A stretch of DNA of 47,034 bases from Methylobacter sp. GTDB taxonomy: Bacteria > Pseudomonadota > Gammaproteobacteria > Methylococcales > Methylomonadaceae. Below, one piece after another: positions 1-47,034 of this stretch (position 1 is the stretch's first letter; every line of letters starts with the position of its first letter). The notes below the pieces were generated by a model. That model was not told where the DNA came from. It worked only from the letters and a program-made list of their open reading frames with translations, and did not search any database. Both the position numbers and the translations under genes were made by a program. The stretch covers positions 1 through 47,034 of the forward strand of contig JANYKK010000222.1 of the NCBI GenBank assembly GCA_025361585.1, read 5' to 3'.

Positions 1-1
1 C

Positions 2-358
2 GGGAAAACCAGCGCCGCCGTAGTCGAATGTCTGGCAAAAATCAAAGCCGATTTCATGCAAATCCACCAGTTGGGTTTTAATTTGATCCCAACGCCGTTA
101 ATCGCCGAGCAGCAGCAAAACATCAGCCCGATTTCCGGCAAGATCATCGTCTTTACCGGAACCATGATCCATGGCAAGCGCGATGACATGAGCAAGGAAG
201 CCAAGCGGCTGGGCGCAAAAGTGGCCAGCTCGGTTACCGGCAAAACCGATTTTCTGGTTACCGGTTCGGATGTAGGTGTTGCAAAAATTGCTGCTGCTAC
301 GGAAAAGGGTGTGCGGGTTATTAGCGAAGAGGAATATTTGGGGTTGTTGGGGGAGTGA
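2..358 (+). CDS. C-terminal part of a LigA-like NAD+-dependent DNA ligase (BRCT domain), 5' truncated by window edge
   Basis: The reading frame is open from the first complete codon and ends at a TGA, giving 118 visible residues, so the gene starts upstream of the window. The last ~75 residues form a BRCT domain: the stretch starting SGKIIVFTGTM, then LGAKVASSVTGKTDFLV, and a closing EEEYLGLL, as at the C terminus of bacterial DNA ligase LigA. The segment before it (AAVVECLAKIKADF, LGFNLIPTPL) fits the linker after the helix-hairpin-helix region in LigA-like proteins. In LigA the BRCT domain helps DNA binding and nick sealing. The sequence differs enough from classical LigA (an insertion MIHGKRDD in the first loop) that it may be a divergent paralogue. 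The catalytic domain cannot be seen, so activity is not assessed. Confidence 0.65.
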   Translation, partial: GKTSAAVVECLAKIKADFMQIHQLGFNLIPTPLIAEQQQNISPISGKIIVFTGTMIHGKRDDMSKEAKRLGAKVASSVTGKTDFLVTGSDVGVAKIAAATEKGVRVISEEEYLGLLGE

Positions 359-437
359 TTTAGTGTCACATTTGTTTGTACGGCATGTTCTGTTGTTGTA
401 AAGTTGACTTAATAAAAACAAATAATTACATGGATTT

Positions 438-986
438 ATGAAAAATATGCGACAGATTAGAATTTTTATAAGTCAATTGATGACTTGTATATCAGGTTAT
501 GTGCAGGGTGTAGGTAAGCATATAAGTAAAAATAATACTTCTTCATATTTAGCAGAGGGGCGGCTTGCAGAGGTTCTTGCCCTTATTCAGGTTCTTGCGT
601 ATGACCGAAATACGAGCAGAAGCGAAGAAGGATTAATTGATGAATTAAAAAGCAAGCCTGATTCTGCTAATAGCTGGGTAGACTTAGGGAAATCACACCC
701 CGAGTTTTTTAGGGTTCGGTATGAGGATGATGAAAATGAAGGAAGCAAGGTCAATCGCGTATCTTTAATTGCTCGATATGTGCTTCCTCATGAAAGCATC
801 AAGGGAAAGAAAATAAGGCCGCAATTAGAACCAGGGATTGTTAACAAAATTATGGAAATAGCCATCGAAATTCATGATAGACAAGAGAACAGGTCAGAAA
901 GATGGAAAATAGTAATTCCAATGATTGTTGCTATTGTTAGTGCAGCAGCATCTATCGTAGCAGCATTAATTAGGTCTGGCACATAA
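438..986 (+). CDS. Hypothetical protein with C-terminal membrane anchor
   Basis: A 182-residue protein that I do not recognise. The N-terminal ~155 residues are soluble, charged and rich in Ser, Glu, Lys and Arg. The last ~25 residues (from WKIVIPMIVAIVS to the end) are a single hydrophobic helix, giving a tail-anchored or C-terminally anchored layout. Codons are clearly AT-rich (AAA, ATT, AAT, TTA) compared with the flanking genes, which suggests recent acquisition. The stop codon runs straight into an attC-like sequence (983-1041), so the gene may be an integron-cassette-like insertion. No clear Shine-Dalgarno is seen before the ATG. The function is unknown. Confidence 0.6.
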   Translation: MKNMRQIRIFISQLMTCISGYVQGVGKHISKNNTSSYLAEGRLAEVLALIQVLAYDRNTSRSEEGLIDELKSKPDSANSWVDLGKSHPEFFRVRYEDDENEGSKVNRVSLIARYVLPHESIKGKKIRPQLEPGIVNKIMEIAIEIHDRQENRSERWKIVIPMIVAIVSAAASIVAALIRSGT

Positions 987-1041
987 CACCCGGACAACGC
1001 TGTAAGGTGAATTATTTGTAAGGGTTGATTCGCCGTTAGGC
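983..1041 (+). other. attC-like site (possible integron recombination site)
   Basis: The sequence starts with ATAAC at the stop codon of the preceding gene and ends 59 bp later in GTTAGGC, a perfect match to the integron core site GTTRRRY. An imperfect inner hairpin (GGTGAATT against GATTCGCC) lies before the right end. Length and position fit attC sites, but the left arm (ACCCGGACAACG) does not pair well with the right arm, and no integrase is in the window. This is a suggestion, not a firm call. Confidence 0.3.
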
Positions 1042-1129
1042 AATCCGCCGCAATTGTCGGCAGGCTGTCATCGGCATTGTGTGTTGGTTGGCGGTTTGCT
1101 GTGAGTTGTTAACAAAATAGAGAAATGCC

Positions 1130-1279
1130 ATGCCAGAAATAAGTCGCTTTCTTGGGATTATTATTTTCATGTATTTTGATGAACATAATCCGCCTCACTT
1201 CCATGTGAAATATAACGAACATACTGCTGTCATGGAGATTAAGCCATGTAGGGTACGCTGCGCGTACCATTTTCAATGA
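1130..1279 (+). pseudogene. DUF4160 family remnant, truncated by a palindromic element
   Basis: The frame from ATG 1130 encodes a 49-residue peptide. Its first ~37 residues (MPEISRFLGIIIFMYFDEHN, then PPHFHVKYNEHTAVMEI) match the N terminus of the DUF4160 family, small proteins of ~80-90 residues often found beside DUF2442 genes in toxin-antitoxin-like pairs. The rest of the family domain is missing: from about 1247 the frame enters a palindromic repeat and stops at TGA 1279. I infer that insertion of the element destroyed the gene. No partner DUF2442 gene is visible. Confidence 0.6.
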
Positions 1280-1319
1280 TTCCGCTAGCCCAATAAGGTA
1301 CGCACAGCGTACCCTACGG
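1249..1319. repeat. Palindromic MITE-like element, family A copy 1
   Basis: The ends are inverted (GTAGGGTACGC at the left, GCGTACCCTAC at the right). Each end is itself a small hairpin: GGTACGC-type arms around a 3-base spacer. The same architecture, including ATTTTCAA just inside the left end, recurs at 9015-9092, so this is a dispersed repeat family. The left end interrupts the DUF4160 remnant. No ORF lies inside, so movement would need a transposase in trans. Confidence 0.75.
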
Positions 1320-1342
1320 GACTAATACAACGTAGTTATGTA

Positions 1343-1367
1343 GTCGGGCATGCTGTTTATGCCCGAC
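1343..1367. repeat. Short inverted repeat (hairpin)
   Basis: GTCGGGCAT and ATGCCCGAC form near-perfect arms around a short loop. It lies in the repeat-rich stretch between the DUF4160 remnant and the next gene. It looks like a small extragenic palindrome, and no function can be assigned. Confidence 0.6.
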
Positions 1368-1381
1368 ATTCCGATGCGTCA

Positions 1382-1416
1382 GTAGTTGGGCAACGAAAAG
1401 CTGTTGCCCAACCTAC
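1382..1416. repeat. Short inverted repeat (hairpin) with GTAG/CTAC ends
   Basis: GTTGGGCAAC and GTTGCCCAAC form perfect arms with short outer GTAG/CTAC complementarity. The type (GTAGGTTGGGCAAC-like) is common as an extragenic palindrome in gammaproteobacteria. It lies just downstream of the hairpin at 1343-1367. Confidence 0.6.
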
Positions 1417-1473
1417 AGGATTAGGCTTTTTTTATATTCCAACGGTCTACATTTCAGTGCTCAAGATTTCAAC

Positions 1474-1500
1474 ATAAAAAAGGGGCGCGATGCGCCCCTA
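1474..1500 (-). terminator. Rho-independent terminator of the D,D-carboxypeptidase gene
   Basis: Read on the minus strand, a perfect GC-rich stem (AGGGGCGC / GCGCCCCT, 3-base loop) is followed directly by a run of seven T. It lies 26 bp past the stop codon of the minus-strand gene ending at 1526. Position and shape are those of an intrinsic terminator. Confidence 0.8.
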
Positions 1501-1525
1501 CTTATTTGATTCTTGCTGCGAAGGT

Positions 1526-2680
1526 TTAGCCCACGGGCGCTGTTGCCTTGTGGGCGACTTTTGCCTTGACGCCTGCTTTGTCTTTATGGAAGTTTTTGCT
1601 TTTAGCTGCGGGTACGGGCTTGGTTGGACTCTTGGCCTGAGCAATGCTTTTAGCCAATGCCTTGTTTTTGCTAGCGGGTTGGATGCTGGTTTGAGTTCGG
1701 CTGACCGTTTTAGCTGGAGCCTTGTAAGCAGCTCTGCTGCTGACTTTGCGATAACTGCGATTTGGTGAGCTTGTTGCTACGGCGGCGTGCATCGCGCCTC
1801 TGTTGCCGCAATCGAGTTGGTAGGGCGGGCTGCCTGCCGAGCCGGTAGCCATCGTGGTGATGTTTCTTGCCGGGTCGGCGCTGTTTAGGCTGGCGAAACC
1901 GGTATCCATTTTTTGCATCATTAGTTGGTAGCGTTCTTTGCTGGTCATTCCGCCCATGACCACGCCGATCAGGCGTTTGCCGTTTTGATGCGCCGCGCCG
2001 ATCAGGTTGAAACCGGAGCCGCAGGTGAAGCCGGTTTTCATGCCTTCGGCGCCCGGATAATTGGCGGTAAATTTGTTGATGCCGCGCAGTTCTGTGCCTT
2101 TGAAGTTAAAGCTGTGCGCTGCAAAGTAGTGATAATATTCTGGGAAATTGCGCTGTGCTTTCCAGGCCAAAACGGCCAAATCGCGGGGGGTGGATACTTG
2201 CCAGTTGTTGGGCAGGCCGGTCGCATTCATGAAATGCGAGTTGTACATGCTTAATGAATGCGCTTTTTCGGTCATATTAGCGGCAAAGTTCTGTTCGGTA
2301 CCGCCGAGGTGTTCTGCAAGAACCACGGATGCGTCGTTTGCGGAACGGGTGATAATCGCCAAAATCGCGTCTTCGACGGTTATATGCTCACCGCGTCGTA
2401 AGCCCAGTTTACTGTTGGGTTGCTGTGAAGCATGGCTTGATGCGGTCATGGAATCGTACAGATGAATTTGACCGGCTTTTAACGCATCAAAGGTCATGTA
2501 CAGTGTCATGAGTTTGGTCAGCGAGGCGGGATACCATGACTGGGTCGCTTCTACTTCATGCAAGACGTTGCCGTTGTCGGCGTCGATAATGATGGCGGCA
2601 TGGCGACCATAACTGACCTCGGAGACGGTAAGCAGCCATACGGCATTTAAAATAAGTAGTGCTAGTTTAACTTTAGTCAT
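1526..2680 (-). CDS. D-alanyl-D-alanine carboxypeptidase (S11 family low-molecular-weight PBP)
   Basis: A 384-residue secreted penicillin-binding protein that trims the terminal D-Ala of peptidoglycan stem peptides in the periplasm. All three active-site motifs are present and correctly ordered: SLTK with nucleophile Ser53 and Lys56, SAN at 113-115, and KTG at 215-217. Residues 1-25 form a signal peptide. After the catalytic domain (to ~residue 270) there is no clear PBP5-type beta domain. Instead the tail (~300-384) is a low-complexity Ala/Lys/Ser/Pro-rich basic stretch, which may bind acidic polymers or the envelope. The absence of the usual amphipathic C-terminal helix makes it unlike E. 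coli DacA. The gene is single and ends at a strong terminator. Confidence 0.88.
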   Translation of the reverse strand: MTKVKLALLILNAVWLLTVSEVSYGRHAAIIIDADNGNVLHEVEATQSWYPASLTKLMTLYMTFDALKAGQIHLYDSMTASSHASQQPNSKLGLRRGEHITVEDAILAIITRSANDASVVLAEHLGGTEQNFAANMTEKAHSLSMYNSHFMNATGLPNNWQVSTPRDLAVLAWKAQRNFPEYYHYFAAHSFNFKGTELRGINKFTANYPGAEGMKTGFTCGSGFNLIGAAHQNGKRLIGVVMGGMTSKERYQLMMQKMDTGFASLNSADPARNITTMATGSAGSPPYQLDCGNRGAMHAAVATSSPNRSYRKVSSRAAYKAPAKTVSRTQTSIQPASKNKALAKSIAQAKSPTKPVPAAKSKNFHKDKAGVKAKVAHKATAPVG

Positions 2681-2855
2681 TTAATAAAGGGGTCTCAAAA
2701 AAATCGATAATCAAAAACATGTAGGGGGGCAATTGCCGAGCAAACCGCCACCCTCTTACGCACTGCAAATTTCAAAAGCAGCAGATTATAAACTGCGATG
2801 ATTGTATTGCGTAAGCGGATTTTAAGTTTCGGTAAAAATCGTCAGCAAAAGGCTA

Positions 2856-3836
2856 CTAAAATTTCATGCAGGTATAGGGCTGCTCTCCGTTGCAAATGCC
2901 CCAGAAATTGCCGAAATCGCCTTCTTCGCTGGGTTTCCAGCCTTCTGAAAATGCTTCGAATACTACGCCGCTCCAGTCTTTTTCAGCCAGTTTTTTAAAC
3001 GTGGATTTAACGACCAGCGCTTGGTTTTTTTTGCTGGCAACGCCGCAACGCTGCCGGGTGAATTTATTGGTTTCAATGCCGCCTTCGGGGCCGTTCGGCC
3101 AGCCGAATTCGGTCAGGATGATTTCTTTATCGGGATAAGTCCGGCGCAGTTGTTCAATCCGCGCAATATGAAAATCAGCCGCTTTGTTTGCAGGGGTGCA
3201 GGGAATAACGTCGGAATATTTGTTTTCCCACCAAGGAAAAACATTGATGCCTATCCAATCGACTTGCGCGCCGAAATTGGTTAGGTGGCAGGGCGAAACG
3301 CGGTTGCACCATTCCCACCAGGTATCAATTGTGGTGACCGGTTGGACTACGCCCGCTTCGCGCATGGCGTTGATGCAGCGGGTGATTTCGCCATCGAAGG
3401 CATAGTCGTTGCGGGTTCTGACTTCGGAGCCGCAGCTTAATTTTATGATGGTTTTGGGATAGGCTTTTGCCACTTCAATGCCAGCGGTTATGGAGCGCGA
3501 ATTGACCGCGATGTCTTTGTCCAGCCAGATGATTGCAATGACTTTGATGTGCCGGGCTTCGGCGGCGGCGAAGGTATATTCAAGGCCGTTCATAACCCCG
3601 TAAGTCATGATGCAGCGGAAAGGGGTTTCTTTAACTAATGTGTCCAGCAGATGGTCAATTAATTCTTTGGACGGTTGTGCGCCGTAATCGGGGTTGAGTT
3701 TGCCGACATAGGGGCTGAAGGCGGCGCACTGTAAGGCTTCTTTATGGGCGGGCTTTTTGGTTTGTTCGCGTGCCGTTGCGTTCTGGCTCATAACCAGGGC
3801 GAGGGAAGCTACGATTAATAACAATATCTGTTTCAT
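2856..3836 (-). CDS. Secreted glycoside hydrolase family 17-like protein (predicted beta-1,3-glucan active)
   Basis: 326 residues with a signal peptide (cleavage probably after ATA, ~residue 22). The fold signature is that of a GH17-like TIM barrel. Glu138 in GSEV fits the acid/base position (usually GNEV), and Glu243 in LTEFGWPNGP fits the nucleophile motif (EFGWP). GH17 enzymes cut or remodel beta-1,3-glucans. The mature protein carries several Cys residues (37, 75, 135, 154, 177, 183, 212 and others), suggesting disulfides and an extracytoplasmic site. The Asn-to-Ser change before the acid/base Glu is unusual. The gene stands alone between the carboxypeptidase and the copper genes. A bacterial role in exopolysaccharide turnover is an inference. 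Confidence 0.65.
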   Translation of the reverse strand: MKQILLLIVASLALVMSQNATAREQTKKPAHKEALQCAAFSPYVGKLNPDYGAQPSKELIDHLLDTLVKETPFRCIMTYGVMNGLEYTFAAAEARHIKVIAIIWLDKDIAVNSRSITAGIEVAKAYPKTIIKLSCGSEVRTRNDYAFDGEITRCINAMREAGVVQPVTTIDTWWEWCNRVSPCHLTNFGAQVDWIGINVFPWWENKYSDVIPCTPANKAADFHIARIEQLRRTYPDKEIILTEFGWPNGPEGGIETNKFTRQRCGVASKKNQALVVKSTFKKLAEKDWSGVVFEAFSEGWKPSEEGDFGNFWGICNGEQPYTCMKF

Positions 3837-3890
3837 AAAATCCTCTCAAGTAGCCGGGGGCAATCAATGCCATTAAGTTAAGAGATCGCT

Positions 3891-3934
3891 GGAGTGCAAG
3901 CTCTGCTTGCGTTAGCAGGCGAAGCCTGCACTCC
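3891..3934. repeat. Extragenic palindrome, family B copy 1
   Basis: GGAGTGCAAGC at the left pairs with GCCTGCACTCC at the right around inner complementary arms. The same unit recurs at 10405-10448 and 31038-31081, each time in a gap between genes. Here it sits between the GH17-like gene and the cupredoxin gene. It resembles REP-type elements, with a possible secondary role in transcript ends. Confidence 0.75.
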
Positions 3935-3949
3935 CCTCTAATATTCAGG

Positions 3950-4609
3950 TCACTTCCACCATTTGTTTTTTATAATAAAAAACGGGACAACGCAGCCTAT
4001 CAACACGCAAAAAATCAACACGGCCCAGCTTGCTTGGCTCCACGCTACCGGATAAATGTCGGCTTTGACCGGCTTACTGATACCGGGGATGCTGGGCAAA
4101 TCGGCATCGCCGCCATCGACTTTTAACTGCGCCTTCATGCCTTTTTCCATGTGCTGCGCCAGTTCGCAATGCACGAGGTAGGTTTTTTTCTGGCTGGGTA
4201 CGATCAGCGAAGCCTTCAATTCACCTTGTCCGTAAAGTTCCAGGTGGAACATGCCCTGCGGGTAGAGATAGCCTGGCAAGCCGTGGATCATTAACTGATG
4301 GCGTATCTGGTCGTCGTTGATGAAGGTGATGTTGATTCGGGAGCAGGGTGCAACATCCCATTCCTGGTTGTCGAAAGCGAACATTTTGCCGGGGAATTTC
4401 AGCGCGTATTTCTGTCCGGCATGGATGGTGATGTTGACGTCGCCGGAAATCTTCGTGCAGTCTTTGGGCAGGTTGTCCCTATTGGCATTCATGATCATGC
4501 CTTTTTCGCCCATCATCATGCCGTCATCCATCCTCATCATGGTTTCGTCGGCAAGTGCCCCATGGCTATGCAAGCTCAGCATCATCAGCAGTGCCACTAA
4601 ATATTTCAT
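3950..4609 (-). CDS. Membrane-anchored cupredoxin-like protein with Met-rich N terminus
   Basis: 219 residues: a signal peptide (1-20), a Met/Asp-rich segment (24-40, with MMRM, MMM and MIM clusters typical of copper handling), a cupredoxin-like domain, and a C-terminal membrane helix (~192-213) ending in basic residues. A type 1 copper site can be read as His104 or His109, Cys148, His153 and Met158 (from HCELAQHMEKGM). Cys51 and Cys89 could pair. Its start codon overlaps the stop of the upstream multicopper oxidase by 4 bp (ATGA), so the two are translationally coupled. I infer that it shuttles electrons or copper with the oxidase at the outer face of the inner membrane. Confidence 0.7.
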   Translation of the reverse strand: MKYLVALLMMLSLHSHGALADETMMRMDDGMMMGEKGMIMNANRDNLPKDCTKISGDVNITIHAGQKYALKFPGKMFAFDNQEWDVAPCSRINITFINDDQIRHQLMIHGLPGYLYPQGMFHLELYGQGELKASLIVPSQKKTYLVHCELAQHMEKGMKAQLKVDGGDADLPSIPGISKPVKADIYPVAWSQASWAVLIFCVLIGCVVPFFIIKNKWWK

Positions 4610-6270
4610 AGCTTTTGCCTCCGTTTATAAGCCAGCACCACAAAAATAACCAATCCTATGGACAAACCTGCCGCCAAGCCGAACACGATGATGCGGATGT
4701 AATCAGGGGCAATTAATCCAGGTTCACCCAACAGTGGCGCAAACTCGCCTTCAGCCCAGACCGCTTGTTTCTTGGCGTAGTAATCTTTGTTGAAGACTTG
4801 GTCGAGCAGGGCGTCATGCATTTTCGGCATGCCTTGTTCGTCAATCATCGGCTTGTAGGCCAGTATAGCCATGTTACCGCCGGGTTCCATGCCGTCGGTG
4901 GTGGTGCCGGTCGGTACATGGTCATGAAACATCCACAGGCCGGGGCCGTAACTATCCAAGCCGTTATTTTGGGTGCGCAGGCGCAAATCAAGCCGTTGCG
5001 CCGGAGCGATGTCGAAAACATCCCGTGTTATCTGCGAACCAGCCGGTTGATCAACGCCGTCATAAGCGGTGATGGTGGCCTTATGTCCGTGGAAATGCAG
5101 CGCTACCAACGAGCGTTGGGCATTGGCGACATGCAGTTTTATGTCTTCATTTTCATTGGCGACGATCACCGCGTCCCTTAGCGTGTAGGGGAAGGAATGG
5201 CCGTTCAGCATGAAGTAGTTCTCAAACGATTCGGTCATGTTGTATTCGCGACTCATCCGGTGCGCGATCAGCCTTGGATCATTGGCATCCTGGATGATTT
5301 TTGCCAGTTTTTTATCGACCGACTGATAATACAAATCGTATTCCTGGCTGTAGGATTTTTGCACCGCAACCGAAGGGTGGCGTACTTGACCCGCGCCGAT
5401 ATTAAAGGTTTGCACCCAGTTGTCAGGCCGATTTTCTTCGATTATAAACATGCCGTTCAAGCCCATCATGTAATGCTGGGCCGTTTGTACGTGGCAATGA
5501 TAAAACATCGACCCGGCGTGCCGGGGCTGGATCTCGTAGGTATGACTTTTACCGGGGAACACCGGGTGTTCTTCCATGCCGTCGTTATCGTCACCGCCAG
5601 CGGTTACCCAAGAATGATCGACGCCGTGAAGATGGATGGTGTGCGGTAAATAATGGGTGTTTTCCAAAGTGATATACACCTTGTCGCCTTGTTCAACCCG
5701 AATTACCGGGGAGGGCGCGCGCAGCAGCGGATTGGCGACTAGGGAGTTAAAGTTTTTAAGTGCCATGCCGCTGGCTTTCGGCGCGAACACCCAAAGCCCA
5801 GGCTGGATACCGGGCGCTATGTCGAACGTGTTGATCAGGAAGTCGCCATCGGGACTTGAGCCGTTTAGCTCCACGACTTCCAGTTTGATGCGGATCACGT
5901 CGGGGTCGCCGTCGTTGTCCAGATCATCGGTCATGGTCAATGCATCCTGGGCCAGATGCGTCTGCATCAATGTCTGCATCGATACGTTGTTGGCGCCTTT
6001 GACGGCCACGGCAATGTCGTAAGGATTGTCAGGCTCACAGGAGGGTGCTGCCTCGATTTTCACGCCGTCGATAACCTGCGCTTGCCGCCAATCAGGATGT
6101 TCATTGGGACAAGGTTTTTCTACCGCGACGGTTTCTTCCGAGCGGTTAAAAACGGTCGCAGGCGGTGTAATACCGGCCTTTTGTAACGGGGTCGGTGCAA
6201 AATATACGGCAGTAGCAGTTAACGCGGCGATAAGCAGCGTTGCTAAAAGAAGGAGGTATTTTTTGGGCAT
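4606..6270 (-). CDS. Membrane-anchored two-domain-type multicopper oxidase with type 1 site in the first domain
   Basis: 554 residues. An N-terminal signal or anchor helix (5-25) and a C-terminal membrane helix (~527-548) with a basic tail place the enzyme in the periplasm. Eight trinuclear-cluster histidines can be read: HLH 213/215, HCH 258/260, HFH 392/394 and HDH 449/451. The type 1 cysteine is Cys259 in the first cupredoxin domain. In the last motif the usual Cys is Asp450, so no type 1 site is possible there. This is the arrangement of type-B-like two-domain oxidases, not three-domain CueO or laccase. A calcium-loop-like stretch lies at 116-124 (Asp 116, 118, 120, 122, 124). The substrate is unknown; metal or phenol oxidation is plausible. 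It is co-transcribed with the cupredoxin gene. Confidence 0.82.
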   Translation of the reverse strand: MPKKYLLLLATLLIAALTATAVYFAPTPLQKAGITPPATVFNRSEETVAVEKPCPNEHPDWRQAQVIDGVKIEAAPSCEPDNPYDIAVAVKGANNVSMQTLMQTHLAQDALTMTDDLDNDGDPDVIRIKLEVVELNGSSPDGDFLINTFDIAPGIQPGLWVFAPKASGMALKNFNSLVANPLLRAPSPVIRVEQGDKVYITLENTHYLPHTIHLHGVDHSWVTAGGDDNDGMEEHPVFPGKSHTYEIQPRHAGSMFYHCHVQTAQHYMMGLNGMFIIEENRPDNWVQTFNIGAGQVRHPSVAVQKSYSQEYDLYYQSVDKKLAKIIQDANDPRLIAHRMSREYNMTESFENYFMLNGHSFPYTLRDAVIVANENEDIKLHVANAQRSLVALHFHGHKATITAYDGVDQPAGSQITRDVFDIAPAQRLDLRLRTQNNGLDSYGPGLWMFHDHVPTGTTTDGMEPGGNMAILAYKPMIDEQGMPKMHDALLDQVFNKDYYAKKQAVWAEGEFAPLLGEPGLIAPDYIRIIVFGLAAGLSIGLVIFVVLAYKRRQKL

Positions 6271-6445
6271 AGAGCGACAGAAAATTTCTATAAAGTAGTG
6301 CTATTGTAAATGCCTGCTAAGTTAAAACCTAGGCGCATTTTAAATGCTTTTTATGCGCGGGCCGATAATGGCGCGTCGGCAGGCTTAATTTTTCTCCTGA
6401 TACCCGGAGTTATTTTAAATAACACCGCAGGGCATTAATACTTGC

Positions 6446-6465
6446 TATAATTTCGTGAAATTATA
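6446..6465. promoter_or_regulatory. Perfect 20-bp palindrome, candidate operator
   Basis: TATAATTTC and GAAATTATA are perfect inverted arms around GT. It lies 80 bp before the ATG of the CheZ-like gene and overlaps a TATAAT-like -10 element, so it may be an operator at that promoter. No regulator can be named. Confidence 0.35.
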
Positions 6466-6544
6466 ATGTTTGTAGAGAGCTGCCTCAGTGAGGCGCAGGA
6501 CTCGTCAGCCTTTATTTGTACAAATCTTTACTTGGTATTAAAGC

Positions 6545-7084
6545 ATGTCTAATTCGAACTCGTACAACCCTGATCTTGATTGGACTCAAGTAAGGGAAAC
6601 GTCAAAAATGCTCATATTATCGGCTATTCAAGTAGAAGATATGATGAATGAATCAGATTTGTCGGTCAACACGCTGACAGAATCGTTTACTTCCATTGTT
6701 GAGCACATGCAGTCCATTAATGATCATCTGCTAGCTCTTGATTCAAGTGAAATCAGAAATGAAGCTATAGCCTGCTGCGCGGAAACAACCGACAAAATTC
6801 AGGCCTCCATTATCGCTTTCCAGTTTTATGACCGGATGCAGCAATGTTTGCAACATGTCACCTTAAATTTAAAAGGTTTGTCTGAACTGGTGGAAAATCA
6901 GAATCGTCTTTATAACCCGGAGGAATGGCGGCAATTCCAAAGTCAAATCCGTTCCCGGTACACGATGGAGTCTGAAAAACTGATGTTCGATGCGATTGTG
7001 CAAGGCAAGTCGGTAGATGAAGCGCTGGCGATTAAAAATGCGCATCAAGAAGAAGATGAGTCTGACAATATAGAGCTATTTTAA
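6545..7084 (+). CDS. Helical protein with CheZ-like D-x3-Q motif
   Basis: 179 residues, no signal peptide, predicted almost wholly helical and acidic. The most conserved-looking part is IIAFQFYDRMQQCLQHV (~residues 94-110). Its Asp and the Gln four residues later match the spacing of the catalytic D-x3-Q of the CheZ phosphatase (QDLTGQ in E. coli), which dephosphorylates CheY. The preceding helix (residues ~40-85) could form the other arm of a CheZ-like hairpin. There is no clear C-terminal CheY-binding helix, but the tail is acidic (EEDESDNIELF). No chemotaxis genes are nearby. It is followed 6 bp later by the lipoprotein gene, so the two probably share a transcript. A phospho-aspartate phosphatase role is inference. 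Confidence 0.55.
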   Translation: MSNSNSYNPDLDWTQVRETSKMLILSAIQVEDMMNESDLSVNTLTESFTSIVEHMQSINDHLLALDSSEIRNEAIACCAETTDKIQASIIAFQFYDRMQQCLQHVTLNLKGLSELVENQNRLYNPEEWRQFQSQIRSRYTMESEKLMFDAIVQGKSVDEALAIKNAHQEEDESDNIELF

Positions 7085-7090
7085 TAAACG

Positions 7091-7849
7091 ATGACGATTA
7101 AACGGTTAGTCATAATTTGCGCGCTGTCTTCTTTTCTTGCCGGTTGTGCTGACTTTTACGGTTCACAGCCACCTGCCCCGATTTACGGAGACCAGCCTAA
7201 GACTCAAAAACAAGCCGCCAAAATACAAAAAAAATCCAAATCGCGAAAAACGCCGTCCAAACAAGTTGTTAAAACGCAGCCGCTTAAGGAATTCTCGGAA
7301 ATAAAGCCCGAACCCTTAATGTCTTCAACATCGCCAACTTCTGAACCGATAACGTTAGAGTCGTTCCCTCCAGATAAACCGGGAACAGCGGTGCCGACAC
7401 CACCCCCAGTTGCTTCGGAAGCCCAGGAGCCAGCAACGTCCACGCTTCCTGCTCCCTCGGAAGCACAGGAACCATCATCGCCGTCTTCGGAATTATCGCC
7501 GTTTGAACCGATGGATGCCACCGCACCGTTGTCGCCCGCCGTAGGCGCTTTAGTTTCAGCTGCCAACCAAAACAGTAAAGCCGGTGATTTGGATTCAGCG
7601 ACCGCCTCCATGGAACGCGCGATTAGAATCGAGCCAAGAAATGCGACTTTGTTTTATAAGTTGGCGCTACTAAGGCTAAAACAGGATAAGCCGCGATTGG
7701 CCGAAGATTTGGCAAAAAAATCCGCATTACTGGCAGCTAGCGATAATACTTTGAAAAAACACTGCTGGTTACTGGTTGCTCATGCCAGGGAGTTGCAACA
7801 GGATTTTGCCGGAGCAAAGGAAGCACGGGCAAAGGCTGATGGTTTTTAA
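7091..7849 (+). CDS. Predicted outer-membrane-type lipoprotein with Pro-rich linker and C-terminal TPR
   Basis: 252 residues. The lipobox LAGC gives a lipidated Cys at ~18, followed by Ala-Asp (an Asp at +3 could favour inner-membrane retention). Residues ~30-150 are a Lys-rich, then Pro/Ser/Thr/Glu-rich low-complexity linker, probably a wall-spanning tether. Residues ~155-250 hold two to three TPR-like helical pairs (KAGDLDSATASMERAIRIEP, then AEDLAKKSALLA), likely a protein-binding scaffold. It starts 6 bp after the CheZ-like gene, so they look co-transcribed. The function is unknown. Confidence 0.7.
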   Translation: MTIKRLVIICALSSFLAGCADFYGSQPPAPIYGDQPKTQKQAAKIQKKSKSRKTPSKQVVKTQPLKEFSEIKPEPLMSSTSPTSEPITLESFPPDKPGTAVPTPPPVASEAQEPATSTLPAPSEAQEPSSPSSELSPFEPMDATAPLSPAVGALVSAANQNSKAGDLDSATASMERAIRIEPRNATLFYKLALLRLKQDKPRLAEDLAKKSALLAASDNTLKKHCWLLVAHARELQQDFAGAKEARAKADGF

Positions 7850-7879
7850 TAGCTTCGCAAAAGTCTAATTATTCCTGAG

Positions 7880-7914
7880 AACGATTCTTCCCGGCCACGG
7901 CCTCATGAATCGTT
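7880..7914 (+). terminator. Inverted repeat after the lipoprotein gene, possible terminator
   Basis: AACGATTC and GAATCGTT form perfect 8-bp arms around a loop that is itself GC-rich (CCGGCCACGGCC). It sits 31 bp past the stop codon. There is no strong T-run directly after the stem, so it may be a weak terminator or just an extragenic palindrome. Confidence 0.4.
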
Positions 7915-8061
7915 AGTCGGGAAAAATAGCTATTGTTCCAATTCAGTATTAGTGCATGATACTGCTTTCAACTTGTTGAATAATATGTCGCGGCGTACCG
8001 ATTTATTATTTGATACACATTATCCATCGTCAAGTATTACAAAAATGCCAGGAGAAAAACC

Positions 8062-8628
8062 ATGAGCAAAATAGACGACATTAATATTGAACTACAGCAT
8101 ATGCAGGCTTATTTACAAACGCATTGGCAACTGTTTCTGGCGGAAGGTGTTGTTTTTATTATCCTTGGGCTATGCGCGATAGTGGTGCCGCAGTTTTTTA
8201 CGGTAGCGATAGTGGTATTTTTAGGCTGGATTTTGCTGTTCGGTGGGATAGTTCATGTTAGTCGGGCTTTTGTTTTTCAAAATATGCCCGGCTTTGGCTG
8301 GTGGTTAGTCATGGGCGTTTTGCAGATTATTGTCGGCTTGATGTTTATTACCAAACCGGTTGCCGGGGCGCTGACATTGACGATGTTAATAACGGTGTTC
8401 TTTGCGCTGGAAGGTGTCGCCAAGATTTCCCTGGCGGTGATGATGCGTCCCTTGGCTAATTGGGGGTTAATTTTGTTCAGCGGTGTTACGGCTTTGGTTT
8501 TTGCGTTGATCATCTGGTTTAGCTGGACTGAATCGGCTCAATGGCTGCTGGGCTTGTTTTTAGGCATTAACATGGTTTTTCTGGGCTGGTCGCTGGTCAA
8601 AATAAGTTTGCACTATAAGGTGCAATAA
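8062..8628 (+). CDS. HdeD family (DUF308) membrane protein
   Basis: 188 residues with about six membrane helices arranged as repeated pairs, as in HdeD/DUF308 proteins (HWQLFLAEGVVFIILGL, then VFLGWILLFGGIVHVSRAF). E. coli HdeD is linked to acid resistance at high cell density, but most relatives have no proven role. A good Shine-Dalgarno (AGGAG, 8050-8054) lies 7 bp before the ATG. The next gene follows after 15 bp and also encodes a membrane protein, so they probably form an operon. Confidence 0.8.
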   Translation: MSKIDDINIELQHMQAYLQTHWQLFLAEGVVFIILGLCAIVVPQFFTVAIVVFLGWILLFGGIVHVSRAFVFQNMPGFGWWLVMGVLQIIVGLMFITKPVAGALTLTMLITVFFALEGVAKISLAVMMRPLANWGLILFSGVTALVFALIIWFSWTESAQWLLGLFLGINMVFLGWSLVKISLHYKVQ

Positions 8629-8643
8629 GTTTTTGTAAGGAGA

Positions 8644-9009
8644 ATGATGATGCAACAAAAAACCAATAAGAAATTGCTCGGAAAGGTGCTGGTCGTTGGC
8701 GCAATCATCGCTATTTTGAGCTATTTGTTCCATCCCGGTGTTGGGCAACTTAGCGTTACACTGAACGGCGAACCGGTTGCTGATCCGTTGGTTCGATTTG
8801 CCGCCGTGCCAACGTTTTTGTTGGTCATGCTTATCACCGGTGTACTGATGGTGCTGCTTTTTTTAGGCGTCGGCGTGTTTATGTTTCTACTAGCCATGTT
8901 TGTTGCTTTGCTAGGGATTTTCATCATGGCACCTTATTTCTGGCCGGTGTTGGTTGTTGTTGTGTTGATGATAGTGCTGATGACTATTGGCAACGGGAAT
9001 AAAGATTGA
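8644..9009 (+). CDS. Small hypothetical membrane protein
   Basis: 121 residues with an N-terminal membrane helix (~13-30) and two or three hydrophobic helices in the second half (from ~55), separated by a short segment (VTLNGEPVADPLVRF). I do not recognise the family. The Shine-Dalgarno AAGGAG at 8637-8642 is followed by three successive ATGs (8644, 8647, 8650). Spacing favours the third, so the true protein may be 119 residues. It lies 15 bp after the HdeD-like gene. Just downstream is a family A palindromic element. Confidence 0.6.
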   Translation: MMMQQKTNKKLLGKVLVVGAIIAILSYLFHPGVGQLSVTLNGEPVADPLVRFAAVPTFLLVMLITGVLMVLLFLGVGVFMFLLAMFVALLGIFIMAPYFWPVLVVVVLMIVLMTIGNGNKD

Positions 9010-9014
9010 GCTGA

Positions 9015-9092
9015 GTAGGGTACGCATCGCGTACCATTTTCAAACTTTATCCATGAATTAAATTTCCAAAAGGTACGCGATACGTACCCTAC
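9015..9092. repeat. Palindromic MITE-like element, family A copy 2
   Basis: The same structure as 1249-1319: GTAGGGTACGC at the left and CGTACCCTAC at the right, each forming a small hairpin, with ATTTTCAAA inside the left end. The interior differs in sequence from copy 1. It sits between two genes without disrupting either. Confidence 0.75.
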
Positions 9093-9150
9093 TTGGCTGT
9101 TCAGGCGTTACAATATGCGCCATTACGGTTAACTCATCGGTCTTTACAAT

Positions 9151-9636
9151 ATGGAAAAAATTAAGGTACTTTTCGTCTGCATGGGCAACATTTGCCGTTC
9201 GCCCACGGCGGAAGGCGTGTTTACCAAGTTGGTCAAGGATCATAAGCTGGATGCGCATTTTGCCATCGATTCAGCCGGTACCCATGCCTACCATGTCGGC
9301 AATGAGCCTGACTTACGCTCCCAAGCTGCGGCGCTTGAACGAGGCATTGATCTGTCAAGCTTACGGGCTAGGCAAGTCATTAACGGGGATTTTGAAGATT
9401 TCGATTACGTTCTGGCAATGGACGACGAGAATTATTCAATACTAATCAATGCCTGCCCTGAACAATACAAACCCAAAGTCAAATATTTTCTTGATTACGC
9501 GCCGCATTTGAACGAGCGCCAAGTGCCCGATCCATACTACGGCGGCCCTTACGGTTTTGAGCGGGTGTTGGATATGATAGAAGAGGCTTCCGCCGGTTTT
9601 TTAAAAACCGTGCGGGAATCAGGCGGCATTAAATAA
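9151..9636 (+). CDS. Low-molecular-weight protein-tyrosine phosphatase
   Basis: 161 residues, the normal length of the family. The catalytic P-loop is at the N terminus: CMGNICRSP (C-x5-R-S), with the Cys acting as nucleophile. The general acid Asp lies in the DPYYGG motif (~residue 130). Relatives such as Wzb, Etp and YfkJ dephosphorylate tyrosines, often to control capsule or exopolysaccharide export. No kinase (Wzc-like) lies beside it, so the substrate is open. It is a cytoplasmic protein. The next gene starts 24 bp later and may share its transcript. Confidence 0.9.
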   Translation: MEKIKVLFVCMGNICRSPTAEGVFTKLVKDHKLDAHFAIDSAGTHAYHVGNEPDLRSQAAALERGIDLSSLRARQVINGDFEDFDYVLAMDDENYSILINACPEQYKPKVKYFLDYAPHLNERQVPDPYYGGPYGFERVLDMIEEASAGFLKTVRESGGIK

Positions 9637-9660
9637 CAACTACTTCGTGAGAGTAATGTC

Positions 9661-10380
9661 ATGGCAATCGTATCGAATACCGTAGTTTATCTGGATGGCG
9701 ATGTTGTACTGGAAGCTTTTTTTGCCTTTGATGATGCGCTGACAGGACGCAGGCCTGGCGTTTTAATTAATCATACTTGGGCGGGGCGGGATGGTTTTGT
9801 TGCCGAGAAAGCCAAAAAGCTGGCCGCCTTAGGCTATGTCGGCTTTGCGGTTGATATGTATGGAAAGGGTGTCTTAGGTACAAACCCGGAAGAAAACATG
9901 AAGCTGATGCAGCCTTTTATGGCTGATCGGGTCATGTTGCAACAGCGCATGAAAGCGGCTTTGGCGGCAGTGAAACTGATGCCGTGGGTTGATGACAGCA
10001 AAATCGCCGCAATCGGTTTTTGTTTTGGCGGCTTGTGTTCGCTGGATTTGGCCAGGACTGGCGTCGACATTAAGGGGGTGGTCAGTTTTCATGGCTTGCT
10101 GGTGCCGCCCGGCAATACGCAGGGAGTTGCGATCAAGGCAAAAATTCTGGCTTTGTGTGGACGGGATGATCCGTTGGTTCCGTCGGAACAAGTGTTAGCT
10201 TTCGAACAGGAAATGACCGAAGCAGGCGCAGATTGGCAGTTGCATAATTATGGCAATACCATGCATGGGTTCACTAATCCATTAGCTAATGATCCTGTAT
10301 TCGGCACTGTTTATCAGCCTGACGCAGATCGGCGTTCATGGATAGCGATGCAGAATTTTCTGGCAGAAATATTTGCCTGA
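9661..10380 (+). CDS. Dienelactone hydrolase family protein
   Basis: 239 residues with the alpha/beta hydrolase fold. The Cys-His-Asp triad of dienelactone hydrolases is visible: Cys in GFCFGG (~residue 121), Asp in CGRDDPLVP (~168) and His in NTMHGF (~202). Classical members open dienelactone in chloroaromatic breakdown, but many bacterial relatives act on other esters and this gene has no aromatic-degradation neighbours. It is cytoplasmic, with no signal peptide. A family B palindrome follows at 10405. Confidence 0.88.
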   Translation: MAIVSNTVVYLDGDVVLEAFFAFDDALTGRRPGVLINHTWAGRDGFVAEKAKKLAALGYVGFAVDMYGKGVLGTNPEENMKLMQPFMADRVMLQQRMKAALAAVKLMPWVDDSKIAAIGFCFGGLCSLDLARTGVDIKGVVSFHGLLVPPGNTQGVAIKAKILALCGRDDPLVPSEQVLAFEQEMTEAGADWQLHNYGNTMHGFTNPLANDPVFGTVYQPDADRRSWIAMQNFLAEIFA

Positions 10381-10404
10381 CGAATAACAGATTTCAGATT
10401 CGCT

Positions 10405-10448
10405 GGAGTGCAGGCTTCGGCTGCTGTGGCAAGCGAAGCTTGCACTCC
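10405..10448. repeat. Extragenic palindrome, family B copy 2
   Basis: GGAGTGCAGGCTTCGGC at the left mirrors CGAAGCTTGCACTCC at the right. It matches the units at 3891-3934 and 31038-31081. It lies 24 bp past the dienelactone hydrolase stop and could help end that transcript. Confidence 0.75.
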
Positions 10449-10532
10449 ATTACGTTATAATTTCAAGTTGTTTTACTCATTGCCGAATGTGAAAATGCAG
10501 CATTTTGGCTATTAATTTAAAACACTATCAGC

Positions 10533-10562
10533 TTCGACACTAGTAAGACAATTTGTTATAAT
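10533..10562 (+). promoter_or_regulatory. Candidate sigma-70 promoter of gyrA
   Basis: TTCGAC, an 18-bp spacer and a perfect TATAAT (10557-10562) lie 108 bp before the gyrA start codon. The region downstream is free of genes. This is a motif match only. Confidence 0.45.
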
Positions 10563-10670
10563 CCTTCACTTATTTCATGTCACGTAGTCGTACTTAAATA
10601 AAATAATTTTGCACTTAGTCATGAAACCATGCCGCTCGGTATTGACGGCACACTGTATGTATAGGGATCA

Positions 10671-13301
10671 ATGTCAAACTTCGCTAAAGAAATAATACCT
10701 GTCAATCTCGAAGACGAGATGAAGCAGTCTTATCTCGATTACGCCATGAGCGTTATCGTCGGTCGAGCCCTTCCAGATGTCAGAGACGGCCTTAAGCCGG
10801 TTCATCGCCGTGTGCTGTATGCGATGAGCGAGTTGGGCAACGACTGGAACAAACCTTATAAAAAATCGGCGCGTGTAGTCGGTGACGTGATCGGTAAGTA
10901 TCACCCGCATGGCGATACCGCTGTTTACGACACGATGGTGCGGATGGCGCAGGATTTTTCCATGCGCTATATGCTGATCGACGGGCAGGGCAATTTTGGT
11001 TCGGTTGATGGCGATTCGCCTGCGGCGATGCGGTATACCGAAGTGCGCATGTCGAAAATCGCCCATGAATTACTGGCTGATCTGGATAAGGAAACGGTCG
11101 ATTTTGCGCCCAACTACGATGAGTCCGAATCCGAGCCGAGGGTGTTGCCGACTCGGGTACCGACGTTATTGATTAACGGCTCGTCCGGCATCGCGGTGGG
11201 CATGGCGACCAATATTCCGCCGCATAATTTATCCGAAGTGATCAGTGCCTGTCTGGCGATGATCGACCAGCCGGATCTGACCGTGCATGACTTGATGGCG
11301 CATATCCCTGGGCCTGATTTCCCTACAGCGGCCATTATCAACGGTGCTTCCGGCATCTACAACGCATACACTACCGGACGCGGCAAGATTTATTTGCGCG
11401 CACGTTGCCATTTTGAAGACATTGGCGACAGCAGCCGACAAGCGATTATCACCACTGAACTGCCTTATCAGGTCAACAAGGCCAGACTGCTGGAGAAAAT
11501 TGCCGAGCTGGTTAAGGAAGGCAAACTTGAAGGCATTTCCGGTCTGCGCGACGAATCGGACAAAGACGGTATGCGCATGGTGATTGAGCTGCGTCGCGGC
11601 GAAATGCCCGAGGTAGTGTTAAATAACCTGTACAAGCAGACCCAATTCCAGACCGTGTTCGGTATCAATATGGTTGCGCTGCTGGATGGCCGCCCGCATT
11701 GCATGAATCTGCATGAAATTATCAGCGCTTTTATCAATCATAGGCGCGAAATTGTTACTCGCCGGACGATTTATAATCTGCGCAAAGCCAGGGAAAGGGC
11801 GCATATTTTAGAAGGACTCGCGGTTGCTTTAGCCAATATCGACGAGATGATTGCGCTGATTAAAGCGGCCGCCACACCCGCCGACGCTAAAGTCGGTTTG
11901 TTGGAGAAAAGTTGGGATGCGGGGCTGGTTGCTGCATTGTTGGATCGCGCCGATGCAGATCGTTCCAGGCCGGATGATTTGGGCATAGAGTTTGGCATTC
12001 ATGCCGGAATTTACCGCCTGTCTGAAACCCAGGCTCAAGCTATTCTTGAGTTGCGTCTGCACCGTTTGACCGGTCTGGAGCAAGACAAGATAGTCAATGA
12101 ATACAAACAGCTGTTGGAGCAGATTGACGAATATCTGTTTATTTTGGGCAGTGATGTTCGCCTGATGGAAATTATCCGGGAAGAGTTGGTCGCTATCAAG
12201 GAGCAGTATTCCGACGAACGCCGCACCGAAATTATGCAAAATCATTCGGATTTATCCGATGAAGACCTGATTACCGAGGAAGACATGGTCGTGACTATGT
12301 CGCACGAAGGTTATGTCAAGTCCCAGCCGCTCAGCGATTACAAGGCACAACGACGCGGCGGACGCGGCAAGTCGGCGACAGCTACTAAAGAACTGGATTA
12401 TGTCGATAAGCTGATTGTGGCCAATACCCACGACATTATTTTGTGCTTCTCCTCGCGGGGCAAGGTTTATTGGCTTAAAGTCTATCAATTGCCGGTTGCA
12501 AGTCGCGCGGCCAGAGGTAAGCCTTTCGTTAATCTGCTGCCGTTGGAGGAGGGCGAAAAAATCAATGCGATGTTACCGATACGCGAATTTACCGACACTA
12601 AATTCATTTTTATGGCGACATCGGCGGGTACCGTTAAAAAGACCCCGTTAAAGGAATTCGAGCGTCAACGTACTAACGGTAAAATAGCAATTGATTTACG
12701 GGAAGACGATACGCTGGTCGGCGTTGCGGTGACCGACGGTCAGCAAAACGTGCTGTTGTTCAGCAGCACCGGAAAGGCCGTCTGCTTTAATGAGGCGGAT
12801 GTGCGCTCAATGGGTAGAACGGCATCAGGTGTGCGCGGAATCCGGTTGCAGGAAGGACAAAAAGTCATTTCTCTGATTATCTCTTCCGAAGGTACGGTGC
12901 TGAATATTACCGAGAACGGTTACGGCAAGCGTACCAAGCTGGAAGAGTTTACCTGTCATAAACGCGGCGGCCAGGGCCTGATTGCGATACAAACTTCTGC
13001 GCGTAACGGTGCTGTGATTGGCGCGGTACTGGTCAATGACCATGATGAAATTATGCTGATCACTGATGGCGGCACCTTAGTTCGTACCCCGGTTGACGGT
13101 ATTTCGGTGGTTGGACGCAATACTCAGGGCGTGACCATTATCAAGCTTGATAAGAAGGAAAAAGTGATCGGCGTTGACCGTATTGCAGGTTTGGCCGGGG
13201 TTGATGATGCCGATGATGAGCTTTTAGATGATACCGATTTAGAGCTGGACGCATTGGATGAAACAACAAATGACGATAGTAAATCAGGAGAAGAATCGTA
13301 A
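10671..13301 (+). CDS. gyrA: DNA gyrase subunit A
   Basis: 876 residues, the usual length. The catalytic tyrosine is Tyr122 in [10 protein letters not shown]. The quinolone-determining region reads [11 protein letters not shown], with Thr83 and Asp87, as in Pseudomonas-type wild types where Thr stands in place of the E. coli Ser. The GyrA box QRRGGRGK (~residue 560) marks it as gyrase, which introduces negative supercoils, and not topoisomerase IV. The C-terminal beta-pinwheel ends in a strongly acidic tail ([12 protein letters not shown]), which in E. coli regulates wrapping. The stop codon overlaps the serC start by one base (TAATG), giving a translationally coupled pair at the head of the amino-acid cluster. 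Confidence 0.98.
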
Positions 13302-14380
13302 TGTCCAGAGTTTATAATTTTAGCGCAGGCCCGTCTGCTTTCCCTGAATCCGTATTGCAGCAAGCGCAGCAGGAAATGCTGGAATGGCGCGATAGCGGCA
13401 TGTCGGTCATGGAAATGAGTCATCGCGGCAAACATTTCTCAGTTATTGCCGAAGAGCTGGAAAGCGACTTGCGCGGGCTGTTGTCCATCCCGGAAAACTA
13501 TAAGGTTTTGTTCCTGCAAGGTGGAGCATCGGCGCAGTTTTCGCTGATACCGCAGAATATCCTGAACGGCAAAAGCAAAGCTTGTTACCTGAACACCGGT
13601 GCTTGGTCGGAAAAGGCTATCAAGGATGCAGGTGCTTATTGCGATGTGGTGGTCAGCGCCAGTTCCGAGAACACCAAATTCACCACGATTCCTGATGCTG
13701 CAAGCTGGGCCATCGATAACCAAGCTGCTTATCTGCATTACACCTCGAATGAAACCATACACGGCGTGGAGTTCCAGTCTTGCCCCGACAGCAAGGGCTT
13801 GCCGCTGGTGTCGGATATGTCGTCGAATATTCTATCGCGCAAGATCGATGTTAGCCAGTACGGCTTGATTTATGCCGGAACGCAAAAAAATATGGGGCCC
13901 GCAGGCGTTACTGTAGTGATCGTCAGAGACGATCTGGTCGGTCATGCGCCTAAAACTGTGCCCTCGGTTTTCAATTATGCCGAACAGGCGAAAAACCAAT
14001 CCATGTTGAATACACCGGCAACCTATAGCTGGTATTTGTGCGGACTGGTGCTGAAGTGGTTGAAAGCGCAGGGCGGCGTTGAAGGCATCGAACAACGCAA
14101 TATTGCCAAGGCGGCGAAGCTGTACCAAGCCATCGACCAGTCGGCTTTGTATTCCAATCCGGTGGAAATTGCATCCCGATCCAGGATGAATGTGCCATTT
14201 ATCCTGGATGATGAAAGCCTTGATAAGCCGTTTTTGACGGCTGCGGAAGCCAATGGTTTGTTTGAGCTGAAAGGCCATCGTTCGGTCGGCGGCATGCGGG
14301 CTAGCATTTACAATGCGATGCCGGAGGCCGGTGTACAGGCCTTGATCGATTTCATGGCTGAGTTTGAACGTACCCACTAA
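13301..14380 (+). CDS. serC: Phosphoserine aminotransferase
   Basis: 359 residues, full length. It converts 3-phosphohydroxypyruvate to phosphoserine in serine synthesis and also serves pyridoxine synthesis. The PLP lysine lies in GTQKNMGPAG (~residue 196). The N-terminal FSAGPSAFPE and the C-terminal GHRSVGGMRASIYNA motif are characteristic of the family. It starts at the last base of the gyrA stop codon. A palindromic repeat (14392-14504) separates it from pheA, so continued transcription into pheA may depend on read-through. Confidence 0.96.
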   Translation: MSRVYNFSAGPSAFPESVLQQAQQEMLEWRDSGMSVMEMSHRGKHFSVIAEELESDLRGLLSIPENYKVLFLQGGASAQFSLIPQNILNGKSKACYLNTGAWSEKAIKDAGAYCDVVVSASSENTKFTTIPDAASWAIDNQAAYLHYTSNETIHGVEFQSCPDSKGLPLVSDMSSNILSRKIDVSQYGLIYAGTQKNMGPAGVTVVIVRDDLVGHAPKTVPSVFNYAEQAKNQSMLNTPATYSWYLCGLVLKWLKAQGGVEGIEQRNIAKAAKLYQAIDQSALYSNPVEIASRSRMNVPFILDDESLDKPFLTAAEANGLFELKGHRSVGGMRASIYNAMPEAGVQALIDFMAEFERTH

Positions 14381-14391
14381 TCGAAGACCAA

Positions 14392-14504
14392 GTTAGAAAA
14401 ATAGAACGCGGATGACGCAAATGAATATGATGAACACAGATAACCCAAGAAAAATCTTATTTGATCTTAACTATCAGCGCCATCCGCGTTCTATTTTTTC
14501 TAAC
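14392..14504. repeat. Palindromic repeat, family C copy 1
   Basis: GTTAGAAAAATAGAACGCGG at the left pairs with CCGCGTTCTATTTTTTCTAA at the right. The interior is AT-rich (with ACAGATAACC and AAAAATCTTA). The same ends and overall layout occur at 28133-28240. It contains no ORF and looks like a non-autonomous element. It sits inside the serC-pheA gap. Confidence 0.75.
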
Positions 14505-14543
14505 TGCTGAGTAGTTACTGAAAACTTAATAATTAAGGTCACC

Positions 14544-15626
14544 ATGTCCATCACCCCGCTTTCTGAATTGAGAGACAAAATCGATGCAATCGATAAGCAG
14601 ATTCTGCAATTGATGAATCAGCGTGCGTCTTGTGCCATGGAAGTTGCCAAAACCAAGATTGCGCAGGGTGAGAATGGTTCGTTTTACCGCCCGGATCGCG
14701 AGTCGTTGGTATTGCGGCGCATCAAAGACTTGAATCAAGGCCCTTTATCCGATGATACAGCGGCTCATTTTTTTAGGGAATTGATGTCGGCGTGTTTGGC
14801 TCTGGAAAAGCCTTTGGATGTGGCGTATTTAGGGCCCGAGGGCACCTTTACCCAGCAAGCCGCAATTAAGCATTTCGGCTCTGCGGTTAAAACCGTACCG
14901 GCTGCAACCATTAACGATATTTTTAATGCAGTCGAGAACGGTAACTGCCAGTTCGGCGTCGTGCCGGTCGAGAACTCTACCGAGGGCGTCATCAGTCATA
15001 CGTTGGATCGGTTTTTGGCTTCACCGCTGAAAATATGCGGGGAAGTTGAAATCCGTGTGCATCAAAACTTGTTGGGGCTGGTGGATAGTCTGGATGAAGT
15101 GACCGAGGTATTTTCTCATCAGCAATCCCTGGCGCAGTGTCGGCAATGGCTGGACAATCATTTGCCTAATGCTAGGCGAACTGCGGTTAACAGCAATACC
15201 GAGGCCGCAAGATTGGCATCAACCAATAAACAGGCCGTTGCAATAGCAGGCATCGTTGCTGCTGAAATTTATCAGTTGAATGTCATCGAAAAAAACATCG
15301 AAGACGAATCCAACAATACCACCCGCTTTATCATTATCGGCCAGCAAATATCGTCTTCCACGGGTAACGATAAGACCTCGTTGGTTGTGTCTACAGGCAA
15401 TCAGCCCGGTGCGTTGCACAGGATACTGGAGCCTTTCGCGAGATTTAACATCGGCATGGTGCATATTGAGTCCAGGCCGTCACGTCAGGGATTATGGAAC
15501 TATGTGTTTTTTATCGATATTGAAGGCCATAGCGAAGATGACGATGTTGCCCAGGCGCTGACACTATTGAAAGACAACGTCAACATGCTCAAACTATTGG
15601 GTTCTTATCCTAAAGCCGTGCTTTAA
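14544..15626 (+). CDS. pheA: Bifunctional chorismate mutase / prephenate dehydratase (P-protein)
   Basis: 360 residues with three parts. The N-terminal AroQ-type chorismate mutase (~1-90, starting LRDKIDAIDKQILQLMNQR) turns chorismate into prephenate. The prephenate dehydratase domain follows (YLGPEGTFTQQAA, VPVENSTEGVI and the catalytic TRF motif near 265), giving phenylpyruvate for phenylalanine. A C-terminal ACT domain carries the Phe-binding ESRPSRQGLWNY motif for feedback inhibition. All key motifs are intact. It is in the same direction as serC and hisC. Confidence 0.96.
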   Translation: MSITPLSELRDKIDAIDKQILQLMNQRASCAMEVAKTKIAQGENGSFYRPDRESLVLRRIKDLNQGPLSDDTAAHFFRELMSACLALEKPLDVAYLGPEGTFTQQAAIKHFGSAVKTVPAATINDIFNAVENGNCQFGVVPVENSTEGVISHTLDRFLASPLKICGEVEIRVHQNLLGLVDSLDEVTEVFSHQQSLAQCRQWLDNHLPNARRTAVNSNTEAARLASTNKQAVAIAGIVAAEIYQLNVIEKNIEDESNNTTRFIIIGQQISSSTGNDKTSLVVSTGNQPGALHRILEPFARFNIGMVHIESRPSRQGLWNYVFFIDIEGHSEDDDVAQALTLLKDNVNMLKLLGSYPKAVL

Positions 15627-15650
15627 TTTCTTTAAAAACCGCAATTTTTC

Positions 15651-15685
15651 CACAAAAAACACAAAAAACACAAAAAACACAAAAA
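15651..15685. repeat. Short tandem repeat, 9-bp unit CACAAAAAA
   Basis: Nearly four copies of CACAAAAAA lie in the pheA-hisC gap. The tract is strand-asymmetric (A-rich) and could be slippage-prone. It is 120 bp from the hisC start, so any effect on expression would be through promoter shape. Confidence 0.7.
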
Positions 15686-15805
15686 TTTATCCATAGAAAC
15701 CGAGTTGAATGCTGATTTATTTAGTGCCTTTTGTGTCGCCTAGAGGCGCCTACTTTTGGTTTTCGTGAACGAAATGATTTTTTATACTATCGCCCAATAC
15801 AACCA

Positions 15806-16969
15806 ATGAACAACGCTGATAAAATTTATAACCTTGCCGTGTCCGGTGTGCAAAAGCTGATTCCTTATACACCCGGCAAACCGATTGAGGAGCTTGAGCG
15901 CGAACTGGGACTTTCTAACACGACTGCCAAGGATGGCGGAAGTGTCGCAATCGGTAGGGAGCCGATGCGACTCATAAAGCTTGCATCCAATGAAAATCCT
16001 TTAGGGCCCGGGAAAAAAGCTTTAGCGGCAATACAGGCGACTTTGAAGGATTTGGCCTTGTACCCGGATGGCAACGGCTTTAATTTGAAACTCGCATTAG
16101 CTGATAAATATGCGGTCGAGATGAGCCAGATTACATTGGGCAATGGATCCAATGAAATTCTTGAGTTGGTGGCCAGGGCGTTTTTAACGCCGGGACTTGA
16201 AGTGGTTTTTTCGCAGCATGCTTTTGCTGTGTATCCAATCGTAACTCAAGCGGTTGGCGCTACGGCGGTTGTCGCCCCCGCTTTGAATTACGGTCATGAT
16301 CTTGATGCCATGAGGCAAAGAATCACCGATAAAACGCGGTTGGTATTTATAGCGAATCCCAATAATCCTACCGGTACATTGCTGAGCCACGCCGACTTGG
16401 AAACATTTATTGGGGCGCTGCCAGACACTTGTGTATGCGTACTTGATGAGGCCTATTGTGAATTTGTTGGCGACAAAAGCGCGGACAATTCAATTGCTTG
16501 GCTAAAAAAGTATCCCAATTTATTAATTACCCGCACCTTTTCTAAGGCCTACGGTTTGGCCGGATTACGCATCGGATATGGCTTGTCCAGTCCGCAACTG
16601 GCCGACATCCTGAACCGGGTACGCCAGCCGTTCAATAATAATATGCTGGCTCTGGCCGCCGCCGAAGCGGCATTGACGGATACAGAGCACTTGCAAAACA
16701 CCATTACCGTTAATGCTCAAGGCATGCAGTTTATCACCGAAGGCTTTAAAAACTTAGGCTTGGAGTGGATTCCATCGGCAGGTAATTTTGTGTTGGTTGA
16801 CTTAAAACAACCAGCAATGCCGGTTTATGAGGCATTGCTGCGCAAAGGAGTTATCGTCAGGCCAGTTGGCGTCTATGAATTGCCTAATCATTTGCGTATT
16901 ACCATAGGTACACAGGCGGAAAATCAGCTGTTTTTACAGGCACTGACCGAAGTTATGCTGGCGCCATGA
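15806..16969 (+). CDS. hisC: Histidinol-phosphate aminotransferase
   Basis: 387 residues from ATG 15806 (MNNADKIYNLAV). The frame is open 25 codons further upstream, but that part is repeat-derived and unlike the family. It is a PLP class I/II aminotransferase: the PLP lysine is in FSKAYGLAGLRIGYG, with substrate and cofactor motifs LASNENPLGP, NPNNPTGT and DEAYCEF. It makes histidinol phosphate and, in this aromatic cluster, may also act on aromatic keto acids as HisC2-type enzymes do. It is cytoplasmic. A palindromic element lies between it and tyrA. Confidence 0.95.
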   Translation: MNNADKIYNLAVSGVQKLIPYTPGKPIEELERELGLSNTTAKDGGSVAIGREPMRLIKLASNENPLGPGKKALAAIQATLKDLALYPDGNGFNLKLALADKYAVEMSQITLGNGSNEILELVARAFLTPGLEVVFSQHAFAVYPIVTQAVGATAVVAPALNYGHDLDAMRQRITDKTRLVFIANPNNPTGTLLSHADLETFIGALPDTCVCVLDEAYCEFVGDKSADNSIAWLKKYPNLLITRTFSKAYGLAGLRIGYGLSSPQLADILNRVRQPFNNNMLALAAAEAALTDTEHLQNTITVNAQGMQFITEGFKNLGLEWIPSAGNFVLVDLKQPAMPVYEALLRKGVIVRPVGVYELPNHLRITIGTQAENQLFLQALTEVMLAP

Positions 16970-16983
16970 GCAAATCAAAGAAT

Positions 16984-17093
16984 TGTGGGGGCGAATTCAT
17001 GCCTGGCTGTCCTACCCGGTACCCTACGGGCCAGTGCAAATCTGCTTCCGGCAGATTTGTCAGTCGCCTTTGGGCGAATAAATTCGCCCCTAC
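16984..17093. repeat. Palindromic repeat between hisC and tyrA
   Basis: The ends GTGGGGGCGAATT and AATTCGCCCCTAC are inverted. Inside is a second hairpin (GCAAATCTGC / GCAGATTTGT) and a GGTACCCTACGGG segment reminiscent of family A. It fills most of the 138-bp gap. An upstream in-frame extension of tyrA through it is repeat-derived and not protein-like. Confidence 0.65.
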
Positions 17094-17107
17094 AGCGGTC
17101 GGAAATA

Positions 17108-17986
17108 ATGTTTAACCGGCTTTGCATTATCGGCGTCGGCTTGATCGGTGGCTCAATCGCTCGCGCGGCAAGGCAGCAGGGTTTATGCAATAACATAGTC
17201 GGCTATGGCCGACAGCTCGATGAGCAAAATCTGCAAACGGCAAAGCAGTTGGGGGTTATTGACGACTATACCTTGGAGCTTTCGGAAGCCGTTCAAGGCG
17301 TTGATTGCGTGGTCATCGCGACGCCGGTTGCGAGCATCGAAAGCATTTTTGCCCAGCTTAAGCCGTTGTGGTCGGATAACGCGGTTTATACCGATGTCGG
17401 CAGTACCAAAGGTAGCGTTATTGCCGCAGCAGAACGGGTTTTCGGTGTTGTGCCTGATAACCTGGTTCCCGCTCACCCGATCGCCGGAGCCGAGAACAGT
17501 GGTGTAACGGCCTCAGTCGACGATTTGTTTCTGAATAAACGCCTGATTATTACGCCGGTCGGCAATACCCGTTCTGAAGCAGTGCAAAAAATCCAGTGTT
17601 TCTGGCAGCGGTTGGGATCGTTGGTGTCGGTGATGGATGTGCAGCATCATGACAGCGTGTTGGCTGCAACCAGCCATTTGCCGCATATCCTGGCCTTTGC
17701 GTTGGTCGATATGCTCGGCCATAAAGACGAACAAAGCGAGATTTTTCAATATGCGGCCGGCGGCTTCAAGGATTTCACCCGGATTGCCTCAAGCGACCCG
17801 ACCATGTGGCAGGATATTTGTGCCGCCAATAAAGACGAAATCATCCCTTTAATCGAGCAGTTGAAGGGGGAATTGGATAAAATACAACGTTTGCTGGAAA
17901 CGAATGATACCCGGCAACTTTTTGAAACCTTTACGTATGCCAGAAACGCACGGCAACGCTTTCTTGATCAGTTCGATAATAATTAA
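17108..17986 (+). CDS. tyrA: Prephenate dehydrogenase
   Basis: 292 residues from ATG 17108 (MFNRLCIIGVGLIGGS). A longer frame from 16985 would run through a repeat and is rejected. The Rossmann motif GVGLIGGS binds NAD(P). HPIAGAENSG holds the catalytic His region, and HDSVLAATSHLPHI is the other conserved stretch. It converts prephenate to 4-hydroxyphenylpyruvate for tyrosine. It is a single-domain enzyme without the chorismate mutase of E. coli TyrA, as in Pseudomonas. The gene ends 1 bp before aroA. Confidence 0.95.
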   Translation: MFNRLCIIGVGLIGGSIARAARQQGLCNNIVGYGRQLDEQNLQTAKQLGVIDDYTLELSEAVQGVDCVVIATPVASIESIFAQLKPLWSDNAVYTDVGSTKGSVIAAAERVFGVVPDNLVPAHPIAGAENSGVTASVDDLFLNKRLIITPVGNTRSEAVQKIQCFWQRLGSLVSVMDVQHHDSVLAATSHLPHILAFALVDMLGHKDEQSEIFQYAAGGFKDFTRIASSDPTMWQDICAANKDEIIPLIEQLKGELDKIQRLLETNDTRQLFETFTYARNARQRFLDQFDNN

Positions 17987-17987
17987 T

Positions 17988-19307
17988 ATGTCAAAATCAA
18001 TCACATTTTACGTTCAACCCGGCGGTAAATTACAAGGCGAGGCACGCGTGCCCGGCGATAAATCCATGTCGCATCGATCAATCATGCTGGGTTCGCTGGC
18101 CGAAGGCGTGACTCATGTCAAAGGCTTTCTCGAAGCGGAAGATGCCTTGGCAACCTTGCAGGCTTTTCGCGATATGGGGGTTAAAATCGAAGGCCCGGTC
18201 AATGGCGAATTGACCATACACGGCGTTGGCAAGCACGGCTTGAAAGCGCCTGAAAATGACTTGTATCTGGGGAACTCAGGCACATCGATGCGTTTGCTGA
18301 GCGGTTTATTGGCAGGCCAGTCATTTAACTCGGTATTAACCGGTGATAAATCATTGTCCGGCAGGCCGATGAAGCGGGTCACTGAGCCGTTGGCGGCCAT
18401 GGGCGCCGATATAAAAACCACTGAGAAAGGCACGGCGCCTCTGCAAATTACCGGCAGGGCAGGGCAGTTGACTGGCATTGATTACGCGATGCCGATTGCC
18501 AGCGCCCAAGTCAAATCCTGCCTGTTATTGGCAGGCATGTATGCGCAAGGCGTAACCAGCGTTACCGAGCCAGCGCCTACCCGAGACCATACCGAACGCA
18601 TGCTGACCGGATTTAATTATCCGGTGAAACAACAAGGCAATAAAGTCAGCATTACCGCCGAAGGCAGTTTAACGGCGGCCGATATTGACGTACCCAGCGA
18701 TATTTCATCGGCGGCATTTTTCCTGGTCGGGGCGTCCATTGCGCCGGGCTCCGACCTGCTGTTGAAGCATGTCGGCATTAATCCTACGCGCACCGGCGTC
18801 ATCGACATTTTGAGATTAATGGGCGCCAATATTGAAGTTCTTAACGAGCGCACTGTCGGCGGCGAGCCGGTAGCCGACCTGCACGTTGTTTACAGTCCTC
18901 TTAAAGGTATAGACATTCCGGAGCATCTGGTGCCGCTGGCTATTGACGAGTTTCCTGTGCTGTTTGTTGCCGCTACGTGTGCAGAAGGACAAACACGGTT
19001 AACCGGAGCGGAAGAACTCAGGGTGAAAGAATCGGATCGTATCCAAGTGATGGCGGACGGCTTGCAAATCCTGGGCGTAGACGCTCAATCGACCGAGGAT
19101 GGCATGATCATTCAAGGCGGCTCGATTGGCGGTGGCGAAGTTATATCGCATGGCGACCACCGAATTGCGATGTCGTTTTCAATTGCTGGTTTGCGCGCTA
19201 ATGCGCCGATTACCATCCACGATTGTGAAAATGTGAATACCTCGTTCCCTGAATTTAGAGATTTGGCAAAGCGCTTAGGTCTTAATCTTGTTTGCAGGGA
19301 AGGCTAG
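17988..19307 (+). CDS. aroA: 3-phosphoshikimate 1-carboxyvinyltransferase (EPSP synthase)
   Basis: 439 residues from ATG 17988, one base after the tyrA stop; the frame is open further upstream inside tyrA, which is not used. The enzyme joins PEP to shikimate-3-phosphate in the shikimate pathway. Motifs: PGDKSMSHRS near the N terminus, GNSGTSMRLL, RPMKRV, SAQVKSC, RDHTERML, NPTRTG, IDEFPVL, LRVKESDR and DHRIAMSF. The overall pattern (SAQVKS, RDHTE, NPTR) is closer to Agrobacterium CP4-like EPSP synthases than to E. coli AroA, but the residue after NS is Gly, not the Ala seen in CP4. The stop codon overlaps the cmk start. Confidence 0.96.
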   Translation: MSKSITFYVQPGGKLQGEARVPGDKSMSHRSIMLGSLAEGVTHVKGFLEAEDALATLQAFRDMGVKIEGPVNGELTIHGVGKHGLKAPENDLYLGNSGTSMRLLSGLLAGQSFNSVLTGDKSLSGRPMKRVTEPLAAMGADIKTTEKGTAPLQITGRAGQLTGIDYAMPIASAQVKSCLLLAGMYAQGVTSVTEPAPTRDHTERMLTGFNYPVKQQGNKVSITAEGSLTAADIDVPSDISSAAFFLVGASIAPGSDLLLKHVGINPTRTGVIDILRLMGANIEVLNERTVGGEPVADLHVVYSPLKGIDIPEHLVPLAIDEFPVLFVAATCAEGQTRLTGAEELRVKESDRIQVMADGLQILGVDAQSTEDGMIIQGGSIGGGEVISHGDHRIAMSFSIAGLRANAPITIHDCENVNTSFPEFRDLAKRLGLNLVCREG

Positions 19308-19963
19308 TGAATATACCCGTATTGACTATAGATGGCCCTAGCGGTGCCGGAAAAGGCACGGTTAGCCGAGCGGTAGCGAAAAAACTGGGCTGGAACTATC
19401 TGGATAGCGGTTCAATTTATCGTTCATTGGCAATTGCTGCTTTAAACCAGTCTGCTGATCTGGAAGATGAAGCCGCCATTGCCGATATAGCCAGGGGGAT
19501 GGTGTTGGAATTCGATTGTGGCGATGAATTGGTCGTTAGATTGGATGGCGAAGATATTACCGCCCAGTTAGGCTTAGAAAGCACAGGTTATGCAGCGTCC
19601 ATCGTCGCCGCACTCCCTGAAGTCAGGCAGGTTTTGTTGCAAAAACAAAAGGATTTTAAACGGTTGCCAGGGTTGGTTGCAGACGGACGCGACATGGGGA
19701 CGGTGGTTTTTCCTGAAGCCGAAAACAAGGTGTTTTTAACTGCCAGCGCAGCTGAAAGGGCTAAGCGGCGATATAAACAGTTGATAGAAAAAGGGATTGA
19801 TGCTAACCTAGCGCAGATAACAACTGAGATAGAAGAACGTGATCGCCGGGATATGGAGCGCAAGACGTCTCCTTTAACTATGTCCAGTGACGCGCTTTAT
19901 ATTGATTCTTCGGATATGCCGCTAAATGCTGTTATTGAAGAAGTGCTGAATTTAATCCGTTAA
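19307..19963 (+). CDS. cmk: Cytidylate kinase
   Basis: 218 residues from GTG 19307, which overlaps the aroA TAG by one base and follows a GGGAAGG ribosome-binding site. A TTG 15 bases upstream is less likely. The P-loop is GPSGAGKGT, the CMP-binding region includes LDSGSIYRS, and DGRDMGTVVFP is the family motif. It phosphorylates CMP and dCMP. The aroA-cmk-rpsA order is widespread in proteobacteria. Confidence 0.95.
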   Translation: MNIPVLTIDGPSGAGKGTVSRAVAKKLGWNYLDSGSIYRSLAIAALNQSADLEDEAAIADIARGMVLEFDCGDELVVRLDGEDITAQLGLESTGYAASIVAALPEVRQVLLQKQKDFKRLPGLVADGRDMGTVVFPEAENKVFLTASAAERAKRRYKQLIEKGIDANLAQITTEIEERDRRDMERKTSPLTMSSDALYIDSSDMPLNAVIEEVLNLIR

Positions 19964-19980
19964 GGATTTCTTACGTGGTC

Positions 19981-20013
19981 AGCTCAAAATGATTTGAGTG
20001 TGATCTTTTTTTA
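19981..20013 (+). terminator. Weak terminator-like hairpin between cmk and rpsA
   Basis: GCTCAAA-ATGA-TTTGAGT forms a 7-bp stem, with TTTTTTT starting 6 bases later. The stem is AT-rich, so it would be a weak or leaky terminator, leaving room for a separate rpsA promoter just downstream. Confidence 0.35.
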
Positions 20014-20065
20014 ACTTTGATAAAGAAAAGGCTTGTTCGTGTTTCGACAGGCTTGGGAATGGAAA

Positions 20066-21736
20066 ATGAGCGAAAGCTTTGCTGAATTATTTGAAGAAAG
20101 TCTAATCAAGACGGAAATGCGTCCTGGTGCCATGTTAATGGGTACGGTTGTTGATATCGAAAACGATATGATCATCGTCAGCACCCATTCTAAATCTGAA
20201 GGTGTCATTCCAAAATGGCAGTTCCTAAATAACGATGGCGAATTAGAAGTTGCCATTGGCGATGAGGTCGAGGTTGCCCTTGATTTGTTTGAAGACGGCT
20301 TGGGTGCCACACTTCTTTCTCGTGATAAAGCGAAGAAAAACAAAGCTTGGTCTGAACTTGAACATGCTTTCGACAAAGAAGCAACTATAATCGGTCGTAT
20401 TACCGGTAAAGTTCGCGGCGGTTTCACCGTGGCGGTTGGCGCATTACGTGCTTTCTTGCCCGGTTCATTAGTAGATGTTCGCCCGATCAGAGACACAACT
20501 TTCCTGGAAAATCGCGATCTGGAATTCAAAGTTATAAAAATCGATCAAAAACGTAACAACGTGGTTCTGTCCCGTCGTGCTGTTGTCGAAAAAGAATACA
20601 GCGCTGAAAGGGAAGAATTGCTCAAAACGCTGGAAGAAGGCGCAGTCGTTACCGGCGTAGTTAAAAACCTGACCGATTACGGCGCATTTATCGATCTTGG
20701 CGGTATTGACGGTCTGTTACACATCACCGATATGGCATGGAGACGCGTACGTCATCCGTCCGAGTGTGTAGAAATCGGCCAGGAAATTAAAGTTAAAGTT
20801 TTGAAATATGACAAAGATAAGAATCGTGTTTCATTAGGCATGAAGCAAATGGGTGAAGATCCATGGCAAAACATCGCCCGTCGCTACCCAGCCGGCACAC
20901 GTGTATTCGGCAAAGTAAACAACCTGACCGATTACGGCTGCTTTGTTGAAATTGAAGAAGGCGTAGAAGGTTTGGTTCACGTTTCTGAAATGGACTGGAC
21001 CAACAAAAACGTTAATCCTTCCAAGCTCGTTCAATTGGGTGATGATGTCGAAGTAATGGTTCTTGAAATCGATGAAGAACGTCGTCGTATTTCTTTAGGC
21101 ATGAAGCAGTGCAAAACCAATCCTTGGGATGATTTTGCTGCAACCCATAACAAAGGCGATAAAATTTCAGGAAAAATCAAATCGATTACTGATTTTGGTA
21201 TTTTCATCGGCCTAGATGGCGGTATCGACGGTTTGGTTCATATGTCTGATATTTCATGGGCAGATGAAGGCGAAGCCTCGGTTCGTGACTTCAAAAAAGG
21301 CGATGAGCTGGAAACCGTTATTCTGGCGGTGGATTCCGAACGTGAACGTATCTCTTTAGGTATCAAACAATTGGAACAAGATCCGTTCCAAAACTTCCTG
21401 GCTACCCATGAAAAAGGCAGCTTGGTAAAAGGAACCGTTAAAGAAGTCGATGCTAAAGGCGCCGTAATCACTTTGGCCGATCATGTTGAGGGCTATTTGC
21501 GTGCTTCCGAAATTCAACGCGACCGCGTTGAAGATGCGAGAACCTTGCTAAAAGAAGGCGATGAACTTGAAGCTAAGTTCATTGGCGTAGATAAGAAAAG
21601 CAAATCAATTTCTTTATCTATTAAAGCAAAAGATAGCGAAGAAGAGACTCATGCCGTTAAGGATCACTCCCAACAGCAGCAACAGTCAGTTGGCGCCCCG
21701 ACCTTCGCCGATATCTTTAAGCAGATGGAAAAATAA
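20066..21736 (+). CDS. rpsA: 30S ribosomal protein S1
   Basis: 556 residues from ATG 20066 ([13 protein letters not shown]), the usual gammaproteobacterial start; an 11-codon upstream extension is not used. Six S1 (OB-fold) repeats can be followed along the chain. The later ones carry the [20 protein letters not shown] pattern and its variants near 202, 287, 374 and 461. S1 binds mRNA and brings it to the 30S subunit. Codon use is more uniform than in the neighbours, as expected for a highly expressed gene. In E. coli the gene is autoregulated through its leader, and the weak Shine-Dalgarno here fits that, though this is inference. Confidence 0.97.
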
Positions 21737-21743
21737 AAATCAT

Positions 21744-21785
21744 GGGGGGGTATGTATTCGTACATACCCCTAGTGTTTATTTGTT
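21744..21785 (+). terminator. Rho-independent terminator of rpsA
   Basis: GGGGTATGTA and TACATACCCC form a perfect 10-bp stem with a TTCG loop (21747-21770), followed by TAGTGTTTATTTG. It lies between rpsA and the separately started ihfB. Confidence 0.75.
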
Positions 21786-21800
21786 TTCGCAGGATAGAAT

Positions 21801-22106
21801 GTGACAAAATCAGAATTAATTGAAGCACTCGCCAAACATCAGCCGCATCTGGCACAGAAAGATGTAGAGATAGCGGTAAAATGTATCATTGAGCAAATGA
21901 ATCAGGCGTTATCTTCCGGTGAAAGAATCGAGATCAGAGGTTTTGGTAGTTTCTCGCTACATTTGCGCCCACCTCGCATGGGGCGTAACCCAAAAACAGG
22001 TGAGTCTGTAGCTTTATCAAAAAAACACGTACCTCACTTTAAACCGGGTAAGGAATTGCGTGACCGAGTGGATGCTTCGCGGAATAAATGTAAGATAGTC
22101 GATTAA
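21801..22106 (+). CDS. ihfB: Integration host factor subunit beta
   Basis: 101 residues from a GTG start ([11 protein letters not shown]), with AGGA at 21791. It is an HU/IHF family DNA-bending protein that works as a heterodimer with IhfA. Typical features are RGFGSFSL, the arm sequence [12 protein letters not shown] with the intercalating Pro, and [11 protein letters not shown] near the C terminus. IHF shapes promoters, recombination sites and replication origins. Its place after rpsA is conserved in gammaproteobacteria. Confidence 0.95.
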
Positions 22107-22120
22107 TTGTTAGTATATTG

Positions 22121-22156
22121 AAGCTCTGCAAAACATAGTTGCAGGGCTTTAATTTT
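22121..22156 (+). terminator. Rho-independent terminator of ihfB
   Basis: AAGCTCTGCA and TGCAGGGCTT pair over 10 bp with one G-T, around a 9-base loop, followed by TAATTTTG. It lies 14 bp past the ihfB stop. Confidence 0.7.
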
Positions 22157-22175
22157 GTGCGGTATCCCTCCTTTT

Positions 22176-22778
22176 TTATCCTCCCCATTGTTGTTTAAGC
22201 TTTTGCCTGTTCAATGCCAGCCACTGGATCGCAATAATAGGTATTGCTGATTCTATCTCGCCGTTTTCCAGCATACGATACACCTGATCAAAATCAACGG
22301 CGCGCACCAAAATATCCTCGTCCTCGTGATCTAGGCCGTGAATGCCGCCCACTTGCGTACTATCCACTTTTCCGCAAAATAGCGTAATCCACTCAGAGAA
22401 AGCGCCCGGCGTAGTATAAAATTCATTGATGACCATCAATTGTTGAATTTCACAGCCCGCTTCTTCGATAGATTCCCGATAAGCGACTTCCTCGGCTGAT
22501 TCGCCTTCCTCTATCGCTCCCCCAACAATCTCGACCAGCCAGGCCCTATCAGGATGTAAAATTGCGGCAGCGGTTCTGAACTGTTCGATCAGCACTACCT
22601 TGTCGGCATGGGGGTCATATAACAGAACCGCAATACAGTTGCCGCGCATGAACAGTTCGCGTGAAATTTCGGCGCTCCAGCCCCCACCAAATAAGGTATG
22701 TTTAACGTGATATTTTTCCACGCGGAAAAAGCCCTGAAAGACGATTTCCTTGCCCAAAATTTCAAACTGTTTATCCAT
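22176..22778 (-). CDS. nudF: ADP-ribose pyrophosphatase-type Nudix hydrolase
   Basis: 200 residues from ATG 22778, which has AAAGGT upstream and overlaps the preceding stop by 8 bp; the longer form from 22796 is less likely. The Nudix box is complete (G-x5-E-x7-REUxEExGU, reading GAIEEGESAEEVAYRESIEE then AG). The N-terminal part (VEKYHVKHTLFGG) and the acidic motif after the box fit the NudF group, which splits ADP-ribose to AMP and ribose-5-phosphate. It is co-transcribed with the sorbosone-dehydrogenase-like gene; no metabolic link between the two is obvious. Confidence 0.87.
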   Translation of the reverse strand: MDKQFEILGKEIVFQGFFRVEKYHVKHTLFGGGWSAEISRELFMRGNCIAVLLYDPHADKVVLIEQFRTAAAILHPDRAWLVEIVGGAIEEGESAEEVAYRESIEEAGCEIQQLMVINEFYTTPGAFSEWITLFCGKVDSTQVGGIHGLDHEDEDILVRAVDFDQVYRMLENGEIESAIPIIAIQWLALNRQKLKQQWGG

Positions 22779-23946
22779 GCTTACCTTTGTACTCAACTTT
22801 ATAAATTACGCCGAGCTTATCATCGCTAATCAACAAACTGCCATCCGGCATTTCCAGAATATCGACCGGGCGTCCCAGCACGTTGCCGTTTTTAGTTAGC
22901 CAGCCATCGATAAAAACCTGTTCGGCAATTGCTCCATGCATTGCTCTACCTCCTGCATCCATGCAGTCGTCGGCAACCGGCTTGCCTTGTTTGAATTTTA
23001 CCAACGCAACACGGTAACCTTGCGGCTCAGACCGGTTCCATGAACCGTGTTCCGCGACAAATAGCTGATTTTGGTATTCGGTCGAAAATTGTTTGCTCCG
23101 ATAAAAACGTAGACCCAAAGGTGCCATATGGGCCTTAAATTTCCACACTGGCGCGACAAATTCACTGCATCTTTTACCGGCGGCTAGCTCAGGATCAGGA
23201 ATATCGCCACCGTGACAGTAGGGAAAACCAAAATGTTCACCGTTTGTCGTCCATTGATTAAGCTCATCGGGCGGGAGGTCATCGCCCAAATAGTCGCGGC
23301 CATTCTCGGTAAAAAACAACGCACCGGTTTCCGGTTGCCAGTCAAGACCAACAGAGCTTCTGATGCCCCGGGCAAGTATCTCAAAGCCGCTGCCATCTGA
23401 ATTTAACCTGACCAGCGAGCTATAAATCGGTTTTTCCAGCTCGCAAATATTACAGGGCGCTCCAACTGTAGTGTACAGCTTGTTATCGGGGCCAAAGTGC
23501 AGGTATTTCCAGCCGTGATGCTGTTCTGATGGGAATTGATCGTAAATCACAACAGGTTTAGGCGGATTAGCTAATTGCTGGGTGATATGGTCGAAACGGA
23601 TAATGCGGTTAACTTCGGCCACGTACAGCGAATCATCCTTATAAGCGACGCCGTTGGGTAAATATAAGCCGCTGGCGATCACATAACGTTTATCCGCTAC
23701 GCCATCGTTATTGCTGTCTTGTACCGCATAAACCGCGCCTTCAGATCCGGTGCCGACAAACACCACGCCGTTATCGCCCAAGGCCAAACTTCTGGCATTG
23801 GGCAGGTTATCGGCAAAAATAGACAGGACAAAGCCTTGGGGCACATGCAGTTGCTTTAGAATGCCTTGATGACTGTTTGGTTCTGCATAGGCCAAGCAAG
23901 GGCTAATTAAAAACATAAGCAACGATATTACTTTTATAATAGACAT
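22771..23946 (-). CDS. Secreted PQQ-type glucose/sorbosone dehydrogenase family protein
   Basis: 391 residues from ATG 23946, preceded by GGAGGG at good spacing. A signal peptide (MSIIKVISLLMFLISPCLAYA) directs export. The rest is a six-bladed beta-propeller of the GSDH family (PNGVAYKDDSLYVAEVNRI, then EQHHGWKYLHFGPDNKLYTT with the His expected to act as base near PQQ, and GRPVDILEMPDGSLLISDD at the end). Cys pairs (GAPCNICE and others) suggest disulfides. Relatives oxidise sugars with PQQ, but many have no known substrate. It overlaps nudF by 8 bp, implying co-transcription. Confidence 0.82.
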   Translation of the reverse strand: MSIIKVISLLMFLISPCLAYAEPNSHQGILKQLHVPQGFVLSIFADNLPNARSLALGDNGVVFVGTGSEGAVYAVQDSNNDGVADKRYVIASGLYLPNGVAYKDDSLYVAEVNRIIRFDHITQQLANPPKPVVIYDQFPSEQHHGWKYLHFGPDNKLYTTVGAPCNICELEKPIYSSLVRLNSDGSGFEILARGIRSSVGLDWQPETGALFFTENGRDYLGDDLPPDELNQWTTNGEHFGFPYCHGGDIPDPELAAGKRCSEFVAPVWKFKAHMAPLGLRFYRSKQFSTEYQNQLFVAEHGSWNRSEPQGYRVALVKFKQGKPVADDCMDAGGRAMHGAIAEQVFIDGWLTKNGNVLGRPVDILEMPDGSLLISDDKLGVIYKVEYKGKHG

Positions 23947-24058
23947 CAGATTACCCTCCATCAATTAACTTAAGCTATATTAGCACCGTTAGAAGGCTTG
24001 GAATGTATTATTCAAGCCCCATATTGATTAATATCTTAACGAAAAAAGGTTCAAACAT

Positions 24059-24934
24059 ATGATGCGTATTTTTCTTTTTCTGGCAACCAATGTAGCCATA
24101 ATGGTTGTGGTCAGTATTATTTTTAGCGTTTTAGGCTTAGGCAGCACTCTGGATGCTCAAGGCATCGACCTTAATCTTAATGCGCTTTTAGTCATGTCGG
24201 CCATCATCGGTATGACCGGTTCGGTTATTTCCTTAGCAATGTCCAAATGGTCGGCAAAAAATGCGATGGGCGTACACGTTATTGAACAGCCCCAAAATCA
24301 AACCGAGAAATGGCTGATCGAGATCGTGGCTAAACAAGCCAGGCAGGCGGGCATCGGTATGCCCGAAGTTGGTATTTTTCAGACCCCTGAATCCAATGCC
24401 TTTGCGACAGGCATGAGTAGAGACAGTGCGCTGGTCGCAGTCAGCACCGGCTTATTGCAAAACATGAATGCTGATGAAGTGGAAGCGGTAGTCGGTCATG
24501 AAATCAGTCATGTTGCTAACGGCGATATGGTAACGATGGCGTTGATGCAGGGCGTGGTCAACACCTTCGTTTACTTCTTTGCGACCGTCATCGGCCATGT
24601 TGTCGACCGGGTCGTGTTTAAAACCGAACGCGGTTATGGCCCCGCCTATTACATCACCCAGATGGTAGCTCAAATCGTCTTAGGGATTTTGGCCTCTATG
24701 CTGGTGATGTGGTTCTCCCGTTACCGGGAATTTAAGGCTGATGCTGGCGGCGCAAACTTGGCCGGGCGCGAAAAAATGATCGGCGCTCTGCGAGCCTTGC
24801 AGCGCGGACACGAAGCGGAAGACTTACCGGGACAATTGGCCGCTTTCGGTATTAACGGCGGCGGTGTGAGCAAGTTTTTTATGAGCCATCCGCCATTGGA
24901 AGAGCGCATTGCCGCGTTACAAAATAGCCGTTAA
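24059..24934 (+). CDS. htpX: Membrane zinc metalloprotease HtpX
   Basis: 291 residues. Two N-terminal membrane helices (4-24 and ~38-60) come first, then the M48 zinc site HEISH in VVGHEISHVANGD with a third zinc ligand Glu in SRYREFKADAGGA. Two further helices lie between (~165-185 and ~200-220). HtpX degrades damaged inner-membrane proteins together with FtsH. ATG occurs twice in a row at 24059 and 24062. The length equals that of E. coli HtpX within a few residues. The gene stands alone, with a short palindrome downstream. Confidence 0.95.
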   Translation: MMRIFLFLATNVAIMVVVSIIFSVLGLGSTLDAQGIDLNLNALLVMSAIIGMTGSVISLAMSKWSAKNAMGVHVIEQPQNQTEKWLIEIVAKQARQAGIGMPEVGIFQTPESNAFATGMSRDSALVAVSTGLLQNMNADEVEAVVGHEISHVANGDMVTMALMQGVVNTFVYFFATVIGHVVDRVVFKTERGYGPAYYITQMVAQIVLGILASMLVMWFSRYREFKADAGGANLAGREKMIGALRALQRGHEAEDLPGQLAAFGINGGGVSKFFMSHPPLEERIAALQNSR

Positions 24935-24948
24935 TTAAAAGCATATAA

Positions 24949-24997
24949 CCACGAAGACACGAAGGGCACGAAGAAATAAAGCTTCGTGTCTTCGTGG
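24949..24997. repeat. Inverted repeat CCACGAAGACACGAAG / CTTCGTGTCTTCGTGG
   Basis: Perfect 16-base inverted arms flank GGCACGAAGAAATAAAG. It lies 15 bp past the htpX stop and could fold as a strong hairpin, possibly acting as a bidirectional transcript end. This CACGAAGACACGAAG type is a widespread extragenic palindrome in environmental bacteria. Confidence 0.7.
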
Positions 24998-25176
24998 TGA
25001 ATCGTGTTTAAGGCTTAATGAACTATGTCAGTGGACTGGGCGATAGCAAAGCTCCGGTGGAGCCTGGGTTTAATAAACGGTTGTTCAGTCGGTTGTACTC
25101 GATTCTCGAGCCTCAAAATGAGGATCTGGTGGTTAATGAGTGTGTTCGTAGCAACTCTACAAAAAAGGAGGTATCT

Positions 25177-25341
25177 ATGGACAAAAAAAGTAGCAGCTTA
25201 AAGCTGAAGTTAATGAAAACGCCAATGACATTGATGGTTGTTTTTACATTTGCTGTATCCATGTTCAGTTTCGAATTTGACTACATACACACTCGTGACT
25301 CGAGTAGAGCCGACTGGTTTGCTTCTAATCACCCTGCCTAA
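25177..25341 (+). CDS. Small single-pass membrane protein
   Basis: 54 residues from ATG 25177, preceded by a perfect Shine-Dalgarno (AAGGAGGT, 25166-25173). The first 15 residues are Lys-rich (MDKKSSSLKLKLMK). A hydrophobic helix follows (TLMVVFTFAVSMFSF), then a polar tail of ~22 residues. The N-in orientation is expected from the basic start. The frame is open upstream to 25018, but that part has no ribosome-binding site. It ends 6 bp before the DUF2835 gene, so it is the head of that operon. No function can be given. Confidence 0.5.
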   Translation: MDKKSSSLKLKLMKTPMTLMVVFTFAVSMFSFEFDYIHTRDSSRADWFASNHPA

Positions 25342-25347
25342 CTCATC

Positions 25348-25572
25348 ATGAACCAACACATCCGTTTTGCACTAAGCCTGTCATACGACCAATACCTCAA
25401 GGTCTATCAAGGCGTTGCCAAAAATGTTTCAGTCATTGCCGATGACGGCAGGAGAGTCGCTTTTCCGGCGGGCAGGATCCAGTCTTTTTTGACCAAACAA
25501 GGCATTAACGGACAGTTTGAAATGGAATTAACCCCTGAAAACAAATTCGTCAGCATTAAAAAGCTGACGTGA
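25348..25572 (+). CDS. DUF2835 family protein
   Basis: 74 residues. The pattern YDQYLKVYQGVAKNVSV, then DDGRRVAFPAGRIQSFLT and NKFVSIKKL at the end, is that of DUF2835, a small soluble gammaproteobacterial family of ~70-75 residues without known function. It starts 6 bp after the small membrane protein gene, and its stop overlaps the start of the DUF445 gene (TGATG), so translation is coupled. Confidence 0.85.
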   Translation: MNQHIRFALSLSYDQYLKVYQGVAKNVSVIADDGRRVAFPAGRIQSFLTKQGINGQFEMELTPENKFVSIKKLT

Positions 25573-26330
25573 TGGAACGCACTATTACTGATTTATTTAT
25601 AACGATGAAAGAAAATTTTTTAAACAAAAGCTTCATGACCAATTTTATTTCGGTTGTGATTATCGGTATCGGCTATGTTAGCCCTGTACAACCGGAGTTA
25701 ATTAAATCCATCGGTTTTTTTGCCCTATCCGGCGCCATCACCAATTGGCTGGCTATTTACATGCTGTTTGAGAAAGTGCCTTTTTTATACGGCTCAGGCG
25801 TTATCCCGGCGAGGTTTGAAGAGTTCAAACTGTCCATCAAGCAGCTGATGATGGAGCAATTTTTTACCGCAAACAACATCGAGCAGTTTATTGAAAACGA
25901 GGAACAACAAGGCAAAAAACTGTTGAATCTGGAGCCTTTACTGAATGCCGTCGATTATGACAAGGTATACGAAGGGCTGGTATCGTCGATTATGGGGTCG
26001 TCTTTTGGCGGCATGTTGATGATGATGGGCGGCGAAGAAGCGCTGGTACCGCTAAAAGAACCGTTTACCGAAAAAATGAAAATCACGCTGACCGAAATGG
26101 TCGAGTCAGACCGGTTCAAAGCCGCATTAAAGCACGGACTCGATGCGCACAAAATCGGTGGCGATATAGTCGGCAAAATTGAAACGGTAATCGATAAGCG
26201 CCTGAGTGAATTAACTCCGCAACTGGTTAAGGAAATGGTTCAGTCCATCATCCGTCAGCATCTGGGCTGGCTGGTGGTTTGGGGTGGCATTTTCGGCGGT
26301 TTGATGGGCGCATTATTTGTTTTCGCCTGA
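25572..26330 (+). CDS. DUF445 family membrane protein
   Basis: 252 residues from ATG 25572, which overlaps the DUF2835 stop. It has N-terminal membrane helices (~19-38 and ~40-62) with the family-typical GALTNWLAI-like motif (SGAITNWLAIYMLFE) and GSGVIPAR. A long amphipathic helical middle follows, then a C-terminal hydrophobic helix (WLVVWGGIFGGLMGALFVF). DUF445/YheB-like proteins are inner-membrane proteins of unknown role. Its stop overlaps the start of the next gene (TGATG). Confidence 0.85.
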   Translation: MERTITDLFITMKENFLNKSFMTNFISVVIIGIGYVSPVQPELIKSIGFFALSGAITNWLAIYMLFEKVPFLYGSGVIPARFEEFKLSIKQLMMEQFFTANNIEQFIENEEQQGKKLLNLEPLLNAVDYDKVYEGLVSSIMGSSFGGMLMMMGGEEALVPLKEPFTEKMKITLTEMVESDRFKAALKHGLDAHKIGGDIVGKIETVIDKRLSELTPQLVKEMVQSIIRQHLGWLVVWGGIFGGLMGALFVFA

Positions 26331-27100
26331 TGGAAACAGTTGAGCTTGTTTTTGAGGAATTCGGTAGCCCGGATGACAATCCGCTTATTATCCTGCATGG
26401 CTTTTTTGCTTCCTCGCGTAACTGGCGGCAGATAGCGCAAAGATTGGCTGCCAAGTTTCATGTTTATGTGCCGGACATGCGCAATCACGGTGCATCGCCC
26501 CATCATCCGTTAATGGATTACCCATCCATGACTGCTGATTTGTTGCAATTTATGGATGAGCAAGGCCTGGAAACAACCAATTTATTGGGACATAGCATGG
26601 GTGGCAAGATTGCCATGTGGCTTGCGCTTACATCACCCAACAAAGTGAACAAGCTGATTGTGGCCGATATTGCGCCGGTCAGCTACCAGCACAGTTTCGA
26701 CAACACCGTGCAGGCGTTAAAAGCGCTGCCGCTGGCTGAAATCAGCAACCGCAAGCAAGCCGAAACGCTACTTGCTGCCGCCATACCCGAACTGAGCTAT
26801 CGCCAGTTCCTGTTGCAGAATCTCATCTTGAAAGACGGCAAATATTGTTGGCGCGTTGATCTGGATATTTTTCAACGCATGGCCCACCATATCGCGGCTT
26901 TTCCCGATGTTGATCATTTAACGCCGTTTGCCGGTAATACGTTGTTTATTGCCGGAGGCGATTCAGACTTCGTTCAGCAGGAAGATTTAAAATCATTATT
27001 CCCAAAGGCGGCTTTGAGCATAATAGCCGATGCCGGGCATTGGCTGCATGTGCAACAGCCGGATGCTTTTACCGCACAGGTTGATGATTTTTTAAGGTAA
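26330..27100 (+). CDS. Alpha/beta hydrolase (YbfF-like esterase)
   Basis: 256 residues from ATG 26330, which overlaps the previous stop. The serine nucleophile is in GHSMGG (~residue 96), the oxyanion motif HGFFAS is near 20-25, and the likely catalytic His is in DAGHWLH near the C terminus. DMRNHGASPHHP is characteristic of the YbfF group, which hydrolyses small esters and acyl thioesters. It is cytoplasmic and is the last gene of the four-gene operon starting at 25177. Confidence 0.88.
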   Translation: METVELVFEEFGSPDDNPLIILHGFFASSRNWRQIAQRLAAKFHVYVPDMRNHGASPHHPLMDYPSMTADLLQFMDEQGLETTNLLGHSMGGKIAMWLALTSPNKVNKLIVADIAPVSYQHSFDNTVQALKALPLAEISNRKQAETLLAAAIPELSYRQFLLQNLILKDGKYCWRVDLDIFQRMAHHIAAFPDVDHLTPFAGNTLFIAGGDSDFVQQEDLKSLFPKAALSIIADAGHWLHVQQPDAFTAQVDDFLR

Positions 27101-27197
27101 AATAAACTAATCGCTCTTTAATTTTAAGGGCAGGGACGATCAAATGCTGTCCCCAGCATCTGATTTTTAATGATCTGTATTGTCGAGAATATTCCAG

Positions 27198-28076
27198 ATG
27201 AATCAAAAAGTAAAAAAAGCAGTTTTCCCGGTTGCGGGTCTCGGAACCCGCTTTTTACCCGCCACCAAAGTCAGCCCGAAGGAAATGCTGCCGGTTGTGG
27301 ACAAACCCTTGATCCAGTATTGCGTTGAAGAGGCTGTCGCGGCTGGCATCGATACGATTATATTTGTCACGGGCCGAACTAAAAACGTGATCATGGATCA
27401 TTTCGACAAGGCCTATGAACTGGAAACTGAGCTGACTAACCGCAGCAAGACTGCGTTATTGAAAACGCTTAAGGAAATAATTCCGCCGAATGTGTCATTC
27501 GTGTTTGTTCGTCAGCCTGAGGCATTGGGATTGGGTCACGCGGTGCTTTGCGCCAAGCCGGTTGTTGGTAATGAGCCGTTTGCCGTTATCCTGGCCGACG
27601 ACTTGATTGCGAACAGGAAAGGCAGCGGCTGCATGACGCAAATGGTTCAGCAATACGATCAGAATCGGTGCAGCATATTAGGCGTAGAGCGGGTCGATCC
27701 CAAGGAAACCGACAAATACGGTATAGTCAAAACTACCGAAGTCTCGTCCTCGGTAGGCAAGGTTGATCTGATTATTGAAAAGCCCGCTCCTGAGCGTGCG
27801 CCGTCAAATCTTGCAGTAGTCGGTCGCTATATTTTAACGCCTGCCATTTTTGAGAAGATCGAAACCACCGAGCGCGGCGCCGGCGGCGAAATTCAGTTGA
27901 CCGATGCTATCGCCGCATTGATGCATGATGAGCAGTTCTTGGCCTATGAGTTTGAAGGCAAGCGTTATGATTGCGGCTCAAAACTCGGTTATTTGCAGGC
28001 TACCGTTGAATACGGCTTGGAGCATGGTGAATTGAAGGATGATTTTAGAGCTTATTTGAAAAGTCTGTCTCTTTGA
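27198..28076 (+). CDS. galU: UTP--glucose-1-phosphate uridylyltransferase
   Basis: 292 residues from ATG 27198 (MNQKVKKAVFPVAGLGTRFL); an upstream TTG extension of six codons is less likely. The nucleotide-binding motif GLGTRFLPATK and KEMLPVVDKP lie at the N terminus. The metal-binding ADDL and the later EKP and GAGGEIQLTD motifs are intact. It makes UDP-glucose for envelope polysaccharides, LPS core and glycogen or sucrose-type osmolytes. It stands alone, with a palindromic repeat 57 bp downstream. Confidence 0.96.
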   Translation: MNQKVKKAVFPVAGLGTRFLPATKVSPKEMLPVVDKPLIQYCVEEAVAAGIDTIIFVTGRTKNVIMDHFDKAYELETELTNRSKTALLKTLKEIIPPNVSFVFVRQPEALGLGHAVLCAKPVVGNEPFAVILADDLIANRKGSGCMTQMVQQYDQNRCSILGVERVDPKETDKYGIVKTTEVSSSVGKVDLIIEKPAPERAPSNLAVVGRYILTPAIFEKIETTERGAGGEIQLTDAIAALMHDEQFLAYEFEGKRYDCGSKLGYLQATVEYGLEHGELKDDFRAYLKSLSL

Positions 28077-28132
28077 TTAGGCTTTATCCACGAAAGACAC
28101 CAAATAAATAGACCAAGGCAAACTGCTCAGCA

Positions 28133-28240
28133 GTTAGAAAAATGGAACGCGGATGACGCTGATAGACTAAGATAAAATAAGATTTTTCTTAATCTATCAG
28201 TGATCATCATATTCATCTGCGTCATCCGCGTTCTATTTAT
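28133..28240. repeat. Palindromic repeat, family C copy 2
   Basis: The left end GTTAGAAAAATGGAACGCGG pairs with the right CCGCGTTCTATTTATC, with additional inner complementarity (GATAGACTAAG / CTTAATCTATC). It matches the repeat at 14392-14504. Its right end supplies the last codons and stop of the minus-strand gene ending at 28233. Confidence 0.75.
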
Positions 28241-29540
28241 CTGTGGCAACTACTACAACAACAGATGCAAACCCGCTACCGGGAGTGCGGAAATTGGTGG
28301 TTTGCCCCTGATACAAACGGGCGCAGGTTAACTGCGTTTGCCCCCTGTAAACGTACTGCCGCAGGTCGAGTTTCAAATCGACCAGTTCATTCTCCACTTG
28401 CAACTGCCGCTCGCTAGGTTTCACCAACGTTTGCGCCACATAATTGCCTTGTAAAGTTTCCCCGAACACCCGTTTGGTCATCCTGTCGCCCCGGCATGCG
28501 GCCTTGCTGCCGTAGCCTTTGGCCGGTTTGAAAAACAGCTGCTTGCGGGCTGCCCATAAAGCGTCGGCCTCTTCCTTATGTACGCAAATCGTGTGGGCAA
28601 TACCTTCAAGCAACAGAGCTCTGGTATCTTCGGCAACGCCTATGTCTTGCAACGCGGCTTCATCAGTCAATATCGTCAGATTTCTTTTATCGGCATAAAG
28701 CGCATGCGCCATTGGATGCGGCGTGACGACAACGGCTTTTGCAAGGTAAGCCTCGCGCAAGGATTTTAGCGGCTCGGCTTCTAACCCAAAATCGGTCAAA
28801 CGGTTGTAAACGAGATCAATAGGCGTATCGCCATGCCAAAGCATCCCATCGCGGTAATCAAGCTCGGAAGGGTCGCAAATAACGGCGTTAATATGGTTTT
28901 GTTCAAACAGCTTCTTGAACAATAAAAATTCCGGCAGCATGAATTGGGTCGCCGGATCTTCATCGACGATAGCGATTGAACGTAATGGCTGTTGACCTCG
29001 CTCAGCTTGCCATTCCTCATAAAACATCGTTATAAACACTTGCTTAATGTCTTGAACCGCATTTGCTTCAGCCGGGTCGAGACAAACCGTTTGCGCCCGA
29101 GCCAGAACAACATTGAGCAACGCTCCTCCTGCATTGGAATTTATCTCAATTAATTGCGGCCCCTTGGGACTTAAGTGAAAGTCATAGCCAAAAAAAACGC
29201 CGTGCGCCTTAGGAATAAATTGCGCTGTTTCGGGTGCATAAGCCAAAACGCGTTGCTGATAAGCGGGCATCGCAATAACGCTTTCTATCGCGGTAATAAT
29301 GTCACGTTGCCTGCGTACGATGTTCCCAGCGATAAATACGACCGATTCTGCGAATAGGTGGGGGCGCTCGTCAATCAGCATCCGACACAGCAAATCATCA
29401 TCCAGTTGCAGCCGTAATGCGTTGCGCATGGCTTCCCGGTCGAGTGAAACGTAACGGCATTCGGCGTTGCGTAGATCGCCCGGCTTTGAATCTTCATGAT
29501 CGGCGGTAGCTTGAGGAAATAGGGGCATGTTGTTTAGCAA
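28233..29540 (-). CDS. ATP-grasp-like protein of unknown function
   Basis: 435 residues, no signal peptide. I recognise features rather than a named family: FFKPAKGYGSKAA (a Gly-rich nucleotide-binding loop near 345), IEINSNAGGALLN near 150, VYNRLTDF near 245 and QYVYRG near 398. Together these suggest an ATP-grasp ligase-like fold, which joins a carboxylate to an amine or thiol at the expense of ATP. The start may also be ATG 29528. The last residues (ATDK and the stop) come from the family C repeat, so the C terminus may have been altered by insertion. It is a single gene, convergent with galU. Confidence 0.5.
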   Translation of the reverse strand: MLNNMPLFPQATADHEDSKPGDLRNAECRYVSLDREAMRNALRLQLDDDLLCRMLIDERPHLFAESVVFIAGNIVRRQRDIITAIESVIAMPAYQQRVLAYAPETAQFIPKAHGVFFGYDFHLSPKGPQLIEINSNAGGALLNVVLARAQTVCLDPAEANAVQDIKQVFITMFYEEWQAERGQQPLRSIAIVDEDPATQFMLPEFLLFKKLFEQNHINAVICDPSELDYRDGMLWHGDTPIDLVYNRLTDFGLEAEPLKSLREAYLAKAVVVTPHPMAHALYADKRNLTILTDEAALQDIGVAEDTRALLLEGIAHTICVHKEEADALWAARKQLFFKPAKGYGSKAACRGDRMTKRVFGETLQGNYVAQTLVKPSERQLQVENELVDLKLDLRQYVYRGQTQLTCARLYQGQTTNFRTPGSGFASVVVVVATDK

Positions 29541-29724
29541 AATATAGTACCGGTTCAGTCCGCAGATTATTACAGAAAAGCCTGGTTATGTAGAGCAGTG
29601 TAGCTGATTGCCTAGACACAAATGCGAGTGCTTGTATTTGGATTATTTTTATCGGATACTGAATTTTGACTGGAACCGGCTACAGACTGGTTCCAAATAA
29701 CAACCTTGATAATGAGGATAGATA

Positions 29725-30234
29725 ATGCGTTTAATTCAATTGTTGCTGTGCGGCGTGGTATTGATTGGCTGGAGCCTAGTGGCTGATGCTGCAAGTTATG
29801 AAGCGCTTAAGCCGCTGCTTGGCGATGTGCCGGACTGGGTCGGCGACGCGGCGGAAGGTTCCGGCATGGACATGGAGGGTGCGAAAATGGTCACCGCCAG
29901 CCGTCACTATCAGCGCGGCGAAGGGCAAAGCCTTAATGTTCAGTTGGGTCTATTGCCGGGAGCCATGGCAGCTCCGATGCAAATGATGATGGGCATGAAC
30001 ATGGAAACCGAGGAAGCCGTCATGAACACCAGCACGATTGACGGTTTCCGGGTACACCAAAACCATGAAAAGGCACAAAAAAGCGGCGCTATCGTCGTCA
30101 TTTTGGGTGGCGACGATAAAAGTAGCGCGATATACAGTATGGATTACACGGGTATAAGCGCCCAGGATGCGCTGGCACTAGCCAAACGCTTCGACTGGAA
30201 AAAGATGCAGGCAGCTGCGGCGGCATTACATTAA
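29725..30234 (+). CDS. Periplasmic protein with Met-rich segment, unknown function
   Basis: 169 residues with a clear signal peptide (1-22, ending ADA). The mature part has a Met-dense stretch (PMQMMMGMNMETEEAVM, ~residues 84-101) of the kind used by copper- or silver-binding proteins, and otherwise a mixed alpha/beta composition with a final Ala-rich helix. I do not recognise the family. AGGATAG lies just upstream of the ATG. It stands alone before a repeat region. Confidence 0.65.
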   Translation: MRLIQLLLCGVVLIGWSLVADAASYEALKPLLGDVPDWVGDAAEGSGMDMEGAKMVTASRHYQRGEGQSLNVQLGLLPGAMAAPMQMMMGMNMETEEAVMNTSTIDGFRVHQNHEKAQKSGAIVVILGGDDKSSAIYSMDYTGISAQDALALAKRFDWKKMQAAAAALH

Positions 30235-30244
30235 ATTTACCGGA

Positions 30245-30362
30245 AGCCCTTAAGTTAAACCGTTCGTGGTGGGCCTGTTGAGTCATAAAATGGCTTAATG
30301 ACTTATTCCGCTCAGCCTTCGACAAGCTCAGGGCGAACGGAATAAGTCTTAACTTAATGGCA
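30245..30362. repeat. Composite palindromic repeat
   Basis: An inner element 30301-30347 has perfect ACTTATTCCG / CGGAATAAGT arms around CTCAGCCTTCGACAAGCTCA, a sequence type widely dispersed in bacterial genomes. Outer complementarity (CTTAAGTTAA / TTAACTTAA) extends it to 118 bp. It lies between the Met-rich protein gene and the convergent anchored hypothetical gene. Confidence 0.65.
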
Positions 30363-30398
30363 TTTATATGGGGAGCGCTCCATTGATGCGCTTACAGC

Positions 30399-30839
30399 CT
30401 ATACGCCGAGTTTTTCATAATCACAAATCAGTTGTTCCGTTGCATTTTTATCGTTCAAACACTGGGCAATTCTGGCAACTATCATCGTATCGTAATGGCG
30501 ACATAAAACCGATTCCGTGGGGCGTGGCGGAACCTGCGCTTCAAGCATGGCACATAAATGGGTGAAGTAATGCCGCCTCAATAGTGAATCTTGGGGCAGG
30601 GCGCTGATGTTTTCAGCTGGGGCAACTGTTTGCGCAGCAGCCGTAACCGGTTCAGCACTGACCACGGGCTTGTCGGCTACTCTCTTTTCTTGCAGCTTTA
30701 CCGGCTCTGGCGTTTTGGATTCGCTAATCAGCGTATTTTTGGATGAACATGATGCACATTGTTTTCGTTTCCTTAAAATAATGAGCGTTGTTATCAGCAG
30801 AATAATAAGTGCGACTGTAATTCCAAGTACGATCATCAT
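30399..30839 (-). CDS. Membrane-anchored hypothetical protein
   Basis: 146 residues. The N-terminal hydrophobic helix (MMIVLGITVALIILLITTLI) is followed by basic residues and a CASC pair, so the rest should be cytoplasmic. A Pro/Ala/Val linker (~45-80) leads to a small helical domain (LRRHYFTHLCAMLEAQ and later) with several Cys. The second half contains the short repeat-like elements RRHYFTHLCA and CRHYDTMIVA, about 30 residues apart. No family is recognised. Confidence 0.55.
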   Translation of the reverse strand: MMIVLGITVALIILLITTLIILRKRKQCASCSSKNTLISESKTPEPVKLQEKRVADKPVVSAEPVTAAAQTVAPAENISALPQDSLLRRHYFTHLCAMLEAQVPPRPTESVLCRHYDTMIVARIAQCLNDKNATEQLICDYEKLGV

Positions 30840-31037
30840 AATAGCTCTCCTGGATTTAAAATGAATTTGCGTTGAAATTAAAGCATCTTGCTTTTGGCCT
30901 TGTTTTCAATAAAAAATTATCATAAACAAGAGGCGGGGGACAATAGGTATTAATGCTGACAAACGCAAATCAAACTGCTGGCTGTAGGCACAGAACAACC
31001 CCGTTGCTTGATTTGAAGCCTGGATCGTCGCAGGGCA

Positions 31038-31081
31038 GGAGTGCAAGCTTTGCTTGCCAGAGCAGGCGAAGCCTGCACTCC
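31038..31081. repeat. Extragenic palindrome, family B copy 3
   Basis: GGAGTGCAAGCTTTGCTTGC and GCAGGCGAAGCCTGCACTCC form the arms. It is 15 bp past the lpdA stop, and as a strong hairpin it may help end the sucA-sucB-lpdA transcript. Confidence 0.75.
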
Positions 31082-31096
31082 AGTGGAACAAGGTAT

Positions 31097-32524
31097 TTAT
31101 CTTTGTGTTTTGAGCGCCAGTGCCGCGCCATGCAGGGCTTTGGCTAGGGTAGGGTGGGCGTGGATGGTTCTGGCCAAGTCTTCGCTGCTGGCGGAAAACT
31201 CCATGGCCAGCACCGCTTCGGCGATCAGTTCTGAGGCTTGGGGGCCGATGATATGAACACCGATCAGGACATCGGTTTCTGCGTGAGCAATAATTTTAAC
31301 CATGCCTTCGGTTTGACCTGCGGCTTGGGCGCGGGCTGTGGCGATTAACGGGTAGGTGCCGATTTTGATCGGCTCTCCCATAGCCCTTAAGGCCTGTTCG
31401 GTTTGGCCTACCCAGGCTATTTCGGGGTCGGTGAAAACAACGCTGGGCAGCAGTCCATAGTTGACGGGATTGTAGATTCCGGCGATTTGTTCGGCGACAA
31501 ACAGGCCTTCTTCGATGCCTTTGTGGGCGATCATCGGGCCGAGCAAGGTCAAATCGCCTATCGCATAAACGCCGGGCAGAGTGGTGCGGCAGTTTTCATC
31601 GACGTGGACATAGCCGTTTTCGTCGAGCAGCAAATCGGCTTCGGCGGCGGCCAGGTTTTCGGTGTTGGGTTTCCGGCCCGATGCAACAATCAATTTATCG
31701 ACGCGCAGGGCATGGGTGCCCTCGCTGTCTTGAAATTCGACGGTGACCTTTTTATTGCCTTTTTTTGCGGCAATAACCCGCGTCCCCAAGCGCAGTTCCA
31801 GTCCTTGTTCGCTGTAGATGCGATAAGCTTCCAGCGCAATTTGCTGATCGGTCATGCTTAAAAACGATTCTTGCGCTTCCAGCAGAATGGTTTCCGCACC
31901 GAGCCTGTTCCAGATGCTGGCTAATTCAAGGCCGATAACGCCGGCGCCGATAATAGCTAAGCGCTTGGGTACTGCGCCGAGGTTTAAGGCCATCGTGGAG
32001 TCGATAATGAACTCGCTGTCTATCGGCGCACAGGATAAGTCGATGGGCGAGGAGCCGGAAGCCAGAATGATATGCTTGGCTTCGAGTATTGATGATGCTG
32101 TTTTGTTAAGCGGCGTAATTTCTACCTGCCGTTCATTGAGCAGTTTGGCTTCGGCCTGTATGCAGTCGATTTTGTGTTGGGCGAACGAATCGGCAATTTG
32201 CTGGCTCAGCGTCTCGACAATGCTGTTTTTACGCTGCATCATCTGCGCAATATCCACAGCGACTGATTCGGCCTGGATGCCGTGTTGTTTCAGGTTGTGC
32301 TTCAGCGAGTGGTAAATTTTAGCCGACTCCAACAGGGCGATAGATGCAATGCAACCGGCGTTCAGGTAGGTGCCGCCGAGGCTGCGCTTGCCCTTGTGGT
32401 CGCACCAGCTATCGATGCAGGCGGTTTTCAGGCCGAGCTGGGCGCATCGAATCGCGCTGGAATAGCCGGCCGGGCCCGCGCCGATGACGATGACGTCAAA
32501 TGATTGTGCTTGTTTTTTTGCCAT
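31097..32524 (-). CDS. lpdA: Dihydrolipoamide dehydrogenase-like protein lacking key catalytic residues
   Basis: 475 residues, full length, with FAD motif GAGPAGYSSAIRCAQLG, NAD motif GAGVIGLELASIW and the second FAD motif YAIGDLTLLGPMIAHKG intact. E3 enzymes reoxidise lipoamide through a disulfide in GGTCLNVGC. Here this reads GGTYLNAGC, so the first redox cysteine is Tyr53 and only Cys58 remains. The following PSK is ASI. At the C terminus the HxHPT motif keeps His457, but the partner Glu is Lys462. I infer that classical E3 activity is lost or strongly changed. It is the last gene of the sucA-sucB-lpdA operon, 4 bp after sucB, so the complex may use another E3. Confidence 0.85.
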   Translation of the reverse strand: MAKKQAQSFDVIVIGAGPAGYSSAIRCAQLGLKTACIDSWCDHKGKRSLGGTYLNAGCIASIALLESAKIYHSLKHNLKQHGIQAESVAVDIAQMMQRKNSIVETLSQQIADSFAQHKIDCIQAEAKLLNERQVEITPLNKTASSILEAKHIILASGSSPIDLSCAPIDSEFIIDSTMALNLGAVPKRLAIIGAGVIGLELASIWNRLGAETILLEAQESFLSMTDQQIALEAYRIYSEQGLELRLGTRVIAAKKGNKKVTVEFQDSEGTHALRVDKLIVASGRKPNTENLAAAEADLLLDENGYVHVDENCRTTLPGVYAIGDLTLLGPMIAHKGIEEGLFVAEQIAGIYNPVNYGLLPSVVFTDPEIAWVGQTEQALRAMGEPIKIGTYPLIATARAQAAGQTEGMVKIIAHAETDVLIGVHIIGPQASELIAEAVLAMEFSASSEDLARTIHAHPTLAKALHGAALALKTQR

Positions 32525-32528
32525 GGTT

Positions 32529-33809
32529 TTATATGTTCAGCAACAGGTGGGCGGGCGCTTCCAGGCATTCTTTGATGGTGACTAAAAACTGCACGGCTTC
32601 TCGACCGTCAACCAGCCGATGATCGTACGATAACGCCAGATACATGATCGGCCTGATTACAATCTGGCCGTTTTCGACAACGGGGCGCTCCTTGATTGCA
32701 TGCATGCCCAGGATGGCGCATTGCGGCGGATTGAGTATCGGCGTGGACAACATGGAACCGAATATGCCGCCATTGGTAATGGTGAAGGTGCCGCCTTTCA
32801 AGTCATCGTAAGTCAAGGTTCCGGCTTTGGTTTTTGCGCCGAAATCGACAATGCTTTGCTCGATACCGGCAAAGTCGAGTTGATCCGCATCGCGCAGCAC
32901 CGGCACAATCAAACCGCGCTCGGTGCTGACCGCAATACCGATGTCGTAGTAGCCGTGATAAATGATGTCGTTATCGTCAATGGAGGCGTTGATAGCCGGG
33001 AAGCGCTTTAAAGCTTCGATAGAGGCTTTGACAAAGAACGACATGAAGCCCAGTTTGACATGATGTTTTTGCTCGAAGCGCTCTTTGTACTGGTTGCGAA
33101 GGTCGATCACGTTTTGCATGTTGACTTCGTTAAACGTGGTCAGCATCGCCGCATTTTGCTGGGCCTGTAACAGGCGCTCGGCAACTTTGGCTCTTAGCCG
33201 GGTCATCGGAACGCGCTGTTCCGGGCGCAGGTTTGAAATCCCCCGGCCTTCGGCTCCCCCCTTTTCCAAAGGGGGCGTGTTTGTCAGAGGAGCTTGGGGA
33301 ATTTGCTCCCCCCCCTTTGGCAAAGGGGGGCTGGGGGGGATTTCCTTGGCTGCCGGAACGATGAGCTGGGCTTCCTGCAAGGTTTTCTTATGCAGATAAT
33401 CCATCACATCGGTTTTAGTCAGGCGGCCGTCTTTTCCTGAGCCTTTGATCAAAGAAGGATCCAGCGCATTTTCAGCGATTAGCCGGCGCACCGAAGGGCT
33501 TAACGGTATGTCGGATTCTTCTGGCTCGGGTTCAGCGCTGGCCGCAGCTGCTTTTAGGCTTTCCTCTACGGCTTGGGGTTCCAGTAAAGCCAGTATTTCG
33601 CCACCGACCACGATGGCGCCGTTTTGCTTGAGTATTTTGCCTAGAATGCCGGATTCGGGCGCTGGAACTTCCAGTACCACTTTGTCGGTTTCAAGATCGA
33701 CAAGGTTTTCATTCTTGACCACGGTGTCGCCCGGTTGCTTATGCCAAGTGATCAGCGTTGCATCGGAAACGGATTCGGGTAGGTTCGGAACTAGGATTTC
33801 AATGCTCAT
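32529..33809 (-). CDS. sucB: Dihydrolipoyllysine succinyltransferase (E2 of 2-oxoglutarate dehydrogenase)
   Basis: 426 residues. The lipoyl domain (1-77) has the modified Lys43 in ETDKVVLE. The E3/E1-binding domain is at ~102-140 ([16 protein letters not shown]). The catalytic domain (~195-426) has the active-site His397 and Asp401 in SYDHRLVDG. The linker at 156-192 is encoded by an in-frame palindromic repeat (33235-33344) and reads as [10 protein letters not shown] and [12 protein letters not shown] blocks. This lengthens the swinging arm without breaking the frame. It transfers succinyl groups to CoA in the TCA cycle. It starts 2 bp after the sucA stop. Confidence 0.95.
33235..33344. repeat. 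Palindromic repeat element inserted in frame in sucB
   Basis: The outer arms GAAATCCCCC (33235) and GGGGGATTTC (33335-33344) are perfect inverted repeats. Inside are two further small hairpins (CCCCCTTTTCCAAAGGGGG and CCCCCTTTGGCAAAGGGGG). The 110-bp unit is open in the sucB frame. Repeats of this CCCCCTTTG type are widespread in some environmental gammaproteobacteria and cyanobacteria. Confidence 0.8.
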
Positions 33810-33811
33810 TG

Positions 33812-36637
33812 TTATTTTCCTGAAAGTTTGCCGTAAAGAGCCGATTGAACGACGGCTTTTTGTTGTTCGATATGGACGCGGAAATTGCCGACCGCAGGCG
33901 CTGCCGAGGCCTCGCGACCGGCATAAGTCATGCTGATTTTGGGGCCGAGATTGTCGCTAAAGTGATGCCTTGATTGATACCATGCGCCTTGATTTTGTGG
34001 CTCTTCCTGGCACCAGATGAATTCTTTCAGCTGAGGGTATCTGGCCACTTCCGCCCTAAACAGCTCGTCAGGGAATGGATAGAGCTGCTCTATTCTGGCT
34101 ATGGCGACGTGCTTTAGCTCGTCTTGGCGACGCGCTTCGAGCAGCTCGTAATAGACCTTGCCTGAACACATCACAAGGCGGGTCACTTTTTTAGGACTGA
34201 TGTCGTCCTGCTCACCGATCAAAGGCAGGAACTGGCCGTCAGTTAAATCTTCCAGCGTTGAAACCGCAAGTTTATGCCTCAGCAAACTCTTGGGGCTCAT
34301 TATGATCAACGGTTTCCGATAGGGGCGCAGCATCTGGCGGCGCAGCAGGTGGAATATTTGCGCTGGCGTAGTCGGACTGCAAACCTGGATATTATGTTCG
34401 GCGCACAGTTGCAGGTAGCGCTCCAGCCGGGCGGAGGAATGCTCAGGCCCCTGGCCTTCAAAGCCATGCGGCAGAAGCATTACTAGATGGCATAATCGCC
34501 CCCATTTGGTTTCGCCGGAACTGATAAATTGGTCGATAACCACTTGTGCGCCATTGGCAAAATCGCCGAATTGCGCTTCCCAGATAACCAGGGTATTCGG
34601 CATTGTGGTGCTGTAGCCGTACTCGAACCCCAAAACGCCCGCTTCGGACAGCAGCGAGTCGAAAATTTGCGCATTGCCCTGATCTTTGTCCAGATGTTTG
34701 ATCGGCGTATAAGTTTTATTATGCAGTTGGTTATGCAACACCGCATGGCGATGCACAAAGGTGCCGCGACCGACATCCTGTCCGGTCAAACGCACATGGT
34801 ATTTTTCCATCAGCAGTGTCGCATAGGCCATGTTTTCGGCAAAACCCCAGTCCAGCGGCATGGCTCCTGCCGCCATTTTACGGCGGTTCTCCATGACTTT
34901 GGCGACTCTGGGATGCATTTCAAAACCGGCAGGCAAGCGCTGCATCCTGTCGTTGCAAAAGCGCAGGCGATCCATGGATACCGAGGTATTGCAGGGCGAT
35001 TTCCAGTCCGTGCCCAGAAATTTATTCCATTGATCGGTGTAAGGGTAGGGGTCATCGGCCAGGATAGGCCGGGAAACGACCTCACCGGCTTCCAGCAGCT
35101 GCTGATAATTTTGTTCCAGCTCTGTCGCCTGTTCATCAGTGATCAGCCCGGTTTTAATCAGTTTTTCGGCGTAAAGTTTCCGCGTCGTTTTCAGTTTGCG
35201 GATTTTTTTGTACATCAAGGGTTGGGTGGCCGAAGGCTCGTCGGCTTCATTGTGACCAAGCCTGCGATAGCAAATAAGGTCGATCACCACATCCTTATTA
35301 AAGGTCATCCGGTAATCCAGCGCCAGTTTGGTGACGAAGATTACCGCGTCGGGGTCATCGCCGTTGACATGAAAAACCGGTGCCTGGATCATGCTGGCCA
35401 CATCGGTGCAGTACAGCGTGGAACGTGCATCCTTCGGATTGCTGGTGGTAAAGCCAATTTGATTGTTGATGACGATATGTACGGTGCCGCCGGTCGAAAA
35501 CGCACGGGTTTGCGACATGTTTAAGGTTTCCATGATGATGCCTTGACCGGAAAAAGCTGCATCGCCATGGATTAATATCGGGATGACCGTGTTTTTGCCG
35601 TCTTTGCCCTTTCTGTCCTGGCGGGCTTTAACCGAACCTTCGACCACCGGGTTGATGATCTCTAAATGCGACGGATTGAAAGCCAGTGTCAAATGCACCG
35701 GGCCGCCGGGGGTGCTAATATCGGATGAAAAACCCATGTGGTATTTGACATCGCCAGTGCTGACACCCGGCGAAAGCGGCGAAGTCCCGGCAAAGTCATT
35801 GAACAGGCTGGCCGGGCTTTTGCCCAGGATGTTGACCAACACGTTTAACCGGCCCCGATGCGCCATGCCGATCACGATTTCATTAATCCCTTTTGTCCCG
35901 AACCCTTGAATCAATTCGTCCAGAATCGGAATCAGCGATTCGCCGCCTTCCAGGGAAAAACGTTTTTGGCCGACAAACCGGTTGTGCAAATGGCTTTCTA
36001 TGCCTTCGGCGGCAGTCAGTAATTTGAGCAGCCAGTGTTTTTTTTCTGGTTCCAGTTCCAAGTTGGTTTTTGAGCTTTCCAGATGGTTTATGATCCAACG
36101 CCTGATATTAGTGTCGACAATATGCATGTACTCGGAGCCGATGCTGCCGCAGTAGATTTCTTGCAGATTGGCGATAATGTCTCGCAAAGGCAGCCGGTCA
36201 ACGCCGTAAAGTGTGCCGGTGTCGAACAGGGTATCCATATCAGGTTCGGAAAGACCGTAATAAGCCGGATCCATATCGGGAGGCGGGGGCAGGGTTTTCC
36301 CCAGCGGATTATTGGCGGCAATTTGATGACCGCGAACCCGATAATGATTAATCAGACGGGCAACAGCCGATTGCTTTTTGACGCTTTCTTCAGTAAAGCC
36401 TTGTAATTTTGCCAGCCGACCTTGAGATTTGAGCGCCAGTTGCGCAAAGCGTTCTATGACAGGGCTGTGAGGGGTCTCAAAATCTGCACCGTTATGAATT
36501 TCACTGAATTTTTCTTGCCAGCTAGGCTCAACCGAGTCAGGGTCTTCCAGATAGCGTTCATATAAATTTTCAACAAAACCGGCATTGCTGCCATAGAGGG
36601 AAGAGGAATCTTGAAAAAGTTTAAGCAGCTTACTCAT
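33812..36637 (-). CDS. sucA: 2-oxoglutarate dehydrogenase E1 component
   Basis: 941 residues, normal length. The N-terminal segment ([26 protein letters not shown]) fits the E2-binding region of SucA. Thiamine-diphosphate and Mg sites are visible in GDAAFSGQG and [11 protein letters not shown], with [12 protein letters not shown] and FNPSHLE for the active site and [14 protein letters not shown] after them. The C-terminal domain ([19 protein letters not shown]) is intact. It decarboxylates 2-oxoglutarate and hands the succinyl group to SucB. Presence of a complete E1 and E2 suggests an operating TCA cycle, subject to the E3 problem noted for lpdA. It is first in the operon. Confidence 0.97.
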
Positions 36638-36784
36638 TATGAATGTCCAATTTATTCTGCAAGGATTTTGTCTTTGTCCGAACTCTTAAGTAGTATATAC
36701 CAAGATTTAATGTACTCTCCGACTAAAATATGCGGGGCTTAGCCAGCTAAATGTTTTCACCTAATGCAGGTTTGATGTGATTTT

Positions 36785-37537
36785 ATGACAGACAAAAGAA
36801 ATATTGTGATTAAAGTTAGCTATCCGGTAGCTGGAAAAGCGACTGAGAACGTAGCGCCCACTATGGTAACGGAATGGAATATTAAACGGATTGTGATGGC
36901 TATTGGTGTGCTGCTTTTGATATTAGTGGCGCTGATTTATGGTATTAGCGCTGATACGCAAAAGACAGATGTCGATAATGATACAGTGCCAGTTGATGTT
37001 CCAGAAAATCAAGCGGCTCCACAGATTAAGGTAAAGAAATCCGAGATAAAAAAATTGGAGAAAGTCAGGCAGACAGTTGCTGAGACTAATCCTTTAATTA
37101 ATTCGAAAAAAGAACTTAATAAGAAAACTGAAAATACTCCTGTCAGGTCAGTTATAAAAAAACAAGACCAAGAAAAAGTTATTAAAGAGCGCACATATTT
37201 GAAAGTTAATTCTAATGTACCGAGAGCATTATTAACTTATGCGATTAATAATAAAGAGCCCGCAGGTGACGTAGTGAAGGCCGTGGATGTCAGCCATAAA
37301 AAGCCGGTATGGCTTTATTACTTTACTGAATTAAAGTCCATGAAAGGTAGTAAGGTTTATCATGAATGGCTCAAAAATGGCGCAGTTGTTTCCAGGCAGG
37401 AGTTGGTTATATCGGATGATACATGGCGCACATCAAGCCGCAAACTATTGTCTGATTCGGAGAAAGGTAACTGGACTGTAAGGCTGGTTGATAAAAACAA
37501 CCATTTATTAAATGAGAAAAATTTTAAGGTCGAATAG
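36785..37537 (+). CDS. DUF2914 domain membrane protein
   Basis: 250 residues. The N-terminal cytoplasmic part (~1-36) is followed by a membrane helix (IVMAIGVLLLILVALIYGI), then a Lys/Glu/Val-rich, coiled-coil-prone linker (~60-140). The C-terminal ~110 residues are the DUF2914 domain (VWLYYFTELKSMKGSKVYHE, then WRTSSRKLLSD and GNWTVRLVD), probably a periplasmic beta-rich domain. DUF2914 proteins are of unknown function. Codons are AT-richer than in the sucA operon. No close partner gene. Confidence 0.75.
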   Translation: MTDKRNIVIKVSYPVAGKATENVAPTMVTEWNIKRIVMAIGVLLLILVALIYGISADTQKTDVDNDTVPVDVPENQAAPQIKVKKSEIKKLEKVRQTVAETNPLINSKKELNKKTENTPVRSVIKKQDQEKVIKERTYLKVNSNVPRALLTYAINNKEPAGDVVKAVDVSHKKPVWLYYFTELKSMKGSKVYHEWLKNGAVVSRQELVISDDTWRTSSRKLLSDSEKGNWTVRLVDKNNHLLNEKNFKVE

Positions 37538-37589
37538 TCATATCTTCATTATTAGATAATTGAACGCATAAAATAGATTTATATTATGG

Positions 37590-37595
37590 TATAAT
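37590..37595 (+). promoter_or_regulatory. Candidate -10 element of the H-NS-like gene
   Basis: A perfect TATAAT preceded by ATGG (extended -10 flavour) sits 31 bp before the ATG at 37627, in a very AT-rich region. The only TTGAAC-like -35 is too far upstream (24-bp spacer), so promoter strength cannot be judged. Confidence 0.35.
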
Positions 37596-37626
37596 TTTAT
37601 TATGTTTTTTATTTTAAGGATTAAAA

Positions 37627-37941
37627 ATGACCGAATATCAAAATCTTTCTGAACATGAATTGCAAACTGTTATTGAAAATGCAGAAAAAGCATTAAAAAA
37701 TAAGCAGTCTAATAAGCGTAAAGAAGTCATTGCGCAGATTAAAGAATTGGCCGCTTCTATTGATGTTGTTATAGAAATTCATGAGCCCGATAAGAGATCG
37801 GCTCGTAAGGGCGCAAAAGTTGCCATTAAATATCGTCATCCTGACGACCCTTACAAAACATGGACAGGCCGTGGAGTTGCACCGAAATGGATGCAGGAAT
37901 TGCAAAATGCCGGTCATCAGCGCTCTGAATTCGAAGTATAA
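37627..37941 (+). CDS. H-NS family nucleoid-associated protein
   Basis: 104 residues. The N-terminal ~50 residues form a coiled coil for oligomerisation (ELQTVIENAEKALKNKQSNK). The C-terminal DNA-binding motif reads KYRHPDDPYKTWTGRGVAPKWM, matching the family core W-x-GRG-x-x-PxW that inserts an AT-hook-like loop in the minor groove. It silences AT-rich, often acquired DNA. The AAGGA ribosome-binding site is well placed. A strong palindrome (CCATATGGG / CCCATATGG) follows 22 bp after the stop. Confidence 0.9.
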   Translation: MTEYQNLSEHELQTVIENAEKALKNKQSNKRKEVIAQIKELAASIDVVIEIHEPDKRSARKGAKVAIKYRHPDDPYKTWTGRGVAPKWMQELQNAGHQRSEFEV

Positions 37942-37963
37942 AGTATAGAGAGTTCCAGAATAA

Positions 37964-38004
37964 CCATATGGGGACGCTGAACGACTGCTCCGTTTCCCAT
38001 ATGG
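37964..38004. repeat. Inverted repeat after the H-NS-like gene
   Basis: CCATATGGGGA and TTTCCCATATGG pair as 9-bp arms (CCATATGGG) around a 23-base loop. It may end the H-NS-like transcript; there is no T-run directly after it. Confidence 0.55.
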
Positions 38005-38219
38005 CATCAGCTTAAGCAATAAAATTCAAACCGTTCTCCCACCTATACATTCCTCGCTCCAACTCAGACATCAGTTTTTGGTGTCTAAAATTTGTTTCGC
38101 GCATTCATAATGTCGCCAGCCTTCAAGCCTAAAACGCGGCACATTCGCTTTACACTCTTCTCCACAAGTCACCTGCTTAAAATTACGGAAAATCCTGGTT
38201 ATTGTGATATAGTTCTTTT

Positions 38220-38241
38220 AAATGAGAATGATTGTTGATAA
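38220..38241 (+). promoter_or_regulatory. Fur-box-like operator upstream of feoA
   Basis: AATGAGAATGATTGTTGATA resembles the Fur consensus GATAATGATAATCATTATC, with the GAxAATGAT core and a following TTGATAA. It lies about 50 bp before the feoA start, where iron-loaded Fur would block transcription. Motif match only, with several mismatches. Confidence 0.55.
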
Positions 38242-38286
38242 CTGTTTTGGAAGGTTTTTAATGCACATTATTTTGATGCTTAATTT

Positions 38287-38520
38287 ATGGCACTAAGCCT
38301 GAAAAATTTGGGCGTGGGTGATTCTGGAAAGATCGTCGGCTTTGAACAATCCGGCAAGGTTTATCGAAAACGCCTGCTGGCCATGGGCTTGACGCCGGGA
38401 ACCGAGTTTAGCGTGACCCGCTTTGCGCCGATGGGAGATCCTGTTGAAATAAAATTGCGTGGATTTTCACTAACGCTACGCAAGGACGAAGCGGCGATAT
38501 TGTTGATAGAGAAAATTTGA
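38287..38520 (+). CDS. feoA: Ferrous iron transport protein A
   Basis: 77 residues, an SH3-like domain protein. The typical pattern is present: GKIVGFEQSGKVYRKRLLAM, then GLTPGTEF and GDPVEIKLRGFSLTLRKDEA. FeoA assists FeoB in Fe2+ uptake at the inner membrane. Its stop overlaps the feoB start (TGATG), and a Fur-box-like site lies upstream, which fits iron control of the operon. Confidence 0.93.
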   Translation: MALSLKNLGVGDSGKIVGFEQSGKVYRKRLLAMGLTPGTEFSVTRFAPMGDPVEIKLRGFSLTLRKDEAAILLIEKI

Positions 38521-40865
38521 TGAAAACCGATTTTACCGTTGGCGTCGTCGGCAATCCCAATTGCGGCAAGACGACGCTGTTTAATGCACTGACTGGTGCT
38601 CGGCAGCATGTCGGTAATTGGCCCGGCGTTACGGTCGAGAAAAAAACCGGAGAATACCGCTTCGATCATAAATTGATCGAGCTGGTCGATTTGCCAGGTA
38701 CCTATTCGTTGGAGGCCGCCGACGACCAAGTCTCTTTAGATGAAAAAGTCGCTCGTGATTATGTCGCGTCCAAACAAGCCGATTTGATCATTAACATCGT
38801 CGACGCCTCCAATCTGGAACGAAACCTGTATTTGACTTCGCAACTGATCGAGATGCGGGTGCCGATGATTTTAGCGCTTAATATGATGGATGCCGTTAAA
38901 CAGCGCGGCATTAAGATTGATATTGCTTTTCTTGAACGGTTTTTGGGTTGCCCGGTCATTCCGATTACGGCTTCTGTCAAAAATGGTCTTGGAATATTAA
39001 AGTCGGCAATCAACAACGCCGCTATCGCCAAGCCGATACCTAGCGCAAAAATCAATTATACCCTTGCGCTGGAGCAAGCCATCGATGACATTTCCCCGTT
39101 GTTGATTGAGACCGCACAGCAACACCCTTGCGACCTGCGCTGGCTGGCACTCCGCTTGCTTGAAGACGATACTCTGGCCAAACAGATTGCAGGGCCTGCC
39201 TTGCTGCCGACCGTGGCACAATTACAGCGCAGAGTGGAAACGGAAACCGATGATGAAATCGACATTCTCGCCGCCGATGCCCGTTATGGCTTTGTTAATA
39301 AATTAACCAACGGTGCGGTCTGTAAGCTTAACGAAGTGAGTTGTCATACGACCGATAAAATCGACAGTATCGTCTTGAATCGCTTCCTGGGCATCCCGGT
39401 TTTCCTGTTGGTCATGTATGCGATGTTCATGTTCACAATCAATATCGGCAGCGCTTTCGTCGATTTTTTCGAGCAAGCGGTAGGCGCTTTATTGGTCGAC
39501 GGCTTAGGCCTAGTGCTGACCGAGCTGAACTGGCCGCAGTGGCTGGTTGTATTAATCACCCACGGCATAGGCAGCGGCATCCAGGTTGTTGCGACCTTTA
39601 TTCCGATCGTCGGTTTTCTGTTTATGTTCCTGTCGGCATTGGAAGATTCCGGCTACATGGCCAGGGCAGCGTTCGTGATGGATCGCTTCATGCGCATGAT
39701 CGGCTTGCCGGGTAAATCCTTTGTGCCGATGATCGTCGGCTTCGGCTGCAATGTTCCGGCAATTATGGCGACGCGGACGCTGGAAAGCCAGCGCGACCGG
39801 ATATTAACCAACTTGATGAACCCGTTTATGTCCTGCGGCGCACGGTTGCCGGTTTACGCCTTATTTGCAGCCGCATTTTTTCCTGTCGGCGGCCAAAATT
39901 TGGTATTCGGCTTGTATTTATTGGGCATAGCCATCGCGGTGCTGACCGGCTTGATCATGCGCCACACTTTATTTAAAGGCGAATCGGCTCCCTTCATTAT
40001 GGAACTGCCCGCCTACCACATGCCGACAGTGCGCGGCGTTTTTATCAGAACCTGGGATCGGCTCAAATCTTTTTTGGTCAACGCGGGCAAAGTCATCGTA
40101 CCAATGGTGTTAGTGCTGAATTTTCTTAATGCATTGGGTACGGACGGCACATTCGGCCAGGAAAACAGCAATCAATCGGTCTTAAGCGAGATTGGCCGCA
40201 GCTTGACCCCGGCGTTCAAGCCGATGGGCATAGAAAAAGACAACTGGCCTGCGACGGTCGGCATTTTTACCGGCGTCTTAGCTAAAGAAGCGGTGGTAGG
40301 AACCCTGGATGCTTTGTACAGCCAGATGACAGCCGCCGACACAAACGCCGAAAAAGCGCCATTCAGTCTCGAACAGGCTTTAATCGCCGCCTGTTTAACA
40401 GTGCCTAAGAACTTGCACGACGTCGCCGACAATTTATTAGACCCATTGGGCTTGAATATCGGTACCGTTAATGATGTGGCGGCGGCAGCCAGCGAACAGG
40501 AAGTCAATGCGGGTACCTTTGCCGCGATGCAGCAAAGTTTCGATGGCAAAGCCGGGGCTTTCGCCTATTTGTTGTTTATCTTGCTGTATGCGCCATGCGT
40601 CGCGGCAACCGCTGCAATCTACCGGGAAACCAACGTCAACTGGACCGTGTTTGTACTGTTCTGGACCACCGGAATTGCCTATATGACTGCAACAATCTTT
40701 TATCAGGCGATGACCTACAGCCTCCATCCTGACTATTCATTGGTGTGGATAGCCGGATTAATCGTTGCTTTTTCAGCTGTCTTGCTAGGCTTATGGCTGC
40801 TCGGTAAAAACACCGATGCAGCAGACCTAAAACATCGCCGGGAGTCATTAAGTGATCCTGTCTGA
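38520..40865 (+). CDS. feoB: Ferrous iron transporter B (GTPase-permease)
   Basis: 781 residues. The N-terminal G domain has G1 GNPNCGKTT (11-19), G2 region GNWPGVTVEK, G3 DLPG and G4 NMMD. A helical regulatory domain follows, then about ten membrane helices with the two Gate motifs (GCNVPAIMATRTLE near 420 and a second near 600-640). Cytoplasmic GTP hydrolysis drives or gates Fe2+ import. It is coupled to feoA and overlaps feoC. Confidence 0.96.
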   Translation: MKTDFTVGVVGNPNCGKTTLFNALTGARQHVGNWPGVTVEKKTGEYRFDHKLIELVDLPGTYSLEAADDQVSLDEKVARDYVASKQADLIINIVDASNLERNLYLTSQLIEMRVPMILALNMMDAVKQRGIKIDIAFLERFLGCPVIPITASVKNGLGILKSAINNAAIAKPIPSAKINYTLALEQAIDDISPLLIETAQQHPCDLRWLALRLLEDDTLAKQIAGPALLPTVAQLQRRVETETDDEIDILAADARYGFVNKLTNGAVCKLNEVSCHTTDKIDSIVLNRFLGIPVFLLVMYAMFMFTINIGSAFVDFFEQAVGALLVDGLGLVLTELNWPQWLVVLITHGIGSGIQVVATFIPIVGFLFMFLSALEDSGYMARAAFVMDRFMRMIGLPGKSFVPMIVGFGCNVPAIMATRTLESQRDRILTNLMNPFMSCGARLPVYALFAAAFFPVGGQNLVFGLYLLGIAIAVLTGLIMRHTLFKGESAPFIMELPAYHMPTVRGVFIRTWDRLKSFLVNAGKVIVPMVLVLNFLNALGTDGTFGQENSNQSVLSEIGRSLTPAFKPMGIEKDNWPATVGIFTGVLAKEAVVGTLDALYSQMTAADTNAEKAPFSLEQALIAACLTVPKNLHDVADNLLDPLGLNIGTVNDVAAAASEQEVNAGTFAAMQQSFDGKAGAFAYLLFILLYAPCVAATAAIYRETNVNWTVFVLFWTTGIAYMTATIFYQAMTYSLHPDYSLVWIAGLIVAFSAVLLGLWLLGKNTDAADLKHRRESLSDPV

Positions 40866-41076
40866 TTTGAGGACTTATTTAAAGGAGCAACGCCGGGTTG
40901 CGCTGGCGGATTTAATCACTCACTTCAATATGGATGCCGATGCCCTGAGGGGTATGCTGGATAAATGGATCAGCAAAGGCAAAGTGCGTAAACTGCCTTT
41001 GACTGCGTCTTGCGGCACCAGTTGCTGCCAGTGCGATACTGCTTTGACAGAGATTTATGAATGGGTTGATAAGTAA
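40852..41076 (+). CDS. feoC: FeoC-like winged-helix protein with a cysteine cluster
   Basis: 74 residues from GTG 40852, starting 14 bp before the end of feoB. The first ~50 residues form a small winged-helix pattern (LRTYLKEQRRVALADLITHF). They are followed by the Cys cluster CGTSCCQC, which in FeoC proteins can hold an Fe-S centre. FeoC is thought to protect or regulate FeoB. The overlap with feoB means translation is coupled. Confidence 0.8.
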   Translation: MILSDLRTYLKEQRRVALADLITHFNMDADALRGMLDKWISKGKVRKLPLTASCGTSCCQCDTALTEIYEWVDK

Positions 41077-41113
41077 ATTTCCCCCACTATTTTTCTCCGA
41101 CACTTAAGCCAAG

Positions 41114-41800
41114 TTATGGCAGATACAGTTTAAACCTGGCCCCGCCAAACTGACTATTATTGTCGGTTATAATATACCCCCGTTTATTTGCTTGACTATG
41201 TAATTGTGCAACGGCCTCGGCAAAAAATAATCCCAATCCAGTATTGCCGCTAGTTAGGTCAAGTTGAGGAAGTTGTTCGTATTCGGATGACATAAGACTT
41301 TCTGGATAACCCTCGCCATCATCTTCAATACAAAAAACCACGTAATCATTTTCCTGGCTGGCAGAAAGTAGAACTTTACTGCGGGAATAGCGTTGCGCAT
41401 TATTAACCAGCGTACTAAGGGCATTACTGATTAGCATTCTGTCGCAATAACAAAATAAATCATTATCGCATTGGCTAATGAATTCAACTTTACCGAAGGA
41501 GAATAAGGAATCGTGTTGATTGGTGATTTCCTCTAATATATCAGCAGCAGCATATTCGTCTATAGTCGGGCTAAATTGGGATAAGTCCAGCTTATAAAGT
41601 GTCAGTAACTGCATGAGACAATTGTACATGCGATTGGATTCATACTCTAATTGCATGAATTCATTTTGCTTTTCATCATGATGGATATCTCTGAGCCGAT
41701 CATGGAGAGTCCGAAGAGTCTTCAATGAATTTTTTATATCGTTCACTGAAGAGGCCAGAAGGGAGTTAAAGCTGGATGAAAGTATATGAGTATTAGACAT
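41114..41800 (-). CDS. Small histidine-kinase-like protein, phospho-acceptor His replaced by Asn
   Basis: 228 residues, no membrane segment or sensor domain. The HisKA-like helix reads SSVNDIKNSLKTL: the usual H in HDIKN is Asn20. The HATPase_c domain keeps the N box (LVNNAQRYS), G1 (EDDGEGYP) and G2 (GNTGLGLFFAEA). It can therefore probably bind ATP but cannot autophosphorylate at the usual site. The close paralogue at 43789-44490 keeps the His (SSVHDIKNS). It is the second gene of a two-gene module with the receiver-TPR protein (24-bp gap). Possible roles are a pseudokinase regulator of the other kinase, or an ATP-binding partner of the degenerate receiver. Confidence 0.8.
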   Translation of the reverse strand: MSNTHILSSSFNSLLASSVNDIKNSLKTLRTLHDRLRDIHHDEKQNEFMQLEYESNRMYNCLMQLLTLYKLDLSQFSPTIDEYAAADILEEITNQHDSLFSFGKVEFISQCDNDLFCYCDRMLISNALSTLVNNAQRYSRSKVLLSASQENDYVVFCIEDDGEGYPESLMSSEYEQLPQLDLTSGNTGLGLFFAEAVAQLHSQANKRGYIITDNNSQFGGARFKLYLP

Positions 41801-41824
41801 TTTGATGGGTTATTAATTAATTTT

Positions 41825-43447
41825 TTATTTAAAGGTATCCAACTGTGTTTGAAGGACGCTGATTTGATTATAAGGCATGCCTAGTTGAATGGCTTTATTG
41901 ATATAGGACTGGGCGATCATAATAGTTTTCGGATCGGCGTTAGAGATTTTAATGCTATAAATGATGATTTTTATCAGATTTAAAATAATTTTGTGATTAT
42001 TAGGCCTTTTGAGAACAGCTTGCTCCATAGTCGCAAGAGCCCCTTTAATATCACCTTCACTGAATAAACGGGCCGCCGTATTATTAAAGGCGGCTAATTC
42101 TTTATTTAAAGGCCCAATCAATGTTTCTGCATGGTTTTTAGCGATAAAAGTATCACATATTGTTACGATGTCTTGTAAGAATAGTGTGTCATCAACATTA
42201 GTTTTGACTAAATCATCAATAATTTCATTGCCTATGTTGCGGTTATTGCTTAAGCAAAAAGCCTTCGCCATTTCTAGGCGTAATTCTCTGGTTATCCGTT
42301 TATCATACTGCTTGTGTAATGCTGCTAGGTTTTCATAAGCTCGCTGAGCCAGCCGGGGGGCCATGTGGTGTCCGGTGCCTTTTTCTTGATGAATCCTGAT
42401 TTCTAACAGCGCAGCTGTAATCTTTGCTTCAGGGTCATTTTTGAACTGATAGTTCATCCTGTTCACTATTTCTAACGCCATATCGGCATCGTTATTTTTT
42501 AAATAAATGTTGGCTAAGCCTGAATAGTCGGAGGGGGATAGGTGTACGGAGGTTTTGCCTAATTCAATAGTGGCCATGTAGGCTTTTTGTGCAAGAGCGA
42601 TGTTTTCAGTTTTATCGGCCAGAATAGCCAATTTTTTTTGCCTTAAGATGGACTTAGGCGCAACTGTAACGGCCGAATTAACCACAGATAAAGCATTTTC
42701 TTCGTTATCCATAGACTCGTGCACTTTTGCCAGCCAATCATAAGCCTCTAGCATCATCGGATATTGCGCAATGAGTCCTTTAAAAGTCACAATAGCGCGA
42801 TCATAATCCGCAAGACCAACAGCGACAACGCCTAATCCCAATCTAGCCCAAGGAAGTTCTCTTTGGTTCAGAATATTTTGATAAATATCTTCCGCCTTCT
42901 TAAAGTCGCCGATCTTAAGTGCCAGTTCGGCGTGCATTTTTAATAATGTCAACCTCATGCTTTTATCATTCAACTGGAGCAACTGTTCACAATGATATAT
43001 GGCTTGGTATAGATTACCGCTGTCTACTTCATTTTCAATATTGGATAAGTATTCCTTGCGGGTAAGACATTTTTCAAGAAGGCTTAATAATTGTATGGGG
43101 CTAAAGGGTTTAATAAGATATTCATCGGGTTTGTTGTCGACAGTGCTAATCTCTAATTCCAGACGGTGCTCATCGGTAACCATGATAAAGATGGAATTAA
43201 CTGGCAACAACTTACGATGTCTGGCTTCTTCCAGAACCTGCTGACTGGTTTTCTTGTCGAGCAGATCGTAATCACAGAGCACAAAGTCAAACTTGTCTTT
43301 TTTCAGGAAGGCTATTGAGTTGACACCGGATTCTGCTGTAGTAATAAACTTGGCGCCTACTGAAACTAATATATGCTTAATAGTATCGCGCATTCTTTGG
43401 TGAGCACTAGCGACTAATATTTTTTTTGACGCGAGATTTATTGCCAT
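41825..43447 (-). CDS. Receiver-TPR response regulator, degenerate acidic pocket (module 1)
   Basis: 540 residues. An N-terminal receiver-like domain (1-125) keeps Asp59 (LCDYDL), Thr90 and Lys112, but the Mg-binding acidic pair (Glu14-Asp15 in the paralogue) is Ser14-Ala15 (ILVASAHQ). The rest (~135-540) is a long series of TPR-like helical repeats (NLYQAIYHCEQLLQ, AEDIYQNILNQRELPWARLG, then AQRAYENLAALHKQ), likely a protein-binding scaffold. It shares residue-by-residue numbering in the receiver with the protein at 44468-46087, so the two are clear paralogues. Without the acidic pair, phosphorylation of Asp59 should be impaired, so this copy may work without phosphate. Confidence 0.85.
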   Translation of the reverse strand: MAINLASKKILVASAHQRMRDTIKHILVSVGAKFITTAESGVNSIAFLKKDKFDFVLCDYDLLDKKTSQQVLEEARHRKLLPVNSIFIMVTDEHRLELEISTVDNKPDEYLIKPFSPIQLLSLLEKCLTRKEYLSNIENEVDSGNLYQAIYHCEQLLQLNDKSMRLTLLKMHAELALKIGDFKKAEDIYQNILNQRELPWARLGLGVVAVGLADYDRAIVTFKGLIAQYPMMLEAYDWLAKVHESMDNEENALSVVNSAVTVAPKSILRQKKLAILADKTENIALAQKAYMATIELGKTSVHLSPSDYSGLANIYLKNNDADMALEIVNRMNYQFKNDPEAKITAALLEIRIHQEKGTGHHMAPRLAQRAYENLAALHKQYDKRITRELRLEMAKAFCLSNNRNIGNEIIDDLVKTNVDDTLFLQDIVTICDTFIAKNHAETLIGPLNKELAAFNNTAARLFSEGDIKGALATMEQAVLKRPNNHKIILNLIKIIIYSIKISNADPKTIMIAQSYINKAIQLGMPYNQISVLQTQLDTFK

Positions 43448-43788
43448 AAAAATTAAATTTTAACCTTATACTTCATTTGTCTGGTTTGAGTTTGAAAAAA
43501 CCAAAACTTCCTACGTTTAGCGCTAATCTTAGTAGCTTATTTCTATATATGGAAGAAATGATATTGCCCAGATTTCACAGACACTTTCTTAAACGATTTT
43601 TCAGTATCAAAAGGTAGCCTCTGGACTGACACGGTCTGCTCGTCCAACGCCCGTTCTTTAAACTGGGCTGTATATTTGTTGCGGTAACGGGGGGAATTGA
43701 TTCTTTTTTATTATGGGTCTCGGTTTTAGAGATTACTCTCTTAGCCGAGAGTCCGCTTGATCGGGACAAGGTCAGACATTCATAATAG
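43448..43788. other. 341-bp gap between the two regulator modules
   Basis: It should hold the promoter of module 1, upstream of 43447. On the minus strand 43543-43707 is an open stretch of 54 codons without start codon, whose start (NKYTAQFKERALDE) has a vague resemblance to the N terminus of IS3-type OrfA transposases. It is too short and weak to call a gene. An ACTCTC / GAGAGT hairpin lies near 43732-43755. Confidence 0.35.
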
Positions 43789-44490
43789 TTATGGTAGATA
43801 AAGTTTAAATCTAGCTCCGCCAAGCTGACTATTATTATCGGTTTCAATAAAGCCCCGTTTGTCGCCTTTGACATGTAAGCGAGCAATTGTTTTAGCGAAA
43901 AACAATCCTAATCCGGTGTTGCCTGTAGCTAGGTCAAGCCGGGGAAGTTGTTGGTAATCGGAAGACATAAAATTTTCTGGATAACCCTTCCCATCATCTT
44001 CAATGCAAAAAACCACATAATCATCTTCCTGCTTGGCAGAAAGTAGAACTTTGCTAAGGCAATAGCGTTGGGCATTATTGACCAGTGTACAAAGAGCATT
44101 ACTGATCATTACACTGTCGCAATAACAAACCAGATTACTACTGCATTCGGTAATAAGTTGAATGTTGCTTAAGCTTGTTAAGGTGGAAAGCTGTTCGACA
44201 ACATCTTCCAACATATCGGTGACGTAATGCTCATCTATAATTGGGCTACATTGAGATATACCAATTTTATAAAGCGTCAGTAACTGCATGAGACTATTGT
44301 TCATGCGGTTGGCTTCAAAATTTAATTGTTTTAATTCGGTAGGTTTTTGTTCTTTTAAAATACCTTCAATTTGGGAATGAACCATTTTAAGCTCTTGCAA
44401 CGAATTCTTTATATCATGCACTGAAGATGCCAGGAGAGCGGAAAAATTGGTTGCAAGCATGTCAGAATCAGGCACTAGTAGATATATCAT
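43789..44490 (-). CDS. Small histidine kinase (intact, module 2)
   Basis: 233 residues from 44490 (alternative start ATG 44460, which would give 223 residues and align with the start of the paralogue). The HisKA-like motif SSVHDIKNSLQEL keeps the phospho-acceptor His25. The HATPase domain has the N box (LVNNAQRYC), G1 (EDDGKGYP) and G2 (GNTGLGLFFAKT). There is no membrane or sensor domain, so it is a soluble kinase that probably works with the receiver-TPR protein encoded upstream and overlapping it by up to 23 bp. The core is highly similar to 41114-41800. Confidence 0.87.
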   Translation of the reverse strand: MIYLLVPDSDMLATNFSALLASSVHDIKNSLQELKMVHSQIEGILKEQKPTELKQLNFEANRMNNSLMQLLTLYKIGISQCSPIIDEHYVTDMLEDVVEQLSTLTSLSNIQLITECSSNLVCYCDSVMISNALCTLVNNAQRYCLSKVLLSAKQEDDYVVFCIEDDGKGYPENFMSSDYQQLPRLDLATGNTGLGLFFAKTIARLHVKGDKRGFIETDNNSQLGGARFKLYLP

Positions 44491-46087
44491 TCAGCGCTGT
44501 TTGAATTACGCTGATTTTATTGTGAGGAATGCCTAATTGAACGGCTTTATTGATATAGGACTGGGCGATCATGCTGGTTCTCGGATCGGAGTTAGAGCTT
44601 TTAAGATCATGTAGAAGAATTTGTACTATATTTAAAATGATCGTGTGATTATTGGGCATGATGGCAAGGGCTTTTTCAAAAAACACAAGTGCTTCTTTAC
44701 TATCGCCTTCTTCGAATAGGCTAACACCTTTATTATTGAGATCAACCAATTCCTTTTTTATTTGTTTAATCAGAACTTGCGCATGGTCTTTGCCGATAAT
44801 GGCATCACACATGGTAACGATATTTTTGATGAAAATTTTATCATCGATATTGGTTTTAATTAAGTCATTTAGAATGTCATCGCAAACTTCGCTGTTACCG
44901 TTCAGGTGAAAGGTCTTTGCACTTTCCAGGCGCGTTTCCCTACTTATCTGTTTGCTAAACTGCTTGTTTAGATTGACTATTCTTTCGTAGGCCTGCAAAG
45001 CTAGCATCTTATTGCCTTGTATTTGATGAATCTCTGTTTCTACCAGGGCGGCTCTAAGGTTTGCTTCAGGATCATCGCGAAACTGCTGGTTTATCGTATT
45101 CACTACGCGTAGCGCTTCATCAAGGGAGTTACTTTTTACATACACATTGGCTAACCCCGAATAGTCGCTGGACGATCCGTGTATCGAGTTTTTGCCAAGG
45201 TTAATCGCGGCCGTATAGGCTTTAGTTGCAGTAGTGAGATGCTCAATTTTCTCAGCCAGCAAGGCCAGTTTTCTTTGTCTTAAGATAGAATTAGGCGAAA
45301 GCGTAACCGCCGAGTTAAGTGAAGAGGTGGCGTGCACATCGTTACCCATAGATTCGTGAGCTTTTACTAGCCAGTCATAAGCCTCCAGCATCATCGGGTA
45401 TTGCTCGATGAGCTCCTGAAAAACATTTATCGCTTGATTGTAATATCCAAGATAAAAATCAACCGTACCTAATCCTAATTTGACCCAGGGGAGTTCTCTT
45501 TCGTGCTGAAGGTCTTGATAGATGTCCTTAGCCATATTTAAATCACCCACCATAATGGAGAGTTCAGCGTATTTTTTTGATATTTGTAAACGCATTTTTT
45601 TATCATCACTCTGCACAAGCAGTCTTTTGCAATGATGAATGGCTTGATAAAGATTGCCGCTATCTATTTCATTTTCAATGCTAGCCATGTAATCTTTGCG
45701 GGCTTGGCATTTTTCAATACGGCTTGATAATTGTTTTAAGCTAAAGGGTTTTATTAGGTAGTCATCGGGTTTATTTTCTATCGCATTAAGGACTATTTCC
45801 ATGCGAAATTCACCAGTTACCATAATAAAAATGGAATTAACTGGCAGTAACTTAAAATGTCTGGCCTCTTCCAGAACTTGCTGACCATTCTTTTTACCAA
45901 GCAAATTGTAATCACAAAGCACGATATCAAATTTTTTAATGCGCATTGCTCTTAATGCGCTAACGCCGGATGTTTCAATAAGAATAAACTTAGCACCCAT
46001 TGAACGCAGTATTTCTTTGATTGCGTTGCTCATACTTGCCTGATCTTCGATGATCAATATCTTTTTTGAGGCGAGGTCTATTGCCAT
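44468..46087 (-). CDS. Receiver-TPR response regulator (intact, module 2)
   Basis: 539 residues. The receiver domain is complete: Glu14-Asp15 (ILIIEDQ), phospho-acceptor Asp59 (VLCDYN), Thr90 (IMVTGE) and Lys112 (YLIKPF). TPR-like repeats fill ~135-539, with the same order of segments as in module 1. Such receiver-TPR proteins occur beside small HATPase proteins in several gammaproteobacteria, and their outputs are mostly unknown. The next gene, encoding the kinase, overlaps it. The +1 side shows no clear sigma-70 promoter to my eye. Confidence 0.87.
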   Translation of the reverse strand: MAIDLASKKILIIEDQASMSNAIKEILRSMGAKFILIETSGVSALRAMRIKKFDIVLCDYNLLGKKNGQQVLEEARHFKLLPVNSIFIMVTGEFRMEIVLNAIENKPDDYLIKPFSLKQLSSRIEKCQARKDYMASIENEIDSGNLYQAIHHCKRLLVQSDDKKMRLQISKKYAELSIMVGDLNMAKDIYQDLQHERELPWVKLGLGTVDFYLGYYNQAINVFQELIEQYPMMLEAYDWLVKAHESMGNDVHATSSLNSAVTLSPNSILRQRKLALLAEKIEHLTTATKAYTAAINLGKNSIHGSSSDYSGLANVYVKSNSLDEALRVVNTINQQFRDDPEANLRAALVETEIHQIQGNKMLALQAYERIVNLNKQFSKQISRETRLESAKTFHLNGNSEVCDDILNDLIKTNIDDKIFIKNIVTMCDAIIGKDHAQVLIKQIKKELVDLNNKGVSLFEEGDSKEALVFFEKALAIMPNNHTIILNIVQILLHDLKSSNSDPRTSMIAQSYINKAVQLGIPHNKISVIQTALNDISTSA

Positions 46088-46158
46088 AGAAGATTACTTA
46101 GAATTTATCCACAATAACATTGCGATCTGCTTGATTTTTCGTAAAATGAAAAGAAATC

Positions 46159-46368
46159 TTAGCTATATGGCGGTTTATTGTCAAATGCGGGCCAAAATAG
46201 TGCTCCTACGAGAAAGAACCCGCGTCCTATCCACAACGCGAAGATCATTATGGCAGACCTGCCATTGGCCAGCACAACGGCATTCAGCCTGATTAAAAGG
46301 TGTGGGGCAGGCAAAGCATGATGAGCCAAAGTGTTCACGATGCTGCGTATAATTCGATCATCAATCAA
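46159..46368 (-). CDS. Possible small membrane protein, TTG start (doubtful)
   Basis: 69 residues from TTG 46368, which overlaps the stop of the ORF 46365-46511. The middle has a hydrophobic helix (SAIMIFALWIGRGFFLVGALF). No family is recognised and no ribosome-binding site is clear, so this may be a remnant. Confidence 0.25.
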   Translation of the reverse strand: MIDDRIIRSIVNTLAHHALPAPHLLIRLNAVVLANGRSAIMIFALWIGRGFFLVGALFWPAFDNKPPYS

Positions 46369-46511
46369 GATGCTGAAACAGCATCCAACATTCCGACTTG
46401 CAGATTTTCCAAGAAATCACGGGGTTCTTCGGCAAGAACGGCATAGAGACATTCTAACCTAGCAAGTCGAGCGATAGATAGCCATGCAGCCGACCGAAAG
46501 CCAGGAAACAT
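46365..46511 (-). CDS. Possible short soluble ORF or gene remnant
   Basis: 48 residues from ATG 46511. The composition looks protein-like: amphipathic helices (WLSIARLARLECLYAVLAEE) and an acidic-hydrophobic end (DFLENLQVGMLDAVSAS). It lacks a visible ribosome-binding site and is preceded by an in-frame stop, so it may be the C-terminal remnant of a longer gene. It is not in any family I know. Confidence 0.25.
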   Translation of the reverse strand: MFPGFRSAAWLSIARLARLECLYAVLAEEPRDFLENLQVGMLDAVSAS

Positions 46512-46604
46512 GCCGCGCGCTCAAAACCATAGCATCAGGATTGAGTGCGCTGGCATTTCCAGCGTGTCGCCGGTTACCCTATTCAACATAAACTCAGATT
46601 AATT

Positions 46605-46754
46605 ATGCGCATTCTTAGTATTCTTGCTTTGTTGGTTATTTCAATAGTTGAGATTGGCCCCATTCCCATTACCCCGATAGTGTTGATCTACGTCGCCTTG
46701 TTCAGACCAGCATGGTTTTATGAATGGGTACTTAAGATATACAACAAGGACTAA
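46605..46754 (+). CDS. Small membrane protein (49 residues)
   Basis: From ATG 46605: a hydrophobic N-terminal helix (MRILSILALLVISIVEIG), a Pro-rich turn (PIPITP), a second hydrophobic stretch (IVLIYVALF) and a Lys/Asn end. No ribosome-binding site is strong. Its family is unknown, but the all-hydrophobic two-helix layout without stop codons is unlikely to be chance. It precedes the VTT-like gene by 72 bp. Confidence 0.45.
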   Translation: MRILSILALLVISIVEIGPIPITPIVLIYVALFRPAWFYEWVLKIYNKD

Positions 46755-46826
46755 TGGTGCGATATGAAAATAATGAATGGTACCTTATGAGATAAATACT
46801 GTTATTAATTTTTTCAGGGAGTAAAC

Positions 46827-47034
46827 ATGCAACTGCAAAATATCAGATTGATTAAGAAGCTAGCAATAGCTTTGATTCTTGTTGGCGTTGTGCTATTTAT
46901 TGGTCATGAACTGGAGCTTCATTTTTCCGAGCTGGAAGCCTGGATTCAGTCGTTGGGCGTTTTTGCGCCGCTGGGCTTTATTTTCTTTTTTGTCATTCTG
47001 GCGCCTCTTTTTGCCTCGATTGATGCGCTCTGTT
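46827..47034 (+). CDS. VTT (TVP38/TMEM64, DedA-like) family membrane protein, 3' truncated by window edge
   Basis: 69 residues are visible from ATG 46827, which has CAGGGAG upstream. A first membrane helix (LAIALILVGVVLFIG) is followed by HELELHFSELEAWIQSLGVFAPLGF and then a second hydrophobic helix with LAPLFASIDALC. The LG-x-x-APLGFI pattern with a re-entrant-type loop fits the VTT family, multi-pass inner-membrane proteins related to DedA with roles in lipid or membrane homeostasis. Most of the protein lies outside the window, so the family call is provisional. Confidence 0.6.
   Translation, partial: MQLQNIRLIKKLAIALILVGVVLFIGHELELHFSELEAWIQSLGVFAPLGFIFFFVILAPLFASIDALC

Follow-up and report, generated by a model that had tools for sequence, protein, structure and literature searches.

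Two tandem modules, each pairing a receiver protein with a histidine kinase, lie on the minus strand of the Methylobacter sp. contig investigated here (C292; the window, that is, the whole stretch of 47,034 nucleotides that was analysed), which is part of a 3.28-Mb draft genome (G000; 400 contigs, 81% complete). In one of these modules both the receiver and the kinase have lost residues of the phosphate-transfer chemistry, and the locus raises the question of whether such a module is kept for another job or is a redundant duplicate in decay.

Two modules and their active sites

The two modules are RR2-HK2 (46087-43789) and RR1-HK1 (43447-41114), hereafter modules 2 and 1, respectively. The receiver-TPR proteins have 539-540 residues; the kinases are soluble cores of 228-233 residues, and a Pfam search recognised no sensor domain in HK1 or HK2. 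The features relevant to this analysis are as follows:

44468-46087, minus strand: RR2, sister receiver-TPR protein with Glu14-Asp15, Asp59, Thr91 and Lys113 (Pfam Response_reg, 51.2 bits; alignment)
43789-44490, minus strand: HK2, kinase of the sister module, in which the acceptor His (VHDIKN, bases 44416-44418) is present and the N, G1 and G2 boxes are intact
43448-43788, no strand: spacer of 341 bases between the modules (sequence)
41825-43447, minus strand: RR1, pseudo-receiver, with a receiver domain at about residues 1-128 and a TPR superhelix at about residues 129-540
43403-43408, minus strand: Ser14-Ala15 codons of RR1, replacing the Mg-binding acidic pair (sequence)
41114-41800, minus strand: HK1, pseudokinase, DHp and CA core of 228 aa (Pfam HATPase_c, 36.8 bits)
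41741-41743, minus strand: Asn20 codon of HK1, replacing the phospho-acceptor His (sequence)

HK2 was called from its first ATG, which results in a 23-base overlap with RR2. The spacer was considered as a possible repeated element and rejected as such, a second copy being absent from the genome, and a short peptide read from it by eye had no match in Pfam. A scan of positions 43400-43850 returned three promoter sites, compared to 1.5 ± 1.2 expected, and found no terminator in the same interval.

The receiver-TPR proteins, which read MAINLASKKILVASAHQ... (RR1) and MAIDLASKKILIIEDQ... (RR2), differ at the acidic pair in the way that a previous, sequence-only reading of this DNA had described, with Ser14-Ala15 in RR1 (AGT GCT at 43403-43408, minus strand) against Glu14-Asp15 in RR2 (46043-46048). 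The same reading had listed Asp59, Thr90 and Lys112 as remaining in RR1; all three residues are kept, but the alignment places the latter two at positions 91 and 113. Its further statement that the partner kinase has lost the phospho-acceptor His is borne out by the motif SSVNDIKNSL in HK1 (Asn20), compared to SSVHDIKNSL in HK2.

With a recognised receiver domain (Response_reg at 30.3 bits, barely above the cut-off of 30.2, with TPR_19 recognised too), a non-acidic Ser14-Ala15 and D59, T91 and K113 kept, RR1 qualifies as a PF00072 pseudo-receiver. An assignment to the aspartate-less receivers (ALR) was ruled out by the presence of the acceptor Asp59. HK1 qualifies as a pseudo-histidine kinase, having a histidine-kinase core with Asn20 at the acceptor position. 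Other active-site departures in RR1 are Asp92, directly after the conserved Thr, Asp61, two residues past the acceptor Asp, and Ser68 in place of the family Gly. RR1 departs from the family at 7 of 72 conserved positions, five of them in the receiver, and HK1 at two (H20N and N59Y) of 40, the other 38 being kept. The eight other catalytic positions examined in HK1 are all kept, and Asp21, Asn24 and the N, G1 and G2 boxes are intact.

AlphaFold2 models reached a mean pLDDT of 87.3 for RR1 and 83.0 for HK1, with low-confidence stretches at residues 95-102 of RR1 (the sole run of at least three residues with a pLDDT below 50) and 175-178 of HK1. Foldseek matches of HK1 include CpxA, HK853 and DivL, and among the 50 listed matches the DivL chain 4q20_A has the top query TM-score (0.71), its E-value not being the best. 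Of the 16 positions of helix 4 of the RR1 receiver (residues 92-107), which holds the stretch under pLDDT 50, 5 fit the canonical consensus. A change in the output face of RR1 may have accompanied that of the active site, and since helix 4 fits the consensus at so few positions, the partner surface is equally likely to be changed or kept.

Occurrence and order of the two losses

A match to RR1 at an E-value of 1e-60 or better is present in 85 of the 237 genomes of the family. The survey set comprised 115 receiver frames or fragments and 92 kinases, collected by genus and family searches together with three outgroup loci. Among L128-L150, matches that were archaeal, from Acidobacteria or Vibrio, or unplaced were left out (identities of 22-32%, with many only partial), including L133, a Methylotuvimicrobium contig already counted under its genome. 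After setting aside five receiver fragments without letters at the acidic pair, 110 receivers were compared, of which 95 have Glu-Asp (ED) and 11 Asp-Asp (DD), while Ser-Ala (SA), Glu-Ala (EA), Glu-Asn (EN) and Asp-Gly (DG) were each found once. Residue 15 is Asp in 106 of the 110; Asp59 was seen without exception (110 of 110), as was Lys113 (111 of 111). Of the 92 kinases, 90 have His at residue 20, the exceptions being Asn in HK1 and Asp in the kinase of genome G016, and losses at nine catalytic kinase positions were found in three of 91 complete kinases, a count from which the truncated kinase G155 was left out. Four more receivers, from three genomes of another family of the order and not included in these counts, carry Asp-Asp without exception, and His is present in both complete kinases adjoining them.

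The two losses had been described as a matching change in two genes of one module, with the question of whether they always occur together. This does not hold: among 88 receiver-kinase pairs, SA+Asn, EA+His, EN+His and ED+Asp were found once each and ED or DD with His 84 times, so that both changes occur in one pair (the one in the window) and one change alone in three. Strict coupling of the receiver and kinase changes was rejected on the basis of these three pairs and of a probability of 0.067 for at least one chance overlap of both changes. A defective kinase, with a loss at any of the nine catalytic positions, is present in two of the three pairs with a defective receiver, compared to one of the 84 with an intact receiver (p = 0.0024), the two belonging to one clade whose receiver side is not independent. 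These sequences are suggestive of a softer coupling, in which a single receiver event would have preceded two kinase events.

In the receiver tree, RR1 and the G007 receiver, which has EA, form a clade (100/100) with two known members only, and this clade sits within a group of eight duplicates (99/98) including RR2. In the kinase tree, the grouping of HK1 with the G007 kinase reaches a support of 86/93 only. RR1 and the G007 receiver have the departures D15A, R123L, S263A and V459A in common, as well as Asp61 and Asp92; the G007 kinase retains its His and has Gly162Ser in the G1 box (ATP site). By parsimony, Ala15 is older than the split between RR1 and G007, and Ser14 and the kinase Asn20 arose on the branch leading to the window. 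Because G007 combines Ala15 with a His kinase, the receiver would have changed before the kinase: as the sequences are read here, the receiver metal site was lost first, each partner kinase being altered later.

Paralogues of the modules and selection on module 1

Five receiver-TPR proteins and three kinases are carried by the genome of the window. The copy on contig C345 has an ED pair and a kinase with His, and adjoins htpG; the copy on C245 also has ED, with no kinase alongside. The copy on C109 (L004:1501-3135) has Asp14-Gly15, a six-residue insert after Asp59, a long branch and no adjoining kinase.

Departures were also observed in other genomes. In G022:C4 (L059:4619-8025) two tandem receivers lie together with one kinase, and the receiver nearer the kinase has Asn15 for Asp. 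The G016 kinase (L088; G016:C173:1272-1943) has H20D together with G188H in the G2 box, and lies beside an intact receiver (1958). In G017 and G018, which are related to G016, the corresponding second receiver has no adjoining kinase and there is one kinase per genome; the pattern in these three genomes looks like kinase loss after duplication. The kinase-less extra receiver of G021 (L057; G021:C1:2787586-2791757) is broken by a stop, and its two matching parts are separated by an interruption of about 2.5 kb.

Receivers outnumber kinases in 15 of the 17 Methylobacter genomes with more than one receiver (mostly drafts, with the G021 extra receiver broken), which implies kinase sharing among receivers. 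Per-genome kinase counts are genome-wide for this genus only, and those of the Nitrosomonas and Thiodiazotropha rows were left out. One kinase probably serves several receivers, unless some receivers work alone or the drafts miss genes. Receivers that have letters at the acidic pair and no adjoining kinase in the stretch examined keep ED in 21 of 22 cases, a few of these stretches stopping at a contig end. All four pseudo-receivers are located in multi-copy genomes (4 of 42 receivers, compared to 0 of 68), with p = 0.019, which becomes 0.051 when SA and EA are counted as one event.

Single modules are commonly located divergently from htpG and ahead of holA-lptE-leuS (gene names by eye), and htpG is located within 600 bases upstream of 60 of the 105 receivers with enough flank, according to an exact short-peptide test that undercounts. 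Divergent htpG-adjoining loci include L002, L058, L059, L061, L110, L122 and L123, among others, with holA, lptE and leuS downstream in many of them.

Selection was estimated with a purpose-written codon model on a fixed receiver tree, used for the kinases as well, with 13 sequences and at most 40 iterations, and the values are approximate. Whole-gene dN/dS is 0.36 for RR1 against a background of 0.20 (below 1 at p = 1.3e-7, above background at p = 0.001) and 0.36 for HK1 against a background of 0.16 (below 1 at p = 7.7e-5, above background at p = 0.001). Taken alone, the receiver part of RR1 has a dN/dS of 0.52, indistinguishable from 1 (p = 0.13). On the stem of the RR1-G007 clade, dN/dS of the receiver-TPR gene exceeds 1 on a very short branch (p = 1.7e-8 against background and 0.084 against 1), and the kinase gives p = 0.0016 against background and 0.17 against 1. 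The frames of RR1 and HK1 are open over 540 and 228 codons, in which about 4.6 and 2.4 stop codons, respectively (about seven for both genes), would be expected had the rise in dN/dS over background come from a recent neutral phase, and none was observed.

Frameshifts and neutral rates in module 1, which the sequence-only reading had named as signs of decay that would speak against it, are not seen at the level of the whole genes, the receiver alone being inseparable from neutral. As wholes, both genes are under purifying selection, weaker than in the family. A pseudogene status of module 1 was rejected on the open frames, the whole-gene dN/dS and the missing stops.

Possible roles of module 1

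Taken singly, the two parts of module 1 are ordinary. According to Bourret et al. 2025 (PMC12632262), about 6% of bacterial receivers are pseudo-receivers and 0.9% of HisKA domains are without the His; DD2 is non-acidic in about 80% of the bacterial pseudo-receivers, and D, T and K each stay at about 65%. RR1 resembles the typical PF00072 pseudo-receiver described there, with DD2 lost and D, T and K kept, and is unlike it in having an adjoining pseudokinase gene and being one of five paralogues. A pseudo-receiver or a pseudo-histidine kinase alone is known; their pairing in one operon, the ordered steps and the intact sisters are unusual. No pairing of a pseudokinase and a pseudo-receiver in one operon was found among titles and abstract openings in the literature searched, a collection with few subscription journals, and the same literature yielded nothing on point for this receiver-TPR pair in Methylobacter or Methylomonas.

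It had been proposed that module 1 was converted as a whole to a phosphate-independent role. This stands in so far as both partners have lost key phosphate-transfer residues and the genes are not dead, and fails in so far as no single matched event occurred, so that a conversion of the module is plausible, but stepwise. We consider it close to an even call, falling just on the doubtful side, that module 1 is a duplicated pair which lost its phosphate chemistry in steps and was kept for a phosphate-independent job. Against this reading, the G016 kinase, whose neighbouring receiver is intact, has lost both its His and a glycine of the G2 box, so that kinase loss can occur without receiver change, and the branches of RR1 and HK1 have about double the background dN/dS, with the RR1 receiver inseparable from 1.

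Module 1 could instead be a redundant duplicate in slow decay, in which first the receiver and then the kinase would have lost active-site residues, with no selection for phosphate transfer, a residual folding constraint and no specific job. We regard this as rather unlikely, though it draws on the raised dN/dS of both branches (p = 0.001 each), on an RR1 receiver not different from 1, on the burst of amino-acid change on the stem and on the losses nearby, namely H20D and G188H in the G016 kinase, the kinase-less second receivers of G017 and G018 and the broken extra receiver of G021. It is at odds with 540 and 228 open codons, whole-gene dN/dS below 1, 38 of 40 kinase positions kept and the absence of stops where about seven would be expected.

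A job on the kinase side, with HK1 as a phosphatase on intact receivers or paired with HK2 in a heterodimer of which it would be the catalytic or reader half, and with RR1 as a constitutively active output whose change is functionally unrelated to that of the kinase, is in our opinion unlikely. Asp21, Asn24 and the N, G1 and G2 boxes of HK1 are in its favour. HK1 keeps a DxxN phosphatase-type motif, in that its NDIKN retains both the acidic residue and the Asn by which the phosphatase motif of HisKA proteins is marked. According to PMC12632262, HisKA phosphatase activity is possible without the His, though the His contributes, but the same source argues against phosphatase work as a general reason for His loss. 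According to PMC12675982 and PMC4211667, respectively, FasB and FasC heterodimerise, and DivL, which has Tyr for the His and the other boxes kept, binds DivK-P; DivL is also the protein whose chain 4q20_A leads the 50 listed matches of HK1 by query TM-score, without leading by E-value. DivL and FasC, to which HK1 is comparable, are described there as histidine-kinase cores without the acceptor His (DivL) or without catalysis (FasC, as proposed) that are kept for protein contacts. However, both have sensing regions, whereas none was recognised in HK1 that could steer it, DivL has Tyr where HK1 has Asn, and FasC keeps the acceptor His. The kinase of G007, with its His retained and Gly162Ser in its ATP site, is at odds with a phosphatase or reader role common to both relatives.

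An assembly or read error is highly improbable: although the draft is fragmented (400 contigs, 81% complete) and His to Asn in HK1 is explicable by one base, Glu to Ser needs at least two base changes, so that one read error is not enough to account for the change in the receiver, the acidic pair as a whole needs at least three, Ala15 is common to an independent genome and several active-site changes are linked.

For a module kept for a phosphate-independent job, the most likely arrangement, by analogy, would be RR1 as a locked inhibitor or competitor at sister kinases and HK1 as a pseudokinase subunit, because Osp and FixT without the acidic pair and VieB with the receiver-TPR layout inhibit kinases. 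VieB of Vibrio cholerae is described in PMC4352251 as a receiver-TPR protein that binds its kinase and blocks autophosphorylation, the unphosphorylatable variant D62A inhibiting as well as the wild type. Its likeness to RR1 is one of layout, a receiver and TPR protein encoded with a histidine kinase, and VieB inhibits when unphosphorylated. VieB differs in that, with its acceptor Asp kept, inhibition is thought to be relieved by phosphorylation, and in acting on VieS, which passes phosphate internally to its own receiver, beside the output regulator VieA, whereas HK1 is a soluble core of 228 aa. According to PMC9430884, CckA is blocked by Osp, which is without the acidic pair, and the FixT proteins are described as being without it too; as in RR1 the pair is missing, and Osp and FixT were not seen phosphorylated and inhibit kinase autophosphorylation. 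In contrast to RR1, Osp is a single domain without TPR in which the conserved Lys is also gone.

On this analogy RR1, which presumably cannot be phosphorylated, would stay in one conformation and could dock on the cores of HK2 and of the C345 kinase, in the manner of VieB, Osp and FixT. Docked RR1 would lower the autophosphorylation of the sister kinases or compete with working receivers. HK1, with its DHp helices, DxxN phosphatase-type motif and ATP-site boxes, could dimerise, possibly with sister kinases, and could bind receivers, and would be unable to donate phosphate. The gain or threshold of the working modules would then depend on the dose of module 1. A role of RR1 and HK1 as decoy or partner for module 2, which the sequence-only reading had offered, is a possible candidate, and the C345 kinase is an equally good candidate partner. 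More specifically, we tentatively propose, as an idea on the doubtful side, that this pseudoenzyme-pair operon lost its metal site and then its phospho-acceptor, and persists as a trans-acting, dose-dependent regulator of the kinases and receivers of the sister modules.

Eukaryotic TPR proteins are partners of Hsp90, which suggests a possible link of the receiver-TPR pair to HtpG (Hsp90). In this family, pseudo-receivers arise in duplicated copies beside intact sisters of the same genomes, and the order of loss appears to run from receiver to kinase. A natural series of these states is thus available in methanotrophs, of which some have relatives in culture (M. tundripaludum, for instance), from intact modules through EA with a His kinase and SA with an Asn kinase to EN and DG.
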